This document shows, in pieces, positions 1-64,000 of a stretch of DNA of 64,000 nt. Source of the DNA: Nitrososphaerota archaeon (lineage in GTDB: Archaea > Thermoproteota > Nitrososphaeria > Nitrososphaerales > CADDZS01); contig DAHVAI010000406.1 of assembly GCA_027314685.1 (NCBI GenBank), forward strand, positions 3,152 through 67,151, written 5' to 3'. Both the position numbers and the translations under genes were made by a program. Below the pieces are notes generated by a model. It saw nothing but the letters and a program-made list of their open reading frames with translations, was not told where the DNA came from and did not search any database. The number at the start of each line of letters is the position of its first letter. The first letter of the stretch is position 1.

Positions 1-2
1 TG

Positions 3-422
3 TCTGTTAACCTTCGCGGCTCTTGGCTATGCAGCAAAGCGGTGTTTCCGTACATGAAAAGGCAGGGCGGAGGAAAGATTGTCAATGTCGCGTCGGGCAC
101 TTTTTACACCGGGACTCCGAACGAAGCACACTATGTCGCCTCAAAGGGAGGAGTCATAGGAATGACAAGAGCTCTGTCCCGCGAGTTGGGGCAATACAAC
201 ATTACGATAAACGCCATCTCTCCAGGTTTCACTCTCACTGAAGCTGCTCGCGGGCCCAACCCGAACTTGAAGTACGAGGCGATGATAGTCGAGACGCGTT
301 CCTTGAAGAGGGACGAGCATGCCGAGGATCTCGTCGGAACTATGATATTTCTCTGTTCCAAGGACAGCGATTTCATGACGGGACAGAGCATCGTTGTAGA
401 CGGCGGAAGATCTCTGAACTAG
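3..422 (+). CDS. SDR-family dehydrogenase, 3' part only
   Basis: C-terminal part of a short-chain dehydrogenase/reductase. The reading frame is open from the window edge, so the N-terminal Rossmann glycine motif lies outside. Visible family marks are an N-x-R-G stretch near the edge, the catalytic Y-x-x-x-K pair in YVASK, the N-A-I-S-P-G segment after the active site, and the closing V-V-D-G-G motif before the stop. Family members use NAD(P)(H) on alcohols, ketones or sugars in the cytoplasm; the substrate cannot be inferred. The gene is convergent with the next one and their stop codons overlap by two bases. The family call is secure. Confidence 0.9.
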   Translation, partial: SVNLRGSWLCSKAVFPYMKRQGGGKIVNVASGTFYTGTPNEAHYVASKGGVIGMTRALSRELGQYNITINAISPGFTLTEAARGPNPNLKYEAMIVETRSLKRDEHAEDLVGTMIFLCSKDSDFMTGQSIVVDGGRSLN

Positions 423-835
423 CCCTGTTTCGGAGTGAATGCAACGACAGGGATTACTCTCTTTGTCTTCTTCTGGTATTCCCCAAACTGCGGATACAGC
501 GAGGCCTGCTTTGCGTATAGTGCATCTCTCTCCGAACCCTTGATCTCTTCTGCCCGAGCGTCAATAGTCTTGTCTCCAACTTCGATCTGTGTGTCAGGGT
601 GCGCCTTCAAATTGTGATACCAGTCAGGGTTCGTGTCTGCACCTCCCTTTGAAGCAAAGACTAGAATGCGGTTTCCATCCTTCAAGTACATTACCGGATT
701 TACTCGCTGCGTGCCGCTGCGCGCTCCCTTGTGGTGTATCAGAAGTACTGGAGCTCCCTCAAAATGTCCGCCGACTTTCCCATGGTTTTTGCGAAACTCT
801 TCTATGACCTGCTTGTTCCAGTCATTGAAACTCAT
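419..835 (-). CDS. Deazaflavin (F420)-dependent nitroreductase-family protein
   Basis: A 138-residue protein of the DDN/DUF385 fold. Members bind coenzyme F420 or flavin and carry out hydride transfers or quinone reduction. The diagnostic stretch is G-G-x-F-E-G-A-P-V-L-L-I-H-H-K-G-A-R-S-G followed by an R-x-N-P-V segment (residues about 22-50), then N-P-D-W-Y-H-N-L-K in the middle of the protein, where the family has W-y-x-N-l. Length fits single-domain members. An F420 role is family knowledge; F420 use is common in Nitrososphaerota. Substrate unknown. It stands alone and is convergent with the SDR gene. Confidence 0.85.
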   Translation of the reverse strand: MSFNDWNKQVIEEFRKNHGKVGGHFEGAPVLLIHHKGARSGTQRVNPVMYLKDGNRILVFASKGGADTNPDWYHNLKAHPDTQIEVGDKTIDARAEEIKGSERDALYAKQASLYPQFGEYQKKTKRVIPVVAFTPKQG

Positions 836-1031
836 TTTCTATTCAAAGTCATGTTAGGCCTATCGGATTAAAAAGTGTCGCGGATCTCGAGTGGCAAGAG
901 CGGAATAGAAACCTGAGACTATTACAGTTCTTGGCCAACTTTCAGGATAGGAAAGAAAGTCTAGCGAATGAAGTAGAGTGTAATTTCGTAGCATTTTACA
1001 AGTTTGAAAAAATTTCTAATAAGAGAGGCTC

Positions 1032-1058
1032 AAAGAAAAAGGGACCGGCCGTGCCGGT
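1032..1058 (-). terminator. Hairpin terminator after the secreted 201-aa protein
   Basis: A 6-bp perfect stem (ACCGGC / GCCGGT, loop of 3) at 1044-1058 lies just past the stop codon of the minus-strand gene. Read on the minus strand it is followed by a T-rich tract (complement of 1032-1040). Archaeal termination depends mainly on the T-tract, so the stem may be an accessory feature. Confidence 0.6.
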
Positions 1059-1059
1059 T

Positions 1060-1665
1060 TTAGTGCGTGTCGTTGTCCTGTGTGTAGTTTCCCTGCTGGC
1101 CTTGGTAATGCCCATGGTGTGGAGTTGGACCATGCGAGAATGGACCAGGTGGAACTTGGCCGCTGAACAGCTGCAGGAACGGCGCGTTCGTCACGGTAAA
1201 TTCATTCGCGAACCCGTTCGTATCTCCGACTGCGTACGTCACTGTTACTTTTGCATTGTGTACTCCTGTGCTGATGATGTTGATTTGTTGGGTTGGTTGG
1301 TTAAGCGACAGGTTGTCCTGACTTCCCAGTCCGGTTACGGTCACGTTGAACGAACTGAACACGCGGTGCAGGAGGCCAATATTAACCAGGCTGATGGTAT
1401 AGTTCCCGGTGCTTGTGAAGTTGATTGCTGCGCTGGAAGACATTGTGCCCGTCTGACCGGACGCTATAGTCCCCAGATTCAATGATGCTAGTGTTGTCAC
1501 GTTGAAGGCCGGGTTGATTGTAAAGCTCATCTCCCCGACCGTGTTTTGCTGATGGTTTCCATTTGCTGAAGCAGCGAATGCTCCTCCCGAGATCGCAAGG
1601 GATCCGATTATCAGCGCAGCCGCGATTTTGTGTGCCGCGATTGCAGATACTATGGATAGGCTCAT
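1060..1665 (-). CDS. Secreted hypothetical protein with signal peptide
   Basis: 201 residues. The N-terminus carries a hydrophobic signal-like stretch (about residues 12-31) ending in A-F-A-A-S, a plausible signal-peptidase site. The rest is rich in T, S, N and V with alternating polar and hydrophobic residues, as in extracellular beta-sandwich proteins, and has several N-x-T/S sequons (NVT, NFT, NYT). The last 35 residues are low-complexity, rich in H, Q, G, P and N. No enzyme motif is seen. It probably sits in or outside the cell envelope. The long antisense reading frame over this gene is treated as a shadow because it lacks a credible protein pattern. No family is assigned. Confidence 0.65.
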   Translation of the reverse strand: MSLSIVSAIAAHKIAAALIIGSLAISGGAFAASANGNHQQNTVGEMSFTINPAFNVTTLASLNLGTIASGQTGTMSSSAAINFTSTGNYTISLVNIGLLHRVFSSFNVTVTGLGSQDNLSLNQPTQQINIISTGVHNAKVTVTYAVGDTNGFANEFTVTNAPFLQLFSGQVPPGPFSHGPTPHHGHYQGQQGNYTQDNDTH

Positions 1666-1812
1666 TTCTATCGGGCCACAGAGAAAATGGCTCAGACTTA
1701 GTCCTACGCGATTAAGGGCGGATTCAAACTGATCTAATGGTATCCTTGCCTTTACTATTTCTGATCCGCTCGTGGATCACGCGTAAATTCTAATTTTAGA
1801 ACGGTTTGAAAC

Positions 1813-2157
1813 TCACTTGTCTATGTGGTTACCCATGTCTACCTTGGGGTGCTTTGGACTGAATACGATATAGTGCGCCCGAAATCCGAGCAGTATGTAA
1901 ATCCCTCCGATCACGAGTAAAACCGCAGACAGGTGCGAGGTTACCTCAAAGATTAATCCCGTGCTGCTAAACTGCTGAATCATAAACACGACTACTGCTC
2001 CGAGCAATACATATGCGGCGGCGACGAGGTATCTCCAGCTTTTTTCAAGCAGGCCAGTCTTCATCTGAACCAAGATTCTCGAAGCGTAGTATCCAATGCC
2101 AACAATTGTGAGCAGGCCAAGTATGTCTATGACCACAAAAGAGTAATCAAGCGCCAT
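1813..2157 (-). CDS. Small membrane protein, three predicted TM helices
   Basis: 114 residues with three clear hydrophobic segments at about residues 6-27, 42-62 and 74-93. The C-terminal tail is polar and contains K-H-P-K-V-D. Between TM1 and TM2 is a short basic loop with K and R, expected on the cytoplasmic side. No cofactor ligands or transporter motifs are evident. It is unlinked to its neighbours: a long upstream region separates it from the gene on the other strand. Family not recognised; the coding call rests on the consistent membrane pattern and an ATG start. Confidence 0.6.
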   Translation of the reverse strand: MALDYSFVVIDILGLLTIVGIGYYASRILVQMKTGLLEKSWRYLVAAAYVLLGAVVVFMIQQFSSTGLIFEVTSHLSAVLLVIGGIYILLGFRAHYIVFSPKHPKVDMGNHIDK

Positions 2158-2360
2158 TGGGGTTTCGTCGGCTTTAGCCCCGTTGCATCTCCTTTTAACT
2201 AATAGCTTTTCACGATACTGTTCTCACGGTCTAACATATCCGGAATGGAGCCTGAGCCTAGATTCTAGATATGTTTCTATTTTTAGGGTCGCTTTTTATA
2301 ATTTCGGCAAGAATGTTTTTGACCAATTGCGAATAATATGATAAAGTAAGTGCGCGAAAC

Positions 2361-2675
2361 TTGGACGATTACGAGCTCATGGAATGTATCGACGATGGAT
2401 TAGATCTGTTCGGATCAAACCTCAGGTATTTGGTATACTGGAGGATGACAATTTTGAGTAACCTGCCTCGTGGTGGGATATTGACAAACCCGGAAGCTTT
2501 TGTCAAGGGCCTTGAGTCGATTTACGGTGCGGCTGCAAAGCAGATAGAAGTTGCAATCGTGAACAAGATTATTGAGAGATCCGGAATCGAAACTCTTCAA
2601 TCAGCCAGTCTACCTGAAGCGGTCCACTGCGTAAAGAGACAAGCGCAGGCGATTGAAGCGGCAATTGTCCGATAG
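2361..2675 (+). CDS. Conserved archaeal hypothetical protein (104 aa)
   Basis: Small soluble protein starting at TTG. It begins with an acidic E-L-M-E-C-I-D-D-G-L-D-L-F-G stretch and continues with an aromatic Y-L-V-Y-W-R segment and a helical A-K-Q-I-E-V-A-I-V-N-K-I-I block. From memory this resembles a small uncharacterised protein common in Nitrososphaerota and related archaea, but I cannot name a characterised family with certainty. It lies 47 bp before the tag gene on the same strand. No catalytic residues can be argued. Function unknown. Confidence 0.6.
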   Translation: MDDYELMECIDDGLDLFGSNLRYLVYWRMTILSNLPRGGILTNPEAFVKGLESIYGAAAKQIEVAIVNKIIERSGIETLQSASLPEAVHCVKRQAQAIEAAIVR

Positions 2676-2722
2676 TAAAGCAGCTTCCCTTTTTACTCGG
2701 TCAGTGGGCATTCTAGCTCGGC

Positions 2723-3301
2723 ATGCTAAAATCTAGCCAACAACATAGATGCGACTGGTCCTTATCTGATCCTTTGTTACGAGAATACCACGACAAAGAG
2801 TGGGGCGTTCCTATCCATCATGATGCGAAGCTATTCGAGTTCCTGACACTGGAAGGTGCGCAAGCAGGTTTGAACTGGCTTACAATCTTGCGAAAAAGGA
2901 CTGGTTACCACATAGCCTTCGATAGTTTCGACCTCGAGAAAATTTCCAGTTACAGACAGAAGAAAGTTAACGTGCTTCTCCAAGATTCAGGTATCATCAG
3001 ACACAAATTGAAGATCCTCTCCACAATCCAAAACGCAAAGAGCGCCCTCGCTGTTAAAGACGAATTTGGATCTCTCGACAGGTACTTTTGGAGCTTCGTG
3101 AAAGATGCAAAACCTATCAAAAACAAGTGGAATAGTATGACACAAGTCCCTGCAACCAGTGAAGAGTCCGACGCTTTGAGCAAAGATCTCAAAAAGCGAG
3201 GATTTCGCTTTGTGGGTTCAACTATCTGCTACGCTTTCATGCAGGCTACCGGTATGGTCAACGATCACAAAGTTAGTTGTTTCAGGTACAGCCAGGTATA
3301 G
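2723..3301 (+). CDS. tag: DNA-3-methyladenine glycosylase I
   Basis: 192 residues, the usual length for Tag, which excises 3-methyladenine from alkylated DNA as the first step of base excision repair. Family landmarks are all visible: R-C-D-W near the start (C10), Y-H-D-K-E-W-G-V-P (H23), the E-G-A-Q-A-G-L-N-W substrate-pocket segment (about 44-52) and the C-terminal N-D-H-K-V-S-C-F-R stretch (H182, C186). C10, H23, H182 and C186 match the structural zinc ligands of E. coli Tag. The helix-hairpin-helix-like region lies between. Start is ATG. Function follows the family with high confidence. Confidence 0.95.
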   Translation: MLKSSQQHRCDWSLSDPLLREYHDKEWGVPIHHDAKLFEFLTLEGAQAGLNWLTILRKRTGYHIAFDSFDLEKISSYRQKKVNVLLQDSGIIRHKLKILSTIQNAKSALAVKDEFGSLDRYFWSFVKDAKPIKNKWNSMTQVPATSEESDALSKDLKKRGFRFVGSTICYAFMQATGMVNDHKVSCFRYSQV

Positions 3302-3432
3302 AGTCCAATCTATAGAATCTGATCAAAATCATTTTCCACAATACCAACAATTATCCGAATGTAGAAATCCTATTCTCTATAAGTAAGAAAAAATAGAATC
3401 TGTCCTCTCGCAGTTTCGTGAGATGATATTGA

Positions 3433-4596
3433 TTGTCTCATAGAATACTAAGAAAGAAAGTGTACATACTACTCGCAATCGCACTCCTTGCAGTCATGCC
3501 GATCCTCGTAGTCAGCCCGCAGCTATCAGCCTTCGGCCCCGGAAACGGCAATGACAACAGTATCCCGCAGTTTACTCACGTATTCTACATAATGATGGAG
3601 AATACCGGAGTTGATCAACTAGTCGGCAATACTGCATATGCACCCTACATCAATCAACTGATCGCAACGTATGGTTATGACAACAACTACTTCGGAGTGA
3701 CTCACACAAGCCTTCCGAATTATGTAGCAGCCATCTCCGGTAACAACTGGGGCTCTTTCAATGACACCCCAACACAGACATTCAACCACACAAACTTGGT
3801 AGATCAGCTGGTGGCCCACCACATTTCGTGGAAAGGATACATGGAAAGCATGCCGTCTGCGGGGTTCACCGGAGCCTTTTACCCTGAATCGGACCCTCTA
3901 TACGTGCTAAAGCATGATCCTTTCATGCTCTTCACCGACATTAAGAGTAATCCACAATTAGCTGACAACGTTGTTCCACTCACACAGTTGACCACCGATC
4001 TCAACAGCAACAACGTGCCACAATTCGTATGGATCTCGCCCAACGTGTGCAATGATATGCACGGTGGAGCTACTTCTTGCCCCTACTCCGATCCCAATGG
4101 TCTGATTCAGGACGGAGACAACTTCCTGAAACAGTGGGTCACAACAATAATGGACTCCAGGGCGTGGACCGGAAACTCTATTATCTTCATCACTTGGGAT
4201 GAAGCAGAGTATCCGAACAACGGTGCAACTCCTCAGGAAATCGCAGCGTTCACCGCACCAGGACCAGACGCACCAGTAGCACCTGCAAGCGCATTCACCT
4301 ATGCCGGAGTGCCAGCTCCTTCTAGCGGCTCAGGTGTTTATGGAGGAGGAAACGTCCCTCTCATAGTCATCACGACAAACATGAAGTCGCCTATCACCAT
4401 AGACACATACGCTGACCACTACAGCATACTCAGGACTATCGAGCAGAGTTGGAACCTAGGATATCTCGGTATGGCTAGCGACGGAACGCAAGTGCAATCG
4501 CTCACAGGCTTCTTCCACCAAGACAACGGATTCGGATTCTTCCAGAGCATCATTCAAACGATCGAGGTCGAGTTAGCAAAACTGAAAGTCAGGTAA
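3433..4596 (+). CDS. Secreted phosphoesterase (acid phosphatase / phospholipase C-like, PF04185 type)
   Basis: 387 residues from a TTG start. A basic N-terminus and hydrophobic segment (about residues 10-33) form a signal peptide or anchor. The mature part carries the alkaline-phosphatase-superfamily phosphoesterase pattern: M-M-E-N-T near the start, T-H-T-S-L-P-N-Y-V-A with the likely metal/nucleophile region, W-I-S-P-N-V-C-N-D-M-H, I-T-W-D-E and a late D-H-Y-S-I-L-R-T-I-E. These match acid phosphatases and phospholipase C-like enzymes that release phosphate from organic esters outside the cell. Exact substrate unknown. A decayed relative lies at 45.6-46.2 kb. A hairpin terminator follows directly. 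Confidence 0.85.
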   Translation: MSHRILRKKVYILLAIALLAVMPILVVSPQLSAFGPGNGNDNSIPQFTHVFYIMMENTGVDQLVGNTAYAPYINQLIATYGYDNNYFGVTHTSLPNYVAAISGNNWGSFNDTPTQTFNHTNLVDQLVAHHISWKGYMESMPSAGFTGAFYPESDPLYVLKHDPFMLFTDIKSNPQLADNVVPLTQLTTDLNSNNVPQFVWISPNVCNDMHGGATSCPYSDPNGLIQDGDNFLKQWVTTIMDSRAWTGNSIIFITWDEAEYPNNGATPQEIAAFTAPGPDAPVAPASAFTYAGVPAPSSGSGVYGGGNVPLIVITTNMKSPITIDTYADHYSILRTIEQSWNLGYLGMASDGTQVQSLTGFFHQDNGFGFFQSIIQTIEVELAKLKVR

Positions 4597-4603
4597 AAAC
4601 GAA

Positions 4604-4640
4604 GTGGAGTAAAAAACTCCACCCAACCTTTTTCTTTTTC
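4604..4640 (+). terminator. Hairpin plus T-tract after the phosphoesterase gene
   Basis: A perfect 7-bp stem (GTGGAGT / ACTCCAC) with an A5 loop at 4604-4622 is followed by a T-rich run (4629-4639). It begins 8 bases after the stop codon. The T-run alone would suffice for archaeal RNA polymerase; the stem is strong and clean. Confidence 0.75.
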
Positions 4641-4771
4641 ACGTTAACACTTTGAACTCATTATATTGAACAGCTGTTCAACCCTTCTAGGATTGGGTGC
4701 TCTCAAGCGCGTGATCTAGGTCGATGCTTAACGCTAGTGCACTAATACGCCTCGTTTAGAGATTACTAAGG

Positions 4772-4972
4772 CTAAGCAGAGTTAGTAGTCGGAGTTGTCG
4801 CTGTCGTTGCTTTTTTGCCTCCGATGAAAGCTCCGAGGACTGCGACTACCAATGTCAGGGTCCATAGACCGGCCATTGTCATGTCGTAAATGTTGTCGCG
4901 ATCTACTGACACGTTTATGATCAAGCCAATCAAAGCTAGTACTCCTGCCAGTATTGTGAGATTCTTGTTCAT
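4772..4972 (-). CDS. Small membrane protein (66 aa)
   Basis: Two hydrophobic segments (about residues 5-24 and 34-52) are joined by a polar acidic loop containing V-D-R-D-N-I-Y-D. The C-terminus is a T/P/A-rich tail. Start is ATG. Such short two-TM proteins are frequent in archaeal genomes and have no assigned family here. The spacing from neighbours suggests a single-gene unit. Function unknown. Confidence 0.55.
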   Translation of the reverse strand: MNKNLTILAGVLALIGLIINVSVDRDNIYDMTMAGLWTLTLVVAVLGAFIGGKKATTATTPTTNSA

Positions 4973-5035
4973 GTCGTATTTTCTACCTGTATGATTCCAG
5001 CACCAAAATAGGATATTTAGTCATTTTTCAAACTG

Positions 5036-6601
5036 TTGCGTTTCTGGAACCAGATCTTTGGAAGCGATTACCATTACAATCGCTTGAACAAAATTGCTGA
5101 AATTGTAACAGCAATTGCAGCACTTTCACGAGTCGAGTTCCTTTACTATTTTGCTGCAATTAGCATTATATTACAATTCATTTTTGTATCAGCTCGTACG
5201 TTATCTTATATCGTGTCGAGTGGTAGTCATTCTTGTACCCAGTGTCTAGAATTGGCTAATGGATCTCGATTGATCGTAAGCGAAGTATTTCCAAAGATAT
5301 TTTCGCGATATGCTCCTGTACTCGATGGTCGAGTGCCGCTACGTGAAGCTGCGAGAATACTAAGCTCTCCACAGATAAGCGCCGTAATAGTTTCAGAAAA
5401 ACTCAAACCAACAAGTAACGAGACTCGTTACACTGCAGTCGCTGGTTTTCATATTTTGTCGAAGCTGCTAAAAGAAACTATTGGATTTTCGAAAATGCTC
5501 GAACGCCCTTGCACATTTGCTGCATTGCCAATCACAGTTGTAAACGAGAAGGAATCGATTGATACTGTCCTAAAAGCCATTACAGAATCTCGTCTTGGAG
5601 TAGTGCTTGTGTCAAGAAGAATTGGTTCATCCGAGGTACTAACAACGGTTGAATTGAGAGACTTTGTTCGAATATATAGAATGGGAGAACAGTTGCAGGA
5701 GAATGGTCTCAAAGTGGGTGATCTGGCTTCCTCCCCAGTGCTCTCAGTAAGGAGAGAAGACACACTGGGACGGGTGCTTCAGGTGATGATAAAACATAGG
5801 AAGAGGAAAATCCTGCTTTATGAAACCAGGTCTGTGATTTCAGATAGAGATATTCTAAATTTCTTACTCAGCTCTAACAGTCATGAACGATTTAAGAAGG
5901 AACCGGATAGTCTGCTTGGGGTAAAAGCAAGCGAACTTCCTTCATCTTTTCCGCCTTTTGTAGATTGTGAGATGAATATCAGCGACGCGGCGAAATTGAT
6001 GAATCCAGATGATGGAGACTGCCTTATCTGTGACAAAGGATTGGTGACATTCTGGGATATGGTTATCAAACTCCAATATTCAAAAGATAGAAGCAATACA
6101 CTGTTACAAACACCGACTGGCACCAAAGAATATGATGATCTGGCTGGCAAGTCATTTCAAAGATATTCAAATTTCAAGAGTCAAGTCCGTGAGAAGGTAG
6201 ACATCTCGCCAACCAAATCGAAGATACTAGATGGTGTTAGAAGAACGATAAAGAAACATGGATTCATCGATTCGCAGAGCGTTCCGTATTTTGCGAAGCA
6301 GTTAATCGTAGATCCACTTTACTCCCAGGATCCAGTTAGGGCGTTTCGAATCTGGGGGGTAAATTCGGGGCAAAAAGGCGGGCGGAAGTTCACTTCACTT
6401 GACTTTTTCGGTCAGCGAATGCTGCATGAATCGTATTATGTTTCCGATTGGGATAAGTTCGCCACATTTCTGGGCATGAAACTTGAAGTCATGTTTCGCG
6501 CCAAAAATACTAGCCCTCCGCGTCAATTGAGATTAGCGTTCACTCGTTTCATGCACGACTTTGGACTACACTGGACAGAGTGCAATCACGTGATTGCATG
6601 A
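5036..6601 (+). CDS. Four-CBS-domain protein with unknown C-terminal domain
   Basis: 521 residues if the TTG at 5036 is used. A hydrophobic N-terminus (about 35-58) could be a membrane segment, but an in-frame TTG at 5270 would start the protein just before the first CBS repeat (443 aa), so the N-terminus is uncertain. Four CBS-like repeats span roughly residues 90-150, 160-222, 226-283 and 298-350; the third ends in the typical S-D-R-D-I-L pattern. CBS pairs bind adenosyl ligands and act as energy sensors. The C-terminal 150 residues are basic and aromatic-rich and match no family I recognise. The gene is A+T-richer than its neighbours, which may indicate transfer. Confidence 0.7.
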   Translation: MRFWNQIFGSDYHYNRLNKIAEIVTAIAALSRVEFLYYFAAISIILQFIFVSARTLSYIVSSGSHSCTQCLELANGSRLIVSEVFPKIFSRYAPVLDGRVPLREAARILSSPQISAVIVSEKLKPTSNETRYTAVAGFHILSKLLKETIGFSKMLERPCTFAALPITVVNEKESIDTVLKAITESRLGVVLVSRRIGSSEVLTTVELRDFVRIYRMGEQLQENGLKVGDLASSPVLSVRREDTLGRVLQVMIKHRKRKILLYETRSVISDRDILNFLLSSNSHERFKKEPDSLLGVKASELPSSFPPFVDCEMNISDAAKLMNPDDGDCLICDKGLVTFWDMVIKLQYSKDRSNTLLQTPTGTKEYDDLAGKSFQRYSNFKSQVREKVDISPTKSKILDGVRRTIKKHGFIDSQSVPYFAKQLIVDPLYSQDPVRAFRIWGVNSGQKGGRKFTSLDFFGQRMLHESYYVSDWDKFATFLGMKLEVMFRAKNTSPPRQLRLAFTRFMHDFGLHWTECNHVIA

Positions 6602-6628
6602 AAAGTGATTTCCCAAAATCAATTTCTC

Positions 6629-7591
6629 TTATAAGCGTGAACTACTCGATGTTCGAACTTTGCCGTAATGGAGCGGGGGATCTCTCAGGCTCAATACTTC
6701 GATTTCTCCTGATTTGTGTATCTTCCCCTCATTACTCGGAAGGAAGTTTTCTGCGAATATTGCCTGCCTTTGTCCATCTTTGTCTATCCAATTGTAATTC
6801 TCATAGATTACTTGCAGAGGCAGTCTCTTCCCATTTAGCATTTTCCCGTTTTTATGATCAATATTCGGTATCATGCACCGAGTACTCGGTTTGAGTAGGA
6901 ATCCCTCTACACCATCCAGTCTTACATGATAGTATGCGTGCTCCGAGTTCCCAGCTCCTCCAGATGCGACAAAGTTTGGCCTAAAATTCAGATACGAGAT
7001 TTCATGGCTCAGATAGTTTTGTAGCTCTGCAACTGATTCTTCGTAAAGCCAATTTACCGAATACGCATCTTGGTAGCTCAAAGTATTGTCGTTCTTGACA
7101 TAGTGTTGACTTGTAGATCTACTGAATGATCCAGAAGCTCTGACGAGCCTGATAGGTCTGTTCAAGTAATCGCTGAGCATTCTGGCAATCTGATCTCCTT
7201 GATCCACACCAGTGACGCGATAAGCGTGCACCCTGACTGGAAGCTCTTTCCCAACCACAATGTCTGGAATTTCAATTCTATCTTGGCCCTCAAAGGAAAG
7301 TTCCAGTTTATCATTCCTCACACTTGGAGTTACCAACGCCATTTTCTGTAGTCCTCGATCTCTTTGAGTCAGAAACTTGTGCCATCTGGTCGCTGTTTCA
7401 GGAGTGGCATCAACGAGCATGTATTCCCGATCTCTGATTGGCTTTGGAGAAATTGTTTCCAAGCCTCGTTTGGTCACTCTTGCGCTCCGGAGTTCCGTTG
7501 GAGCACAACTTTTTACCGGGTAGATGAGCAGGTGGGTTATTTTTCCTATCTTCTTTGCTCCAATTCTTTTGAAACGTGTGTATTGCGTCAT
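6629..7591 (-). CDS. MOSC-domain protein (mARC/YcbX-like)
   Basis: 320 residues with the two-part architecture of MOSC N-terminal beta barrel (about 15-120) and MOSC domain (about 150-310). The start of the barrel, I-G-K-I-T-H-L-L-I-Y-P-V-K-S-C, is typical. In the MOSC part, L-N-F-R-P-N-F-V and S-T-R-C-M-I-P-N-I-D are the expected motifs; the cysteine in T-R-C is the probable molybdenum ligand. Relatives reduce N-hydroxylated compounds using molybdenum cofactor and an external electron donor. The gene starts 18 bases after the stop of the upstream alpha/beta hydrolase, so the two are probably co-transcribed. Confidence 0.88.
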   Translation of the reverse strand: MTQYTRFKRIGAKKIGKITHLLIYPVKSCAPTELRSARVTKRGLETISPKPIRDREYMLVDATPETATRWHKFLTQRDRGLQKMALVTPSVRNDKLELSFEGQDRIEIPDIVVGKELPVRVHAYRVTGVDQGDQIARMLSDYLNRPIRLVRASGSFSRSTSQHYVKNDNTLSYQDAYSVNWLYEESVAELQNYLSHEISYLNFRPNFVASGGAGNSEHAYYHVRLDGVEGFLLKPSTRCMIPNIDHKNGKMLNGKRLPLQVIYENYNWIDKDGQRQAIFAENFLPSNEGKIHKSGEIEVLSLRDPPLHYGKVRTSSSSRL

Positions 7592-7609
7592 AATGATCGT
7601 CGCAAAAGT

Positions 7610-8266
7610 CTACTTCCTTGTAGATTCATTTTCTATTAGGAATTCTAGCAGTGATTTGTGAAACTCCTCGGGCTTGTCCAGGTATGCAGCATGCCTTGCG
7701 CCTTTCAGGGTCATGAGTTTTGCATGCGGAAGAAGGTTTTGGAGTGGCTTTGCGTACTCGTCCAGTGGAAACACGTCATCTCTATCGCCCCACACTATAA
7801 GGACAGGAATGTTGGGCTTCAATGATCTAATCGCATCTTCTGAGAGATCACGGAGTGAAGGAGCAATCAGGACCAGCCCAGTCACTTTCTCTGGATTGCC
7901 TAGTGCAAACGACATTGCAAACCCTGCTCCCATCGAAGGCCCGATTAACACTATCTTCCTATCTTTCGGAATTCCTGCTTTTACTAGCACCTCTTCGAGC
8001 AACGGGTTATAATCGGAGGCTTTCTTCAGTTCCAGCTTGTCGGTCTTTGACGCTCTGCCTCTCGGAAGGTCTAGAGCGACTACTTGAAAACCACTTTCTC
8101 TAACCAGTTTCAGCGTTCCAATTCTAATCCAGTCGTCTATCGAGAAGGAAGCTCCGTGGAAGAATACCACTGCTAGATTTAGACTAGTTACCTTTGGAAC
8201 GTGTAGGTAGACTCTCCACTTTAAGTTAGCAGTGCGAACGAATAGAGTTTCTTCGCTCAAGTCCAA
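7610..8266 (-). CDS. Alpha/beta-hydrolase-fold protein
   Basis: 218 residues, compact single-domain hydrolase. The nucleophile elbow is G-P-S-M-G-A-G (serine about residue 119). The acid is in W-G-D-R-D-D-V-F-P and the histidine in G-A-R-H-A-A-Y-L, giving a complete Ser-Asp-His triad in the right order. An oxyanion-type F-F-H-G-A segment lies at about 35. Size and motifs resemble KANL/CIB-type small hydrolases. Substrate unknown; carboxylesterase activity is the cautious guess. It is the first gene of a likely two-gene unit with the MOSC gene. Confidence 0.85.
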   Translation of the reverse strand: MDLSEETLFVRTANLKWRVYLHVPKVTSLNLAVVFFHGASFSIDDWIRIGTLKLVRESGFQVVALDLPRGRASKTDKLELKKASDYNPLLEEVLVKAGIPKDRKIVLIGPSMGAGFAMSFALGNPEKVTGLVLIAPSLRDLSEDAIRSLKPNIPVLIVWGDRDDVFPLDEYAKPLQNLLPHAKLMTLKGARHAAYLDKPEEFHKSLLEFLIENESTRK

Positions 8267-8313
8267 ATGAATAGCATAACTTCTTGCTAATCAATTTGTT
8301 CTTGTTTAGCTTA

Positions 8314-8778
8314 TCAAGCTTCGTGGAACCATACCTTCACGTGAGGCCTGGTAAGGTAGTACAACATTATGATTCCGATTACAAGGCCGAAGACGTTTAG
8401 ACTGAAAATCGAAATGATGTCTAGCACCGCACCAATGATTCCGAGCCACCAACCCCATGAAGCTCCGACCCAGAATCCGTAAGCAACGGCAAACTCGATC
8501 AACCCGAATATGACTATAATGAAACCAATCCCAAACATCGAGAGGAACAATCCGGAGCCTATCGCTGCCAATCCTCCCAAACCTGCAAGGATAGCTAGTA
8601 TTGTAACTCCAGTCGGTCTAAGCATTGGCTGAGTGGAGGCCTGGCCGGATGAAAGAAGTGGTGGTGTCGAGGTTGGAGGAGGCGCATTCTGTGCCGTCGC
8701 GCTAACTGGCGAGCCGCAGTAAGAACAGAATTGCGAGTTTTCATCCACCGATGCTCCGCATTTTGGGCAATATGGCAT
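8314..8778 (-). CDS. Zinc-ribbon membrane protein
   Basis: The ATG at 8778 puts the N-terminus at M-P-Y-C-P-K-C-G, the usual start of this protein type; a longer frame to 8802 only adds eight residues. The N-terminal zinc ribbon has two CxxC knuckles (C-P-K-C and C-S-Y-C). A P/S/T-rich linker leads to four hydrophobic segments in the remaining 95 residues. Zinc-ribbon plus TM proteins of this style are abundant in Nitrososphaerota and are mostly uncharacterised. It lies between the hydrolase pair and the ESCRT-III-like gene on the same strand. Function unknown. Confidence 0.75.
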   Translation of the reverse strand: MPYCPKCGASVDENSQFCSYCGSPVSATAQNAPPPTSTPPLLSSGQASTQPMLRPTGVTILAILAGLGGLAAIGSGLFLSMFGIGFIIVIFGLIEFAVAYGFWVGASWGWWLGIIGAVLDIISIFSLNVFGLVIGIIMLYYLTRPHVKVWFHEA

Positions 8779-8840
8779 GGCATACTCTAATTGCAATTGC
8801 AATTATTTAGCTTTTGGAATTTGTGATGCTCTTAGCGGGC

Positions 8841-9494
8841 TTACAGAGGTTCTTCCGTTTGCGCTGGGACCTTCAGGTACGCTGGAAGGTCAGGGAACTT
8901 GTCTCTGATGCTTTGCTCAGCGATCGCTCCTGCTTCAGCTATGACGCTCTCTGCTTCCTCGTTTGCAGCCTGTACGTTCACAACGCTCGGATTCACCTGT
9001 CCAGAATCAACAAGTATTCCATTGAGGATGCCGGATATCTCCTCAATCTCGCCTTGAACTTCTGGCAGAACGTTGGAAATCCCCGGTGCGATTCCTTTCA
9101 TGATGCCAAGGGCCGGCGAGAGGGTTGAAGCGACTTCTCCAAGATCCTGGACCGTGTTTATTCTTAGTTCGATTTGCTCAAACGCGAGCTTTGCCTGAGT
9201 CACCAGCTTGCCCAACTTGCGAATCTCTGTGAGCTCGTTTGCAAGCATCTTCGCACGCTGAGTGTCTCTCTTCTGGATTAGGGATACCACCCTTTCAAAA
9301 ATCTCCTTGTCTTTCGCAGCCAACCTGTCTGACTTTGCTGAGAGTTTTGCTATCTGAACCTGAATGTGTCTGTTCGCGCTCTCAAGTCTGGGTTTCAACG
9401 GCTCTGGTCCTCTTACCGCATTTTTCAGTCGAGTTCCAAGACTATCATAGCTAGACGGCTGATCCGTGTTCCAGTTCGAGGAAAAATTCGACAT
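8841..9494 (-). CDS. ESCRT-III / CdvB-family (Snf7-like) protein
   Basis: 217 residues from the ATG at 9494, which has a GAGGG purine stretch about 10 bases upstream; a GTG at 9572 would add 26 residues. The protein is almost wholly helical. The pattern G-P-E-P-L-K-P-R-L-E-S-A followed by I-Q-V-Q-I-A-K-L, R-D-T-Q-R-A-K-M-L-A-N-E-L-T-E-I-R and a conserved I-S-G-I-L-N-G-I-L-V-D-S-G-Q segment is that of thaumarchaeal CdvB paralogues. These assemble into membrane-remodelling filaments in cell division or vesicle formation. No CdvA or CdvC (Vps4) gene is nearby, and no broken-winged-helix CdvA-binding domain is seen, so this is probably an accessory paralogue. Confidence 0.85.
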   Translation of the reverse strand: MSNFSSNWNTDQPSSYDSLGTRLKNAVRGPEPLKPRLESANRHIQVQIAKLSAKSDRLAAKDKEIFERVVSLIQKRDTQRAKMLANELTEIRKLGKLVTQAKLAFEQIELRINTVQDLGEVASTLSPALGIMKGIAPGISNVLPEVQGEIEEISGILNGILVDSGQVNPSVVNVQAANEEAESVIAEAGAIAEQSIRDKFPDLPAYLKVPAQTEEPL

Positions 9495-9628
9495 TTGTTG
9501 TTCAACCCTCTTGACGGAGATAAGCTCGCGTGTCAAAATGGTGTGCGTTGGGAAATCTAATTCATTTGACACGCCTCAACATTCAGCGTCGGTTTCAATT
9601 CATTGCGAATTTCTGCAAGTGTCAGGTC

Positions 9629-10489
9629 TCAGAGATTACTTGTCACTCTTATCTGGATTCCATCGGGGTCAAATACTGAAATCTCGCCTGTCTCACTAGA
9701 AGTGCCAAGCCGTGCTTCAATATCACGGAAGACATTTTCGTCATTCCCAAGATCTATTGTGAACTCTTCCAGACCAGCTTCTCCAATCTCATGGCGCATA
9801 CCATCACGACTGTGCCAAGTGTTAAGCCCGATGTGGTGATGATATCCTCCGTAGGAAAGAAACATCGCGCCCATCGAAGACCAATCTGCAGTGATATCAA
9901 ACCCAAGTTTTTCATGGTAGAATTTGGCTGATCGTTCAAGGTTTGTAACTCTAAGATGCATGTGCCCGATTCTTGCCCCGTTTTGAAACGCTCCACGAGT
10001 ACTTTCTCCCTTTAGCTCGTTCAAAACTCCGTTCAAGTCAAGGGGCTGCGTGTCCATCATGATTGATCCATTCTTGACGTGATCCCATTGATCGCTCTGC
10101 CTGTCGCGGTAAATTTCGATCCCATTTCTTTCTGGATCGTGCAGGTAGAGCGACTCGCTGACGAGGTGATCTGCAAATCCGTCAAAACGGTATTGCCGTT
10201 CGATTGCCGTGTACGCATGAGCCAGGCTCTTTCTATCAGGGACGAGTACAGCATAGTGGTAGAGCCCCGCAAAATCGTGTGAAGTGTCCCTAGCTTTCGA
10301 GTCGTGTTTTAGAATCAATAGTGGATCAATCGCATCTTTGAATTTTCCTTTGAATCCAAGCTCTACGCTTTCGAGCCCGTCCGCACTGTCAGGATATCTG
10401 CGATTGACCTCTAATCCGAATACTCCTTGGTAAAATTCAAGCATTTTTTGGAGATCCAGCACGCGCAAGGTTAGTTGATTGATTTTCAA
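9629..10489 (-). CDS. Catechol 2,3-dioxygenase-like VOC protein (CatE type)
   Basis: 286 residues with two VOC modules (about 1-125 and 160-286), as in bacterial CatE/YfiE-like extradiol dioxygenases. Motifs include L-T-L-R-V-x-D-L near the start, L-Y-H-Y-A-V-L-V-P-D-R at about 76, H-D-P-E-R-N-G-I-E-I-Y-R-D-R at about 117, I-G-H-M-H-L-R-V opening the second module and G-G-Y-H-H-H-I-G-L-N-T-W. The second-module histidines and a late glutamate are candidates for the Fe(II) 2-His-1-carboxylate site. It may cleave an aromatic diol; physiological substrate unknown. Single gene, divergent from the MFS transporter that follows. Confidence 0.85.
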   Translation of the reverse strand: MKINQLTLRVLDLQKMLEFYQGVFGLEVNRRYPDSADGLESVELGFKGKFKDAIDPLLILKHDSKARDTSHDFAGLYHYAVLVPDRKSLAHAYTAIERQYRFDGFADHLVSESLYLHDPERNGIEIYRDRQSDQWDHVKNGSIMMDTQPLDLNGVLNELKGESTRGAFQNGARIGHMHLRVTNLERSAKFYHEKLGFDITADWSSMGAMFLSYGGYHHHIGLNTWHSRDGMRHEIGEAGLEEFTIDLGNDENVFRDIEARLGTSSETGEISVFDPDGIQIRVTSNL

Positions 10490-10576
10490 ATTAAGACAAG
10501 GAGGGATTTTCGTCCATCCGGACTTTAAACTTGACTAGCATAGTAACGGATTTGTGCTGTTTGAAAGGTTAAAGAG

Positions 10577-11806
10577 TTGATTCGATTCAGTTCTCGCAAA
10601 AAGATGGAACAACCAAAACACGCAGGTGGCACGATTTCGAACAGGATCCTGTACATCGTCTCGCTTAATCACTTCATTAACGACGGCTCCACCTATCTGA
10701 TTTCCTCGCTACTAACGGCCATGATCCTGGTGTTTGAATTCTCTGAATATGAAATCGGGATTCTCGTCGCAGTCGGATATCTTGTTAACCTGGTATTCCA
10801 GCCGATCACTGGGAAGTATTCAGAGAAGTTAGAAGCGAGAAAGCTTCTGGCTCTGGGCATTTCGCTGATTGCGGCTTCCATGTTCTTGTTTATTGTAGCA
10901 AATGGGTTTGCACCAATGCTTGTCGCGATGCTTGTTCTCCGGCTTGGTTCTAGCTTTTATCACCCAGTTGGAGTTTCTGCAGTGTCGAGAGCGTACAGCG
11001 GGGCCAAACTCGACAGTTCAATGGGTTTTCAGAGCGCTTTCGGAAATCTTGGGATTGTTTTTGCGTACGTGCTCGCTGCTCCAGTCTACCTGGCCATAGG
11101 CTGGAAGGGACCTTTCTTGATTTACGCTGCTCTTGAGGTTGCAACGGTCGTAATCACTTTGCTAGGGATGAAGATGCCGCAGGTGGATTCCAGTGTGAAA
11201 CAAGGCGTTGTGGTGGAAAGCAAAAGAAAAATTTCGCTGGGGCTACCACTGTTCTTTGTAGTATCAGCCTTCGTGACTGGTGGCGCTTTCGCGATTTTTG
11301 GGAATTTTGGGAACCAGCTGTTGTTTCTCCACGGATTCGGAATTGATCTTTCAGACTTTATGATTGCTACGTGGATGGTCAGCGCGTTCGTAGGGGCCAT
11401 AATGGTCGGCAGGATAACCGAGAGATTATCCAGGTTGAAACTGCTGGCACTTGCGTACCTTCTGGCAGGAGTATCCTCTGTTATCTTCGGATTATCCGGA
11501 CGTGACTTTGCAGTAGCTCTCTTAGGACTCTTGGTGAACGGGTTCATGCTTTCTATGACATATCCGATAATGTATTCTGAGCTCGCGGCCTTTCTGGGAG
11601 ACCGCTCAAAGGGACCGGCGTTCGGAATGTTGTTCTCAAGTAACATCGGAGGTGCTTCGATCCTAGGTTTTGTAGGCGGCTATATCGGAGCTACATTGGG
11701 CCTCCAAGTTGTCTTTGAGATATCATCGATTGTATTGCTATGTTCCATTCTTCCAGCTCTACTCTGGTCCAGAAGAAGAGTTAGAATGAACTCGAGAATA
11801 TCCTAA
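10577..11806 (+). CDS. MFS transporter, fosmidomycin-resistance (Fsr)-like
   Basis: 409 residues with about 12 hydrophobic segments. Early in TM1 is N-H-F-I-N-D-G-S-T-Y, a mark of the Fsr branch of the major facilitator superfamily. The cytoplasmic loop between the halves (about residue 205) is basic. Start at TTG 10577 or at ATG 10604, nine codons later. Members export drugs or metabolites in exchange for protons. The gene is divergent from the CatE-like gene, sharing an 87-bp intergenic region, so export of an aromatic compound is conceivable but unproven. Confidence 0.85.
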   Translation: MIRFSSRKKMEQPKHAGGTISNRILYIVSLNHFINDGSTYLISSLLTAMILVFEFSEYEIGILVAVGYLVNLVFQPITGKYSEKLEARKLLALGISLIAASMFLFIVANGFAPMLVAMLVLRLGSSFYHPVGVSAVSRAYSGAKLDSSMGFQSAFGNLGIVFAYVLAAPVYLAIGWKGPFLIYAALEVATVVITLLGMKMPQVDSSVKQGVVVESKRKISLGLPLFFVVSAFVTGGAFAIFGNFGNQLLFLHGFGIDLSDFMIATWMVSAFVGAIMVGRITERLSRLKLLALAYLLAGVSSVIFGLSGRDFAVALLGLLVNGFMLSMTYPIMYSELAAFLGDRSKGPAFGMLFSSNIGGASILGFVGGYIGATLGLQVVFEISSIVLLCSILPALLWSRRRVRMNSRIS

Positions 11807-11819
11807 CGGGTGAGATTGG

Positions 11820-11939
11820 TTGGCGAGAGTCAAAGAGCAAGATAAACTTCTGAATGAAAAGGAAACAAAGGACAAGTCAAGGAAGCGTAGGCGCGGTCCG
11901 TACAGGAAAGCAATAGTCACCTCAGGTCATCGCGACTGA
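11820..11939 (+). CDS. Possible small, very basic protein (39 aa)
   Basis: A TTG-started frame preceded by GGTGAG encodes 39 residues with the central stretch R-K-R-R-R-G-P-Y-R-K. It begins 14 bases after the MFS stop and overlaps the 3' end of the convergent zinc-ribbon gene by 23 bases. Short basic proteins with K-R-R-G-P-Y-R-K-like segments would suit nucleic-acid binding, but no family can be named. Coding status is uncertain. Confidence 0.3.
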   Translation: MARVKEQDKLLNEKETKDKSRKRRRGPYRKAIVTSGHRD

Positions 11940-12183
11940 CCCTTCCTCGAACTGATCTTCCGCAGATGGGGCAGAAAAGATCTCCCTCGGTCAGTCTTGC
12001 GCCGCAGTGCGTACAGAACTGCTGCAAAGTCCGTTGACCATTGTTCCCCCTTCTGCCAAACGTCCAGGCAAACCCGAGTGGGAGGAATAAAAAGAGGAAG
12101 AGCGTGTTGAATAGTATCGATAGCAAAATCCCAGCAGCGAAGACTGCGAGCGACACAATCAGCACTATGTTGCGTGTTCTCAT
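11917..12183 (-). CDS. Membrane protein with C-terminal zinc ribbon
   Basis: 88 residues: two hydrophobic segments (about 6-24 and 26-40) then a four-cysteine zinc ribbon, C-T-H-C and C-P-I-C about 15 residues apart, and a basic tail. This is the reverse order of the 8.3-kb protein, where the ribbon comes first. Start is ATG. The ribbon should face the cytoplasm if the positive-inside rule holds. Role unknown; possibly scaffolding or protein-protein contact. Confidence 0.65.
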   Translation of the reverse strand: MRTRNIVLIVSLAVFAAGILLSILFNTLFLFLFLPLGFAWTFGRRGNNGQRTLQQFCTHCGARLTEGDLFCPICGRSVRGRVSRDDLR

Positions 12184-12305
12184 CGTGCAACTTTGGTTTG
12201 ATCTCGTCTATACGCCTTGTTGATTAAGCGTTATTCTAGAGTTTTAAGGAAAGGAAATCGGGTGTTGCGTCTACGCTGTATTCTTGCGGACCTGGACCCG
12301 CTTTC

Positions 12306-12336
12306 GATACTGTCTGTTAGTATCTCCCCCTCCCCC
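12306..12336. repeat. Short hairpin followed by a C-tract
   Basis: GATACT (12306-12311) and AGTATC (12319-12324) form a 6-bp stem with a 7-base loop, followed directly by CTCCCCCTCCCCC. It lies in an otherwise gene-poor interval (12184-12347). No clear regulatory assignment. Confidence 0.35.
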
Positions 12337-12347
12337 TGGCGTACCCC

Positions 12348-12542
12348 ATGATTTCAATAGAAAATTGCAAGTTATCAATTGAAAGATTGCAAGTTCTCAT
12401 TTGTGGCTCGGCAATAGGATTAATTGAATGGTATCTTTTGGCCGTGCGGGGAATGCACATTTTCATCTCTTTGGCTGTGATATTTGTCTCCATTGGTCTA
12501 GTTGCCAGGATTGCAATGCTCGTCACTCGTCACTCATCATAA
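12348..12542 (+). CDS. Possible small two-TM membrane protein (64 aa)
   Basis: ATG-started frame with two hydrophobic segments (about residues 14-33 and 36-58) separated by R-G. The pattern is membrane-like, but no family, strong ribosome site or neighbour supports it. The antisense frame is less protein-like. Treat as tentative. Confidence 0.3.
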   Translation: MISIENCKLSIERLQVLICGSAIGLIEWYLLAVRGMHIFISLAVIFVSIGLVARIAMLVTRHSS

Positions 12543-12637
12543 GAAGTAACTATCACCTTGATTTGAAACGGTCTATTTTTCACCCGATCATGATACAGAA
12601 TCAATATTTGCATCATCCATTGCAATGCTAGTGAGTC

Positions 12638-12663
12638 CACAGGTCCGGGTACACGGGTCTGTG
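12638..12663. repeat. Strong GC-rich hairpin downstream of the beta-propeller gene
   Basis: Ten base pairs (CACAGGTCCG with CGGGTCTGTG, two of them G-T when read as RNA) enclose a six-base loop. An outer pair GTCCAC (12635-12640) / GTGGAC (12667-12672) offers a competing longer stem. It lies 38 bases past the stop codon of the minus-strand gene ending at 12701. It may aid termination or mRNA stability. Confidence 0.45.
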
Positions 12664-12700
12664 TGCGTGGACGTTAGGGCGTAGTTCTACCCAAATAGCT

Positions 12701-14257
12701 CTACCTACCCTTACTGATAGATTCCTTACAAGAATGGAGCTTGTTGTTACGCCGTCTAACATAGACAATGGAGGAAGCGACAAACGCTACTACGACAAGT
12801 ATCAAGAGTTCTGCATCAACCATCAAGTAGTCTGGACTAGTTCTTGAAACTCCTGTACCCTGATTTGCTACTGTGAGCAAGGAAGTCGCGCATTGTCGTA
12901 CTGGAGCTGGCGAACTGGCGTTTTCTCCACTAGTTGCGCGTGGGCAGACCGTTATTGAGTAATTCCCAGACTCAAGGTCCTGTCCTTTCGTCAGAGTTAT
13001 CTTGTAGTAGGACGAATTCACAACGATAGAGCTAGCGGTGAAGTTATTCGTCAGGTAGCCGTCTGCTTGGAAAGAACCGGAAATCAACGGTGGTGGAGAG
13101 TTAGAGTTCAGGCCATGATTGCCTGGTGGTAGATACTTTAGGTAGAAACTTACCGATGCCGAGCTCAAAGTCAGATTTCTACTTGACAGCTCCACTGTGC
13201 AGTTGCAGCCCGCATTCTCGTCTAACTGTCCAAGATTATACCCGGAGAATTCTGTAAACCAAACTACTTGCTTTTGATTATCTATTGCAAACCGTAGTGG
13301 AATGGATAATCTTGGAGTCGCAAACTCGGTTAGCTGACCAGTACCGGGAACGTACCGCGCGATCTTGTTTGCTGCGTATTCATCAAACCACACAGTACCA
13401 TTCTGAGTAATGCTGGTCCAGTAAGGCTGGCTCACGTTGCTACCTGAGGATTCGTATAGAGAGTCCGAGAACTCCGTGACCCGTCCAGTCTTTTGATTAA
13501 CGTAACCGAAGAGGCTTCCTGCATCGTTAGCAAACCACACTCTCCCCTGAGCGTTATCAAGGGCTGTACCTGCAGCTTGTATTCCTGGAAGTTTCCATAC
13601 GTTGATCACCTGTTGTATGAACGGATCGTATTCCACGATGCTCTCGGAAAATGGCTGTGAGATGAAGATGTTTCCTTGTGGTCCCACTTGAATGCCTGCA
13701 GGACCGAATTGCGGTACCTCAGAAGAAGCCCCTGTTTCATTGATGAGCTTTCCGATTGTGGCGTTTCCGTCATGGAGATCAAAGTAACCAAACTGATCTG
13801 TGTAAGTTGAGGTGAACCATATCTGATTTGTGAAATTGTCATAAGCCAGTCCAAATGGATCGACGTATTGGTTACCTGTACTAAAATTCGCAAACTGCTC
13901 TGTAGTGGGTGAAAATCGCCAGATGTAAGGTTGCAGCTGGTTTGAGAACCAGAGATCACTGTTTTGATCAAAGAACATGAACCATATCAGGCTAGGCGTT
14001 TTCATTAGTATAGGAAAAGTCTTGATTGTTTGATTGGCTGGCAAGTACTCAACGATATTCGTGGAATTGTTTTCAGCCAGCCAGATACTTCCACGAGGTC
14101 CGATGGTTATTCCTAGTGGTTCGGACTCAAAGGCTAGCGGGATTTCGTGAATGGGAGAAGGCTTCGTGCTACTCTTTACTTGGGACGACGCTACAATTGG
14201 CAGGCTAGGCACTAGAATAAGTACAATCAGCACAATCGCCGATAGGACAGCTGTCAT
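12701..14257 (-). CDS. Secreted, C-terminally anchored beta-propeller protein (Vgb/streptogramin-lyase-like)
   Basis: 518 residues from the ATG at 14257; the frame extends 29 codons further but the chosen start places a signal segment (about residues 2-22) at the N-terminus. Repeated blades contain G-I-x-I/V-G-P-x-G-x-I-W and V-W-F-x-x-x-x-x motifs (W-L-A-E-N, I-W-F-T-S, V-W-F-A-N, V-W-F-D-E, V-W-F-T-E), as in virginiamycin B lyase-type propellers. Roughly residues 35-330 form the propeller. A beta-rich region with many N-x-S/T sites follows, then a C-terminal TM helix and a basic tail. It is probably a cell-surface protein binding a ligand; lyase activity should not be assumed. Confidence 0.75.
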   Translation of the reverse strand: MTAVLSAIVLIVLILVPSLPIVASSQVKSSTKPSPIHEIPLAFESEPLGITIGPRGSIWLAENNSTNIVEYLPANQTIKTFPILMKTPSLIWFMFFDQNSDLWFSNQLQPYIWRFSPTTEQFANFSTGNQYVDPFGLAYDNFTNQIWFTSTYTDQFGYFDLHDGNATIGKLINETGASSEVPQFGPAGIQVGPQGNIFISQPFSESIVEYDPFIQQVINVWKLPGIQAAGTALDNAQGRVWFANDAGSLFGYVNQKTGRVTEFSDSLYESSGSNVSQPYWTSITQNGTVWFDEYAANKIARYVPGTGQLTEFATPRLSIPLRFAIDNQKQVVWFTEFSGYNLGQLDENAGCNCTVELSSRNLTLSSASVSFYLKYLPPGNHGLNSNSPPPLISGSFQADGYLTNNFTASSIVVNSSYYKITLTKGQDLESGNYSITVCPRATSGENASSPAPVRQCATSLLTVANQGTGVSRTSPDYLMVDAELLILVVVAFVASSIVYVRRRNNKLHSCKESISKGR

Positions 14258-14467
14258 CCCTGGTCCACCTGTTAGATGAGAGTGCACTAGTATGGAAGTA
14301 CAGTTGATGATATTTCTAGATTTGTTGAGTAATTGCGATAGCAACTACTATCAGCAGTTGGAATCCACTATGTTCTCTCGTATTCAGCCCAACACATCGC
14401 TAGAAGATTTCCAGCGAGGCAACGAATATTAAAGATCGGGTCATAGCGGATAGACTAAGGAAATCCG

Positions 14468-14863
14468 ATGGAAATCAAGCGAAATGGTTCAAGACCTTCC
14501 GGTAAAGGAGCGGCCGAGTATTTTACAGGCACTGTGCGTGTCGACCCCCTATTTGAAGCGGCAGACCCTGCGCGATCCCGTGGTGTCACTGTAACGTTTG
14601 AACCTGGATCGAGAACAGCGTGGCACACGCATCCTCTGGGTCAGACGTTGATCGTGATTTACGGTGGCGGCCTGGTACAGCGCTGGGGCGGCCCAGTCGA
14701 GGAGATTCATCCGGGGGATGTGGTATGGATTCAACCTGACGAAAAGCACTGGCACGGAGCACCTACCACGGCAATGACGCATATAGCAATCCATGAGCAA
14801 CTCAACGGCAAGACCGTAGAGTGGTTAGAGAAGGTCAGCGATGAGCAGTACCTAGCCCACTAG
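14468..14863 (+). CDS. Cupin-domain protein
   Basis: 131 residues, single cupin. Motif 1 reads [14 protein letters not shown], with two histidines and a glutamine at the metal position usually held by glutamate. Motif 2 reads [14 protein letters not shown]. These match small (R)-mandelonitrile lyase-like and carboxymuconolactone-associated cupins. Enzyme or sensor role open. An A+T-rich GAATATTAAAG element about 40 bases before the ATG is a plausible TATA box. Single gene between oppositely oriented neighbours. Confidence 0.82.
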
Positions 14864-14897
14864 CTAACCCGTTCAGGCATTGACTAGGTCTAACTAA

Positions 14898-15770
14898 TCA
14901 TGGAGACAGTTTCGTTCCGCAGCTCGGACAGAATGTAACCCCAGGAGAAAGCTGAGAGCCGCAGCTTGGGCAGTATCTCATTACTGTCTGATCAGTGGGA
15001 GGTGCAGTAGGCGGGGGAATAGGCTGCGTCGGCGAGAGCCTCGCCACGTTTGAGTAATAATAGACAGTCAGCATGATCGGAAGTAGTGGGAGGTACAATG
15101 CCGAAAGTATACTGCTCACTATGGAGCTTGCAAAGCCAAAAGGCGCACTGATGAAACTCACTATAGCCGAAGCAATCCCAATGATTATTGCGAAGACTAT
15201 GAAGAGAGCGAAAGTCTTGAGCCATCTATGACTTGCTAGTTCACGACTCCTTCCCATGCTCTTAAAATCCGATTTTTCGATTATGATTATGGGAAGAACC
15301 AGCGAGAACATTATCGCAAGAATAATCCCAGGCACGATAAGAGCTATGAATCCTAGGAAAACAATGATCCCAACTACCAAGCCAACAACCCAGATCCAGA
15401 CGAGGCGCGAAAGTGCGTATCTTACGGATGGTGTGAAATCAACTTGCCCGGTCTCGATCTCCTGAGAAGCCATCTTTACTACGCTACCGTAACTTAACGG
15501 TAAGAAGACAAGTGTGATAATCCCGCTCAGGGCTGCGAGCTCTATGGTGGTACCGAGCGTTGAGAGAACTGCGAAAGGCGACGAGCCAATGGGTGGCGCG
15601 ACAGGCACTTTGATCAGATACCTTGTCGTTGTATCGAGAGCTCCGATAACGGCTTCGACCACCGCGAAGAGGATGACATACTTTACGAATTGGCTTTTGT
15701 AAAGTTCAAAGGTCTTCGATAAGACATCACCAATACTGAGCTCCTGTGTGATTCGCGATGCCTGAGACAT
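14898..15770 (-). CDS. Polytopic membrane protein with C-terminal zinc ribbon
   Basis: 290 residues from the ATG at 15770; the open frame starts 13 codons earlier without better support. After a cytoplasmic start with S-I-G-D-V-L-S-K-T-F-E-L-Y there are about six hydrophobic segments (residues 30-225). The layout resembles membrane domains annotated as glycerophosphoryl-diester-phosphodiesterase-associated, but no catalytic residues are present. A proline-rich linker leads to a C-terminal zinc ribbon with C-P-S-C twice. Zinc-ribbon membrane proteins recur in this window (8.3, 12.0, 36.3 kb). Function unknown. Confidence 0.7.
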   Translation of the reverse strand: MSQASRITQELSIGDVLSKTFELYKSQFVKYVILFAVVEAVIGALDTTTRYLIKVPVAPPIGSSPFAVLSTLGTTIELAALSGIITLVFLPLSYGSVVKMASQEIETGQVDFTPSVRYALSRLVWIWVVGLVVGIIVFLGFIALIVPGIILAIMFSLVLPIIIIEKSDFKSMGRSRELASHRWLKTFALFIVFAIIIGIASAIVSFISAPFGFASSIVSSILSALYLPLLPIMLTVYYYSNVARLSPTQPIPPPTAPPTDQTVMRYCPSCGSQLSPGVTFCPSCGTKLSP

Positions 15771-15880
15771 GTGTGTGTTCGATACTCTCCTGATAGTTAA
15801 GCGTTCCAATAGCGCAGCTACGCAGTTCTTTGGGAAGCAAAGTTAAATCAGCGACTTGCGTTTCATTTTACGAGTAGAGA

Positions 15881-16264
15881 ATGATCGATGGTTATACAGA
15901 TGTAGCAGTCGTGGTATCCGACGCTCAAAACGCTAAAAAGTGGTATGTCGAAACGCTTGGCTTCAAGGTTGTTCTAGATAAGGGGCATGGCATTTGCGTC
16001 AGCCCACGCATGAAGGAATGCAGCTTGTTTCTTCATCTGTGCGGGGACGGTTTTGCTCCGCTAGAGCCGGGGAACACAGGTATAGGCTTCACGGCAGATG
16101 ATTTTGACAAGACTTGCAAGGAGCTCAAAGAGAAAGGTGTAAGGTTCTCGCTACCTCCAAAAGATGAAGACGGGTACAAGATGGCTAAATTTCTGGACTT
16201 GGATGGAAACGAGTTTTGGCTATTTGAGAGCAGCTTGGCCAAGAAAGTTGTAGCGGAACAATAA
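15881..16264 (+). CDS. VOC (glyoxalase/bleomycin-resistance) protein
   Basis: 127 residues, one VOC module pair. V-A-V-V-V-S-D-A-x-x-A-x-x-W-Y at the start and F-L-D-L-D-G-N-E-F-W-L-F-E near the end are the classic opening and closing strands. The metal-ligand pattern of true glyoxalase I is not complete, so the activity is open. Its ATG lies 26 bases downstream of a region with no other signals. Single gene. Confidence 0.85.
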   Translation: MIDGYTDVAVVVSDAQNAKKWYVETLGFKVVLDKGHGICVSPRMKECSLFLHLCGDGFAPLEPGNTGIGFTADDFDKTCKELKEKGVRFSLPPKDEDGYKMAKFLDLDGNEFWLFESSLAKKVVAEQ

Positions 16265-16314
16265 CAGGTTAGAAAGCAATCCATTAATTCAAGTAATGTT
16301 GGATCTTATGTGGG

Positions 16315-16716
16315 TTGGAATCGGATAATCAGGAAGCAAATGCGCAGAGAGCATCATCAGGTAAGCTCGCTGAAAGGATCCTGAGAGTTGATCAGGAAGT
16401 CATCGGTTGCTACATCGTTCGTGTGCCCGATGGTGCCGTTCTCGCAGACTTGATCAAGAGCGATTATAGATCAACCGTCAAACCTTTCGGTGCAACTGGC
16501 GCAGGTATGGCCTCAAAGTGGGGTCTTATGGGACTCGCCGCATCCAAACGAATGGATGATGAGAGGGGAAGGACAAAGTATCTCGTGGCAGCAAGAGAGA
16601 AATTTGTTACGTTGTTACTCCTGAGTCCTCATGATAACAGCTTGGAGATTGGAATTATGCTCACCCCAGACGTAGAACCTTCGAAAATTTACGAAAAAGT
16701 AATGAAGTTGCTCTAA
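16315..16716 (+). CDS. Conserved hypothetical protein, possible Roadblock/LC7-like fold
   Basis: 133 residues starting at TTG. The first 20 are polar. Then strands and helices alternate: I-L-R-V-D-Q-E-V-I-G-C-Y-I-V-R-V-P-D-G, a G-A-T-G-A-G-M-A-S-K helix start, R-T-K-Y-L-V-A-A-R-E-K-F and V-T-L-L-L-L-S-P-H. The order recalls archaeal Roadblock/LC7 proteins that bind small GTPases, but this is a weak visual match. The stop overlaps the convergent tusA-like gene by four bases. Confidence 0.55.
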   Translation: MESDNQEANAQRASSGKLAERILRVDQEVIGCYIVRVPDGAVLADLIKSDYRSTVKPFGATGAGMASKWGLMGLAASKRMDDERGRTKYLVAAREKFVTLLLLSPHDNSLEIGIMLTPDVEPSKIYEKVMKLL

Positions 16717-16994
16717 CTAGTTTTTCTCGCCTTTACAACGAACGTTCCGTCATCGTTTCTCACGACTGCGAAGTCGAGTTTTCGTATCTGCAAAACTGAT
16801 GGAATCGATGTAGTTGCAGTATATTCATCATTGGAAACTATCTCTAACACATCATCCAAGGCAGCTGATTGTGCAAGTTTTCCCACCTCAAAAGCAGGAA
16901 ATGGGCAAACCAATCCTCGTGTGTCTATTCTCTTGGTAGCTGAGAGCGCGGCAATTTCTCTTGAACCTTTGATCAGACTCCGTTCAGTTGCCAT
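16713..16994 (-). CDS. TusA-like sulfur-carrier protein
   Basis: 93 residues. The segment D-T-R-G-L-V-C-P-F-P-A-F-E has the CPxP active-site motif of TusA/SirA proteins, whose cysteine carries a persulfide in sulfur transfer (tRNA thiolation, molybdenum cofactor or oxidative sulfur routes). The N-terminus is about 20 residues longer than minimal TusA; an internal start is possible. It lies 10 bases downstream of the DsrE-like gene, a standard TusA-DsrE pairing, so both probably form one operon and exchange sulfur. Confidence 0.85.
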   Translation of the reverse strand: MATERSLIKGSREIAALSATKRIDTRGLVCPFPAFEVGKLAQSAALDDVLEIVSNDEYTATTSIPSVLQIRKLDFAVVRNDDGTFVVKARKTS

Positions 16995-17004
16995 GACATC
17001 CCGC

Positions 17005-17394
17005 CTAAACGAAAAGCACGACCCCGCCGGTCTTTGCAGCAGGTAGTGCAGCTGTCAAGAATCCTATTGCATCTTCCAATGTCACTCCAGGGATAACTGT
17101 AGATTCGTTGAGCCCTACTTGAGCGAGCATTTCTCTCGAAGGCGCGCAAGCGCATACCGAGGCTCCAGCTGCAATTGCATCCCTCACATACTTGTCGATA
17201 GGTGGCATTCCCGGAAACTTGATTCTCTCACCGGCGTCCTTTCTTATCAGATCCCAGCCGTTCATCGTCGCGTAGAGTTTTACCTTCGTTCCTAATGCTG
17301 ATGCGCCTAGCGCTAGCGTAACTGCAGGATACACCCGTGTTGGGTCGTTAGATACGATCACGATGTGCATCTCTTGCTTTTGCTCAATAGGCAT
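17005..17394 (-). CDS. DsrE/DsrF-like protein
   Basis: 129 residues, or 121 from the internal ATG at 17370 (M-H-I-V-I-V), which fits the beginning of the fold better. The pattern I-V-I-V-S-N-D-P-x-R-V-Y-P-A-V-T-L-A, a central V-K-L-Y-A-T-M-N-G-W and A-G-A-S-V-C-A-C-A-P-S-R is that of DsrE-family proteins. The two cysteines in C-A-C are candidate sulfur-binding residues. It precedes the TusA-like gene by 10 bases on the same strand. Role: cytoplasmic sulfur relay, partner TusA, by inference from context. Confidence 0.85.
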   Translation of the reverse strand: MPIEQKQEMHIVIVSNDPTRVYPAVTLALGASALGTKVKLYATMNGWDLIRKDAGERIKFPGMPPIDKYVRDAIAAGASVCACAPSREMLAQVGLNESTVIPGVTLEDAIGFLTAALPAAKTGGVVLFV

Positions 17395-17470
17395 GAGGAT
17401 CGTTAGAGCAAGATCTTGTTTAAGTGAAGTGACGTGGGCAGAAATATGAGATTGAGCGCAGGATCAGCGC

Positions 17471-18514
17471 TTAGTTTGTCACAAAGATCGAGATGCTTGT
17501 CAGATACTCAGGATTGCTCAGCGATCCCTGCTCCATATAAAGCGTATAGACTCCGCTCCCTTCGGTAGCTATGAATCTGGCCAGAGAGAACTGGATGTCT
17601 ATGCTGCTAGAACCAACGTGCCAAGTGGTCGCGCTGACCGTTACACCTTGATCAAACTTTTCGCAAGTCGGCAAGATGTTGTTGCACGGTGGGACTGCGC
17701 CTCCCATGAAGGTGCCAGGACCATAAGGGGTGTTGTACACGGCGCTCAAGTTGGTAGGCGATATTGGATTGGGTAATGGATCATAGTATACTTCGACCGA
17801 GCTTGGACTGAGTGCTTGGGAAGTGTTTCCTTCCAGGGTCACAGTGTTTCCTTGGGCGATAGGGGTGCTCAAGCTTGTCAAGTAGGTCTCAAAATCCTGC
17901 ACAAGGTAGAGATAATTGGCGTTGTAGGCTATCCCAATGGAAACTCTGGTGTGATATGTGTTGAGGATGTTTTCACGATGCCCGTTGGCACAACACGTAG
18001 AGTCGTTGTTCATCATCTGCCACTCGAGATCACCTATGGCTCTTTCTACTCTCTGTGTGGAAAGAAAAATCAGTTGGCCGGAGTATTCGTAGGCAACGTT
18101 TTCTTCGACATAGCCAGTTCCGTTGAGCAAAGAGTACCTCATGTAAGGCTTGTATCCCTGCGTGTCCCAGTGACTAAAGTAGCCATTTTGTAGCATTGAA
18201 TCTGCGTGCTCCTGTCCTGAAGGTATGGGGCTAATGATCACCGGACCCAGCCCCATACTCGTCCTGTTCTGGTTGATTATAGCTAAAGTGTAGTTTGCGA
18301 GTGCTGCGTAGTTGGATGGATATGTGATTTGGATGCTCGTCGTGCTGGTCTCATTTCCGACCGGGTTCTGGGCAAAAGTCGAAGTAGTCTGGCTGGGCGA
18401 TAGAAAGCCTCCTATCGGAAGGTAGTTTGAAATGGTCAGCAAAAGTAAGACGACGAACACCACTGCTATGGCAGTTCCCACCAATGACCAATGGCTCTTC
18501 TTCTTCTCTTCCAT
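17471..18514 (-). CDS. Membrane-anchored CAP/SCP-domain extracellular protein
   Basis: 347 residues. A basic M-E-E-K-K-K-S-H-W start and one TM helix (about 12-33) anchor the protein; a T/S-rich linker follows. The CAP (PR-1/SCP) domain covers about 70-215: H-A-D-S-M-L-Q-N-G-Y-F-S-H-W, E-E-N-V-A and G-H-R-E-N-I-L carry the conserved His/Glu residues of the CAP cavity. A further beta-rich region with N-x-T sites follows. CAP proteins are extracellular and often bind lipids or act on surfaces; the role in archaea is unknown. It is transcribed alone. Confidence 0.83.
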   Translation of the reverse strand: MEEKKKSHWSLVGTAIAVVFVVLLLLTISNYLPIGGFLSPSQTTSTFAQNPVGNETSTTSIQITYPSNYAALANYTLAIINQNRTSMGLGPVIISPIPSGQEHADSMLQNGYFSHWDTQGYKPYMRYSLLNGTGYVEENVAYEYSGQLIFLSTQRVERAIGDLEWQMMNNDSTCCANGHRENILNTYHTRVSIGIAYNANYLYLVQDFETYLTSLSTPIAQGNTVTLEGNTSQALSPSSVEVYYDPLPNPISPTNLSAVYNTPYGPGTFMGGAVPPCNNILPTCEKFDQGVTVSATTWHVGSSSIDIQFSLARFIATEGSGVYTLYMEQGSLSNPEYLTSISIFVTN

Positions 18515-18627
18515 TTCGGGAAACTAGTGGTCCTTTGAAGTATTAGGGTTTGCTAAACTATCGCCTTCAATCGTCCTAGATAGAAATCGTTTTGTAAACG
18601 TAAGACAACGTTTGTGATTGAATATTC

Positions 18628-19074
18628 TTGTCGAAGATCAAGGAATCCATCGAGGTCGACGCGGATGTGGACAGAGTGTGGTCTGTTGTTTCTGACTTGG
18701 ACAAGGAGCCGGATTTTTGGTGGGGAACGAAAGAAGTCAGAAACATCTCAAGAGATGGTAATGTTCTAAACAGAGAGATAGTTCAGAACTTTGGGAATAA
18801 TGTGATTTCTCAAAGGGTTATCTTTAGACCGAAGGAAGAGATTGAGATTAATTACCTGAAAGGAGTAACGGAAGGAACGAAGTTCTTGAGACTTGAGAAA
18901 CTCCGTGATAATAGACAAAGAATAACGGCTACTTGGGACATCCGTTTTCCTGGCATCTATGGATTGATTTCTTTCTTCATCGCTAGGCATGTGAAAAAGG
19001 GAACCGTTGAAGCCCTTGGTAGAATCAAACAAGCCTGCGAAAGCGTTACAGATGTGAAGACAAAGAGTCTGTGA
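18628..19074 (+). CDS. SRPBCC/START-fold protein
   Basis: 148 residues from a TTG start. The opening K-I-K-E-S-I-E-V-D-A-D-V-D-R-V-W-S-V-V-S-D-L follows the polyketide-cyclase/dehydrase (SRPBCC) pattern of strand, then two short helices, and the last 35 residues form the long C-terminal helix of the fold. Such proteins bind hydrophobic ligands in a deep cavity. No catalytic residue can be proposed. It lies 13 bases before the NUDIX gene and is probably co-transcribed with it. Confidence 0.78.
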   Translation: MSKIKESIEVDADVDRVWSVVSDLDKEPDFWWGTKEVRNISRDGNVLNREIVQNFGNNVISQRVIFRPKEEIEINYLKGVTEGTKFLRLEKLRDNRQRITATWDIRFPGIYGLISFFIARHVKKGTVEALGRIKQACESVTDVKTKSL

Positions 19075-19087
19075 AGTAGCTTTAGAC

Positions 19088-19636
19088 TTGACAGGGGAAT
19101 CCATAGTCCTAAGACGAAAGCTTCTCGCGCGCTCTTGGAAGCTTGGGCTTTATGAGGATGAGCTGAAACTCCCATCGGGTAAAATACAACTAACGCCTAG
19201 GCTAACTCTTCCGGATTTTGCAGTTGTGATCGCTTTGCGACAGTCTGACGAAAGGATTCCGTTGGTTCATCAATACCGTCACGGATCCCGACAGTTGATC
19301 TGGGAACTCCCGGCTGGTCACATCGAATCAAGAGAAAGACCCATCGAGAGCGCAAAGAGGGAGTTCCAAGAGGAGATAGGATACGAGCTTCTTTCACCCA
19401 AGTTGGTTTGCTCTGCTTACATCTCTCCTCCAAGAAGCAAACAGAGGGCGCACATATTTCTAGGGCATGTGGGGAAAAAGGTAAAGCAGAAACTAGACGA
19501 GACTGAATATTTAACGGTGAAGTTTGTTTCTCCAAGTGTGGCGGAGCGGTTGTTAGAGCATATAGTGTCTGCAACCCATTTGCTTGCCTTTAACTTGGCG
19601 CGCAACGAAGGACTGTTTGGTAAACTATCGTCTTAA
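19088..19636 (+). CDS. NUDIX hydrolase (ADP-ribose pyrophosphatase-like)
   Basis: 182 residues from a TTG start. The Nudix box is complete: G-H-I-E followed by E-R-P-I-E-S-A-K-R-E-F-Q-E-E-I-G-Y-E (about residues 77-99), giving the G-x5-E-x7-R-E-x2-E-E-x-G catalytic helix for Mg binding. The preceding L-I-W-E-L-P-A-G is typical of ADP-sugar pyrophosphatases. The likely reaction is hydrolysis of ADP-ribose or a similar nucleoside diphosphate derivative. It forms a short unit with the SRPBCC gene. Confidence 0.9.
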   Translation: MTGESIVLRRKLLARSWKLGLYEDELKLPSGKIQLTPRLTLPDFAVVIALRQSDERIPLVHQYRHGSRQLIWELPAGHIESRERPIESAKREFQEEIGYELLSPKLVCSAYISPPRSKQRAHIFLGHVGKKVKQKLDETEYLTVKFVSPSVAERLLEHIVSATHLLAFNLARNEGLFGKLSS

Positions 19637-19736
19637 GACTCCATAGCCCATATTCTGATTTCTTTATCATTTCGAATAGTGTCTTTACGCCCTAAGGATC
19701 CTTCACTCCACCTAGAGTAATTCTCCTTTAAACGTG

Positions 19737-20765
19737 TCAAGCCGGTTGCTGTTGGGTGACACAGTGTATCCCGCCAAACCCATAGACCAGCTCTCTGCAG
19801 TTAATTCCGACAGTCTTTCTTCCAGGGAAAAAACTCCCAATCATACCGAGTGCTTCCTGGTCTCTCTTTGGGTCGCCGAATATTGGCACTAGCACTGCGC
19901 TGTTTCCGATGTAAAAGTTTGCGTAGCTTGCAGGCAATCGACCATCCTCCACTTCCACCTTGCGCGGCATGTTGATGGGAACAACATGAAGCAAATTCCC
20001 GTCGGCATCTTTGTACCGACGCAGTGACTCGTAATTTCGTGCCAAGGCGGTGTAGTTTTCATCATCCTCATCCTTCTCTATCATGCAGACTACCGTGCTC
20101 TCGTTTACAAATCTGGCAATATCGTCTACATGGCCATCGGTATCATCTCCTGCGATGCCGTTAGAGAGCCAAATGAAATTTGTAAACCCGAGATACTCGC
20201 TCAAATGCTTCTCAATTTCCTTCTCGCTTAACGACGGATTTCTGTTTGTGTTGAGAAGACACTGTGTTGTAGTTAGACATGTGCGTGCTCCGTTTGTATC
20301 GATTGATCCTCCTTCAAGAACTATCTTTGGTTCAAAGGTTTTGAATTCTGTAACCCTGCAGATTTCATCACCGGTATGATTGTCCATGAGCAATTCATCG
20401 TATTTGTTTCCCCATGCATTGAATATCCACTTTGTCGCGGCGACCTCAGAATTCTTAATAAAAATGGGGCCGTAGTCGCGCATCCACACGTCAGCCGATT
20501 TGATTTTGTGAAACCGTACGTTATTGTTCGAACCGAGCAGTGATGAAACTCTGTCCTCTGTTTTCTCGTCGTCGACCAACAGTTCCACTCTTTCTCCGGT
20601 TCTTAGCGATTCGATCATTTCAACGTAAATCTCCTCCACACGACCGATGATATCTTCTGGAAATGTCAGAGGATCTTTTGGCCATGAAAGCCATGTCGCC
20701 TCGTGCTTCTCCCATTCCGCCGGCATCCTGAAGTTGAGCTCTTGCGGGGTCTTTAGATGATTCAT
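19737..20765 (-). CDS. aguA: Agmatine deiminase
   Basis: 342 residues, full length for the family (pentein fold). It converts agmatine to N-carbamoylputrescine and ammonia. Diagnostic parts: R-M-P-A-E-W-E-K-H-E-A-T-W-L-S-W-P near the start, V-W-M-R-D-Y-G-P-I-F about residue 92, L-E-G-G-S-I-D-T-N-G, N-G-I-A-G-D-D-T-D-G-H-V-D-D, and the C-terminal G-G-I-H-C-V-T-Q-Q with the catalytic cysteine. It starts 12 bases after the stop of the amidase that performs the next step, so the pair gives agmatine-to-putrescine conversion in one operon. Confidence 0.95.
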   Translation of the reverse strand: MNHLKTPQELNFRMPAEWEKHEATWLSWPKDPLTFPEDIIGRVEEIYVEMIESLRTGERVELLVDDEKTEDRVSSLLGSNNNVRFHKIKSADVWMRDYGPIFIKNSEVAATKWIFNAWGNKYDELLMDNHTGDEICRVTEFKTFEPKIVLEGGSIDTNGARTCLTTTQCLLNTNRNPSLSEKEIEKHLSEYLGFTNFIWLSNGIAGDDTDGHVDDIARFVNESTVVCMIEKDEDDENYTALARNYESLRRYKDADGNLLHVVPINMPRKVEVEDGRLPASYANFYIGNSAVLVPIFGDPKRDQEALGMIGSFFPGRKTVGINCRELVYGFGGIHCVTQQQPA

Positions 20766-20777
20766 CGTGCTTTCTCT

Positions 20778-21620
20778 TTATTGAGCAAGTCTTGCGTAAG
20801 TTCTAGGTTTACGATTTCTTAGAAAGCCCCAGCCTTCTTCAACCTGCTTTCCCAAATCAAGATCGCATTCGACAACAAGTACTTCTTCCTTGTCAACATG
20901 GGCTCTTGCAAGCAACTTTCCGAACTGATTGTAAACAAATGATCCGCCCCAAAACTTCGTATCCTTTTCTGTTCCGACGCGATTTACTGCTGCCACTATA
21001 ACACTGTTTGCGATCGCGTGTCCTCTCTGTACTGACTCCCAAGCTTCTTGCCAATTACCTTCGGATTGTTCTATGCCTGAGACGGTACCTATTGCGGTTG
21101 GATAGACGATGACCTCAGCTCCCAATATCCTCTCTGCCCTAACTGGCTCTGGGTACCATTGATCAAAGCAAATCAAAGGTCCTACTTTTGCAAATGTGGT
21201 CTTGAAAACTCTGTATGAATTCCCCGGAGAAAAATAATCTTGCTCGTAGAATCCTTCATCTTCAGGAATGTGTACCTTTCTGTACTTTCCAAGAATTCTT
21301 CCGTTTTGATCAGAAACGACGCAAGTGTTGTATCGTCTCTTGCCATCTGTTTCAAAGATTGATCCTCCTACTATCGCTACTTTATTCTTCTTTGCAGCTC
21401 GAGAAAGAAAACCGGTAGTTGGCCCTGGGATCTTTTCAGGTTTTACTGCTGACTTTTTTTCTTTCGGGAAGTACGGTGTTGTAAAGAGCTCTGGAAGGCA
21501 GACTAGCTGTGCGCCTTTCTTTGCGGCCTCCTCGATCATCGTAAGAGCCTTGGAAAGATTGACTTCCTTGTTATCGCTAACCGACATCTGGATTAGCCCG
21601 AGAGTGAGCAGCCTAGTCAT
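20778..21620 (-). CDS. aguB: N-carbamoylputrescine amidase
   Basis: 280 residues of the carbon-nitrogen hydrolase (nitrilase) superfamily. The Glu-Lys-Cys triad is visible: L-P-E-L-F-T-T-P-Y-F (Glu about 44), Y-R-K-V-H-I-P-E (Lys about 117) and L-I-C-F-D-Q-W-Y-P-E (Cys about 153). The F-Y-E-Q-D-Y-F loop and Q-W-Y-P-E match plant and bacterial N-carbamoylputrescine amidases. It yields putrescine, CO2 and ammonia. Genes on the same strand are the VWA protein upstream (46-base gap) and agmatine deiminase downstream. Confidence 0.93.
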   Translation of the reverse strand: MTRLLTLGLIQMSVSDNKEVNLSKALTMIEEAAKKGAQLVCLPELFTTPYFPKEKKSAVKPEKIPGPTTGFLSRAAKKNKVAIVGGSIFETDGKRRYNTCVVSDQNGRILGKYRKVHIPEDEGFYEQDYFSPGNSYRVFKTTFAKVGPLICFDQWYPEPVRAERILGAEVIVYPTAIGTVSGIEQSEGNWQEAWESVQRGHAIANSVIVAAVNRVGTEKDTKFWGGSFVYNQFGKLLARAHVDKEEVLVVECDLDLGKQVEEGWGFLRNRKPRTYARLAQ

Positions 21621-21666
21621 GCTAGTTCAGTATCCGGCTCTAAAGTGCCATCCCATTCCTGACTAT

Positions 21667-22242
21667 TCATTCTAGAGCTTGTGTCAGCTCGTAGGCGTTT
21701 CTCGCTAGCCAATACTTGCCGCCAGAATGGTTGGCTATCTGTTGCATCTTTGCCGTTGGATTCTCTGCGAGCTCAATGATGCTCAATGTTACCCCGAGAT
21801 CTTTAAAGATTCTGGCGTATGGTGTTGGGTCTGGCCCCTGGGAGTCTCCATCAGCAACAACATCAAGTCGCTTAACCTTCCTTTCTGATTCGCGAAGTAT
21901 TAATGATGCATATTTTAGACCATCAGAGATATAGCATCCTCCCTTTGCGTCTATTTTCTGCAACCGGAAAAGCTCTAAGCTCATTGGTGAAGGGTATAAT
22001 GGAACTATTACCTCGAATTTGGTTTCTCCAGGTACCCCGAGCAATCTGAAAGCCACAATCCCGAGTCGTATTGGTTTGTCGTAGTAAGACACAGGCCAGT
22101 ATTTGGAACAGAAAGCGAACAATCCGTCCTTTACCATCTCTAACTTACTTTGTTTCTCACCATGTAACTTCCAGCTCATACTTCTTGAGGTATCGATGAG
22201 AAATAACCGGTCTTGTAGCGGCTGATCCGAGTCGAAACTCAA
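21667..22242 (-). CDS. VWA-domain protein next to the tubulin-like gene
   Basis: 191 residues from a TTG at 22242. A longer frame to 22347 exists but would overlap the start of the divergent tubulin-like gene and add a non-domain extension. The MIDAS motif D-T-S-R-S-M stands about 20 residues in; the later threonine position lies near G-G-C-Y-I-S-D-G, and V-V-A-D-G-D-S-Q-G is the third metal-site loop. The fold is therefore a near-minimal von Willebrand A domain that should bind Mg and a protein partner. Divergent placement beside a tubulin-superfamily GTPase matches a published linkage of VWA proteins with the FtsZl1 family. Confidence 0.8.
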   Translation of the reverse strand: MSFDSDQPLQDRLFLIDTSRSMSWKLHGEKQSKLEMVKDGLFAFCSKYWPVSYYDKPIRLGIVAFRLLGVPGETKFEVIVPLYPSPMSLELFRLQKIDAKGGCYISDGLKYASLILRESERKVKRLDVVADGDSQGPDPTPYARIFKDLGVTLSIIELAENPTAKMQQIANHSGGKYWLARNAYELTQALE

Positions 22243-22301
22243 GTTAGCGAAGGAAAAACAACCAAAGATTATTAAAGGAATTTGCAGGCCTGCTTGATGA
22301 A

Positions 22302-23669
22302 ATGGCTCGCGACCTCGCGAAAGTAGCGCCGCTAGCTCCAAATCCAATCATTGTTGCTTGTATGGGTCACGCTGGAGTTGGCATTGGGGCAGAGGCATAC
22401 AGATGGGTTTTGCTAGATGTAGGTGCCGACCCGAAAGCACCTTCACTCAAGGGAGAGAAAGAACAACTGCAAGTCCTGAGACGCTACGGTAGCACTATAC
22501 TAAGGTTTGGCACTTCGATGCGTCGTGGTGAGGTTCCGCTTGTCCCACGTGCGTTGCTCGTAGATTTAGACCCACGTTCTGCTAACTTGATTTTACAGTC
22601 ATATCCTGAACTTTTCGCAATGAGAGACAAACACGCACTCTATGGTCTGGGAGGCGCAGCGAGAAATTGGGCCGAGGGCAGAAGAAGGTTCATGGAAGAG
22701 ATCGAGAAAAAGCAAGATGTTCAGAGTAGGATCAAATCCATCTCTCCAGAACCGGTACGCGGGTTCATACTTCCTTTCAGCATGGGCGGTGGAACAGGAG
22801 CGTCGTTCTCCTCAGAGTTCATGCGCTTCACCAAAGCTTCGAATGAACTTGGCTACTCAACTATCGCTTCATTTGGCATCCTGCCGGAATTTGGTTGGGA
22901 TCCTGTTATTTATGGACCATCTCACGTAAGCATAACTATGAGCTTGGCGCACCAGATGAAGTACTCTGACTGCCCAGTGTTACTCGATAACAAGGCTATG
23001 AGGGCGGCAACGACACGCATCGGGGACGCCATGAGCAAAAGAACTTCCATCGTCGATGACCTCCCAAAGCAAATCCAGGTAGGATGGAACGAGTACAGGA
23101 CTGTTAATCTGATATCAGCGCACGTAATTGCCGAGTTCATGTCCTCGTTCATACGCGAAACTGAATGGGATATGTCAAACTACAGAACTTGGCTCGCTGC
23201 CTCAAAGCCGCGCTTTGTCATACCCTGGTTGATGCCCTTATCTCCTCAGGGTGACTCTACCTTCCAGACAATCAGAGACCAAGTAGCAGCAGGAAATGAG
23301 GGTGTGCTTTTTGATCTCGGCGAAGATGAGGGTAAGGTTGAACCTGGTCCCAGAGATTCGGCTTGCGTTCTCGTCAAGACAAAGGGAAATGTCGAAGCTG
23401 AGGAGCGCAATCTTCTGAAGAAGATGATCCAGGATAGATTCCAGATCGAAGACAAGCGCGTTATTTTCATAAAGATACCAGCTCTGCAAAACGAACCAGC
23501 ATCGTGCATGGTGCTTCTGAACCTCCATGCAATTGGCCAGAGGTTGCTACCTTTCGTGAAAGAAGCAGAAGATGTATGGGACTCATACAAAGATGAGTAC
23601 GGGCGCAGGGGCTTGACTCAGGAAGAATTTAAGAAAGCGGTATTGGACATAACAGGTCATCTCGCGTAG
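22302..23669 (+). CDS. Tubulin/FtsZ-superfamily GTPase (FtsZl1- or tubulin-like)
   Basis: 455 residues. Loop T1 reads C-M-G-H-A-G-V-G-I-G (about 20-29) and T4 reads M-G-G-G-T-G-A (161-167), the tubulin/FtsZ GTP signature. Further parts resemble tubulin more than FtsZ: A-L-L-V-D-L-D-P (84-91), G-A-A-R-N-W-A-E-G (118-126), S-D-C-P-V-L-L-D-N-K-A (222-232) and W-L-M-P-L-S-P-Q-G (309-317). The T7 catalytic acid is probably D290 in E-W-D. It should bind GTP and polymerise. It lies 60 bases from the divergent VWA gene and 11 bases before a coiled-coil gene. FtsZ, CetZ and true tubulin identities are less likely than FtsZl1, judged by context. Confidence 0.85.
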   Translation: MARDLAKVAPLAPNPIIVACMGHAGVGIGAEAYRWVLLDVGADPKAPSLKGEKEQLQVLRRYGSTILRFGTSMRRGEVPLVPRALLVDLDPRSANLILQSYPELFAMRDKHALYGLGGAARNWAEGRRRFMEEIEKKQDVQSRIKSISPEPVRGFILPFSMGGGTGASFSSEFMRFTKASNELGYSTIASFGILPEFGWDPVIYGPSHVSITMSLAHQMKYSDCPVLLDNKAMRAATTRIGDAMSKRTSIVDDLPKQIQVGWNEYRTVNLISAHVIAEFMSSFIRETEWDMSNYRTWLAASKPRFVIPWLMPLSPQGDSTFQTIRDQVAAGNEGVLFDLGEDEGKVEPGPRDSACVLVKTKGNVEAEERNLLKKMIQDRFQIEDKRVIFIKIPALQNEPASCMVLLNLHAIGQRLLPFVKEAEDVWDSYKDEYGRRGLTQEEFKKAVLDITGHLA

Positions 23670-23680
23670 GAAGAGCGACT

Positions 23681-24247
23681 TTGGAACTCTCTGAGCTCGA
23701 AGTAATAGCTTCAAACCTTCTTGAACAGCAGAAGGAGCTCGACAATCTTGATAGAGAGATCGAGCGCGCGAAAATCGATCTACGCGAGTTTCCTCGCAAA
23801 TCTGCAGGCGAGAAGAAATTCTATGCCCTCATAGGCATGGAATGGGAAGAACCTAAGATCGAAGAGAGGCTAAAGTATCTCACTGAAAAGAAGGAAGCCT
23901 TGCAAAAGGTGATAACCGAAGTGAATGACAAAATCGTGGCAGCTCTCTCGGAAAAGAAGCTCGTGGTTCCTCTAGATCTTAATGCCGCCGTTAGTGGTGG
24001 TAGGTCGCATTACAAGTACAGGGGTAACACTAGTTATCCAAAGGCGATCCAAGAACTGGGGCACATATTGGGCCTGGAGATTCCACTCAAGATTGACGAT
24101 GTCCTCATAGAATATGACAAGATTACGGTGGATGAGACTGAGCCTCAATATGCGATGATGAAAGTAGTCGAGGCTTTCGATAAGATCAGCAGCACGGTAG
24201 CACTCAAACTAAAGGAGAGATCAACCAGCTGGAGGCTGGGATACTAG
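23681..24247 (+). CDS. Coiled-coil protein paired with the tubulin-like GTPase
   Basis: 188 residues from TTG 23681, 11 bases after the stop of the tubulin-like gene, so very likely co-translated. Charged heptad-like helices lie at about 1-38 and 58-95 (E-L-D-N-L-D-R-E-I-E; Y-L-T-E-K-K-E-A-L-Q-K), separated by a G-E-K-K-F-Y-A-L-I-G-M-E-W segment. The C-terminal half is a mixed alpha/beta region with Y-P-K-A-I-Q-E-L-G-H-I-L-G-L. No known family. Its likely role, inferred from position only, is adaptor or regulator of the GTPase filament. Confidence 0.75.
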   Translation: MELSELEVIASNLLEQQKELDNLDREIERAKIDLREFPRKSAGEKKFYALIGMEWEEPKIEERLKYLTEKKEALQKVITEVNDKIVAALSEKKLVVPLDLNAAVSGGRSHYKYRGNTSYPKAIQELGHILGLEIPLKIDDVLIEYDKITVDETEPQYAMMKVVEAFDKISSTVALKLKERSTSWRLGY

Positions 24248-24304
24248 CTCCCTTTTTGGAAGAAAGGTTAATCGGCAGCCATTCGGTAATATCCTCGAAG
24301 TATA

Positions 24305-25102
24305 TTGGAAGAGCAAATCAACGGCATAAGACTACACTATATAGATGTTGGAGTTGATTCTGGCAAACCTCCAATCGTGTTGATACACGGTTTCCCATTC
24401 AGTTCCGAAATGTGGAAGCCGCAGATAGACTTTCTTAAGACAAAACATCATGTCATCGCCTATGATGTGCGCGGTCATGGGAACAGCGAAGACGGTGATG
24501 GACAGTACACTATCGAGTTTTTCGTCGATGATTTAATCGCGTTACTAGACCGGTTGAAGATAGGAAAGGCAATTCTGTGCGGCCTCTCAATGGGCGGTTA
24601 CATTGCTCTGCGAGCTATTGAGAGAAATCCTGATCGTGTGGCCGCGCTCGTGCTATGTGATACGGGCCCGCAGGCTGATTCAAATGAGGTAAAGATCCGC
24701 AGGGCGGCTAACATAAAATCAGTGAAGATGAATGGTGTTAAGGCGTTTGCTGATAGTTTTGTCAAGGCGGTTTTTGCCCCCTCTAGTTTGAAATCAAAGC
24801 CGTTTGAAGTAGAAGCCATACGCAAAATCATTGAAGCAAACTCTGAAGTTGGTATCTGTGGAACGCTTCTTGCATTAGCATGTAGGACTGACACGACCGA
24901 CTCTCTTGACTTGATTCACGTTCCAACTTTGATCATGGTTGGAGAGGAGGACAAAGTAACGCCGCCAAAATTGTCAGAGTTGATGGATTCGAAAATATCA
25001 GGCTCGGACTTTCGCGTGTTGAAAGGAGCTGCCCACATTAGCAACCTAGAGAGCCCTGAAGATTTCAACAAACATCTCGGGGAATTTCTCAGTACCTTGT
25101 GA
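24305..25102 (+). CDS. Alpha/beta hydrolase
   Basis: 265 residues from a TTG start. The oxyanion motif L-I-H-G-F-P-F is at about 26, the nucleophile elbow C-G-L-S-M-G-G-Y about 97 (Ser), the acid in V-G-E-E-D-K-V-T-P and the base in G-A-A-H-I-S-N-L-E. The pattern D-V-R-G-H-G-N-S and overall layout resemble enol-lactone hydrolase/BioH-type enzymes. It is 57 bases downstream of the coiled-coil gene on the same strand; a functional tie to the cytoskeletal gene pair is not evident. Confidence 0.87.
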   Translation: MEEQINGIRLHYIDVGVDSGKPPIVLIHGFPFSSEMWKPQIDFLKTKHHVIAYDVRGHGNSEDGDGQYTIEFFVDDLIALLDRLKIGKAILCGLSMGGYIALRAIERNPDRVAALVLCDTGPQADSNEVKIRRAANIKSVKMNGVKAFADSFVKAVFAPSSLKSKPFEVEAIRKIIEANSEVGICGTLLALACRTDTTDSLDLIHVPTLIMVGEEDKVTPPKLSELMDSKISGSDFRVLKGAAHISNLESPEDFNKHLGEFLSTL

Positions 25103-25148
25103 CGGTTTCAAGCAATCTTGATAATCTCGATGTTAGCCATAGTTCGAG

Positions 25149-25646
25149 ATGCCCGAATCTGATGAACATCTGGATTTAAAGGGGAAGATAGAAGCTTGGC
25201 TGGATGATGAGGGGATATACTTCAGCAATGTTCCTGACTTGAATTCTCACTTTCACATTCAAGCGAATCTGAAGAATGTTGCGATTCATGTCAGCGAGTC
25301 CAGAGTGAGAAGAGGTGTCCTGGCAGTTCAAGGAACGCTCGAGCTGATAGCAGATCAGTTAGAAAAGTATGAAGCGATGAGTGCGGCGGATAAGAAAACT
25401 CTGTTCCGTTCTCTCTTCGCCCTTCTTGATAAAAGCGAATACATCTTCTTACTGCAGCAAAATTTCGCTTTGGAGAATTGGCTCAAGATTCAGAGGACTC
25501 TGTACGTCGAAGATTTGACTCGAACAAATTTGTTGCGCGAGATGAAGGATCTTAACATGAAATTCGTTGAGATCAACTACCTACTCAATGAAGCTCTTGC
25601 AATTTCAAACCCTGCTTCAGGCAATGAACCTTCAATGCATGATTAG
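25149..25646 (+). CDS. DUF2299-like archaeal protein
   Basis: 165 residues, ATG start. The N-terminal part (L-K-G-K-I-E-A-W-L-D-D-E-G-I-Y-F), central strands and the late F-A-L-E-N-W-L-K-I-Q-R-T-L-Y-V-E-D-L-T segment resemble archaeal DUF2299 proteins by memory. No catalytic residue is apparent. The 3' end overlaps the convergent DUF504-like gene by 62 bases, which is large but tolerable for convergent genes. Function unknown. Confidence 0.65.
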   Translation: MPESDEHLDLKGKIEAWLDDEGIYFSNVPDLNSHFHIQANLKNVAIHVSESRVRRGVLAVQGTLELIADQLEKYEAMSAADKKTLFRSLFALLDKSEYIFLLQQNFALENWLKIQRTLYVEDLTRTNLLREMKDLNMKFVEINYLLNEALAISNPASGNEPSMHD

Positions 25647-25878
25647 ACTTTTTCAAATTGACCTGCTTCTGCCCTTTTTCCCATATCACCTCTTTACCTT
25701 TAATTTGGACTATCCTCGAGATCGGAATGTCTGCAAACTCCTCCTTGGTGATGAAATCAGATAACGATTCTGTTCTAACCAGATTCTTGTCCCGGTAACT
25801 GACCATGAAGAATCTAGGATCTTCTTTGTGAATGCAGTAGCTCAGGGTCTCTTCAAGACTACCTTTTCTCTTTCCCAA
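25585..25878 (-). CDS. DUF504-like protein
   Basis: 97 residues with an ATG start. The middle strands, F-F-M-V-S-Y-R-D-K followed by I-P-I-S-R-I-V-Q-I-K-G-K-E-V-I-W-E-K, match the small archaeal DUF504/MJ1316-type fold (R-I-x-x-I-x-x-x-G-x-V-V-W). The fold occurs with nucleic-acid-related enzymes, but its role is not settled. The last 20 residues overlap the convergent gene. Moderate confidence in family, fair confidence that it is coding. Confidence 0.65.
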   Translation of the reverse strand: MGKRKGSLEETLSYCIHKEDPRFFMVSYRDKNLVRTESLSDFITKEEFADIPISRIVQIKGKEVIWEKGQKQVNLKKSNHALKVHCLKQGLKLQELH

Positions 25879-25948
25879 CTCTATTTACCGGTGTATCTTT
25901 TCACAGATTGTAATCACTTATGAAGATCTTGGTCCCTGTTCTATAGTC

Positions 25949-26581
25949 ATAAAATTTGGTGTCTGCATTCCCAACTACGGAGATACGCTGAGTATTGAGA
26001 CGATGCGAAGCGTTGCTCTTGAAGCAGAGAGCTTTGGATGTGATTCCGTCTGGACGACAGATCATATCTTGATGCAACGAAACAGCAACATTCCATATGA
26101 AAAAATTCTCGACTCCGTTACGACTCTTGCTTACCTTGCATCAGAGACCAGCAACGTGAAACTGGGAATCTCCTCCCTCATAGTTGCGATGCGTAATCCT
26201 GTCGTTGCAGCAAAGCAACTTGCAACTGTGGATCAATTGAGCGTGGCAGATTGATGCTGTCCATCGATACCGGCTGGAATGCGTTCGAATTTTCTTTTCT
26301 AGGATCAGATTTTCACACTCGCGGCAGTGGAGCTCGGGGATGCCAGGCATCCCAACGTTTTGCCGCTGGATTCTTTCACGAGACGATGAAAGATTTCAGA
26401 TGCGTTTATCAAAATGCAAGAGAGGTTGACATATGCGTAAGAATAGGAATCAACCTCAAAGCTTCTATCAGGTCACATGGCAGAAAATCGCAGGACAATT
26501 TCAGAGCTAGAATCGCTTGGAATATCTTATGCTGCTTTAGTTCCAGTAGAGATGGCAAGGCTGAGAAGAATCAACAGATAG
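25949..26581 (+). pseudogene. Broken LLM-class flavin-dependent oxidoreductase
   Basis: A decayed F420/FMN luciferase-like monooxygenase. The first frame reads I-K-F-G-V-C-I-P-N-Y-G through D-H-I-L-M-Q and L-A-T-V-D-Q-L-S, then stops at 26252 where G-G-R should follow. The next frame resumes with G-R-L-M-L-S-I-D-T-G-W-N-A-F-E-F and F-H-T-R-G. A third frame ends with I-S-E-L-E-S-L-G-I-S-Y-A-A-L-V-P-V-E-M-A and a stop at 26581. No usable start codon is seen at the 5' end (ATA at the expected place), and the middle of the protein is missing. At least two frameshifts plus a deletion argue for true gene death. Confidence 0.8.
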
Positions 26582-26643
26582 AAAGTCTTAGAACTTTTGC
26601 GCATGCGTTTCTAGAATAGCTATCTATACCATTTGTAGCATAG

Positions 26644-26651
26644 TTATATAA
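26644..26651 (+). promoter_or_regulatory. TATA box of glmS
   Basis: TTATATAA centred about 33 bases before the glmS ATG. With archaeal spacing of about 25 bases from TATA centre to transcription start, the mRNA leader would be under 10 bases, i.e. near-leaderless. Confidence 0.55.
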
Positions 26652-26679
26652 CTCGCAAGTGGTTATCTATTGTCTTGTC

Positions 26680-28482
26680 ATGTGTGGCATTATAGCGTAT
26701 ACTGGAGATGAGCCAGCAGCACCAATTTTGTTGGAAGGGTTGAAGCGCCTAGAGTACAGAGGATACGATTCTGCGGGAATCCTGACTGTTAACTCTGGAT
26801 CGGAATTCGAGCTCAGAAAGGACACCGGCAAGGTCCTCGAAATAGATCAAAAAGTAAATTTTCTTGATATGACTGGAACTACCGGACTAGCCCACACGCG
26901 CTGGGCCACTCATGGCGGCGTGACGCGAGTAAACACACATCCTCATATATCAAACAATCATAAGATCGCTGTTATCCACAACGGAATCGTCGAAAACTAC
27001 AAGGATCTAAAGGAAAAGCTCGTATCCGAAGGTTTCAGGTTTTCTAGCGAAACGGATACTGAAGTTGTCCCAAATCTGATAGAGTACTGGATGCGCATTC
27101 GCGGCCAGGATTTTATCCATGCGGTATTGAACACGTTCCAATCACTCGAAGGTAACTTCGCTCTGGTCGTGATAGACAAAGACTCGAAAGTAATCGTTGG
27201 CGCTAAGAATGGCTCGCCGCTGGTTCTGGGAGTTGGCAGCAACTTGAAAGAATTTTTCTTGGCCAGTGACATTCCAGCTTTCATAGATAGAACCAAAGAG
27301 GTAGTCTATCTCTATGATGGCGACACGGTTATTCTACACTCTGCGTCGCAAGAAAAGAAACCAACATACGATATTCTTGACTTTAGGAACGGAAAGAAAG
27401 TTACAAGACCAGTCCAGAGTGTTTCGTGGGATATTCAACATGCAGCAAAGGGCGACTTTGATCACTTTATGTTGAAGGAAATCTCAGAGCAAGTCGAGAC
27501 CATCCAGCATGCGTTTGCGCAGGACAAGGAAAAGCTTGCAGACATCACGGAAAGAATACGAAAGGCAAGAGGCGTATTTCTAGTAGGCTGCGGATCTTCC
27601 TACCACGCTTGTCTATCTGCAAGCTATCTCTTTTCAAAACTCGCGTCATTTCACATCAACGCGGTGCTTGCAAGTGAGTTCTCAATGTACGAAGATTTCT
27701 TGAAGGAAGATACGCTTGTAATAGCGGTTACACAGAGCGGCGAGACCATCGATGTGTTGGATGCAATAAAGACTGCGAAGCAAAAAGGGTGCCAGGTAGT
27801 TTCTATAGTCAATGTGATGGGCTCTTCTGCCACGCAATTTGCTGACGCGTCGATATTTTTGAACGCAGGTCCAGAGGTCTCTGTTTTGTCGACCAAAACT
27901 TACACGGCGCAGCTAACTGTACTCACCTTGCTGGCTTACTCACTTGCTGGAAAGTATGATGAAGGCCAGAAAGATCTCAAGTACCTTTGGAACATCGTTT
28001 ACAACCTTACTGCGGCTACCATGCGCAACAGAATCCAAGAATTGGCCAAGAAGCTGTCATCGACCCAGCACATCTTCGTGTTGGGAAGAGGTCCGCTTTT
28101 TGCTACCGCACTGGAAGCGGCACTCAAGATCAAAGAAGTTTCTTACATCCATGCAGAGGCCTTTGCAGGTGGGGAGCTAAAGCATGGTCCGATTTCGTTG
28201 ATTGGGAAGGGTACTCCATGCATAGTCTTTGTCTCGAAGGAGACAGAAGGACATATTCTATCAAATGCGATGGAAGTAAAAAGCCGTGGAGGATATTTGA
28301 TAGGCATTGGTCCTACTCCAATAGACACCTTTGACTTTTTCATCAAGGTACCTGAAAGCTACGAACTGAACCCTATATGTCAGATCATACCGATCCAGAT
28401 TCTTGCCTACCAGCTCGCAGTGCTTCTGGGGCTCGACCCAGACCGACCGAGAAACCTGGCGAAGAGTGTTACAGTTCGTTAG
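26680..28482 (+). CDS. glmS: Glutamine-fructose-6-phosphate aminotransferase (isomerizing)
   Basis: 600 residues. The start is the ATG at 26680, giving M-C-G-I-I-A-Y so that Cys2 becomes the N-terminal nucleophile after methionine removal; seven upstream codons are non-native. The class-II glutaminase domain covers about 2-215 (R-G-Y-D-S-A-G, H-T-R-W-A-T-H-G, H-N-G-I-V-E-N). Two SIS domains follow (G-C-G-S-S-Y-H-A; T-Q-S-G-E-T; L-G-R-G-P-L-F-A) and the C-terminus P-R-N-L-A-K-S-V-T-V closes the ammonia channel. It makes glucosamine-6-phosphate, the first step to UDP-GlcNAc. A glmM-type mutase lies at 53.3 kb. Confidence 0.97.
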   Translation: MCGIIAYTGDEPAAPILLEGLKRLEYRGYDSAGILTVNSGSEFELRKDTGKVLEIDQKVNFLDMTGTTGLAHTRWATHGGVTRVNTHPHISNNHKIAVIHNGIVENYKDLKEKLVSEGFRFSSETDTEVVPNLIEYWMRIRGQDFIHAVLNTFQSLEGNFALVVIDKDSKVIVGAKNGSPLVLGVGSNLKEFFLASDIPAFIDRTKEVVYLYDGDTVILHSASQEKKPTYDILDFRNGKKVTRPVQSVSWDIQHAAKGDFDHFMLKEISEQVETIQHAFAQDKEKLADITERIRKARGVFLVGCGSSYHACLSASYLFSKLASFHINAVLASEFSMYEDFLKEDTLVIAVTQSGETIDVLDAIKTAKQKGCQVVSIVNVMGSSATQFADASIFLNAGPEVSVLSTKTYTAQLTVLTLLAYSLAGKYDEGQKDLKYLWNIVYNLTAATMRNRIQELAKKLSSTQHIFVLGRGPLFATALEAALKIKEVSYIHAEAFAGGELKHGPISLIGKGTPCIVFVSKETEGHILSNAMEVKSRGGYLIGIGPTPIDTFDFFIKVPESYELNPICQIIPIQILAYQLAVLLGLDPDRPRNLAKSVTVR

Positions 28483-28704
28483 TTGAGCATAAGGAACGTT
28501 TCCTAGCAACAACTGCGCGGAAAGTTCTTGCTGATTATAGCTGTTTAATCGCGGTTCAGCTTTATTCTAACCGTTCAACAATAACAGAGCTGATTACGCC
28601 CTGTCTTGCTTTCGCGTGCGCCCACCCTTGGTCGAGGGTGTGTATCCCCCGATGTAAGAAATGCGACCACGAGTGGTCGGAAACCATCTGGAAGTCAATC
28701 TAGA

Positions 28705-28965
28705 CTACTTGTCATGCTGCGCTTCTCGTTCAGCCTGCCTTACGATGTAAAACGCGTACACTCCAACCACGACTATGGTAAGGCTGAGCTGCGTTGCAAA
28801 CGCCAAGTTCCAAGGTGTTTGCGGGCTTGGGAACGAATTAATCAGTATGTCGGGATTCAACGATCCGAGCAGAGAATTGGTCGCTGTCCATATCGCGAAA
28901 ATGTAAAACACCTCGTAAGCGGCCAGCACTAGACCAAGGAAAGCTATCAGTTTCACGAATGACAA
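28705..28965 (-). CDS. Small two-TM membrane protein (86 aa)
   Basis: Two hydrophobic segments, about 4-28 and 55-74, with a polar loop containing N-P-D-I-L-I-N-S-F-P-S between them, and a charged tail R-Q-A-E-R-E-A-Q-H-D-K. ATG start. It lies two bases downstream of another small membrane protein on the same strand, so the two are probably translated from one message and may form a complex. Family unknown. Confidence 0.6.
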   Translation of the reverse strand: MSFVKLIAFLGLVLAAYEVFYIFAIWTATNSLLGSLNPDILINSFPSPQTPWNLAFATQLSLTIVVVGVYAFYIVRQAEREAQHDK

Positions 28966-28967
28966 CT

Positions 28968-29258
28968 TTAAGGGAGAAAAATGTGGAAGTGGGGTTTTGC
29001 GAGTTCAAAACCGGAGTAGGTGAGCCCGAGTGTTGCAATCGTCAGGTATGTAATGGGCTGAGCAAAGATAAAGCCTGAATTTACGAGGACTGCCCCAACA
29101 ATATTATTGCGACCTGTTAGTCCTGCGGTCATCGCATATACGCTGAATAGAAAGATCAGGAATGAACATGTAATGACTATGCCCTTGTGGATCGCTTTAA
29201 GATCTTCGTCCCGACTGATCGGATCCAGATTGGGCCCTGCATGCCTGAAGCTTTGCAA
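28968..29258 (-). CDS. Small membrane protein (96 aa)
   Basis: A soluble N-terminal part of about 25 residues (with D-P-I-S-R-D-E-D-L) precedes hydrophobic segments at about 27-48 and 55-83. Start is ATG. Two bases separate it from the downstream membrane gene, suggesting coupling. No cofactor-binding motif. Function unknown. Confidence 0.6.
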   Translation of the reverse strand: MQSFRHAGPNLDPISRDEDLKAIHKGIVITCSFLIFLFSVYAMTAGLTGRNNIVGAVLVNSGFIFAQPITYLTIATLGLTYSGFELAKPHFHIFLP

Positions 29259-29283
29259 AGACTGTTAGAAAGAATATTGCAGA

Positions 29284-29472
29284 TTATTTGAATGGCGTGA
29301 TTGTGACTTTGCCTATCAGGGTGACGTAGGTAGTCATCTCTTGCAGAGGCATCGGAACTCCCGTTGCAGAATATAGCATGTTCTTGCTAGGTGCGAATTC
29401 GCTACCTTTCCCCGGATCTTGCAAAGATATCTTCAGATCATGGGCGCGTTGGAATTCCTTGTGCTTGTCCAA
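29284..29472 (-). CDS. Doubtful small protein (62 aa)
   Basis: TTG-started frame between the DUF996 gene, whose 3' end it overlaps by 35 bases, and the small membrane gene pair, 25 bases away. The sequence is soluble-like and contains Y-V-T-L-I-G-K-V-T-I-T-P near its end. Position in a same-strand run is the only support. It could be the remains of a longer gene. Confidence 0.3.
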   Translation of the reverse strand: MDKHKEFQRAHDLKISLQDPGKGSEFAPSKNMLYSATGVPMPLQEMTTYVTLIGKVTITPFK

Positions 29473-30046
29473 CTGTCGGCGCTTTATGTTCTTCGCTTAT
29501 CGAGAAGAACGAAATTGCAAGAAGCATCTCTGCGACCAATATCAGCAGGAACCCAACTCCTATGATTGCAGTTGCGGCACCAATCAAGTAAAGCAATCCT
29601 GCGGATGAAAACATGTTGATGTTCAGCCTGCGGGAAATTGAGTTGAAACTACTTCGGAGGAACACTGCAGATGCAATCAATAGGCCCCATACAACGGCTA
29701 GAGCTGCAATCACAGCCCCAGCCAGACCTATCCAATCACCTACAGCAATGTTCGGAGAAAGCACGAAATCTGATCCCACAAAAGTCCCCATTCCAAGTAC
29801 GCGAAAGACCGTGCCAACCACGGTTACAGTTCCGACAGCCACGGCGGCTATTGCTAATACTACTGAGATAATCATATTGTTGTAGATCTTTCTATCTGCA
29901 ACTGCCTGAGAAATGTAATTGACCGCTATCAGTATCATTACGAAGCCAGCTATTCCTAAAATCCATCCGACGCCAGGTATTGCGGTTAAAAGCACAAAGA
30001 TAGCGCCCACTCCGCCTAGAGTCTTTGCCTGTGAGAGTGTAGTCAT
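29438..30046 (-). CDS. DUF996-family membrane protein
   Basis: 202 residues with five to six hydrophobic segments. The opening T-L-G-G-V-G-A-I-F-V-L-L and the loop with V-N-Y-I-S-Q-A-V-A-D-R-K-I-Y-N-N are typical of archaeal DUF996 proteins. The C-terminal 20 residues are polar. Such proteins have no known function and are common, often as multiple copies, in archaea. It heads a same-strand run of small membrane genes. Confidence 0.75.
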   Translation of the reverse strand: MTTLSQAKTLGGVGAIFVLLTAIPGVGWILGIAGFVMILIAVNYISQAVADRKIYNNMIISVVLAIAAVAVGTVTVVGTVFRVLGMGTFVGSDFVLSPNIAVGDWIGLAGAVIAALAVVWGLLIASAVFLRSSFNSISRRLNINMFSSAGLLYLIGAATAIIGVGFLLILVAEMLLAISFFSISEEHKAPTVGQAQGIPTRP

Positions 30047-30214
30047 TCTTTATCACTAGATGGAAGATTGCATCCGAATGGATATAATCGGACGATACGA
30101 TCACCAAAATTGATAATGATGATTCGAGTAAAATCCGAACAGTAGTGAATCACCAGTGCCGCTTAATTCCCAGTTTGATCTAAGGCGCGGATATGAGCTT
30201 CTTGTAGAAACTAA

Positions 30215-31537
30215 TCAGGCGTTCTTCGTCAAGGGAACTTCTGACAATGATGTGCGTTCCAGATTTAACATCTCGACATTATACCCCTTCGCAAACCAGA
30301 AAATTGCGGCTAACCCGCCCACTATCCAGAGGACCATGTTGTATTCAATGAATTGCGTGAAAGAGTAACTCGCAGTGAAGTAAATGGATGCGGCGTATGA
30401 AAGCATTGGACCCAGTCTGACCACACCAATGAGAAATGCTCTGCTTTTGGAAGGCATGAGGATGGGTTCGAGAATCTCGCGGACTGCCCAAGCAAACTCG
30501 CTGAAGGCGACGCTCAAGAACAGAAGTAGGTAGAAAAGCGGCAGATCGCTGCCGACTGCCAACTGATGTGCAACTAATAGGATTGGTATCATGGTTAGGA
30601 AGCCGCCCCAGTAAGCGAACAGAGAGAAGGATCTCACTTTCAGTCGTCCCATAATGCAGACTGCGATGAACCCAGCTACGAAAGCACCGGAGTTAGCTAC
30701 AACGACTATGAAGTTTATTGCATTACCCTGAAAGTAGTAGTCAGCGACGATGTACGTCATCAATCCGTATGTGAGATATTGTGAGATTCCCATCGTAATC
30801 AGTAGTGCAAGCCTGGGAGCTAGCCCGATCGTTTTTTGCCCGCTGACTGAGGGTACTGGCGCGATCTCTTTTTCTAGTGTAGTAAATTTTCTTGCTTCTG
30901 CCTCCGCCCTTTCATTCTCTCCTCGACTTGCAAGCCACCGAACAGACTCAGGAAGTGTGTACCTTATTCCGAGCGTAACTATCAGTAGCACCAATGCGAA
31001 TATGCCGAGAAATTCTAGCTCTGCGGTCAAAGAGTCGCTGAAACTGTAAGTGATGAACCCAATTAGTCCTGCAACCATTGCGCCAAGATTATCAAAATTT
31101 GAAATTAGGACAAGCATCTTCTCCCTCATCCTTAGAGGGAATATCTCAGCTGCATACGATAGGCCGGTTGGGATTTCTCCTTCAACGCCCGCATAGGCAA
31201 GCACAATTCCAATCACGATAACTAACAAGTTTGAGGCGAGAAAAAGAACGGAAATCGTGATCAACACACTACCCATGCCGTAGAGGAGCAAGGTTAGGAA
31301 AAAGACCGTCTTACGGCCCAGTTTCAGGTCCGAGAGTCTAGGCAGGCCGAGATCACCTGCGACTTGCGCTAGAATAGGTAATATCAGAAACCATGTGGCC
31401 TTGACAGAGGGGTAGAAAAGAGGTGCAAGGGAAGCAATCACACCCCACATGAAAAACCCGACAACAAGCGAGGCAAACACAGACCAGTGAGGTCTAGTCC
31501 ACTTTGCATTATCCACTCTGTCAAGTGTTGCTTCCAT
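30215..31537 (-). CDS. MFS transporter (sugar-porter-like)
   Basis: 440 residues with 12 predicted TM helices. After TM2 is G-D-L-G-L-P-R-L-S-D-L-K-L-G-R-K, the cytoplasmic G-x-x-x-D-x-x-G-R-K motif of the superfamily, and between TM4 and TM5 E-G-E-I-P-T-G-L-S-Y-A-A-E, close to the sugar-porter P-x-x-x-x-E signature. A long cytoplasmic loop (about 200-230) is basic and acidic mixed. The substrate is likely an organic acid or sugar, not determined. A 10-bp inverted repeat sits 18-58 bases upstream of the start and may be its operator. Confidence 0.85.
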   Translation of the reverse strand: MEATLDRVDNAKWTRPHWSVFASLVVGFFMWGVIASLAPLFYPSVKATWFLILPILAQVAGDLGLPRLSDLKLGRKTVFFLTLLLYGMGSVLITISVLFLASNLLVIVIGIVLAYAGVEGEIPTGLSYAAEIFPLRMREKMLVLISNFDNLGAMVAGLIGFITYSFSDSLTAELEFLGIFALVLLIVTLGIRYTLPESVRWLASRGENERAEAEARKFTTLEKEIAPVPSVSGQKTIGLAPRLALLITMGISQYLTYGLMTYIVADYYFQGNAINFIVVVANSGAFVAGFIAVCIMGRLKVRSFSLFAYWGGFLTMIPILLVAHQLAVGSDLPLFYLLLFLSVAFSEFAWAVREILEPILMPSKSRAFLIGVVRLGPMLSYAASIYFTASYSFTQFIEYNMVLWIVGGLAAIFWFAKGYNVEMLNLERTSLSEVPLTKNA

Positions 31538-31554
31538 GTTACAAAGACGTGCTG

Positions 31555-31595
31555 ATTGATGATATAAGCCACACTATAACTCACTTATCATCAAT
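31555..31595. promoter_or_regulatory. Inverted repeat upstream of the MFS gene, candidate operator
   Basis: ATTGATGATA (31555-31564) and TATCATCAAT (31586-31595) are perfect 10-bp inverted arms with a 21-base A+T-rich spacer. They lie in the promoter zone of the minus-strand MFS gene starting at 31537. The spacing, two helical turns, suits a dimeric regulator. Confidence 0.45.
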
Positions 31596-31705
31596 GATGT
31601 CTCACCAATTAGTGTAATAATCTGAATGACGGTGCCAATCTGATTTATTTCAGAATGATATACTTCGTTCTCGGCCTCGGCCAATACACTGCCTTTGGTT
31701 CCGAA

Positions 31706-31951
31706 TTACTCTCTAGGGGTTGTCGCTATTCTGGCACTAATCCATTCTATCCCTACCGGGGGCTCGTCTCCAACCACCCAAGCGTCATGCCCAGACGAGA
31801 CGTAGACGGCATCGCCGGGGCGAATGTCAAACTCTGTGCCGTCTTTCATCTTCACGCGATACATTCCAGATATCTGATACTGGAAGTGCGGCGCCTCGCA
31901 CCATTCAGTCTTTACCACCGGCTTGACATCGCTCGACCATTTCCAGCCTGG
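31706..31951 (-). pseudogene. Truncated cupin-domain protein
   Basis: The frame reads W-K-W-S-S-D-V-K-P-V then continues through Y-R-V-K-M-K-D-G-T-E-F-D-I-R-P-G-D-A-V-Y and G-H-D-A-W-V-V-G-D-E-P. These are the second half of a well-known cupin type in which G-x-x-W-S-x-D-V-K-P opens the barrel. A TAG at 31952-31954 sits directly upstream, and about 40 residues expected at the N-terminus are missing. A GTG inside the frame could in theory restart a 70-residue protein, but half the barrel would be lost. Confidence 0.7.
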
Positions 31952-32471
31952 CTATAGCACATATCGACCTACTGTACCTCCTCTCGAATGTTCAATAGCT
32001 CCGCCTGCCCGCGCTGGGACTTTCTAACTTCGGTCGAGTCGGAAAAATTCTTGCGTTCATAGCTTGACGTATTGATATTGGAATCCATACTTAGGACATA
32101 GACACGAGGTCGATTTAACTTTGCCCCGAGGAAAATTCGGTAGAGCGGACACTTGCAGCTACCTCGAAGTCGCTCTGAATAGAAGATTGTAACTTTATCG
32201 GGCGCTTACCGTCAAAGTCTTTTCCTGTTGTGGTAGCACATCATCGCGGTAAGTCACGCCTATGAGGTTGGTAAATCTGCCTATTGGGAGCGCGAAGGAA
32301 TGAGTAACTCCAGGCAACGCATTCGCCCGTTCTTGCATCTCCGTTAACTTCGCGGCGTTAGGAACGTGAAAGAGAAACTGTTGATTAGATCAACATGTCC
32401 TATTCAAGCAAAAAAACGTTCAAATTGTGAGAATGCGATAGAAATAGTTGGTGATGCGAAGTTCAGAGAAC
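31952..32471. other. Gene-poor interval with one possible gene remnant
   Basis: No intact gene is seen in these 520 bases. On the minus strand, 32195-32389 stays open for about 65 codons without a start and reads A-K-L-T-E-M-Q-E-R-A-N-A-L-P-G-V-T-H then F-T-N-L-I-G-V-T-Y-R-D-D, which recalls the C-terminal ligand-binding part of an Lrp/AsnC-type regulator. A plus-strand frame over 32366-32602 is mostly antisense to the next gene. No RNA gene or repeat is visible. Confidence 0.4.
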
Positions 32472-32783
32472 CTAAAACCTTGAAGCTTCTCGCATCTCTT
32501 CTCGCCGCCGTTTATCCTGACGTAACGCAACGATATTTCTCTCCGCTTTTTCCTTCTCGGTCCTTAACCACTCCGGGTCAGGTTCCTTTCCTGTTGATTT
32601 AGGGAGCTCAACTTCTGCTGGTGAATTTCTCTTTCTAGTCACACTCAATCGTGCTTTATTAGGCCTATTCCTAATACTGACGTTTGTCTCCGTTTGATGT
32701 ATCTTCGTAGCCGATCTGGAAGTATTGATTCTTCCACTGCGAATGAGTTCCGCGACCTCGTCCTCTGATAGAGATTCGTCCAT
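32472..32783 (-). CDS. Charged hypothetical protein (103 aa)
   Basis: Start placed at the ATG at 32783 (M-D-E-S-L-S-E-D-E-V-A-E-L-I); the frame runs 20 codons further upstream through a TATA-like TTTTTAAAAAT stretch that is better read as promoter. The protein is highly charged, with a helical N-terminus, a disordered T/S/R-rich middle and a basic C-terminal helix (E-K-E-K-A-E-R-N-I-V-A-L-R-Q-D-K-R-R-R-E). No zinc or enzyme motif. Possibly nucleic-acid binding, but unrecognised. Confidence 0.5.
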   Translation of the reverse strand: MDESLSEDEVAELIRSGRINTSRSATKIHQTETNVSIRNRPNKARLSVTRKRNSPAEVELPKSTGKEPDPEWLRTEKEKAERNIVALRQDKRRREEMREASRF

Positions 32784-32997
32784 AATAGAATAAACGTACT
32801 TGGAGTTTTTAAAAATCTTCAGTGATTTGCCAAATCTCTTCATTCAAAACAGTCCACCAATACGTTTAGATCAAACCCAAAGCAACATAAGATTCACGAG
32901 GTATGATTTCAGGTACTTAGCAGTCAGTCAAAGTGCAAGTCATTCTTTTTAAAAGGATTCATAACAAGCGACCTGCAAAAAAGCCGATGAGTAGCGA

Positions 32998-33407
32998 ATG
33001 AATTCAAGTGCAACTTCCCCTAAAGAAAAATCTGCCTCTCAACAGATAGATGCTATAATCAAGAAATCAGATGACTGGCGAGGCAAAAACTGTCGCAGCT
33101 TCGCGTTCTAATCAAGAAAGTAGATTCCGAGATTATCGAGGAGGTAAAGTGGAAAAAACCAAGCAACCCAGCGGGAGTCCCAGTCTGGTCTCACGACGCT
33201 ATAGTCTGCATAGGAGAAGCGCTCAAGAACGCAGTCAGGCTGACATTCCCGAAGGGTGCTCAGATCGAGGACCCAAAGAAGCTCTTCAACACTCTCCTAG
33301 AAAGCAAAGCAATTCGTGCTATTGACTTCCATGAGACCGACGCTGTCGATGGAGTTGCTTTGAAAGGACTGATCCTCAAAGCAGTAAAGCAGAACAAAAT
33401 GAGCTAG
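32998..33407 (+). pseudogene. DUF1801 (YdhG-like) gene with a frameshift
   Basis: The ATG at 32998 opens a frame reading Q-Q-I-D-A-I-I-K-K-S-D-D-W-R-G-K, then N-C-R and a stop. One base missing in an A5 run at 33085-33089 restores L-S-Q-L-R-V-L-I-K-K, followed by V-K-W-K-K-P-S-N-P-A-G-V-P-V-W-S and K-N-A-V-R-L-T-F-P-K-G-A to the stop at 33407. That is a complete DUF1801 domain. Because a single A would repair the gene, an assembly homopolymer error or a fresh mutation are both possible. A TTTTTAAAA box lies about 45 bases upstream. Confidence 0.75.
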
Positions 33408-33416
33408 TGTAAAGTC

Positions 33417-33887
33417 CTAGCTCAACTTTACAAGTTGTTGACCCGGTCCAGCTGGAGCTATGTTCACCGCAGTTCCAAATGCGATAATCTCGTCCATAGT
33501 CCCTCCTATCTCTGTGGAATCAAACATCACGCTGATAACGGCGTTCGCTCCCAGACTCTGTGCGTGTTCCATCAATCTATCAAGTGCTTGCTGGCGAGCC
33601 TGATGAGCCATTTCCGTGTACTCCTTTATCTCGCCGCCTGCGATAGTGCGCAACCCTGCCAGGATGTTTCCTCCCACACCCCTTGATCTAACAGTGATTC
33701 CATAGACCATCCCAAGGACCTTTGTGATAGCATACCCAGGCACATAGTTTGATGTAAATAGCATAGGCAGTCCATACCCTGTTCCTGGACCAGAAGGGAC
33801 GGTGTTGTTTGCTTTAAGCTGCGCCCTGCAATTTGGACAGTAAACAGCGTTGTCATCCACTTGGTTTCCGCATTTGGGGCAGTACAT
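33417..33887 (-). CDS. YbjQ/UPF0145-type protein with N-terminal zinc ribbon
   Basis: 156 residues. A zinc ribbon opens the protein (C-P-K-C at 3-6 and C-P-N-C at 17-20), a short linker follows, then a full YbjQ (heavy-metal-binding, DUF74-like) domain of about 110 residues: V-P-G-Y-A-I-T-K-V-L-G-M-V-Y-G, the helix Q-Q-A-L-D-R-L-M-E-H-A, A-N-A-V-I-S-V-M-F-D and the closing E-I-I-A-F-G-T-A-V. YbjQ proteins form pentamers and their role is unclear. Convergent with the broken DUF1801 gene, with a 9-base gap. Confidence 0.87.
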   Translation of the reverse strand: MYCPKCGNQVDDNAVYCPNCRAQLKANNTVPSGPGTGYGLPMLFTSNYVPGYAITKVLGMVYGITVRSRGVGGNILAGLRTIAGGEIKEYTEMAHQARQQALDRLMEHAQSLGANAVISVMFDSTEIGGTMDEIIAFGTAVNIAPAGPGQQLVKLS

Positions 33888-33995
33888 GAAAATCGCTCTT
33901 AATGATGAAGAGGTCGGTATAAAATAATAGCTTGCTGTGTTGCACTAACCACTCGCCTTACATACACTGGTAATGTAAATGCATTAGGAAGCTCC

Positions 33996-34352
33996 TTGGA
34001 TCGTTACACGCTAGTTTACGACGCAGACTGCGGACCTTGTACGAGATTCAAGCGAACCGTGGACCGGCTTGACAAATACAACCATCTGAGCTACGCCTCT
34101 CTCATTGACGCTGACCAGCGCGGCCTTTTGGACTCCCTGCCAATAGCTCGAAGGCACAAATCTTTCCATCTAATTTCGCCCGAAGACGAGGTTTCAAGTG
34201 GAGCAAAAGCCATTCCGATTCTTTTAGGACTACTGCCGCTCGGAGGTGTTGCTTCAGCACTGATTCTTCTTTTCCCTTCAGGTCTGCGCATCATGAATTT
34301 CGTCTACACTACATTTGCAAGACTGCATGACTTTGGTTCGTGCAGTTACTAG
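33996..34352 (+). CDS. DCC-family thiol-disulfide oxidoreductase-like protein (DUF393)
   Basis: 118 residues from a TTG start. L-V-Y-D-A-D-C-G-P-C-T-R-F at the N-terminus is the D-x-x-C-x-x-C signature of the DCC family, a thioredoxin-like fold. The L-S-Y-A-S-L-I-D-A segment and a hydrophobic C-terminal half fit. Partner and redox target unknown. A single gene in a region with no obvious linked function. Confidence 0.8.
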   Translation: MDRYTLVYDADCGPCTRFKRTVDRLDKYNHLSYASLIDADQRGLLDSLPIARRHKSFHLISPEDEVSSGAKAIPILLGLLPLGGVASALILLFPSGLRIMNFVYTTFARLHDFGSCSY

Positions 34353-34492
34353 CGCAGTTCAAGAACGTCATTTACATATCGAGAAGTTCGCTATTCGATA
34401 AAGAAGAATACAAAGTGAGAGGTTGGGGTTACTCGAATTTCGGTTGATCTCAGCGACCTAGTCTGAAATATGTCCTCATCTCTAAATTTTCT

Positions 34493-34933
34493 TCAATTTC
34501 TGAGAGGATTTACGACCTTAATCCATGGAATTTTGGCAAAATCACGTTCATTCTCTGTGTAGATAGTTCTTACTTTAGCATCTCGCATGGTTTCCGCAAT
34601 GAGCAGATCCCAAAACGAAGTATTGATGGTCTCGATATCGATTAGAGCTCTCTTGATAGTCAAGTGAGTGTAGTTTAATTTGGTCCACTTTGAAGAATCG
34701 ATAAATCCGTTCACTATTACACCTGCATTCTCCTCGGAAAGTGGACTCTTTGCATGTCTTGTCAATACTGCGAACAGCTCGGCAAGTACTTGATTAGACA
34801 CAAGGCATGCATTTTCACCCTGAAACCCAGCCTTCACCAGCGTCCCACATTTCTCCTTCCGTCGTGGGTCGCTCTCGTCAAATGCATATGCTAGTATGTT
34901 TGCGTCGAAGAATACGTCCTCGCTACCTTTCAT
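34493..34933 (-). CDS. PIN-domain toxin (VapC-like)
   Basis: About 146 residues from ATG 34933 (or 149 from 34942). V-F-F-D-A-N-I-L-A-Y-A-F carries the first catalytic aspartate; V-S-N-Q-V-L-A-E-L-F the glutamate; S-F-W-D-L-L-I-A-E-T the third acidic site; and Y-T-E-N-E-R-D-F the last. This is a complete PIN nuclease, expected to cleave RNA, often tRNA. Its start overlaps the 3' end of the ribbon-helix-helix gene, the standard antitoxin-first layout with translational coupling. Confidence 0.87.
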   Translation of the reverse strand: MKGSEDVFFDANILAYAFDESDPRRKEKCGTLVKAGFQGENACLVSNQVLAELFAVLTRHAKSPLSEENAGVIVNGFIDSSKWTKLNYTHLTIKRALIDIETINTSFWDLLIAETMRDAKVRTIYTENERDFAKIPWIKVVNPLRN

Positions 34934-35168
34934 GAAGTTCATCTCTCGATCTATATCTTGTAACACCTATGTCGAGTCCTTCCTCAAGTAAACGGAGGGT
35001 CGCTACAACGTTGTCGGTCTGCTCTTTTTCTCTTGTCCAGACCCTCATTGCGTCGGTCAGAGCCTTGCCGAGGTAACCTTTCTTTTTGCCGAGAACTGTC
35101 TTTGCAGTTCTCCTAAACTTCTCCTCAACTTCTGAGTCGACGCTAACAGTTATCGTCTTGCTGACCAT
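34923..35168 (-). CDS. Antitoxin, ribbon-helix-helix type
   Basis: 81 residues. The N-terminal strand T-I-T-V-S-V-D-S-E-V-E-E-K-F and the following helices with K-K-G-Y-L-G-K-A-L-T-D-A-M-R-V-W have the layout of a ribbon-helix-helix DNA-binding domain; the C-terminal tail (T-L-R-L-L-E-E-G-L-D-I-G) would wrap the PIN toxin. It overlaps the toxin start. Self-repression of the pair is expected from the family. An A+T-rich promoter lies just upstream (35170-35210). Confidence 0.82.
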   Translation of the reverse strand: MVSKTITVSVDSEVEEKFRRTAKTVLGKKKGYLGKALTDAMRVWTREKEQTDNVVATLRLLEEGLDIGVTRYRSRDELHER

Positions 35169-35299
35169 AAGATCTATTTAGATAATAAATCATTTAAATA
35201 TTTGACCTTCTAAATATTCCAATGACACTGACTTAAATCGAGCCTGACTATTCATTTTTCCTTTAGTTTTAAGCTCGCTTTACGCGTACCGAAAAACCC

Positions 35300-35821
35300 T
35301 TAGGAGAGAGCAAGTTTGCTTGTGGAATCACTACCGCGCTCTCCCTGATACTGACCCGAATATTGCGATGAAAATTCTCTATCTGATTTTATAATTACCA
35401 ATTGCCCGATCCTTGCAAATCTCTGAACCCGCGCGGGCCTGTGGCAGACGAGCATCACTTTTGGCTGACCAGAATATCCTGGATCGAAGAGAGCAGTTCT
35501 TACATCAAGTCCGTTTCTCAGTAACGTAGACCTAGGAAGAAGTATGCCGATCGCGTCTTTGGGAATAGTCGTAATTTCATTCAGTGTGACGAAATACGCT
35601 CCAGGACCGTTGAGCTCGTAGAAATCACCTGCTAGCGGCAATTCTTTCAGTATCGAATTTTCACCCTTGGATACACCCAAGGTAATCTGATTATCAGGAA
35701 ATGAGTGAATCGTGTTTACAGAAACATCATAACCTGCGGGTTGCTCTTGAGTTCCAGAATCCGCGTTAACTACTCGTTTTATCAGAGTTGAGATCTCTTG
35801 TCCAGAGAGAATGCTAGGCAA
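35300..35821 (-). CDS. dUTPase/dCTP deaminase-fold protein
   Basis: 173 residues. Motifs of the trimeric dUTPase superfamily appear in order: G-Y-D-V-S-V near 30, I-L-L-P-R-S-T-L-L-R-N-G-L (motif with Ser), T-A-L-F-D-P-G-Y-S-G, F-A-R-I-G-Q-L-V and C-terminal Y-Q-G-E-R-G. It therefore hydrolyses dUTP, or deaminates dCTP, to protect DNA from uracil. The separating residues are not decisive by eye, though the length and Y-S-G loop suit dCTP deaminase-like archaeal dUTPases. Start ATG. Confidence 0.85.
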   Translation of the reverse strand: MPSILSGQEISTLIKRVVNADSGTQEQPAGYDVSVNTIHSFPDNQITLGVSKGENSILKELPLAGDFYELNGPGAYFVTLNEITTIPKDAIGILLPRSTLLRNGLDVRTALFDPGYSGQPKVMLVCHRPARVQRFARIGQLVIIKSDREFSSQYSGQYQGERGSDSTSKLALS

Positions 35822-35875
35822 GTTAGAGAAACGCGTCAGGAAAACTAGCGAATAAGCGTTTCATCGAGTAGTGGT

Positions 35876-36244
35876 TTATCGTTTGCGTTCCGACATCAAG
35901 CGGTATACTTCAGGAATCGCATAAGCGAACCCAACATGGATACAATCTTTTCGCTCATCCAACATACAGATCAGATCTTTGCCATGCACCTGAACCTCGA
36001 CTATCCTACCAATCTTATTGTCCTTTACCATGATTGAGTTACCTTCAAGGCCAATTTTTTCCATGAAAGGAGCAGAGAGAGATAGATTCTCATCCGCCTC
36101 TACTTGTTCTATTATGAGGTCATTAACATACTTCGAGAAGCTCTTAGCAAGTTTCTCAGACTTTACCTTCTGGTTGTACCTCTGTCTTGCCTTATCGTGG
36201 GCAAGCTGAGTAATAGTAACTACGCTGAACCCTTCTTTGGGCAT
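35876..36244 (-). CDS. Hypothetical protein, possible RHH-like N-terminus
   Basis: 122 residues, ATG start. The N-terminal half (V-V-T-I-T-Q-L-A-H-D-K-A followed by a long basic helix ending K-Y-V-N-D-L-I-I-E-Q-V-E-A-D) is reminiscent of a DNA-binding ribbon-helix-helix domain. The second half is a small strand-rich unit (G-R-I-V-E-V-Q-V-H-G-K-D-L-I-C-M-L-D) ending in C-I-H-V-G-F-A-Y-A-I-P. It may be a transcription factor. Family not recognised. Confidence 0.55.
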   Translation of the reverse strand: MPKEGFSVVTITQLAHDKARQRYNQKVKSEKLAKSFSKYVNDLIIEQVEADENLSLSAPFMEKIGLEGNSIMVKDNKIGRIVEVQVHGKDLICMLDERKDCIHVGFAYAIPEVYRLMSERKR

Positions 36245-36333
36245 ATTCAGTCACTTACAGTAAAGTTACAGGACAACTTATAGGTTTTTCGGTCTATCTG
36301 CTGTATCGAATTAGGTGAACATGTCTTCTTGGT

Positions 36334-36669
36334 TTAGTTTCTTTTTCTTTCCACAACCAGGGTGCATTTCGTAGCAAGAGCTGCGATGACACCTAATGCG
36401 GCCAGCCAAGGAGCTAGCAAGGCACCAACCACTCCGGCGGTTACTGGAATCTCTAGAAAAGTCTGCCCTTTGTCATCCTTAACGATGATTTTTGATACAT
36501 TTCCTTCATGAACAAGTTCCCTGACCTTTCTGGTCAGGTCGTCTGCTGAAACAGAGAATTCTTCGGTTGTGGTTTTTCCTACCTGCATTCCACATTCATG
36601 GCAAAATTTTGCGTTCTCGACTAGTTGTTTGCCACATCTTGAACAATATTGCATTGTACTTTTATCCAT
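36334..36669 (-). CDS. Zinc ribbon plus DUF4342 protein
   Basis: 111 residues. A zinc ribbon (C-S-R-C and C-H-E-C) is followed by V-R-E-L-V-H-E-G-N-V-S-K-I-I-V-K-D and T-F-L-E-I-P-V-T-A-G-V-V-G-A-L-L-A-P-W, the DUF4342 signature with one hydrophobic hairpin or TM segment, and an ending C-T-L-V-V-E-R. ATG at 36669; a second ATG six codons in is also possible. DUF4342 function is unknown. Confidence 0.82.
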   Translation of the reverse strand: MDKSTMQYCSRCGKQLVENAKFCHECGMQVGKTTTEEFSVSADDLTRKVRELVHEGNVSKIIVKDDKGQTFLEIPVTAGVVGALLAPWLAALGVIAALATKCTLVVERKRN

Positions 36670-36777
36670 CCCAAAAAGTGAGAACTATGTTCTCACTTAT
36701 AAGAGCCAATTACGATTATCAAAAAGAGAATATGTTTTCTGAAGACAGCAGTTGATGAAACTTGATGAGATTAAGTT

Positions 36778-37383
36778 TCAGAATATTTTACTAGAGCGTC
36801 CCTCGCTCATCTGATGAAGATGGTCTGCGCACTTTGAATCCTCAGTGTTCTGAGTAGCAAATATCACATCAATTTTGCTGTTCTTGGTATATTCTCGGTA
36901 CGCGTTGATAAACTCAATCCTATTATCTATGTTACCAAAAGCTTCGTCAACGAGTATTGCCCTAGGAGCCGCCAGCAAAGCAGTCGCTAGGGATACGCGC
37001 TCTCTCATTCCTACGCTGAGTCTTGAAACCGTTCCCTGGAAATTGATCCCAAATATCTTCTTGACTTCAACCAGAGTATCATCCTTCACGATCTTTCCCC
37101 GAAGTTTTGCCCCCCAGAGAAGATGCTTTTCCACCGAAAAACTTGGTAGAAAAGAATCCGGGGCAACAAGAACAACCTCTTTTAGCTCTTGCGGTAGATT
37201 TGTTATCGATTCAGAGCCAATCTTAACGTGTCCTTCGTCGGGCTTATAGATACCAGCGATCACGTTGAGAAGAGAGCTCTTGCCTGAACCATTCTTTCCC
37301 ATCAGGCAGATGAAGCCTTCGTCATTTAGTTCAGAGTCTAGAAGAAAATCCCCCAATCTTTTCTTGACTTTGGCTTCTATCAA
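36778..37383 (-). CDS. ABC-transporter ATP-binding protein, short, ModC/WtpC-like
   Basis: 201 residues, short for an ABC ATPase. Walker A is G-K-N-G-S-G-K-S-S (about 29-37), the signature is L-S-V-G-M-R-E-R-V-S-L-A, Walker B is A-I-L-V-D-E-A-F-G, and the switch region is A-T-Q-N-T rather than histidine. There is no C-terminal regulatory domain. The adjacent divergent gene is a Tfx-type regulator, which in some archaea sits with molybdate/tungstate transport genes, so a role in oxyanion import is a fair guess, but no permease or binding protein is next to it. Missing switch histidine is notable. Confidence 0.75.
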   Translation of the reverse strand: MIEAKVKKRLGDFLLDSELNDEGFICLMGKNGSGKSSLLNVIAGIYKPDEGHVKIGSESITNLPQELKEVVLVAPDSFLPSFSVEKHLLWGAKLRGKIVKDDTLVEVKKIFGINFQGTVSRLSVGMRERVSLATALLAAPRAILVDEAFGNIDNRIEFINAYREYTKNSKIDVIFATQNTEDSKCADHLHQMSEGRSSKIF

Positions 37384-37558
37384 TTGCTGCGCCTAATGTA
37401 CGGTCAATGTTTGTTTTTCTCTTATAGGATTTGCTAACATCGAAAGATTTCTGTCGGTAACTGCAACCAATTCCGGTTGCATCCTCCTTATTAGTTACCT
37501 GCCAGTTCGTTAGAACAATACTTTTCTGCATGTCTCCACGATATTCCTCCTGCGGGCA

Positions 37559-37966
37559 TTGAAGAGCGGCCTATTCAACCAAAAGCAACTCAAGATATTG
37601 AGATACCGCGCCAGAGGATTCACACAATCAGAAACTGCAAAGGAACTCAGTACTACTAGAGCCAACATCTCAATGATTGAGTGGCGTGCGAGGAAGAAGC
37701 TTGAAAAGGCGCGTGAGACAATTGAAGCCTACGAAGCGCTACAATCTTCGCACAAGCTAGTGGTCAGCAAGGGAACAAAGTTAGCCGAGATTCCATTGCT
37801 CGTCCTGCACGAGGGAGACAAGCACCATGTTCATATCAAAAGCGATATTATTGATATCGTCCGCTTGGTTAGAGCAGCAAAACCCTCGGCCGTAAAGGAC
37901 GGCAAAACCATTCGCCCCATTGTTTTCACTATAAACGAGCGAGGTAAGCTTCTGGTTTCCGGTTAG
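37559..37966 (+). CDS. Tfx-family DNA-binding protein
   Basis: 135 residues from a TTG start. The helix-turn-helix (about 8-45) reads L-K-I-L-R-Y-R-A-R-G-F-T-Q-S-E-T-A-K-E-L and S-T-T-R-A-N-I-S-M-I-E-W-R-A, the typical Tfx/sigma-70 region-4-like DNA-binding unit. The C-terminal ligand-binding part follows (V-V-S-K-G-T-K-L-A-E-I-P and V-H-I-K-S-D-I-I-D). In methanogens Tfx binds the fmdECB promoter, a molybdenum enzyme operon. Here it is divergent from an ABC ATPase gene with 175 bases between, suggesting regulation of that gene and of itself. Confidence 0.82.
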   Translation: MKSGLFNQKQLKILRYRARGFTQSETAKELSTTRANISMIEWRARKKLEKARETIEAYEALQSSHKLVVSKGTKLAEIPLLVLHEGDKHHVHIKSDIIDIVRLVRAAKPSAVKDGKTIRPIVFTINERGKLLVSG

Positions 37967-38304
37967 GATTTGCTCCAGCGCTTTGACCAATCTGCAAACT
38001 TGCTAAGCAGGTTAGCAAGGTCTTCTCCCTTTGGGGTTAGTGAATACTGCACCCTCGGTGGCGTGTCAGGAATCACCTTTCTCTGGATGATCTTGTTCTT
38101 CTCAAGTTCGGTCAGGCGTTCAGAGAGGCTCGTCGCGCTTATTCCTTCAATTCTCCTCTTTAACTCGTTGAACCGTGCAGGTTGGGAGAGACCGAGCGCG
38201 TGTATCACCGGAAACGTCCACACCTTCGTCATTTCGTTCCACTGATTATGTATGATTGTGCACTCGTCAATCGTTTCTTGGTCAAGCCGTTGTGAGGTGC
38301 TCAA
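37963..38304 (-). CDS. HxlR-type winged-helix regulator
   Basis: 113 residues. The sequence W-T-F-P-V-I-H-A-L followed by F-N-E-L-K-R-R-I-E-G-I-S-A-T-S-L-S-E-R-L-T-E-L and Y-S-L-T-P-K-G-E-D-L is the HxlR winged helix. A cysteine at position 15 sits where redox-sensing members have theirs. It probably acts as a dimeric repressor. The stop overlaps the tail of the tfx-like gene by four bases (convergent). Targets unknown; the adjacent upstream gene is the broken protease. Confidence 0.88.
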   Translation of the reverse strand: MSTSQRLDQETIDECTIIHNQWNEMTKVWTFPVIHALGLSQPARFNELKRRIEGISATSLSERLTELEKNKIIQRKVIPDTPPRVQYSLTPKGEDLANLLSKFADWSKRWSKS

Positions 38305-38384
38305 GTTGTCCTAACCTACGTAGAATTCTATCACTACCAAGTATATATCCTTGACCGCACTATGAAACTGTTTAGGAAAATTTC

Positions 38385-39353
38385 ATGATAAGTGCAATTG
38401 AACTGCAAGATCAACTTGTTTCATCTAGAGAAGCTGGACAAGCGTCATGAGCATAGACACTACCAAGCTCAGAAACTTCAGGTTCGGCGTCATGACGCTT
38501 GAGGGTCAGGGTTCCGGCATCGTTATCGATCCGCGTGGTTATGTGGTCACCAACAATCACGTAGTAGATGGTAGTCAGAGCGTCATAGTACACCTGGGAG
38601 ACGGCAGTAGTTACGACGGCCGTGTTATCGGTAATGATCCAGCAACCGATATTGCTTTGATTAAGGTCAGGAGTTTTAAGCTTTCTCACTTCGGCTAATC
38701 TTGGAGATTCTGACCATCTCAAAGTAGGGCAATTTACGCTCGCGATAGGTAACGCGCCGGGCCTTCCAGTAGGTTTGACCGCATCAGTGGGAGTAATTGG
38801 CGCACTCGCTCGTCCACTTCCGTGGGCTGAGTTCATATTTAAGGGTCTGATCCAGACTGATGCCGCAATCAATCCTGGTAATTCAGGCGGACCACTTGCA
38901 GACATCAACGGCAATAGCATCGGCATAAACACTGCAATGGTCCCCAACGCCCAAGGTGTAGGATTCGCAATCCCCATCAACGCAGTAAAGAGGGTTGTCG
39001 ACCAGTTATTTACCAGTGGGCGAGTCATAAGACCTTGGCTGGGCATCTCAGGAGTGAACTTTACAACGGAGGTTGCCAGACGCTACAACATACGTGAGCA
39101 GAGCGGTGTCTTGATTGTTGACCTGATCCGAGGCGGCCCGAGTTTCGAGAGCGGTCTAAGTTCAGGTGACGTGATTTTCCGCGTTGGCGACGAGGAAATC
39201 AAGCATATGAAAGGTCTGCTTCTTTCGCTGTCAAAGCTTGGGGTTGGAAGCATAGTGCAGATAGAATATAGCCGCTCCGGGATGAAAAAGGCAACCGCGT
39301 TGAGGTTTTTGGAGGTTCCACCAAAGCTTCAAAGCTGCCAAACACAGATTTGA
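38385..39353 (+). pseudogene. HtrA/DegP-like serine protease with two frameshifts
   Basis: Read in three pieces. The ATG at 38385 gives M-I-S-A-I-E-L-Q-D-Q-L and then a stop near 38444; the frame changes and continues with S-I-D-T-T-K-L, G-Y-V-V-T-N-N-H-V-V-D-G (catalytic His) and A-T-D-I-A-L-I-K (Asp). A second shift near 38670-38690 leads to A-N-L-G-D-S-D-H-L-K-V-G-Q and I-N-P-G-N-S-G-G-P-L (Ser), then a PDZ domain to the stop at 39353. All catalytic parts survive, so decay is recent or the shifts are assembly errors. Function of the intact enzyme: envelope protease. Confidence 0.8.
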
Positions 39354-39418
39354 CGGGTGTCTTGGGTCTTCTCTTCCATCAAGTTTAATTCGCCCGGTTC
39401 CAGTATGTTTTGCACGAG

Positions 39419-39892
39419 ATGTCATTAATAGGTCAACTCCCGCTCGCCGCGGTGAGGTTACAAACAAAAGACGTAGAAGCCAGCAAGCACTTTTACAAGG
39501 ACATTATTGGGATAAAATCAATCGAAGAGAACGAGGAAAAGTCAAAGAGCAAAAGTGCTCACTTTGACCTTGGCAACATCAGATTAACGCTCACACAAGC
39601 ATCAACATCTAAAGAGATCGAAGTGCCTCCTAGCCAGTTAGTATTTGTGGTCGAAAACTCGATAGAAGCGGTTCATTCAGACCTTGGGAAACGCGGCGTA
39701 AAGTTCAAGGCAAAGAAGATCTCCGAAGATACCACTGGAAAGAGTATCTCCTTTTCCGATCCTGACGGAAATGCAATCATCCTCTGGCAGCCACCAAAGA
39801 GAGACACCAAGAACTACAAGTCTGTAGAGCCAGTAGTCAGACACTACGAGCTCGTGGCAAGAGCACTTGCCGACTTGCGCGCCGAAGACTAA
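39419..39892 (+). CDS. VOC (glyoxalase-like) protein
   Basis: 157 residues from ATG 39419 (a TTG three codons upstream is an alternative). L-A-A-V-R-L-Q-T-K-D-V-E-A-S-K-H-F-Y opens the first module and I-S-F-S-D-P-D-G-N-A-I-I-L-W-Q closes the second, the standard VOC pattern. The tail of about 35 residues beyond the fold is polar. Activity unassigned. Single gene after the protease. Confidence 0.83.
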   Translation: MSLIGQLPLAAVRLQTKDVEASKHFYKDIIGIKSIEENEEKSKSKSAHFDLGNIRLTLTQASTSKEIEVPPSQLVFVVENSIEAVHSDLGKRGVKFKAKKISEDTTGKSISFSDPDGNAIILWQPPKRDTKNYKSVEPVVRHYELVARALADLRAED

Positions 39893-39999
39893 CACTAGAA
39901 ATATTCTCAGGACGCACTGAAGTTCTATTTGCCTATGAAGAAGATCTGATACTACTGGGCCTACCGTCTAATTTCCAAAGGCTCTTCATAAACGAAAAA

Positions 40000-41030
40000 A
40001 CAAATGATGAAAATAGAAGAACAAAACTACCCAAATAATGAAGGCCGATGATACTCCAATCAATGCGATTAATATCCCGCAAACCGCAATTGCAGTCCGC
40101 CTATGAAACTCAATAGTCCCTCTATTGCAAAGTACCTCCCCCTAATTTCAACGGGGACAAGATTTTGCGCTGAGGTCAGCCAGACGTTGTTGCCAAACCC
40201 CAACCCTAATCCAATTCCAAGTGCTGCAATTAGTGCAATCCGCGTCTGAGGGAATATCCCAGCAACGCAAGCAAGACACCACCAGCGGCTCCCCACGAAA
40301 AAATGTTGATTTTTCCTGAATATTCTAGAGTACTTGGCATCCGACCGGCAATAAAGGACCCAATCGTTGTTCCCGCTGTGAATACCGCCGTAATTGCCCC
40401 AAAGATAAAAGCCCCAGCCTTCAATGTTGAGGTCACATAAATCACAAGAAAGTACATCGGGATCCCAAACACGAAATTGAAGATAAGCGCCGACTGTGAA
40501 AGTTCCAGCAGACCAGGTTGAGTTAAGAGCCAGCTGAACCCTTTTCTTATCTCCCTGACCATATTGCGTTTTTGCCGTTCCCCTTGTGGTTGTACAGTTG
40601 CACTTTCAATCACTCCTCGAAATCAGTATACTAGGAAAGCGGAGAACAACGCGGCTAGTCCGTAACCCACTCTACTATACCCAATCGTCAAAGCGACGCC
40701 GACCAGAACTACAAAGGATCCTCCAATGGCCCCTGAGACTGAAATTACTGTAAGGAAAGTGAGCAATAGTAAGTATGCGACGCTTAAAGCATTTGATAGA
40801 AGAATGAGCATTCTCCGATTTGCCCGGTCGATTCAAACTCCAGCCGGAAGAGTGGCCGGAACTGTTGAAGCTGTGTTGGCTATGCCAACAATTGCAATGT
40901 TTATCGTAACCTGTGCAGTTGGGTGGACAGAAGAGTCGATCAACCAGAGCAAACCAAGATTTGCAATTTGGAATGCCGAGCGTGACGTGAGATACTTCCG
41001 AAATAGTCGAGGAAACTACGATTATCGAAG
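40000..41030 (-). pseudogene. Broken MFS transporter (MFS_3/EntS-like)
   Basis: Minus-strand fragments together form an MFS protein. From about 41020 the frame reads R-K-Y-L-T-S-R-S-A-F-Q-I-A-N through T-L-P-A-G-V, then TGA where tryptophan is expected, then I-D-R-A-N-R-R-M-L-I-L-L and four more hydrophobic segments to a stop at 40623. A frameshift leads to 40613-40230 (G-F-S-W-L-L-T-Q-P), another to 40296-40069 (G-F-G-N-N-V-W) and the last piece reads I-A-V-C-G-I-L-I-A-L-I-G. A nonsense mutation plus at least three shifts shows the gene is dead. The family exports siderophores or drugs. Confidence 0.82.
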
Positions 41031-41155
41031 ATTCCCCGATTTGAAATTGGGTTCACGTATAGACACAGCCGTAGAATTCTAACGCAGCGTTCATTTCGTT
41101 TCTAGTTTCCTGCCGTCTGCAAGGAAAATATCTGTTTGTTTAGCTTAGAGCGCTG

Positions 41156-42253
41156 CTAGTCTTCTCGCCACTTGAAGAATCTCACAGCTAGCACGAACAC
41201 TATCGCTGAGATAACGGAAAGCACTGCTACATCGAGTAAGGCAGCTGAGAAGTTGCCATATATCATGACGTTGTTTAGGCCCGCTATCAGATAGTATAGT
41301 GGAAGAACGTGCGCGAATGTCTGCAGATATCCAGGCATCAAACTGATTGGAAAGAATGTCCCAGAGAGAAACATCATAGGAAAAGTTATGATGTTTCCTA
41401 CTACGCCAGCAGATTCAACACTCTTTGTGACCGTACCAACAAGCATTCCTAACGCTACGAAGAACAGAGGTCCTAAGATCAAGAACGGAACTATCCATGC
41501 GTTGATCGCGACGTGGCCGCCAAAAGCATAAGTTCCGAACACCGTCATGAGAAGGAACGAGATGATCGACAGGATAACATACCATATCACCTTGGATGCA
41601 AGCCACTCTCCCTTTGTGAGCGGCGTTAGCGACAGCTGTTTGAAGAACTTTGACTTCTTGTACTCTGATGAAATGTTGACCATCGAGAACATCGGACTTG
41701 TGAGTATAGAGAAGCCGATTAATCCTGGTATCAAAAAGTCGATGTAAGAGTAATTGTTCGAAACTGTGTTTCGGGTCTCTAATCCCAAGATAGCTGTACC
41801 GTGCGCCCGTTGCAGGTTGAACGCGTTAACCAGCGCACCAACCACTTGCTGCACCACCTGACCAGAAGTATCTGACGGATTGCTGTAGACAGTTATGTTG
41901 ACCTGCTTTCCCGCTATAAAGTCTGAGGAAAAGTTCTGTGGGATTAACAGCCCTATAGCTCCCGAATGGTCCTTGAGATACTGTTGGAGGTTTTGTGTCT
42001 GTGGAATTAGTACCACTCTGGTTACGTTTGTGTCGTTCATGGTTTGCAGGAATGGTGTGCTTATAAAACCACCAGGATCCTGGTTCTGTGCATAAACATT
42101 GATCGGGCCGCTGCTACCTCCAGAGAAAATCGCACCGAATATGGCAATCAAAATAATAGGAAAAATCAGAGCGAAGAAAAAACCGGTCCTGTTTCTGAGG
42201 TACTCTCTCCTAAAGACTGAAAGATCTGCAAGGATTCTCTTTACGCTGACCAA
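41156..42253 (-). CDS. ABC-2-type transporter permease
   Basis: 365 residues. One TM helix at the N-terminus (about 23-44), a large extracytoplasmic domain (about 45-170) with N-x-T sites and the Q-N-F-S-S motif found in such loops, then five TM helices (about 175-360). The layout fits ABC-2 membrane proteins that export drugs, lipids or polysaccharide (YhgE/NatB/DrrB types). It starts 7 bases after the stop of the ATPase gene, so both make one transporter. Confidence 0.9.
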   Translation of the reverse strand: MVSVKRILADLSVFRREYLRNRTGFFFALIFPIILIAIFGAIFSGGSSGPINVYAQNQDPGGFISTPFLQTMNDTNVTRVVLIPQTQNLQQYLKDHSGAIGLLIPQNFSSDFIAGKQVNITVYSNPSDTSGQVVQQVVGALVNAFNLQRAHGTAILGLETRNTVSNNYSYIDFLIPGLIGFSILTSPMFSMVNISSEYKKSKFFKQLSLTPLTKGEWLASKVIWYVILSIISFLLMTVFGTYAFGGHVAINAWIVPFLILGPLFFVALGMLVGTVTKSVESAGVVGNIITFPMMFLSGTFFPISLMPGYLQTFAHVLPLYYLIAGLNNVMIYGNFSAALLDVAVLSVISAIVFVLAVRFFKWRED

Positions 42254-42260
42254 ATTCTCA

Positions 42261-43004
42261 TCATTCTTCCATTTTTGCGCCTACTAGTTTCACAAAAATA
42301 TCCTCTAGACTATCGCTCACGGCAACCATGCGCTTTGGTGAACCATACGTGTTGATCAGCTCTTCAGGACTGCCCGCGGCGATTATCTTCCCCTTTGTCA
42401 TTATGGCAACCCTGTCAGCCAAGAGTTCCGCTTCCTCGAGGTAATGCGTTGTAAGAAGAATGGTTCTTCCCTGCTTTTTGAGAGACCGTATGACATCCCA
42501 CATTGCGCGTCTTGCTTGTGGATCAAGTCCTGTTGTAGGCTCGTCCAGAAAGAGTAACTGTGGATCATTCACTAATGCGAGTGCGAGGCCCATTTTTTGC
42601 TTTTGTCCGCCCGAGAGATTTTCAAAAATCACGTGTTTTGAATCGGTCAGGATAACCTCTGAAAGAATCTTCTCCGGATCTGTTATGACATTGAATAGGC
42701 TCGTGTAGTACCTTATAGCCTCTATCGGCGTTGATTTATCAAAGAACCTGAATCCCTGTGGGATGACTCCGATTCTCTTGTGGAGTTGGTATCCGTCTTT
42801 CCAAGGGTCCATATCCATTATTTTCACCATGCCGGCGTCTAGCTTCCTAAGGCCTTCGAGTATCTCCACAGTTGTCGTTTTTCCCGCGCCGTTTGGGCCA
42901 AGCAACGAGAATATTTCTCCTTGCTCAACCTGAAACGATATGCCATCAACAGCACATAGGTTTCCGTATGACTTGTGGAGATCACTGACTTCTATTGCTG
43001 GCAT
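42261..43004 (-). CDS. ABC-2 transporter ATP-binding protein
   Basis: 247 residues. Walker A G-P-N-G-A-G-K-T-T (about 36-44), Q-loop in I-P-Q-G-F, signature L-S-G-G-Q-K-Q-K, Walker B L-L-F-L-D-E-P-T-T-G-L-D-P and switch L-T-T-H-Y are all present, as in DrrA/NatA-type ATPases. It drives the ABC-2 permease encoded directly downstream. Export of a drug or lipid is the family role. ATG start. Confidence 0.93.
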   Translation of the reverse strand: MPAIEVSDLHKSYGNLCAVDGISFQVEQGEIFSLLGPNGAGKTTTVEILEGLRKLDAGMVKIMDMDPWKDGYQLHKRIGVIPQGFRFFDKSTPIEAIRYYTSLFNVITDPEKILSEVILTDSKHVIFENLSGGQKQKMGLALALVNDPQLLFLDEPTTGLDPQARRAMWDVIRSLKKQGRTILLTTHYLEEAELLADRVAIMTKGKIIAAGSPEELINTYGSPKRMVAVSDSLEDIFVKLVGAKMEE

Positions 43005-43145
43005 AATCCTAGGCCAGATTTCTCAATATGTTGTTATCAAGGTTTCCTCGTTTTGTTAGAAAGGTTTTTCTCTGAACTATGGAGGCAGCGCTGAGCGCAG
43101 CAAGGGATAAAAAAGGAGAATGGAATTTTCGATTCCGTGATTTCC

Positions 43146-43330
43146 ATGGTGAAATCAAAGAAAAAGAAGGTCGTTAGAAAAAGATCTACCCTGTAAAAGC
43201 AATACCCTCGGGGTTTAGGACGTTATCGTAGTATTTGACCGTGAGCGATGGAAAGAATGCAATTGAATTTTACAAGAAGGCTTTCGGCGGAAGGGAACTT
43301 ACTAGAAGTCTCACGCTTACGGCAAGATAA
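43146..43330 (+). pseudogene. Remnant of a PhnB-like VOC protein
   Basis: The ATG at 43146 opens a basic leader (M-V-K-S-K-K-K-K-V-V-R-K-R-S-T-L) typical of PhnB-like proteins in this group, then reaches a stop one base out of frame. In the shifted frame V-K-A-I-P-S-G-F-R-T-L-S is followed by an in-frame TAG and Y-L-T-V-S-D-G-K-N-A-I-E-F-Y-K-K-A-F-G-G-R-E-L. The frame ends at 43330; the remaining two thirds of the domain are absent. One frameshift, one nonsense codon and a 3' deletion make it clearly nonfunctional. Confidence 0.78.
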
Positions 43331-43454
43331 TGAATTTGCATATAAAAGGCTGTAATGGCTATGTTCAGTGCTAGAGAGCATCCGTAAGCACAGACGTCCA
43401 GCCAGGCGGTATCGGTTGAAAGCATTTTAGGCAGAACTTTGCTTCTAGAATCAT

Positions 43455-44279
43455 TTGAGCGTTGATTCGAAAGTACGCGTAGGATGCAGTGGCTGGTCGT
43501 ACGAAGACTGGGTAGGTCCCTTCTATCCGAAGGAGACCAAGCCAAAGGAGTTTCTGAAACTTTACTCGTCGGTCTTCAACGCAGTAGAGATCGACTCTTC
43601 GTTTTACCGGATACCAAACCAATTCATGGTCTCGCAGTGGAAGAAAAACACGCCCGAAGATTTTGTTTTCTGCCCAAAGTTTCCGAAAAGGTTAACTCAT
43701 GACCTGAAGCTTCAGAACGTGTCAAGCGCGCTTTCCTTTTTCTACAAGACTCTCGCCGGACTGGGAGACAAGCTTGGCCCGCTTGTTGTGCAACTTCCAC
43801 CCTCGTTCAAGTACGAAAAAGGAATGCCTAGCCTCACCAATTTCGTATCCGAGCTAAAGAGCGGGTTTAGGCATGCGATTGAGTTTAGGCATGATTCTTG
43901 GTTTAGACAGGACGTTTACAAGTTGCTGGAAAGCAAAAATTTATCCTTCTGCTGGTCAATTACTCAGTACGTCACAACGCCCCACATGGTCACTTCCGAT
44001 TTCATTTACACACGAATGGTAGGCGAGAGAGACATCACGAAATTCAATGAGATACAGAAGGATAGGTCCAAGCAGATGAACGAAATTTCCAGTTCCTTGA
44101 AGGAAGTCGTGGGTTCTGTAGATGACGCCTTCGTTTTCTTCAATAACCACTTTGCTGGTTTTGGCCCAGAGTCAGTGAACGAGTTTCGCAGACTACTTGG
44201 GCTAATGGAGATGGATTTCGGCAAGATGAGTTCAGGTGGTCAGCAAACTACATTGCAAAAGAGTCTAGCGGATTTCTAG
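43455..44279 (+). CDS. DUF72-domain protein
   Basis: 274 residues (GTG, TTG or similar start near the window of V-R-V-G-C-S-G-W-S-Y-E-D-W). The opening G-C-S-G-W-S-Y and F-Y-P, then L-Y-S-S-V-F-N-A-V-E-I-D-S-S-F-Y, F-C-P-K-F-P, L-P-P-S-F and E-F-R-H-D-S-W are the DUF72 signatures (TIM-barrel-like). The C-terminal F-F-N-N-H-F-A-G-F-G matches the usual closing F-x-N-N. Function unknown; possibly nucleic-acid or nuclease related. Four bases separate it from the DNA polymerase IV gene, so both are probably co-expressed. Confidence 0.9.
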   Translation: MSVDSKVRVGCSGWSYEDWVGPFYPKETKPKEFLKLYSSVFNAVEIDSSFYRIPNQFMVSQWKKNTPEDFVFCPKFPKRLTHDLKLQNVSSALSFFYKTLAGLGDKLGPLVVQLPPSFKYEKGMPSLTNFVSELKSGFRHAIEFRHDSWFRQDVYKLLESKNLSFCWSITQYVTTPHMVTSDFIYTRMVGERDITKFNEIQKDRSKQMNEISSSLKEVVGSVDDAFVFFNNHFAGFGPESVNEFRRLLGLMEMDFGKMSSGGQQTTLQKSLADF

Positions 44280-44283
44280 TGCC

Positions 44284-45366
44284 ATGACAGAGAAACCCCG
44301 AATTGTATTTCACGTAGATCTTGATTCATTTTATCCTTCAATTGAGATCAGAGAACATCCTAGCATCTTGGGAAAGCCAGTAATCATTGGGGCAGATCCG
44401 AAGGGAGGAAGAGGTCGCGGTGTCGTAGTCTCCAGCTCGTATGAAGCTAGACAACTTGGCATACATGCTGGACAACCGATATCCAGAGCGTACAATATGG
44501 CACCTGATTCTGTGTACCTGCGGCCCAATTTTCAGTTGTACAACAAGGTCTCGCGGGGCATCATGAATCTACTTCGCGAGTATGCGGACAGTTTTGAACA
44601 GGTGAGTATTGACGAAGCTTTTTTGGATGTAAGCAAGAGAGTCTCAGATTTCGAAGCAGCTAGGTCTCTTGCATTGGAGATAAAGCAGGCCGTTGAGGCA
44701 AAGGAAGGTTTGACTTGCTCGATTGGAGTTGCTCCAAACAAATCCTCGGCAAAAATCGCTTCTGACTTTCAGAAACCTGACGGTCTCACCGTTGTGCCTC
44801 CCGAGAAATTGAAGAGCTTCCTGGAAGTGTTACCTGCATCTGCAATTACAGGCATCGGGAAGAAGACTGAAGAATACCTCGAATTAATCGGCGTGAAAAC
44901 AATAGGCGACCTCCAGAAACTTGATGGAAAGGATCTTGTGAAGCGTTTCGGAAAGACAGGAGTGTGGTTGTGGGGCGTGGCAAATGGTCTTGAGCGGATC
45001 GAGGTAAAAGAAAAACCAATGCGCTCTTTGAGTGTGGAGCATACCTTCGAAAAAGACGTCTCAGACAAGCAAACAGTTTACGAAAAATTGGACGATCTTA
45101 TTGAAAAATTGCACAAACGAGTTCTTTCCACCGATGTGACGTTCAAGGTTGTCGGAGTAAAAATCAGGTTCACCAACTTTCAGACTTATTCTCGGGAAAA
45201 CACGCTAGCTGCAGCGACAAATAGTAAAGACGCTATTTCCAGAGAAGCTCGAAGCCTTTTGCGGGCATTTGATTCGAACCCAAAAAAAGTTCGCCTGATT
45301 GGTTTGTCAGTGTCGCAGTTTAGCCCCAACGAGAACAAATTAGAGTTGGAAAGATGGCTGAACTAG
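44284..45366 (+). CDS. dpo4: DNA polymerase IV, Y family
   Basis: 360 residues, typical of Dpo4/DinB translesion polymerases. Palm/finger residues: F-H-V-D-L-D-S-F-Y (catalytic Asp about 10-12), S-S-S-Y-E-A-R-Q-L-G-I, and V-S-I-D-E-A-F-L-D-V (catalytic D-E near 105). G-V-A-P-N-K-S-S-A-K-I-A-S-D-F-Q-K-P-D-G and the helix-hairpin-helix I-T-G-I-G-K-K-T confirm the thumb. The little finger is R-S-L-S-V-E-H-T-F. It bypasses DNA lesions with low fidelity. Tight linkage to DUF72 may mean a shared DNA-damage role. Confidence 0.95.
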   Translation: MTEKPRIVFHVDLDSFYPSIEIREHPSILGKPVIIGADPKGGRGRGVVVSSSYEARQLGIHAGQPISRAYNMAPDSVYLRPNFQLYNKVSRGIMNLLREYADSFEQVSIDEAFLDVSKRVSDFEAARSLALEIKQAVEAKEGLTCSIGVAPNKSSAKIASDFQKPDGLTVVPPEKLKSFLEVLPASAITGIGKKTEEYLELIGVKTIGDLQKLDGKDLVKRFGKTGVWLWGVANGLERIEVKEKPMRSLSVEHTFEKDVSDKQTVYEKLDDLIEKLHKRVLSTDVTFKVVGVKIRFTNFQTYSRENTLAAATNSKDAISREARSLLRAFDSNPKKVRLIGLSVSQFSPNENKLELERWLN

Positions 45367-45387
45367 CCATATGATGCCGCCTAGACT

Positions 45388-45492
45388 CTAAGCGTACTCT
45401 TGGCAGTGAGGGTAGCCCAAGCATGGTTCATTAGACAGCTTCGCGCCGCACACTCGACATTCTTCAGTCTCTTCAATCTTAGCTTCTGGCAT
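45388..45492 (-). CDS. Small cysteine-rich (zinc-finger-like) protein, 34 aa
   Basis: Too short for routine detection. ATG at 45492, TAG at 45388-45390. The protein begins M-P-E-A-K-I-E-E and then reads C-R-V-C-G-A-K-L-S, C-L-G-Y and P-H-C-Q, i.e. a C-x2-C-x8-C-x4-H-C pattern suited to one zinc ion. Upstream are a palindromic element (45497-45517) and a CATATATGC TATA-like box (45529-45537), an arrangement expected for a regulated promoter. It is convergent with the DNA polymerase IV gene. Function unknown. Confidence 0.6.
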   Translation of the reverse strand: MPEAKIEETEECRVCGAKLSNEPCLGYPHCQEYA

Positions 45493-45496
45493 AATT

Positions 45497-45517
45497 ATGC
45501 CCTAGATTCTAGGGCAT
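45497..45517. promoter_or_regulatory. 10+10 bp palindrome just upstream of the small zinc-finger gene
   Basis: ATGCCCTAGA-T-TCTAGGGCAT, perfect inverted arms around one central base. It lies 4 bases before the minus-strand ATG and about 12 bases from a TATA-like CATATATGC, so it covers the predicted transcription start. It is a candidate operator. Confidence 0.6.
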
Positions 45518-45569
45518 GGCTTGCACTTGCATATATGCGTTAGTAATCATTGATTAGGCGCCTAGGGTA

Positions 45570-46152
45570 GCAATTGTCATATCCATGTTCACATGTCTGG
45601 ACCGTTTGTCGCTGCGTTCTTAATCCCGCTAAAGTAGTCAAGTGGAAAATTATCAGCTGTGTGGTTTTGAAGATAGTATCCCCAACTTACACCCTTCTGA
45701 CTGAGGTCGCATATTGCATATTCTTCAGCCCAATATCACTCTATCGCAGCTGTGACGGGCTGTAGTACGTCATAGACTGGCTTCCGCTGTTTGATGCAAA
45801 GCGGTCCATCTTCCCGTTGTTCCAGTCTTTTACGTAGACTGACTCGTCCGGATTATTCGTCCAGTAAGTGCCGTTAGGAACTTGATGCGGTTCCGTGCCA
45901 CATTCTGGAATACGTTCATTACATCATCGGGCGGTTGAATTGATGCGATTAAGGAGTTGGGTTGGGTTCGTTCATTGTAGGGTACAACCCGAAGATGTTA
46001 TCGAAACTGTGGTTCTCCATCACGATCACTACGTTGTGTTTGATTGGTGTCGTCGTCTGGACGGAAGAGGTGAATGACTGTGGGCCTGCAAGGAGTTGAG
46101 TCGCGAATAGCAGTAGCGTGAGTAATGGAGTGAGTTTCTTCATCTTGAGCAT
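45570..46152 (-). pseudogene. Decayed secreted phosphoesterase (phospholipase C/acid phosphatase-like)
   Basis: The 5' part (46152-45949) encodes a signal peptide and K-H-N-V-V-I-V-M-E-N-H-S-F-D-N-I-F-G, the start of the phosphoesterase family, and stops after about 67 residues. In another frame E-C-G-T-E-P-H-Q-V-P-N-G-T-Y-W and R-F-A-S-N-S-G-S-Q-S-M-T-Y-Y-S-P follow, and in a third W-A-E-E-Y and F-P-L-D-Y-F-S-G-I. So the gene has at least two shifts, and the catalytic middle and C-terminal parts are missing. It is related to, but not a close copy of, the intact enzyme at 3.4 kb. Confidence 0.75.
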
Positions 46153-46276
46153 GAGATGAATAAGATTAGTGTGCTCTCGTGTTTACGAAAGCATAGCGAC
46201 GAATAATTCAAAATCTCGGTAAAGTCCAGAATACTTAGGTAAGTGCATTTTACTTACTGGGTAGCCATTTACTACC

Positions 46277-46738
46277 ATGTTTAAATTTGATGGGTTTCTA
46301 TGGCTGTTTCTGATCAAATTGATAGCAATTTACGATATCTTGGTTCCATACACCGGTTATCTCGACTTGGTTTTGAGATTATGGGTCGGAGCAAATCTCA
46401 TCATTCACGCTAGACCAAAGCTTGGAGCAGGTGCTGCCGGCGCCGCAGGATTTGCGAAAACTCTGGGCGCACCTAGAGGTGCAGCTAAAGTTGTCACGTA
46501 CTTGGAACTACTTGGAGGTATCTTTCTGGTAGTTGGATTGATAGTTCCAGTGGTTGCTATTCTATTCATTATACAGTTTGTTGTAATTTCGATCGCGAAG
46601 AGAGTGAAGATGCATGCAAGATACATAGATCCAGGAAAACTGTCGTATGAAATTGATGTCCTTTACTTGATTTTGTCGACAGTGATACTGGTGCTGGGGC
46701 CAGGTCTTCTATCACTGGACGCTTTGATTGGCATCTAG
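46277..46738 (+). CDS. DoxX-family membrane protein
   Basis: 153 residues with four to five hydrophobic segments. L-R-L-W-V-G-A-N-L-I-I-H-A-R-P-K lies at the first loop and G-F-A-K-T-L-G-A-P after it, the DoxX pattern (R-l-x-x-G-x-x-f-l-x-h-G-x-x-K). The third segment contains L-E-L-L-G-G-I-F-L-V-V-G-L. DoxX proteins relate to the quinol oxidase subunit of Acidianus but most members have unknown roles. Start ATG. Confidence 0.8.
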   Translation: MFKFDGFLWLFLIKLIAIYDILVPYTGYLDLVLRLWVGANLIIHARPKLGAGAAGAAGFAKTLGAPRGAAKVVTYLELLGGIFLVVGLIVPVVAILFIIQFVVISIAKRVKMHARYIDPGKLSYEIDVLYLILSTVILVLGPGLLSLDALIGI

Positions 46739-46780
46739 AAAACTCTATTTTCTGAGTGCCATTCATTTTTCTAGATTGAC

Positions 46781-47203
46781 TTGGAAAAAAACATAACAAT
46801 GATCATTGCAGGAGGCATTCTAGCCGTATTTGGCGGCATTCTCATACTCCAGAGTGGAGTTGGAACTAGAAGTTTCTTGCTAACTGTGGTCTCAATCTCT
46901 GAGCAAAGATTTGGCGGCAGCTTTCCAGGAGTGGCGAAACCCTTGATTAATCTAGTAATAATTACCCTTAGTTCATTGATATCTGTAGGAGGACTGCTTG
47001 CTATTTTGGGCGGAGCTCTAGTGCTCCTGAACCATAGGTTCTCAGGGAAGATACTCATAGCTTTGGGAGGCGGTATGGGCTTTATTGGAATAGCGATCTC
47101 CTTGGCGTATGATGTATTCACAGAAGGACTTTCGGCGATTGTATTGCATGTACCATATTGGATAGGCGTGTTGATTGCCAGTATCGGTAGATCACTTTCA
47201 TGA
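46781..47203 (+). CDS. Membrane protein with four TM segments
   Basis: 140 residues from a TTG start. Hydrophobic stretches lie at about 5-24, 55-83, 88-110 and 117-137, with glycine-rich helices such as G-G-L-L-A-I-L-G-G-A and I-A-L-G-G-G-M-G-F-I-G. No ligand residues. It lies 42 bases downstream of the DoxX gene and 36 bases before the esterase; a shared transcript is possible. Family unknown. Confidence 0.65.
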   Translation: MEKNITMIIAGGILAVFGGILILQSGVGTRSFLLTVVSISEQRFGGSFPGVAKPLINLVIITLSSLISVGGLLAILGGALVLLNHRFSGKILIALGGGMGFIGIAISLAYDVFTEGLSAIVLHVPYWIGVLIASIGRSLS

Positions 47204-47239
47204 TCCTCTGTTACTTTCCTTAGACAAATGTGATGAAGC

Positions 47240-47875
47240 GTGAGTGCTGGCAAATATCAGGAGTTAGGCTTTATTTACAATTACATCCCCGGTTCGCGCG
47301 AGAATGTGTTATTTTTACTTCACGGCACCGGCGGGAATGAAGACGACCTATTAACTGTAGGGCAAATGCTTGATCGAAGGGCTTCAATCATATCACCACG
47401 TGGAAAGGTGCTTGAGAATGGGATGCCAAGATTCTTTAGGCGTATTTCGCCGGGTGTATTTGATATTGAGGATTTGAAATTTCGAGTAAATGAGTTGGGG
47501 GAGTTCATAGATCTAGTGTGTAAAAAGCATAGTTTCCGCTCTAAATCGCTTGTTGTTGTTGGATACTCTAACGGAGCCAACATTGCAGTTAGCTTGGTCT
47601 TATTGAAACCGACTTTGCTCAAACGTTTGATACTGTTTAGAGCAATGCTGCCCCTAGTTCCTGATAGGATTCCTGATTTAAATGGAACCAGTGTATTTAT
47701 TTCGGGTGGAAAGTATGATGAAATGATTTCCGTAAACAACACGTTGGAGTTAAAGAGCATCTTTCAGAAATCTGGAGCGAGTATCGAAATGAATTGGGAG
47801 GAGTCGACGCATGCCCTAACATCTGACGAAGTAAGCAAAGCAAGAGAATGGTTACTCAACACGAAGCTCCAGTGA
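47240..47875 (+). CDS. Phospholipase/carboxylesterase-family hydrolase (YpfH-like)
   Basis: 211 residues. L-F-L-L-H-G-T-G-G-N-E-D-D-L marks the oxyanion strand, V-G-Y-S-N-G-A-N the nucleophile elbow (Ser about 113), I-S-G-G-K-Y-D-E-M the acid loop and E-E-S-T-H-A-L the histidine. R-G-K-V-L-E-N-G-M-P-R-F-F-R-R is typical of the carboxylesterase/phospholipase subgroup. It probably hydrolyses small esters. 11 bases before the DUF309 gene. Confidence 0.85.
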   Translation: MSAGKYQELGFIYNYIPGSRENVLFLLHGTGGNEDDLLTVGQMLDRRASIISPRGKVLENGMPRFFRRISPGVFDIEDLKFRVNELGEFIDLVCKKHSFRSKSLVVVGYSNGANIAVSLVLLKPTLLKRLILFRAMLPLVPDRIPDLNGTSVFISGGKYDEMISVNNTLELKSIFQKSGASIEMNWEESTHALTSDEVSKAREWLLNTKLQ

Positions 47876-47886
47876 TAGTAATCTAA

Positions 47887-48468
47887 TTGGCAAGATATCT
47901 TGTCCGTGTCGATAACGCCAAGAAATACAACAGGCATCAGGTTAGAAATGTTGCCAAAGAGTTTCTAGAGATCACCAAGGAATGTGAAGTCGCGTTGAAA
48001 AATTTCCGCATTAGTGAGTATGCCATAGAGTTTGATCTCTTCAGTGATAATAGCAAGTCGAAGCTCGCAGCTCTTCATGCAATAAGCTCGGGATTTGGAG
48101 ATATTCTAACTGAGCGCGATCTCGGAAAAGTACAGGCATCTCAAACTAAGGAAGTGATTGTTTCGGAAGCTGTGAAACTATTCAACGAGCAACGTTACTG
48201 GGAGTGTCATGAAATACTGGAATCAATATGGCGCATCGAGCCTGATCCTGATGAAAAAGGAGCGCAGCAAGGAGTGATACTTGCTGTTTCTTCGCTTGTC
48301 CACGCGCAGAAAGATGAGGACGCTGTCTGCTTCGGCATGATTGTTCGCGCACTTGCAAAATTATCAATGTGGCGTGGCGAGAAATACTTTAGCCTGAATG
48401 TATCCTCTCTAAAAAGAAGTCTGCGAGATCTGCTTGCAACAAGGAGCATCTTTTTCCCAACAATATAG
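47887..48468 (+). CDS. DUF309-family protein
   Basis: 193 residues from a TTG start. The C-terminal domain (about 95-170) carries A-V-K-L-F-N-E-Q-R-Y-W-E-C-H-E-I-L-E-S-I-W, the DUF309 signature helix pair with W-E-x-H-E. The first 90 residues are a separate alpha/beta unit (V-R-N-V-A-K-E-F-L-E-I-T; E-Y-A-I-E-F-D-L-F), present in several thaumarchaeal relatives. DUF309 function is unknown. Follows the esterase closely. Confidence 0.82.
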   Translation: MARYLVRVDNAKKYNRHQVRNVAKEFLEITKECEVALKNFRISEYAIEFDLFSDNSKSKLAALHAISSGFGDILTERDLGKVQASQTKEVIVSEAVKLFNEQRYWECHEILESIWRIEPDPDEKGAQQGVILAVSSLVHAQKDEDAVCFGMIVRALAKLSMWRGEKYFSLNVSSLKRSLRDLLATRSIFFPTI

Positions 48469-48520
48469 TTCGGCGGCGGTACGTTCATAGGGATTGATTT
48501 TTCCACATAATTACTTGTCA

Positions 48521-48904
48521 ATGCAGCTAAAGTCAATTCTGAGCTTGCTTTTGCTAGCTTCAGCATTTTCATTGACAATAGGCGGTTATCTTCTTTACAT
48601 CAATTCGTTGGTCCCAGAAATACTTGTTGAAACCACATTTGTTGCAGTTGTAGTGCTTTTTGCTCTCAGTTATTTTGTCGCGCGAGGCAATCTGCTCGCA
48701 GTAAGTATTTCAACTGTTTTAGGTGTGGTAGCACCAATCATGTCAGCGGCTACTCCGCAACACGTTAGTGTTCTAGTGCAAATCGATACTGGCGGATTGA
48801 TATCTATTCTCGGTCTGTTACAGCTTTTTGGATTTTACATTTTTCCATTAACGTTTGTCGTTGTTCGAATTGTATTTCGATCAAGGCTTACTGGTTGGAT
48901 ATAG
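48521..48904 (+). CDS. Membrane protein with four TM helices
   Basis: 127 residues from ATG 48521; a longer frame starts at 48494. Hydrophobic segments lie at about 4-26, 33-52, 56-77 and 91-120. An alanine- and valine-rich second pair contains S-T-V-L-G-V-V-A-P-I-M. A-T-P-Q-H and the linking loop are polar. No family recognised; its position after DUF309 does not suggest a role. Confidence 0.6.
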   Translation: MQLKSILSLLLLASAFSLTIGGYLLYINSLVPEILVETTFVAVVVLFALSYFVARGNLLAVSISTVLGVVAPIMSAATPQHVSVLVQIDTGGLISILGLLQLFGFYIFPLTFVVVRIVFRSRLTGWI

Positions 48905-49020
48905 TCACGTCAGTGTCAAAGTAATCAAAAGAGAAAATCGCCACCCTGACCAGCTGAAAGATTCCTTACGAGAATATTTGATTACTCTAGTGAAAAGTTC
49001 TCGCTATTTTGTTTTTTCGC

Positions 49021-49031
49021 GATATAATAAA
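49021..49031 (+). promoter_or_regulatory. TATA box of the transhydrogenase operon
   Basis: GATATAATAAA lies about 33 bases before the ATG at 49060, at the archaeal TATA position for a short-leader transcript of the three-gene operon. Confidence 0.55.
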
Positions 49032-49059
49032 TAGATGCTATTTTACGAGAGTCCGCGTT

Positions 49060-50196
49060 ATGATCGTCGGCGTGCCGAAAGAAACAGTTTCTGACGAGAA
49101 TCGTGTTTCTCTCGTACCCGACTCGATTTCGAAACTGAAGGGAATCGGTGTAGTGGTCGAGACTGGCGCTGGAGTAGCTTCGGGGTACTCGGACCAGGCG
49201 TATGCTGAGGCAGGCGCAACAATCGTTTCCAGACAATTGGAATTGTACCTTACTGCTGATGTTATCCTGAAAGTGCAGGCGCCTACAGAGCAGGAGGTGG
49301 AACTGATGAAGGACGGAGCTACACTGATTTCATTTCTCTACCCGGTCAAAAATCTAGGGGTAATTAAGGCGTTAAAGGAGCGAAATGTTAACGCCTTTGC
49401 TATGGATCTTGTTCCACGAATCAGTAGGGCGCAGTCAATGGACGCACTATCATCTCAATCGACTGTGGCTGGTTACAAGGCTGTTGTTCTGGCGGCATTT
49501 CACCTACCAAGATTGTTCCCAATGTTGATGACTGCGGCAGGGACGATTACACCTGCCAAAGTGTTTGTGGTCGGGGCAGGTGTTGCAGGCCTACAAGCGA
49601 TAGCAGTGGCCCGTAGGCTCGGAGGAGTGGTTGAGGCTTACGACGTTCGACCCCTCGTCAAGGAGCAGGTCACCAGCTTAGGAGCCAAGTTCGTTGAAAT
49701 CCCGGTTGATTCCAAGGACTCCCAAGATGCTGGTGGATACGCCAAGGCTCAAACATCGGACTTCAATATGAAACAACAGCAATTCCTTGCCGAACGAGCG
49801 AGGGTCTCGGACGTCGTGATAACTACCGCCTTAATTCCAGGGCAGAAGGCCCCAATATTGATATCTGAAGATGCCGTTAAAGGCATGCGTTTTGGATCGG
49901 TTGTTGTCGATCTAGCAGCTGAAGCTGGGGGTAATTGTGCCTTGACAGAACCGGGCAAAACAGTCGTGAAGTATGGCGTTACGATTGATGGATCGCTCAA
50001 CTTGCCTTCCACGATGGCACAGCAGTCAAGCCAGCTTTTCGCGAAAAATGTTACCTCGTTTCTACTAGCGATAGTAAAAGATGGTAGGATCGAGTTGGAT
50101 TTGAAAGATGATTTGATTCGAGGATCGCTAGTCACTAGCAAGGGAGAGGTACTGCATCCGGCGACAAAGGCTGCCATCGGGAACATTACAAAGTGA
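49060..50196 (+). CDS. pntAA: NAD(P) transhydrogenase subunit alpha, part 1
   Basis: 378 residues from the ATG at 49060 (M-I-V-G-V-P-K-E-T); upstream codons in the same frame fall in the promoter. This is the soluble NAD(H)-binding domain I. R-I-S-R-A-Q-S-M-D-A-L-S-S-Q and V-F-V-V-G-A-G-V-A-G-L-Q-A-I-A-V-A-R (dinucleotide fold) and G-G-Y-A-K-A-Q are characteristic. It carries out hydride exchange between NADH and NADP+ coupled to proton flow. Its stop overlaps the next gene start by four bases. Split in the three-subunit form seen in Rhodospirillum-type bacteria. Confidence 0.95.
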   Translation: MIVGVPKETVSDENRVSLVPDSISKLKGIGVVVETGAGVASGYSDQAYAEAGATIVSRQLELYLTADVILKVQAPTEQEVELMKDGATLISFLYPVKNLGVIKALKERNVNAFAMDLVPRISRAQSMDALSSQSTVAGYKAVVLAAFHLPRLFPMLMTAAGTITPAKVFVVGAGVAGLQAIAVARRLGGVVEAYDVRPLVKEQVTSLGAKFVEIPVDSKDSQDAGGYAKAQTSDFNMKQQQFLAERARVSDVVITTALIPGQKAPILISEDAVKGMRFGSVVVDLAAEAGGNCALTEPGKTVVKYGVTIDGSLNLPSTMAQQSSQLFAKNVTSFLLAIVKDGRIELDLKDDLIRGSLVTSKGEVLHPATKAAIGNITK

Positions 50197-50510
50197 TTGT
50201 TTTGGTTGCGATATCAAGTGATCTAGTAGTCAATCTACTCATTTTTCTAATGGCTACCTTCCTAGGGATTGAGCTTGTCAGACATGTTTCAAGACTACTT
50301 CACACTCCATTGATGGCGCTCACTAATGCGATTTCATCAGTTTCCTTTGTGGCAGCTCTGATAGTGCTTGCAGAGCCGTCGAGCAGTTACTCGATTCAAT
50401 TGCTTGCAGCGGCCGCAGTCGCACTGGCTTTCACGAATATTGTATCAGGCTTCCTGCTGACCGAGCGAATATTACGACTATTCAAAAGAAGGGACGATGT
50501 GAAGAAATGA
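50193..50510 (+). CDS. pntAB: NAD(P) transhydrogenase subunit alpha, part 2
   Basis: 105 residues with three hydrophobic segments, about 6-28, 41-62 and 68-92: the membrane domain II part of the alpha chain. L-M-A-T-F-L-G-I-E-L-V and T-P-L-M-A-L-T-N-A-I-S-S match PntAB (H-T-P-L-M-S-x-T-N-A-I-S). GTG or ATG-like start overlaps the stop of pntAA by four bases and its own stop overlaps pntB, giving tight coupling. Confidence 0.93.
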   Translation: MIVLVAISSDLVVNLLIFLMATFLGIELVRHVSRLLHTPLMALTNAISSVSFVAALIVLAEPSSSYSIQLLAAAAVALAFTNIVSGFLLTERILRLFKRRDDVKK

Positions 50511-51889
50511 GTTCTATCCCAATTATCACTCAACTGCTATACGTAGTGGCAATTGTGTTTTTCATAATGTCTTTGAGGAACATGAGTGAGGTAAAGACTT
50601 CAAGGCAAGCCAATTACTTCGGGGCAGCTGGTATGGTAACTGCGATCGCAGCGACTTTAATCGCTTATGAAATTCACCGGGTGGATCTTCTGTTAGTTGC
50701 AGTCGTGATAGGTGTGGTTGTCGGTTCCCCTATTGCTCTGAAGGTTCCCATGACAGCTATTCCACAGCGAACTGCGATGTCGCATGCCTTTGGTTCTCTT
50801 GCAGTTGCTCTTGTTGGAACTTCAGAGTTCTATCAAAGAGCGCCGAATATAGACCACTACACCGTGCTAGTTCTCTCTGCGGAGATGATACTTGGTTATC
50901 TTACCTTCACAGGCAGTTGCATTGCTTTCTCAAAGCTGCATGGCATAATTTCTGGCAAGCCACTGATCTACCCAGGCCGTACCTTCATGAGCCTGCTTTG
51001 CTTGGGAGTCGCTATCGCCCTGGGTATCTACTTGTCAATATTCCCTGCGGAAGAACAAATTCTTCCGATAATGGTCGTTTTTGCATTGCTCTTCGGCTTT
51101 CTCCTGGTGATCGCAATAGGAGGGGCGGACATGCCAACAGTGATCGCGATCTTGAACTCGTATGCCGGTTTGTCTGCAGCAGCACTTGGATTCGTCTTAG
51201 ATAACAGAGTTTTGATAGTCGCTGGAGCGCTGGATGGGTCTTCAGGCTTGGTCCTCGGACTGATTATGAGCAAAGCTATGAACCGCTCGTTCAGGAATGT
51301 GTTGTTCGGTGGAGTGGGTTCGACGGTTCACACTATCCAAACTGCTCAGACAGATAGGACAGTCGCCAGTTATACCCCCGAGGACGTAGCCACGATATTA
51401 GAGAATGCGCGGAAAGTTGTAATAGTTCCTGGTTATGGACTCGCTGTGGCGCAGGCTCAGCATGTAGTGAAAGAATTGGCTGATGTTCTTCAAGAGAAGG
51501 ATATCGATGTGAAGTATGGCATCCATCCAGTTGCTGGAAGGATGCCTGGTCACATGAATGTTTTGCTTGCCGAGGCAGAAGTTCCTTACGACCAGCTTTG
51601 GGAAATGGACAAAATCAATTCCCTCTTTGCAGAGACAGATGTTGTTATCGTGGTAGGTGCGAATGACGTTACAAACCCAGCAGCGCGGAATAAACCTGAT
51701 TCACCACTTTATGGAATGCCAGTGTTGAATGTGGACAAGGCAAAAACAGTGGTTTTCGTCAAGAGATCAACATCGCCTGGATTCTCCGGAGTAGACAATG
51801 ATCTGTTTTATCTTCCAAATACGATGATGGTTTTCGGCGACGCGAAAAAGGTGCTTGCGGAAATTGTTGCCGTGATGAATAAAAGTTAA
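50507..51889 (+). CDS. pntB: NAD(P) transhydrogenase subunit beta
   Basis: 460 residues. The first about 270 residues are membrane domain II with nine or so helices (including M-S-H-A-F-G and G-G-A-D-M-P-T); the last about 190 form NADP(H)-binding domain III, with V-I-V-P-G-Y-G-L-A-V-A-Q-A-Q-H, P-V-A-G-R-M-P-G-H-M-N-V-L-L-A-E-A, V-V-G-A-N-D-V-T-N-P-A and G-V-D-N-D-L-F-Y. With pntAA and pntAB it forms the proton-translocating transhydrogenase that makes NADPH from NADH. The ATGA overlap ties it to pntAB. Confidence 0.95.
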   Translation: MSSIPIITQLLYVVAIVFFIMSLRNMSEVKTSRQANYFGAAGMVTAIAATLIAYEIHRVDLLLVAVVIGVVVGSPIALKVPMTAIPQRTAMSHAFGSLAVALVGTSEFYQRAPNIDHYTVLVLSAEMILGYLTFTGSCIAFSKLHGIISGKPLIYPGRTFMSLLCLGVAIALGIYLSIFPAEEQILPIMVVFALLFGFLLVIAIGGADMPTVIAILNSYAGLSAAALGFVLDNRVLIVAGALDGSSGLVLGLIMSKAMNRSFRNVLFGGVGSTVHTIQTAQTDRTVASYTPEDVATILENARKVVIVPGYGLAVAQAQHVVKELADVLQEKDIDVKYGIHPVAGRMPGHMNVLLAEAEVPYDQLWEMDKINSLFAETDVVIVVGANDVTNPAARNKPDSPLYGMPVLNVDKAKTVVFVKRSTSPGFSGVDNDLFYLPNTMMVFGDAKKVLAEIVAVMNKS

Positions 51890-51952
51890 CGATCCGATAT
51901 TCAAATAATACTTTCCATCTCTCAAGGCTTATCTAATGAGACTCTCTTCCTC

Positions 51953-53281
51953 ATGGATATGGCCACCGATTTTGCTCGTACGTCGTACGATAAGATCTTC
52001 GAAGCGTTAGAAAAGCACCAAAACTGGTTTGCAAATTCAATACCTTTGATAGCTTCAGAGAACGTACCCAGCCCTGCAGTACGCGAAGCGATAATCTCAG
52101 ATTTTGGCAATAGGTATGCGGAAGGATGGGTGGGAGAGCGTGTTTACGCGGGGTGCACGTACATCGACGAAGTAGAAATGCTGTGCCTAGACCTAGCAAA
52201 GCGCCTGTTCGAAGCAGAATTTGTTGATGTCAGACCAGTTTCAGGGGTCTGCGCAAACCTGACTGTTTATTCCGCGTTCACGGATCCTGGAGATACTATT
52301 ATCGCTTTGGCGATTCCTAATGGCGGACACATCTCTGCTGCCAGAAAGGAGTTTAACGGAACCGCTGGCTTGGTTCACGGGTTGAATGTCGAGTATTTTG
52401 TATTCGACAGAGAAAATTGGAATATTGATATCGATAAAACGAAGGACAGGGTCCGAAAGCTAGGATCTGAAGGGAAAAAGCCGAAAATGGCGATGTTTGG
52501 CGGTAGCCTTTTCTTATTTCCACACCCGGTTAGAGAGTTGTCAGATTTTCTCAAGAGTGAGGGTATCACTGTATGTTATGACTCCGCCCATGTGTCAGGT
52601 CTAATCGCTGGGAAACAGTTCCAGGCTCCGCTGAAAGAGGGTGCAGATGCAATGACTCTATCAACCCATAAGACCTTATTCGGTCCACAAGGAGGAACTG
52701 TGCTATCTTGGAACAAATACGCTGAGAAGATAAAGGCCGGCGCCTTTCCAGGAACCTCCAGCAACCATCACTTGCACCATGTAGCTGGCAAGGCTGTTGC
52801 CTTTGCTGAATTCTTGGAATACGGGGAAGTTTATGCGAAGCAAGTGATCGGGAATGCGCGAGCACTCGCTGCGGCACTGAACAGTGAAGGTTTGAATGTC
52901 TTAGCTGAGAACCTAGGTTTCACGAAATCTCACCAGATAGCGGTTGACGTGACAAAGTATGGAGACGGAGGCAATTTGGAGAAGGATCTAGAGAGGGCAA
53001 ACATCATAGTAAATAGACAACTTATTCCTGGAGACATTCAAGCTGGAAGACACTACATGCACCCAGGAGGTCTTCGGTTGGGTACCAGTGAAGTCACCCG
53101 TCTCGGGATGGGAAAGGATCAGATGAGGGAAATCGCAGCGTTAATGGCTAAGATCATAGTAAGAAAACAGGACCCCACCAGTGTCAAGAACGAGGTGGAA
53201 TCCTTGAGGAAGAACTACCAGAAAGCGAACTATGCTTTTGAGACTAGCACTGCTGCGTACAAATACATCAGAGTTCGCTAA
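51953..53281 (+). CDS. glyA: Serine hydroxymethyltransferase
   Basis: 442 residues, fold type I PLP enzyme. I-A-S-E-N-V-P-S-P-A-V-R and R-Y-A-E-G near the N-terminus, V-C-Y-D-S-A-H-V-S-G-L-I-A-G, and the PLP lysine in L-S-T-H-K-T-L-F-G-P-Q-G-G (about residue 238) are clear. It converts serine to glycine while charging a C1 carrier (tetrahydrofolate or, in many archaea, tetrahydromethanopterin). Start ATG at 51953. 63 bases after the transhydrogenase operon. Confidence 0.95.
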   Translation: MDMATDFARTSYDKIFEALEKHQNWFANSIPLIASENVPSPAVREAIISDFGNRYAEGWVGERVYAGCTYIDEVEMLCLDLAKRLFEAEFVDVRPVSGVCANLTVYSAFTDPGDTIIALAIPNGGHISAARKEFNGTAGLVHGLNVEYFVFDRENWNIDIDKTKDRVRKLGSEGKKPKMAMFGGSLFLFPHPVRELSDFLKSEGITVCYDSAHVSGLIAGKQFQAPLKEGADAMTLSTHKTLFGPQGGTVLSWNKYAEKIKAGAFPGTSSNHHLHHVAGKAVAFAEFLEYGEVYAKQVIGNARALAAALNSEGLNVLAENLGFTKSHQIAVDVTKYGDGGNLEKDLERANIIVNRQLIPGDIQAGRHYMHPGGLRLGTSEVTRLGMGKDQMREIAALMAKIIVRKQDPTSVKNEVESLRKNYQKANYAFETSTAAYKYIRVR

Positions 53282-53332
53282 GACTATAGAATTAGCATAG
53301 TTGATTAGTGTATTCAGCTTGCATGTAGTGTA

Positions 53333-54730
53333 GTGTCGCAGCAAGTAGACCGGGATACTGGTCTCACAGTACCCCACATCAAGGTCAAGTTCGGGACAGC
53401 TGGTATTAGAGGTGTATACGGAGAAGAGGTCTCAGTAAAGGAAACTATTGCGGTTTGCTACGCCGTTCACCTCTTGCTCGGTGAAGGTAGGTTCGGCGTT
53501 GGGTATGATACCCGAAAGACGTCCGTAGTACTCGCGAATATGGCTTCAGCTGCAATGAATTGGTACGGCAGCGATGTGGAGGATTATGGTATGATTCCAA
53601 CTCCGGTACTTGCCTTCAATATAAAGAATAGCAAACTTCATGCCGGTTTTTCTGTTACTGCCTCACACAATCCCCCAGAGTATGCCGGAGTTAAGGTTTT
53701 CGGGACTGATGGTATTGAGTTTTCGCTAGAAGCTGAGAAGAAGATTGAGCAATTGGTGCAAAGGAGTGTGAGTTACACGAAGGAAGGGGGCTTGGGCACT
53801 TTTGGCACTTCCCATGAGAATGGGGAAGCAACTAATTTTTACATCAACTCGTTGCTGAAAAGGTTTAAGCCGGGCAAGAAGTCGTTCAAGATCTTGGTAG
53901 ATTGCGCAAATGGAACGGCCGGCAACATAACGCCGAAAATCTTGGACGAGTTGGGTCATCACGTCGTTACTGTTAACGCTCACCCAAGTGAATCGTTCCC
54001 AGGTCGGATGCCAGAACCTATGTTTGAGACATTGGGAGAAGTGGCAGCCTTGACAAGATCTATCAGAGCAGATTTCGCAATAGCTCACGATGGTGATGCT
54101 GATCGGCTGGTCATGATAGACGATCTCGGTAAAGTAGTTCCAGACTACGCTCTCTCCACGCTTGTGCTTAGAATCATCGCTGAGAAGGTTAAGAGAGGAA
54201 ATGTGATTATATCTGTAAACTCTTCGAATGCGATGGAAGAGACGGCTCTGAAATTGGGTTGTAAGGTCCAGCGATCTCGTCTAGGGAAGACTTTCGAGGA
54301 GTTGTACAAGAGAAAGGGAATTTTTGCTAGTGAGCCTAGTAAGATGGTAGATCCGCGCTGGGGTTACTGGGAGGATGGAATCTACACAGGGGTGTTGATC
54401 TCCCAGTATCTTGCAGAAAATAGCATAAGTTTGAGTCGTGCCCTTTCTGGGACACCTATGTATTACAATTTACAAAGAAACCTCCATGGAAAGTCACGTC
54501 TCAATTACGATGAGGTAAGATCGAGTTTACAGAGTGTTTTTCGCAATCGAGTTGACAGATTCGATGATCTTGACGGTGTGAAGGCTTATCTGAAAGGTGG
54601 GGCATGGTTGATGATAAGAAGTTCGGGGACCGAGAACAAGGTCAGAGTGTATGTGGAATCACCTAATGAGAGTGAGGCTGTGTTTCTCCTAGAAGATGCT
54701 GTCCGGTTGGCAGCGTCGTGTAGCAAGTAG
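53333..54730 (+). CDS. glmM: Phosphoglucosamine mutase / phosphohexomutase
   Basis: 465 residues from a GTG start. T-A-S-H-N-P-P-E-Y-A-G holds the catalytic phosphoserine, H-D-G-D-A-D-R the metal-binding loop, F-A-S-E-P-S-K the sugar loop and I-R-S-S-G-T-E-N-K-V-R the phosphate-binding C-terminal loop. It interconverts hexose 1- and 6-phosphates; together with GlmS (26.7 kb) it would feed UDP-GlcNAc synthesis. Mannose or glucose phosphates are possible substrates too. 20 bases before the PolD small-subunit gene. Confidence 0.87.
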   Translation: MSQQVDRDTGLTVPHIKVKFGTAGIRGVYGEEVSVKETIAVCYAVHLLLGEGRFGVGYDTRKTSVVLANMASAAMNWYGSDVEDYGMIPTPVLAFNIKNSKLHAGFSVTASHNPPEYAGVKVFGTDGIEFSLEAEKKIEQLVQRSVSYTKEGGLGTFGTSHENGEATNFYINSLLKRFKPGKKSFKILVDCANGTAGNITPKILDELGHHVVTVNAHPSESFPGRMPEPMFETLGEVAALTRSIRADFAIAHDGDADRLVMIDDLGKVVPDYALSTLVLRIIAEKVKRGNVIISVNSSNAMEETALKLGCKVQRSRLGKTFEELYKRKGIFASEPSKMVDPRWGYWEDGIYTGVLISQYLAENSISLSRALSGTPMYYNLQRNLHGKSRLNYDEVRSSLQSVFRNRVDRFDDLDGVKAYLKGGAWLMIRSSGTENKVRVYVESPNESEAVFLLEDAVRLAASCSK

Positions 54731-54750
54731 CAGTCATTGGGTGCATTTCT

Positions 54751-56274
54751 TTGTCAGTTCAAAGAGCATTAAAGGAGGCGTTGAATCTTGGCTACCAGTT
54801 GGAGCCAAACGCCCTAACCTTGTTAAAGAAAGCGCTAGAAGCCAGTACCCAAAATTATAGTGCCGAGTCAGTTGTAAAGCTGGTGATGGAACAGAAGGCG
54901 AAGGTCGGAACTGGAAAGACCATTGAAGTCGAAGATTTGAAGCGTGTGTTGCCCGGGTTGTTCGACCTCGCTAAGCAAAGTGAAGTTAAGGTTGTCACAG
55001 AAACTGAATCAAAGGCTAGCACGACAAGCGATGATATCGAGATTGTGGAGGATGCGAGCCGGGAGGTACAACCCACTGGTGTAGAAGGTTTTCCACAGTT
55101 GTTCAAAAGCCGTTATGAGAAACTGGTTCGTATTTTGATGCAAAGGCCGGAAGGTAGGCATCTTACAAAAATCTCGAAAATTATTGGTGAGAAGGGCACT
55201 GTTAGGATCGCTGGACTTGTTTTTTCTAAAAGGCCGACCAAGACTGGGGGAGTGGAGTTCACCTTGGATGACGACTCTGGTAGTGTTTCTGTCCTTGCCG
55301 TAGGCGCCGAGGTGAAAAAGGCTGTTAGTGAGATCGCTCTTGACCAATGTGTGATGGTCGATGCAGACCCAGTGCAAGGAAGATGGATGGTGAAAAATGT
55401 CACGCAGCCTGATGTACCGAGCAAGAGTGCATCTACTTCGAAGAAAACGGCGTATGCTATTTTCCTTTCGGACCTACACATTGGCAGTAACAAGTTCTTA
55501 GAAGGGGCGTTTACACGCTTTTTGGATTGGCTAAGTGGGAAAGGAGCCTCTCCCGAAGACGAAGAGATCATTCGCAGGCTGAAGTATATCGTGATCGGCG
55601 GCGATGTTGTAGATGGAGTAGGTGTGTTTCCAAATCAAGAATATGAGTTGAACGAGCTGGATGTCTTCAAACAGTATGAAATGGTAGCGAACAAATTGAG
55701 TCTTGTTCCAAAACACTTGCAGATGTTAGTAATCCCTGGAAATCACGACGCAACAAGACAGGCACTGCCGCAACCAATGATTCCGGAAAAGTATGCAAAG
55801 GCTCTGTACAGTTTGCCGAATGTAAAGATGGTGGGTGACCCATGTCTGTTTAAGCTTCACGGGGTGTCAATTCTTGCGTATCACGGTAGAAGTCTTGATG
55901 ATGTTCTGGCTACAACCCCGGGGCTTTCTTATGAAAGGCCACAAGAAGCGATGAAGGTGCTTCTACGCGCGAGACATCTAGCCCCAATTTTCGGTATGAG
56001 GACCCCGATAGCACCTGAAGTTGAAGATCACCTAGTGATTAACGAAGTACCTGATGTATTCCATTCTGGGCACGTGCACACCATTGGAGAGGAGCGGTAC
56101 AAATCGACGCTCATTATTAATTCTGGAACGTGGCAAGGGCAAACCGGGTACCAAGCAAATTTAGGGATTAGCCCCACACCAGGAGTAATTCCAATAGTTA
56201 ATCTGGCTAATTTGGAGATTATTTGGAGGGGTTTCCTGACAAGCTCGACAACTAGCCTGCCACAAGTTGGTTGA
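54751..56274 (+). CDS. polB: DNA polymerase D small subunit (DP1)
   Basis: 507 residues from a TTG start. An N-terminal helical part (about 1-115) is followed by an OB fold (about 140-215; T-L-D-D-D-S-G-S-V-S) and a calcineurin-like phosphoesterase domain: F-L-S-D-L-H-I-G-S, V-I-G-G-D-V-V-D-G, I-P-G-N-H-D-A, H-S-G-H-V-H-T and I-N-S-G-T-W-Q. These metal ligands make the 3'-5' proofreading exonuclease of PolD. The large subunit lies at 60.9 kb. The 3' end overlaps that of orc1 by 23 bases (convergent). Confidence 0.95.
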   Translation: MSVQRALKEALNLGYQLEPNALTLLKKALEASTQNYSAESVVKLVMEQKAKVGTGKTIEVEDLKRVLPGLFDLAKQSEVKVVTETESKASTTSDDIEIVEDASREVQPTGVEGFPQLFKSRYEKLVRILMQRPEGRHLTKISKIIGEKGTVRIAGLVFSKRPTKTGGVEFTLDDDSGSVSVLAVGAEVKKAVSEIALDQCVMVDADPVQGRWMVKNVTQPDVPSKSASTSKKTAYAIFLSDLHIGSNKFLEGAFTRFLDWLSGKGASPEDEEIIRRLKYIVIGGDVVDGVGVFPNQEYELNELDVFKQYEMVANKLSLVPKHLQMLVIPGNHDATRQALPQPMIPEKYAKALYSLPNVKMVGDPCLFKLHGVSILAYHGRSLDDVLATTPGLSYERPQEAMKVLLRARHLAPIFGMRTPIAPEVEDHLVINEVPDVFHSGHVHTIGEERYKSTLIINSGTWQGQTGYQANLGISPTPGVIPIVNLANLEIIWRGFLTSSTTSLPQVG

Positions 56275-57466
56275 GCAGTTCATCAGATTTGAATGCTTGT
56301 TGTAGTGTTGTGATTGATATTTGTGGTGTGATTTTTTTTGTTCGCCCATACCTTCCGTAATTAACTATGGCGGCCGAAAGGAGCCCCAGCGTGTCTAGTT
56401 CTGATATGAGCCCAGAGACTCGTCTGGTGGTAAGGGGTTCCACACTGGTTGCAGCGCAAAGGTGGGAATACTGATCATAAATAGACCCACTAGATGCCTT
56501 GGCGTCGTTGGTTATAGCGGTTTTGAGAGCTGCTATCAAAACCAGCTTTGCCTGTAGGGGTAAGGTCCGTAATGCATCTGTAATTCTGTCTTGGTCGATT
56601 TTTTGTACGGCAATGCGCACATGTCGCTCATCGAGTTGTTGCGCACCGTCACGTTCAGCAACTTCACCTGCTATCCGGAGCAGGTCTACGGCTCTTCTTG
56701 CGTCACCATGTTCGGATCCTGAAAGTGCTGCACAAAGATTGACAGCTGCTTCTGAAAAGCTTCCAGGGTTGAAGGCAGTCTGGGCCCTTTGTTGGAGGAT
56801 TGTCTTTAGTTCAATTGCTGAATATGGTGGGAAGACAATTTCCTCCTCTGATAAGCGACTGAGTACCCGTGCACCTAGTAATTCCTTAAACTGAAGATCA
56901 TTAGAGATTCCTAGAAGGGAGAGGAATCCAGGGGTTATGGATGTTGCTGAATTTGTCAAATCATAAAGAATATCATCACCGAATGATTTCACCAAATAGT
57001 CAATTTCATCCAAGACAACGACTGTGTGTAGAGAGTTTGTCTTCATGTGTTTTTGGATGCGGGTGAGTACCTCGCTCACAGCTAGCCCTGTGAATGGCAC
57101 GTTAAGTCCTATTCCTGTAGCGAGTTCTGCAAGAGCTCTGTACTCAGTTCCAGCGTTTCGAATGTTAGCGTAAATGAATTTTGCAGGGATGTGTTTGGTA
57201 GTACATGTTTGGCTAAGTTTGTTAAGGACGTATTTTGTCGCGGCTGTCTTTCCTGTTCCTGTCTTCCCATAGATCAGGATGTTAGATGGTTTGGTTGAAT
57301 GGAGTAGCGGTGCCAAAATCTCTGCTATGGAATTTAATTGTTGAGATCTGAAAGGGAGGTTTTCAGGTATGTAGTCAGATCGTAGCGCGTCATGGTTTTT
57401 AAAAAGACGTCTTGATGTAAGTGCCCTCGTAAAGATACCATCAAGAGAATCGTTTTGCTGTACCAA
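56252..57466 (-). CDS. Orc1/Cdc6 replication initiator
   Basis: 404 residues from a TTG start. AAA+ domain: Walker A Y-G-K-T-G-T-G-K-T-A-A (about 65-75), Walker B V-V-V-L-D-E-I-D-Y-L-V, sensor 1 region L-G-I-S-N-D, and the lid with A-R-R-A-V-D-L-L-R-I-A. The C-terminal winged helix (about 310-395) contains T-T-R-R-V-S-G-L-I-S-E-L-D-T-L-G-L-L. It binds origin repeats and recruits MCM. Its start faces the ORB-rich origin at 57.5-57.9 kb, the classical archaeal arrangement. Confidence 0.95.
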   Translation of the reverse strand: MVQQNDSLDGIFTRALTSRRLFKNHDALRSDYIPENLPFRSQQLNSIAEILAPLLHSTKPSNILIYGKTGTGKTAATKYVLNKLSQTCTTKHIPAKFIYANIRNAGTEYRALAELATGIGLNVPFTGLAVSEVLTRIQKHMKTNSLHTVVVLDEIDYLVKSFGDDILYDLTNSATSITPGFLSLLGISNDLQFKELLGARVLSRLSEEEIVFPPYSAIELKTILQQRAQTAFNPGSFSEAAVNLCAALSGSEHGDARRAVDLLRIAGEVAERDGAQQLDERHVRIAVQKIDQDRITDALRTLPLQAKLVLIAALKTAITNDAKASSGSIYDQYSHLCAATSVEPLTTRRVSGLISELDTLGLLSAAIVNYGRYGRTKKITPQISITTLQQAFKSDELLNQLVAG

Positions 57467-57479
57467 GTTAGAGACCTAC

Positions 57480-57960
57480 CTATTTTTCAACTGGAGAAGT
57501 TGGTTTAGTAATGAAAGTTCTAAATTATTCATTTTCAAGAACTATGTAGGGTTTACACTTAATATAACAAAAACCCTAAAGTCATAACGTCTTTACTTAT
57601 AGTCAACTATAATTAAATTCTACACTATTCTGAAGCCCTTTCTCCTAACTATTTCCACTGGAACATTAAGGGTGGGGTCTGACCATAATTCAAAAACCAG
57701 TTCAAAGAGTCCAGAACGCACCCCTTTCCTTCCACTGGACCATTTCTGTGCTTCTAGACATGTCTAGATTGTCTATTGGAACACCCCTATATTTCCACTG
57801 GAGACAATCAAGACTTCACTCTTATACATCATTAACTGGAAGCCACCCATTGTGAAACCATATCAACAGCCCAAATTCAAAAATTAAATATCTCAAGTCG
57901 ACGAAATTGATCTGACCTAGGAAGTAACAAGTTAACACCTAGACTCCTTATCTAGAGAGT
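57480..57960. other. Replication origin (oriC) with ORB-like elements
   Basis: A gene-free A+T-rich region between orc1 and a wHTH gene. TCCACTGGA occurs three times on the plus strand, at 57654-57662, 57731-57739 and 57794-57802. Each is followed, in one orientation, by a G-run as in archaeal origin-recognition boxes: the first reads right (TTAAGGGTGGGG), the second and third read left (complement of GCACCCCTTTCC and of ACACCCCTATATT). Weaker relatives are at 57489 and 57833. A stretch of about 80 bases at 57541-57620 is about 26% G+C by hand count, a candidate unwinding element. Confidence 0.85.
57753..57768. repeat. Perfect 16-bp palindrome inside the origin
   Basis: TCTAGACATGTCTAGA, self-complementary over its whole length, lies between the second and third ORB-like elements. 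It may be a protein binding site or a spacer feature of the origin. Confidence 0.6.
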
Positions 57961-57997
57961 ACTCTTATCATTGTTAACAGTCAAGCTGTTTATCTGA

Positions 57998-58462
57998 ATG
58001 CAACTCGAGCACACTAACCAATCAGTCAAGATTAAGATTGAGTTCAGTGATGATTCTGGAACGAAGTACTCATTCAACATCCAAGGATCATCAAAAGATA
58101 ACATCCAGAAACTCCTTGACTTTGCTGAATCAGTCTCAAGTAAGAACGCACTCCCTAATGAGGAGCAGGTAGTCGACACGAACTTTGCAAAATTATATGG
58201 ATTACTTGAGAGTAGGTTCCGCTTTGGCTCCTTCACTTCTAATGACGTTCTCAAGGCATATCAACAAGATTTTGCCCAAACTACAACACATAGCATTATC
58301 TCAACATATCTCTCTAGAATGACCCGTAGAGGTCTTTTGAATAGGATAAGGCAACGTTCAGGCTGGCTTTATAGACTAGCAAGGACTGAAGAACAAAGAC
58401 AACAACTAATCAGCCAACCAACACCATCAAACCTAGTCAAACTACCTGAAATAACTCCATAA
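57998..58462 (+). CDS. wHTH protein next to the origin
   Basis: 154 residues, ATG start. The first about 50 residues form strands (V-K-I-K-I-E-F-S-D-D-S-G-T-K-Y-S-F-N-I) and a helix, and the C-terminal part (about 65-135) has a winged-helix pattern: F-G-S-F-T-S-N-D-V-L-K-A-Y, T-T-H-S-I-I-S-T-Y-L-S-R-M-T-R-R-G-L-L and W-L-Y-R-L-A. It lies on the other side of the origin from orc1. Whether it regulates orc1 or transcription near the origin is not known. Family without a name for me. Confidence 0.65.
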   Translation: MQLEHTNQSVKIKIEFSDDSGTKYSFNIQGSSKDNIQKLLDFAESVSSKNALPNEEQVVDTNFAKLYGLLESRFRFGSFTSNDVLKAYQQDFAQTTTHSIISTYLSRMTRRGLLNRIRQRSGWLYRLARTEEQRQQLISQPTPSNLVKLPEITP

Positions 58463-58542
58463 TTAGGCGACCTTAGATTCCTCTAAGGACTCACATAGCA
58501 CAAACACTTATCTCGATCCTCCACATAGAATATTCTCGGAGC

Positions 58543-58704
58543 ATGCCAATTACAGCTTTAACTCGGAACTTGAAAGTGTCTCAGACCACACCATGCCCGA
58601 AGTGCGGTGGGCACACCCAGGACGGCTATTGTATGCAGTGTCATTTCTCATATGAATCATATCTGACACCTACTGAGGCTAGAGACTTCACTACTGCTGG
58701 CTAA
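58543..58704 (+). CDS. Small zinc-ribbon protein (53 aa)
   Basis: ATG at 58543, stop at 58702-58704. After 17 residues the sequence reads C-P-K-C-G-G-H-T-Q-D-G-Y-C-M-Q-C-H-F-S-Y, i.e. two CxxC knuckles (C18, C21, C30, C33), a compact zinc ribbon, and a short tail. Located 80 bases downstream of the wHTH gene and close to the origin. Function unknown; nucleic-acid or protein binding is plausible. Confidence 0.6.
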   Translation: MPITALTRNLKVSQTTPCPKCGGHTQDGYCMQCHFSYESYLTPTEARDFTTAG

Positions 58705-58729
58705 AATCAACTCATACTTACAGTAGGGT

Positions 58730-59308
58730 CTAGGATCCAAGTATATTACGACCTTTATCCGTAATCGAATACGAGTAAGGACGCGCGGTCGTGTCCCTCT
58801 CTACAAATCCATCCTGAAACAGGGCATTCATCATACGTGCTGTATGCTCCCGCGTTTTCCCTATCCTTTGCTGGATCTCTCTAGCCGTCAGCTTTCCTTC
58901 ACCCTCCATAACCATATTCAATACTTCGCGCTCAGTGCTTCCCAATCTATGCTCATCTGACCTTGATGTATTCACAGCTAACTTGCGACCTACAATTGGT
59001 CGCCTCGGTTCAAAATCATCAAGCTCTCTATTATTATCACGTAAAGGCGGGCGCAATATACTACTTGGCTGGGGCCTCCTTTCCATCCTAAGCTCTAGAA
59101 TCTCTTGTTTTACCTTCTGATCTACAAGTCCCTCCTCCAACCTTTTCATCCTTTGGTTGAACTCCGATACTATGGCAGAGACCTCAATCAAGTCACTTGG
59201 TGTATGATATTCCTTTGTGACCTTCGCTCTTAACCATACTACAGTCACCATCACAGCCGAAAGAGAGCAAATTGAGAGTAAAATAGCGGATAATGTGATG
59301 ATGTTCAA
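58730..59308 (-). CDS. Membrane-anchored winged-helix protein
   Basis: 192 residues from a TTG start. One TM helix at about 4-25 is followed by a helical coil (about 45-75), a basic P/R-rich linker, and a C-terminal winged helix (about 120-190): L-G-S-T-E-R-E-V-L-N-M-V-M, L-T-A-R-E-I-Q-Q-R-I-G-K-T-R-E-H-T-A-R and Y-S-Y-S-I-T-D-K-G. Membrane-bound wHTH proteins of this form are common in Nitrososphaerota. It may tether DNA near the origin to the membrane or transduce a signal; both are inference. Confidence 0.72.
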   Translation of the reverse strand: MNIITLSAILLSICSLSAVMVTVVWLRAKVTKEYHTPSDLIEVSAIVSEFNQRMKRLEEGLVDQKVKQEILELRMERRPQPSSILRPPLRDNNRELDDFEPRRPIVGRKLAVNTSRSDEHRLGSTEREVLNMVMEGEGKLTAREIQQRIGKTREHTARMMNALFQDGFVERDTTARPYSYSITDKGRNILGS

Positions 59309-59363
59309 TCTCTGTGATACCCCTTACCCAGGGTGCAAAATATCACAAAATAACCTTTTGCCC

Positions 59364-59735
59364 TCAGAAATCCCGCACGAATTGTTCCATGGCTCGAATT
59401 ACTCTCCCAGAATCGCCACGTGATATATTTGCCTCCTTGAGTTGGGAAAGCATTCGCGTGGTCCTGCCGAGCTGGGCCATTTTTTCGCTGGATATTTGCT
59501 CAAGGTACACAAGCAAGAACAATGTGTACACGGAAGATTCGATATTTACATACGCTTGCTTCAATGTGCGGGCGAAAGCACCTTTGGAGACTGGTCCTTT
59601 TTCACGCAAAGTTCTCTTAATATTCAAATTTCCCTCACGAGCTGAAGCCAAAATTGTGTCGAGTTGAACTTCAGTGAGATTACTTTTGCTCAGTAGAAAA
59701 TTCACAACAGCATCATTACGTAAATCCTCTAGCAT
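59364..59735 (-). CDS. Helical hypothetical protein (123 aa)
   Basis: ATG at 59735 chosen over a TTG 12 codons upstream. All-helical protein with an L-T-E-V-Q-L-D-T-I-L and R-E-K-G-P-V-S-K-G-A-F-A-R-T-L-K-Q pattern that could form a helix-turn-helix, then an amphipathic Y-T-L-F-L-L-V-Y-L helix and a basic C-terminus. I cannot name a family. It lies in the origin-proximal block between the membrane wHTH gene and the Elf1 gene. Confidence 0.55.
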   Translation of the reverse strand: MLEDLRNDAVVNFLLSKSNLTEVQLDTILASAREGNLNIKRTLREKGPVSKGAFARTLKQAYVNIESSVYTLFLLVYLEQISSEKMAQLGRTTRMLSQLKEANISRGDSGRVIRAMEQFVRDF

Positions 59736-59936
59736 TTTTCCATCAGAAAAGCGTACAATTCCGTAATACAAAAGTGTATAACAGAACGAAAACAGGAAAT
59801 GGTCAACTTCCTATAGATTTTTGATATCTTTATTCAAAAAACTTGAAAGAATAACATCGGCGCCAACACATTTCTACAAAAAGGCCGTAGCAACGAATTT
59901 ATGGACTTGAAAAAGCATGTGATGACTGAGTAATCA

Positions 59937-60200
59937 ATGGGTAGACGAAAGAGAAGAGTTGTCCACGTTGTGAAGAAGACACTGCCTAAAGTCTTCACAT
60001 GCCCAAATTGTGGTATGGTTTCTGTGAGATTACAACCGAAGGAAACTACAACTATAATCTCATGCGGAAGTTGCGGCACGAGCCAGGAGATCCCTAACGC
60101 GGGGAAAGAACCCATAGACATCTACAATGAGTTCGTTGACCGGTTCAACGCTGGACAGACAGGTGAACACGCCGCTGAGACAAACAGAATCCAAGCTTAG
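59937..60200 (+). CDS. Elf1-like transcription elongation factor (archaeal)
   Basis: 87 residues, ATG start. M-G-R-R-K-R-R-V-V and K-K-T-L-P-K-V-F at the N-terminus are followed by C-P-N-C-G and C-G-S-C-G, the four-cysteine zinc ribbon of archaeal Elf1 proteins, and the closing P-I-D-I-Y-N-E-F-V-D-R-F helix. Elf1 travels with RNA polymerase through chromatin; the archaeal protein is thought to act in elongation. Its 3' end overlaps the next gene start, so translation is coupled. Confidence 0.85.
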   Translation: MGRRKRRVVHVVKKTLPKVFTCPNCGMVSVRLQPKETTTIISCGSCGTSQEIPNAGKEPIDIYNEFVDRFNAGQTGEHAAETNRIQA

Positions 60201-60918
60201 AAACCTAATAAAATCACACAGCACAATTTGCGTTGCTCTGCTAGACTCTGAGAATAGTTCGCCAACGGGCGCAGCTAAAGTTGCAGCGCGCGCTGAGAAA
60301 TGTGGTGCACTGGCTATTCTTGTAGGTGGTTCTACTGCGGTAGACCAGATAGAACTTGAGCAGGTCGTCACATCAATAAAGCGCTCTGTGACATCACCAG
60401 TGATATTGTTCCCAGGAAATGTCACGGGAGTAGCACCGAGCGCAGATGCCATATTCTTCTCATGCCTAATGAATTCGGATAATCCGTATTTTATCACAGA
60501 GGCTCAAGCCCTAGGTGCACTGGCCATCAGAAAACACAACTTGGAGGCTATACCAATGGCCTATCTCATAGTTGGTGAAGGTGGTGCCGCTGGTTTTGTG
60601 GGCAGAGCAAAGGGAATTCCTCAGAACAAGCCGAGCTTGGCAGCCATGTACGCACTTGCAGCTGAGTATTTTGGCATGAGATTTCTGTATTTAGAGGCAG
60701 GATCAGGCGCGGATGGGCGTGTATCACAAGCAATGATTGCTTCCGTGAGGAAAGTGTATCAAGGAACCCTCATTGTTGGAGGGGGAATCACAACACCTGA
60801 AGCGGCGCAAGCGGCTGCTAAGGCCGGGGCCAATATCATAGTTGTAGGAACGTTGCTTGAGAGTGCTAACTTCGGACCAATTCTGACTAAAATTTGTACA
60901 GTAATATCACATAAATGA
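60163..60918 (+). CDS. Geranylgeranylglyceryl phosphate synthase
   Basis: About 251 residues from the GTG at 60163, which overlaps the Elf1 stop by 38 bases; an ATG at 60127 would overlap by 74. TIM-barrel phosphate-binding motifs: L-L-D-S-E-N at about 26, A-I-L-V-G-G-S-T, L-F-P-G-N-V, the Y-L-E-A-G-S-G-A-D segment, G-G-G-I-T-T-P-E and V-V-G-T-L-L-E are the GGGPS signature. It forms the first ether bond of archaeal lipids from geranylgeranyl diphosphate and glycerol-1-phosphate. Linked to Elf1 and the PolD large subunit in one run. Confidence 0.93.
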   Translation: MNTPLRQTESKLRNLIKSHSTICVALLDSENSSPTGAAKVAARAEKCGALAILVGGSTAVDQIELEQVVTSIKRSVTSPVILFPGNVTGVAPSADAIFFSCLMNSDNPYFITEAQALGALAIRKHNLEAIPMAYLIVGEGGAAGFVGRAKGIPQNKPSLAAMYALAAEYFGMRFLYLEAGSGADGRVSQAMIASVRKVYQGTLIVGGGITTPEAAQAAAKAGANIIVVGTLLESANFGPILTKICTVISHK

Positions 60919-60932
60919 TATGATATATCACA

Positions 60933-63900
60933 ATGGAATCACATACAATTCACCCGGAATACGCTTCGTACCATGGCCGGATCCAAACCGAGATAAATCA
61001 TCAATACGAATTCGCAACCACGGCGAAAGCATCCGGCCTAGATCCTTCTACGGCAATTGAATCCCCTCTGGCCCTGGACCTTGCAGACAGGGTAGCAAAA
61101 TTGCTCGAAGTACCTGTCGCTGAAAGATTGCGCGAACTTTTGAGGGTGTCCAGGACAGAAGTTGCTGCGCTAACTCTTGCCAGAGAGATAGCTTCGGGGA
61201 AATACGAGCTCCCAAGGGGCCAGAGCAAGGCAGAAGCAGCCGTAAGGATAGGGCTTGCCATCGTTACAGATGGAGTCACTGTGGCGCCCATTCAAGGAGT
61301 TTCAGCGGTCAGGATAAAGCAAAACCAATCCAGCTCGGAGTACTTGAGCATTGAATTTGCCGGGCCAATAAGATCCGCGGGAGGCACAGAATCTGCTTTC
61401 ACTATGGTAATAGCTGACCAAGTCCGCAAAACCCTAGGTTTGGAAAAATACAATGCCATGGCCTTTGACGATGAGGTTGGGCGTCTCATCGAGGAATTGC
61501 GCGTGTACGAGCGCGATGTCGGCAACTTCCAATACAAAGTTACAGATCAAGACATTCAGAAGGCCATTGAGAAGATACCTGTTGAGATCGACGGCGTCTG
61601 GACGGACAACTACGAGGTCGTAATACACAGAAACATGCATCGGATAAAGGAGAATAGAGTACGTGGCGGAGCTCTCAGAGTCCTCAACGACGGAGTAATC
61701 GGAAAATCCAAGAAATTGCTTAAACTCCTATCTGAACTTAACATAGATGATTGGACTTGGCTCGCCGAACTCTCAGGAGGCAAACAACAAGGAACTGACG
61801 AAACAAAGCAAAGTTCGTCGCATTTTGAAGAAGTAATCTCTGGGAGACCCGTACTATCGACACCAAACAAGCCCGGAGGATTCCGTCTCAGGTATGGTAG
61901 GGCACCTAACACGGGCATTCACGCAGTTGGTATACATCCAACTGTTGCAACGATCCTGAACTATCCCATCGTTATGGGTACTCAGATCAAGGTAGACATG
62001 CCTGGAAAGGGTGCTAGCATTGCCTTTGTCGATACACTTGAAACTCCAATAGTACGACTAAAGGATGGAACTGTAGTCCGCGTAAAGGATCAGGAACACG
62101 CCAGCATCCTCTCCCCAAAACTCGACAAGATACTCTACTTGGGAGATATTCTCATTGCGTTTGGGGATTTTCTGGAGAACAACTACAAACTGGTATCCTC
62201 TGCATATGTTGAGGAGTGGTGGTCACAGGATTTCAAGGAAAGTCTCAAACGATATTCCTCGCTGGAATCAATTTCAGGCGAATTGGCGATTCCAGCAGAT
62301 AGATTAAGAAAGTTCGCCGATTACCCACTACACGCTTTCCCCACGTTTCGAGAGACCTTAACTCTCTCGAAATTTCTGCAACTTCCACTGCATCCTAGGT
62401 ACCTACGTTACTGGGACCAACTCACACCACAAGAAATCATTGCACTACGGGAACGTCTAGTCCCTTTACGAAACCAATCGATACTATCAATCCGCGCCCA
62501 CGTCTCGCTAAAACCACACCTCGAAAAGTTAGGTATGGAACATTCACTGTTGAGTAGCTCTGAGATTATAATTACTGATGTAGAAGCCGAAATTCTCGCA
62601 GAGTGCCTTGACCTGGAACATCTAAGGCACAAGGAAACACCAAGCGACGGCTGGACAACTACCATCGAACTTGTAGGAAGACTCACCGGCATCCCAATCA
62701 GGCACAAATCATCAACATTTGTAGGAGTTCGTGTAGGAAGGCCTGAAAAAGGCATGCCTAGGAAGATGCGACCGCCAGTCCAAGGACTCTTTCCCGTCGG
62801 CAAATCCAACGGCATGTCTAGAGACATTATGGTCGCCGCAGACAACCCAAACCTCTCAATTGAGATAGTTAATCTTGAATGCCCAAATTGCGGCAACAGA
62901 TCAATAACGCCAAAATGCGACAAGTGCAGCTCCGAGACACAGCTCTTCAAAGTGTGCTCACAATGCGGCAATAGATCTAACAATGATTCTGAAAAATGTC
63001 CTAGGTGCGGAGGTGCCTTAAGACATTCTTCACCATTCAACTATCCAATTAAGCAGGAACTTCGCAAGGCGTCACAGAGAGTAAGCTACAATCCACAAAA
63101 ACCACTGAAGGGGGTCCTTGGGCTCACAAACGATCTTAAAATCCCAGAACGACTCGAAAAGATCTTGCTACGGCAAAAGAATGATCTCTCTGTGTACCGT
63201 GACGGTACAATACGGTTTGATGCGACAAATGTTCCTCTGACCCACTTCAAACCAAGCCAAATACAGACCAACATCTCCAAGTTGAAAGAAATTGGGTACA
63301 CAAAAGATATTCACGGGGCGCCAATCGAACATGATGACCAAACCATAGAATTACTCATGCAAGATGTGATAGTCCCATTCGAAGCTGGTACATTCCTAGT
63401 CTCTGTAGCCAAATACATTGACGAACTTCTCACGAACCACTACGGACTCCAGTCCTACTACCATGTCGAGAAACCAGAAGACTTGATTGGTCATTTGATA
63501 GTAGGCCTGGCACCCCATACATCCGTTGGTATCGTTGGAAGAGTAATTGGTTTTTCAAACGCTCAAGCTTGCTTTGCCACACCTTACTGGCACTCCGCAA
63601 AGAGAAGGGATTGCGATGGAGATGGTGATTCAATATTATTGCTCATGGACGTACTGCTTAATTTCTCGAAACAATTTCTACCTTCGATCATAGGAGGCCT
63701 TATGGACGCGCCCTTATTGATCCAACCACTAATACTCCCAAAAGAGGTTCAAAGACAAGCACACCACATGGACATTGCATTTCATTACCCGTTACAGTTC
63801 TACGAACTCGCAGAGAAAAAAGCTTCACCTAGCGAGGTGAAATGCGTAGAGATTGTTAAAGACAGACTTGGAAAGCCTGATCAATACTGCAATTTTGGCT

Positions 63901-64000
63901 TCACGCATGATACTGACGTAATAACCGTAAAGCAAAACAGATCGTCATACTCTACTCTAGTCACGCTCACTGAGAAGCTCGACAGACAAATCGAGATAGC
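60933..64000 (+). CDS. polC: DNA polymerase D large subunit (DP2), 3' end outside
   Basis: The frame opens at ATG 60933 and is open to the window end (about 1,022 codons visible). The start H-P-E-Y-A-S-Y and S-A-G-G-T-E-S-A, and G-G-A-L-R-V-L-N-D-G-V match DP2. Two zinc modules are seen (C-P-N-C-G / C-D-K-C and C-S-Q-C-G / C-P-R-C-G, about 650-695). The catalytic D-C-D-G-D-G-D double-psi barrel motif is at about residues 896-902. With DP1 (54.8 kb) it forms the replicative PolD. The last part, including the PIP/PCNA-binding tail, lies outside the window. Confidence 0.96.
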   Translation, partial: MESHTIHPEYASYHGRIQTEINHQYEFATTAKASGLDPSTAIESPLALDLADRVAKLLEVPVAERLRELLRVSRTEVAALTLAREIASGKYELPRGQSKAEAAVRIGLAIVTDGVTVAPIQGVSAVRIKQNQSSSEYLSIEFAGPIRSAGGTESAFTMVIADQVRKTLGLEKYNAMAFDDEVGRLIEELRVYERDVGNFQYKVTDQDIQKAIEKIPVEIDGVWTDNYEVVIHRNMHRIKENRVRGGALRVLNDGVIGKSKKLLKLLSELNIDDWTWLAELSGGKQQGTDETKQSSSHFEEVISGRPVLSTPNKPGGFRLRYGRAPNTGIHAVGIHPTVATILNYPIVMGTQIKVDMPGKGASIAFVDTLETPIVRLKDGTVVRVKDQEHASILSPKLDKILYLGDILIAFGDFLENNYKLVSSAYVEEWWSQDFKESLKRYSSLESISGELAIPADRLRKFADYPLHAFPTFRETLTLSKFLQLPLHPRYLRYWDQLTPQEIIALRERLVPLRNQSILSIRAHVSLKPHLEKLGMEHSLLSSSEIIITDVEAEILAECLDLEHLRHKETPSDGWTTTIELVGRLTGIPIRHKSSTFVGVRVGRPEKGMPRKMRPPVQGLFPVGKSNGMSRDIMVAADNPNLSIEIVNLECPNCGNRSITPKCDKCSSETQLFKVCSQCGNRSNNDSEKCPRCGGALRHSSPFNYPIKQELRKASQRVSYNPQKPLKGVLGLTNDLKIPERLEKILLRQKNDLSVYRDGTIRFDATNVPLTHFKPSQIQTNISKLKEIGYTKDIHGAPIEHDDQTIELLMQDVIVPFEAGTFLVSVAKYIDELLTNHYGLQSYYHVEKPEDLIGHLIVGLAPHTSVGIVGRVIGFSNAQACFATPYWHSAKRRDCDGDGDSILLLMDVLLNFSKQFLPSIIGGLMDAPLLIQPLILPKEVQRQAHHMDIAFHYPLQFYELAEKKASPSEVKCVEIVKDRLGKPDQYCNFGFTHDTDVITVKQNRSSYSTLVTLTEKLDRQIEI

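Follow-up and report, generated by a model that had tools for sequence, protein, structure and literature searches.

Three adjoining genes in a 64,000-nucleotide stretch of DNA from a Nitrososphaerota archaeon (the window) raise the question of which kind of tubulin-superfamily GTPase is encoded there, and which of its neighbours belong with it. A reading made from the letters of the window had described a GTPase nearer tubulin than FtsZ, with a divergent VWA gene about 60 bases away and a coiled-coil gene 11 bases downstream, as a possible uncharacterised filament system reminiscent of FtsZl1. All three open reading frames are present, and the features of the locus are the following.

21667..22242, minus strand: VWA-domain protein, 191 aa from the TTG at 22242, MIDAS motif DTSRS present (PF13519)
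22243..22301, no strand: divergent control region, 59 bp, with the TATA-like stretch ATTATTAAA at 22268-22276
22302..23669, plus strand: tubulin-family GTPase, 455 aa, assigned to the artubulins (PF00091 match, PDB and profile matches, tree)
22785..22799, plus strand: T4 GTP loop GGGTG, artubulin residues 162-166 (conservation across 203 artubulins)
23154..23195, plus strand: T7 segment RETEWDMSNYRTWL, artubulin residues 285-298 (MAFFT and hhalign, same register)
23681..24247, plus strand: coiled-coil protein, 188 aa, probable partner (linkage counts and AlphaFold2 model)

The motifs named in the sequence-only reading were located at residues 162-166 (G-G-G-T-G), 222-230 (SDCPVLLDN) and 309-315 (WLMPLSP). 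The longest VWA frame, 21667-22347 on the minus strand, has a start that overlaps the artubulin gene; the start matching those of relatives (LSFDSD/LSYDES) is the TTG at 22242, which gives 191 aa and a 59-bp gap to artubulin, in agreement with the distance claimed. The spacing of 11 bp between the artubulin stop and the start of the coiled-coil gene is likewise correct. The same three-gene arrangement was found in 19 other loci (L001-L019), a recurrence far beyond chance. Elsewhere in the window, a Snf7-like gene lies at 8841-9572, 12.7 kb from artubulin.

The 455-aa protein matches the Pfam family Tubulin (PF00091, E 3.2e-12, over the family cut-off) and no other Pfam family at E<=1. Searches against PDB chains with phmmer and with profiles placed Asgard tubulins at the top, followed by gamma-, alpha- and beta-tubulins, and no FtsZ occurred among the best 60 of 170 or 171 matches. 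In hhalign comparisons, 82 artubulins aligned with 8 full-length AtubB proteins over residues 14-449 on 3-411 (E 3e-17, probability 98.9), whereas with 7 FtsZ-type proteins just 84 columns around the GTP loop were aligned (probability 57); artubulin has neither the FtsZ T7 pattern NxDxxD nor a whole-length match to FtsZ. Tubulin_C (PF03953), which the Pfam scan found in the Asgard tubulins P0121-P0128, gave no match at E<=1 in the window protein; the C-terminal region of artubulin still aligns with AtubB by profile (hhalign). In a maximum-likelihood tree of 40 rows, artubulins formed one clade (100/99) in which the window protein was grouped with Nitrosarchaeum-type members, recognised by genus name and published neighbour genes, and artubulin together with AtubB was split from the FtsZ rows at 100/100. 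The branches of this tree are long, and as CetZ and eukaryotic tubulins are absent from it, it is silent on the origin of tubulin; a search of plasmids for CetZ gave no match.

Homologues of artubulin numbered 158 at E<=0.001, and the organism names among the 120 listed were all Nitrososphaeria (Thaumarchaeota/Nitrososphaerota), the class of the ammonia oxidisers. The window protein is 51-53% identical to those of the Nitrosarchaeum loci L056, L067, L068 and L073; in L073, genes for Snf7 (PF03357, E 3e-7), dCMP deaminase and a family B DNA polymerase lie upstream of artubulin. Artubulins were described in 2012 from two Nitrosarchaeum genomes (N. limnia and N. koreensis), adjoining Snf7 and with FtsZ encoded in the same genomes (Yutin and Koonin, PMC3349469). 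The 455-aa protein is almost certainly an artubulin, and we regard its identity as secure. The PDB ranking and the whole-length profile match to AtubB both bear out the placement nearer tubulin than FtsZ. The protein family is not a new one, having been named in 2012; the idea of a coiled-coil partner of its own is supported.

In 75 of the 80 named loci (kept from 86 found), the coiled-coil gene stands immediately 3' of artubulin on the same strand; in the other five, the contig ends 0-139 bases past the artubulin gene. Of 400 genomes sampled from the class, 87 contain artubulin and all 87 carry the coiled-coil gene, which adjoins artubulin at 86 of 90 places with 5-21 bp between the matches. 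Judged by their coordinates, the four non-adjoining places (G233, G300, G289, G302) are equivalent to L063, L076, L079 and L080, at contig ends. The pair is kept together across changing surroundings: VWA and a gene of unassigned family in the window's clade; a SHOCT-like gene (below cut-off), a gene that we read as TPR-like and a sodium/proton exchanger in Ca. Nitrosotalea devanaterra (L026); Nre and an exosortase-like gene in Nitrosotenuis (L057); and Snf7 in Nitrosarchaeum. An IF-2-type translation GTPase is found further downstream in loci of the window's clade such as L009. The predicted linkage in relatives is borne out for the coiled-coil gene, its misses being contig ends, and the case that the two genes form a module is strong; we consider it very probable.

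The coiled-coil protein of the window has no Pfam family over the cut-off, and NCBIfam and PADLOC gave weak matches only (best E 0.013 and 0.0047, both to this protein). Homologues numbered 382 at E<=0.01, and among the 120 listed none had a Pfam domain or a name beyond "hypothetical". The AlphaFold2 model of the 188-aa protein (mean pLDDT 90.4, pTM 0.75) predicts a helical hairpin at residues 3-91 and an alpha/beta head at about 94-186.

The view of this protein as a dedicated partner is weakened by relatives in 41 of the 313 artubulin-free class genomes, many of them truncated, which imply that the coiled-coil family has, or once had, another role. Twenty of the 41 loci were retrieved, and the neighbours were inspected in those other than L145 and L146. 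Six unlinked copies are full-length and divergent; they adjoin a radical-SAM gene (tested with Pfam in L137), and in the five whose far side was visible an AMP-ligase-like gene comes next. Around eight head-only copies (L147-L152, L155, L156) lie EMG1/Nep1, RNase P Rpr2 and ribosomal S19e genes, for which Pfam was run on L148 and L150. The copy in L153 sits elsewhere, no open frame was found in L154, the copy in G266 is at a contig end, and the G204 copy carries a frameshift, the 1.7 kb ahead of it giving no artubulin match. Each unlinked type forms one long-branched clade in an unrooted tree. The simplest story is an ancestral pair from which artubulin was lost several times, the partner then being truncated or repurposed, although an unrooted tree is no proof of it.

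The VWA protein matches VWA_2 (PF13519, E 5.5e-7, over the cut-off). Each of the 19 loci belonging to the window's clade has it as the divergent neighbour of artubulin (in L002, within a longer overlapping frame), with D-x-S-x-S always present. Among genomes of the window's order, a strong match (E<1e-30) was found in nine, invariably divergent to artubulin with 71-88 bp between matches; weak matches occur elsewhere in two genomes (G254, 2e-7; G035, 7e-5), and 12 artubulin genomes of the order sample contain no strong copy. Among 120 genomes sampled evenly from the class, only G001 had a strong match. VWA is therefore a real third gene, but a clade-specific one, seen in the window's clade only: its expected linkage holds in 19 of 19 clade loci, and no VWA gene was seen beside artubulin outside the clade. 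Upstream of the artubulin start, the window and 16 of the 19 clade loci have an 8-base A/T run, and GTATAAAA was recognised by eye in two further loci (L010 and L014); L002 has no TATA-like stretch. In the window and most clade loci this stretch lies at about -30 from the artubulin start, and in L015-L017 at about -45.

The distribution of artubulin is patchy yet spans the class. It is absent from 313 of the 400 class genomes, so most manage without it, and present in 21 of 101 genomes of the window's order. In a phylum-wide sample, the 23 matching genomes (of 398) were all among the class matches; artubulin was thus not seen outside the class. All 13 related genomes checked for division genes encode artubulin and at least one further PF00091 protein. 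The second such protein of G010 (the source of L061, its record labelled Gammaproteobacteria) looks gammaproteobacterial and may be contamination; G002 encodes artubulin, a thaumarchaeal-type FtsZ and a third protein (L082) whose FtsZ motifs are intact. CdvA was found in nine of the 13 genomes, and Snf7 in ten at E<=0.001, five of these over the family cut-off. As most checked genomes have CdvA/Snf7 genes and 313 class genomes have no artubulin, division is probably independent of artubulin.

Conservation of the nucleotide-binding and catalytic loops was analysed in 203 artubulins, made up of 122 database proteins, those of the 80 loci and the window protein; some are fragments, and species recur between the sets. 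GTP-loop residues 163-166 are unchanged in all 202 proteins covering them, and G occupies position 162 in 201 of 203; at the level of its residues, the loop is shown to be intact. For the T7 loop, MAFFT and hhalign independently align artubulin ETEWDMSNY with AtubB SLNTDMKEF, and MAFFT aligns both with FtsZ LINIDYADL. The shared register makes D290 (D in 201 of 202 proteins covering the site) the first T7 Asp and puts the hydrolysis-activating acid, which we take to be E254 in tubulin and D212 in FtsZ numbering, at position 293. By these two sequence alignments, from which the T7 geometry is derived, N293 occupies the place of alpha-tubulin E254 and of the AtubB Glu. The catalytic Glu is absent from artubulin, the site being N in 200 of the 201 proteins that cover it. 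The T7 acid earlier proposed at D290 thus exists as the first Asp of the loop, while the catalytic acid does not, Asn293 standing in its place. Human alpha-tubulin with the E254N substitution shows no GTP hydrolysis, and microtubules made with it keep growing and are catastrophe-free (PMC8764682). Beta-tubulin, which has Lys at the catalytic T7 site, fails to support hydrolysis, as is probably also the case for K248 of AtubA (PMC13394414). A single artubulin match was found in 84 of the 87 artubulin genomes of the class sample, so a second artubulin subunit is rarely there to supply the acid.

We propose, at about even chances, that the locus is an artubulin operon encoding a single-subunit tubulin whose stable GTP-bound filaments are governed by the partner. 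Artubulin would polymerise head to tail as other tubulins do, each subunit completing with its T7 loop the nucleotide pocket of the following subunit. With the near-invariant Asn in T7, this contact would not fire the GTPase, and the filaments would remain GTP-bound and long-lived, by analogy with human alpha-E254N microtubules. Their disassembly and turnover, placement, anchoring or bundling would be set by the coiled-coil protein, whose genetic linkage is observed and whose binding we infer; in the window's clade, the VWA protein may also govern the filaments. Since most related genomes checked also have CdvA/Snf7 genes, use in cell shape or as an internal scaffold seems likelier than use as a division ring; to a stable scaffold as the cell role we give somewhat less than even chances. 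Most specific, and tentative, is the version in which artubulin is a homomeric, hydrolysis-dead natural "E254N" tubulin with its dynamics handed to the coiled-coil protein (and to VWA in one clade).

The absence of the catalytic acid also admits a dynamic tubulin, in which the coiled-coil partner provides the acid in trans, in a GAP-like manner, or E286 or E288 does so in cis, partner binding then leading to filament turnover. The constant presence of the partner in artubulin genomes of the class sample, the near-invariance of its acids E7 and D57 (90% or more of 57 rows), and the invariance in 82 aligned artubulin rows of E286 and E288, which adjoin T7, are in its favour. However, both glutamates fall at non-catalytic T7 positions in the MAFFT and hhalign alignments, and the ten strictly invariant columns of the partner include no acid; we consider this reading unlikely. 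Slightly less likely is an artubulin that does not polymerise but, bound to GTP and complexed with the coiled-coil protein, serves as a scaffold or switch. The lost T7 acid would fit it, as would the report that FtsZ of N. maritimus, the other tubulin-superfamily protein of the class, has neither of the two motifs and forms no polymers in yeast (PMC3684127); but the protein tested there was FtsZ, not artubulin, and artubulin is similar to tubulin along its whole length, T7 register and C-terminal region included.

A role for artubulin in cell division alongside ESCRT-III, which Yutin and Koonin suggested for Nitrosarchaeum, seems improbable. A gene from one Snf7 cluster does adjoin artubulin in seven of the 80 loci (L056, L065-L068, L072, L073; Snf7 confirmed by Pfam in L073, and beside artubulin in G008, G011 and G012), and the window has its own Snf7-like gene. 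That gene is, however, the nearest one known to the window artubulin, none being adjacent, and the Snf7 cluster was not seen in the other 73 loci (unlabelled neighbours being only partly Pfam-scanned). The absence of artubulin from most class genomes also speaks against this role. The Nitrosotenuis genome paper likewise reports no artubulin/Snf7 proximity (PMC3835317), and we therefore do not take an adjacent Snf7 as defining artubulin. Finally, the suggested FtsZl1/VWA membrane-remodelling system is scarcely credible, and a link to FtsZl1 is not supported. Although the VWA gene has an intact MIDAS motif, it is divergent and was seen beside artubulin in one clade only, and the resemblance to FtsZl1 operons is probably fortuitous; the window protein matches PF00091 alone at E<=1 and not the tubulin_2 domain of the FtsZ-like group of Makarova and Koonin (PMC9871819), and no kinase or OmpA-like partner occurred among the Pfam-scanned neighbours (a subset of all neighbours).

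In the open-licence PMC full texts searched, we found neither the coiled-coil linkage, the clade-specific VWA gene and the T7 Asn, nor any report of what artubulins do; the parts of Yutin and Koonin (PMC3349469) considered here do not discuss the coiled-coil partner or the T7 Asn. Figure 2B of that paper lists a "conserved hypothetical protein", and Figure 6 of Santana-Molina has coiled-coil genes drawn near archaeal tubulin-like genes, so the gene may already be drawn for one locus. A 2026 paper on Asgard tubulins gathered artubulins by PSI-BLAST (PMC13394414), and their wider spread is therefore not new in itself, although just two artubulin genomes are still given in a figure legend of a 2024 review (PMC7617429). 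Artubulins are candidate deep relatives of eukaryotic tubulin, their placement not being settled (PMC13394414). A partner gene kept wherever the contig permits a view offers a direct route to artubulin function. The T7 Asn gives the sharp prediction of GTP-locked filaments and bears on whether the usefulness of tubulin requires assembly-coupled hydrolysis. If the hydrolysis-dead version is true, no earlier accessory factor would have been linked to an archaeal tubulin from outside the Asgard group, and artubulin would form a tubulin cytoskeleton working without assembly-coupled GTP hydrolysis.

Among known systems, the thaumarchaeal FtsZ (Nmar_1262 type, PMC3684127) is the second tubulin-superfamily protein in most related genomes; at about 314-358 aa, with a GTP loop altered in part of the class, it groups with FtsZ and not with artubulin. 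The five rows displayed have no recognisable T7 acid (the alignment is poor there), which matches the N. maritimus report. FtsZl1-VWA systems (PMC2875224) share a tubulin-superfamily gene beside a VWA gene, but FtsZl1 is a different protein family, and the VWA linkage of artubulin is divergent and clade-specific. With the published artubulins (PMC3349469), the window protein shares restriction to the class in our samples, tubulin-likeness over its length, and the occurrence, in related genomes, alongside a second protein of FtsZ type; the relatives from Nitrosarchaeum in our set keep the published Snf7, dCMP deaminase and DNA polymerase neighbours, whereas the window has no adjacent Snf7 and has the divergent VWA gene. 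Asgard AtubA/AtubB (PMC13394414) are similar to artubulin in whole-length profile and are also operonic, but form a heterodimer, whereas artubulin is single-copy in nearly all genomes and has neither the catalytic Glu nor a detectable Tubulin_C. Human alpha-tubulin E254N (PMC8764682) has the same Asn at the catalytic T7 Glu position; it is an engineered mutant of a heterodimer, whereas the Asn of artubulin is natural, near-invariant and belongs to a single-subunit protein.

Relatives of the coiled-coil protein are also found in genomes lacking artubulin, the tubulin-family GTPase encoded upstream of it in the window. In loci L147-L152, L155, and L156 they are reduced to the head (117-158 aa) and surrounded by genes for EMG1/Nep1, RNase P Rpr2/Rpp21, and ribosomal protein S19e, these neighbors being Pfam-tested in L148 and L150 and assigned by eye in the other loci. 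As head-only copies occur among such genes, the head may, judging by gene context, have an RNA- or ribosome-related role. Full-length relatives without artubulin (L137-L142) are adjoined by a radical-SAM gene, and an AMP-ligase-like gene is also nearby among those with that side displayed; in three of these genomes (G079, G089, and G092) the sole PF00091 protein is a longer FtsZ with inserts.

In L144 (genome G204) the coiled-coil gene is split into two parts that occupy different reading frames; it shares 93-95% identity with the L021 gene, and no artubulin match was found in the 1.7 kb upstream. It is possibly a decaying remnant or an assembly error. Two thaumarchaeal artubulin loci are filed under other titles, L061 (BMAH01000059.1) as a gammaproteobacterium and L002 (DAIDAO010000036.1) as a bacterium; these records are probably mislabelled or mixed bins.

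Three further regions of the window were annotated:

8841-9572, minus strand, Snf7/CdvB-like gene (PF03357, E 1e-6)
19737-21620, minus strand, PAD_porph-type deiminase and carbon-nitrogen hydrolase genes, side by side
54751-58500, DNA polymerase small-subunit-like (DNA_pol_E_B) and Cdc6/Orc1 genes

The deiminase/hydrolase pair, presumably for agmatine-to-putrescine conversion, adjoins the VWA gene divergent from artubulin. The DNA_pol_E_B-like and Cdc6/Orc1 genes, together with a cumulative GC skew peak near 58 kb, point to a likely replication origin approximately 35 kb from artubulin. The Snf7/CdvB-like gene of the window, 12.7 kb from artubulin, is of a kind similar to the Snf7 gene adjoining artubulin in Nitrosarchaeum.
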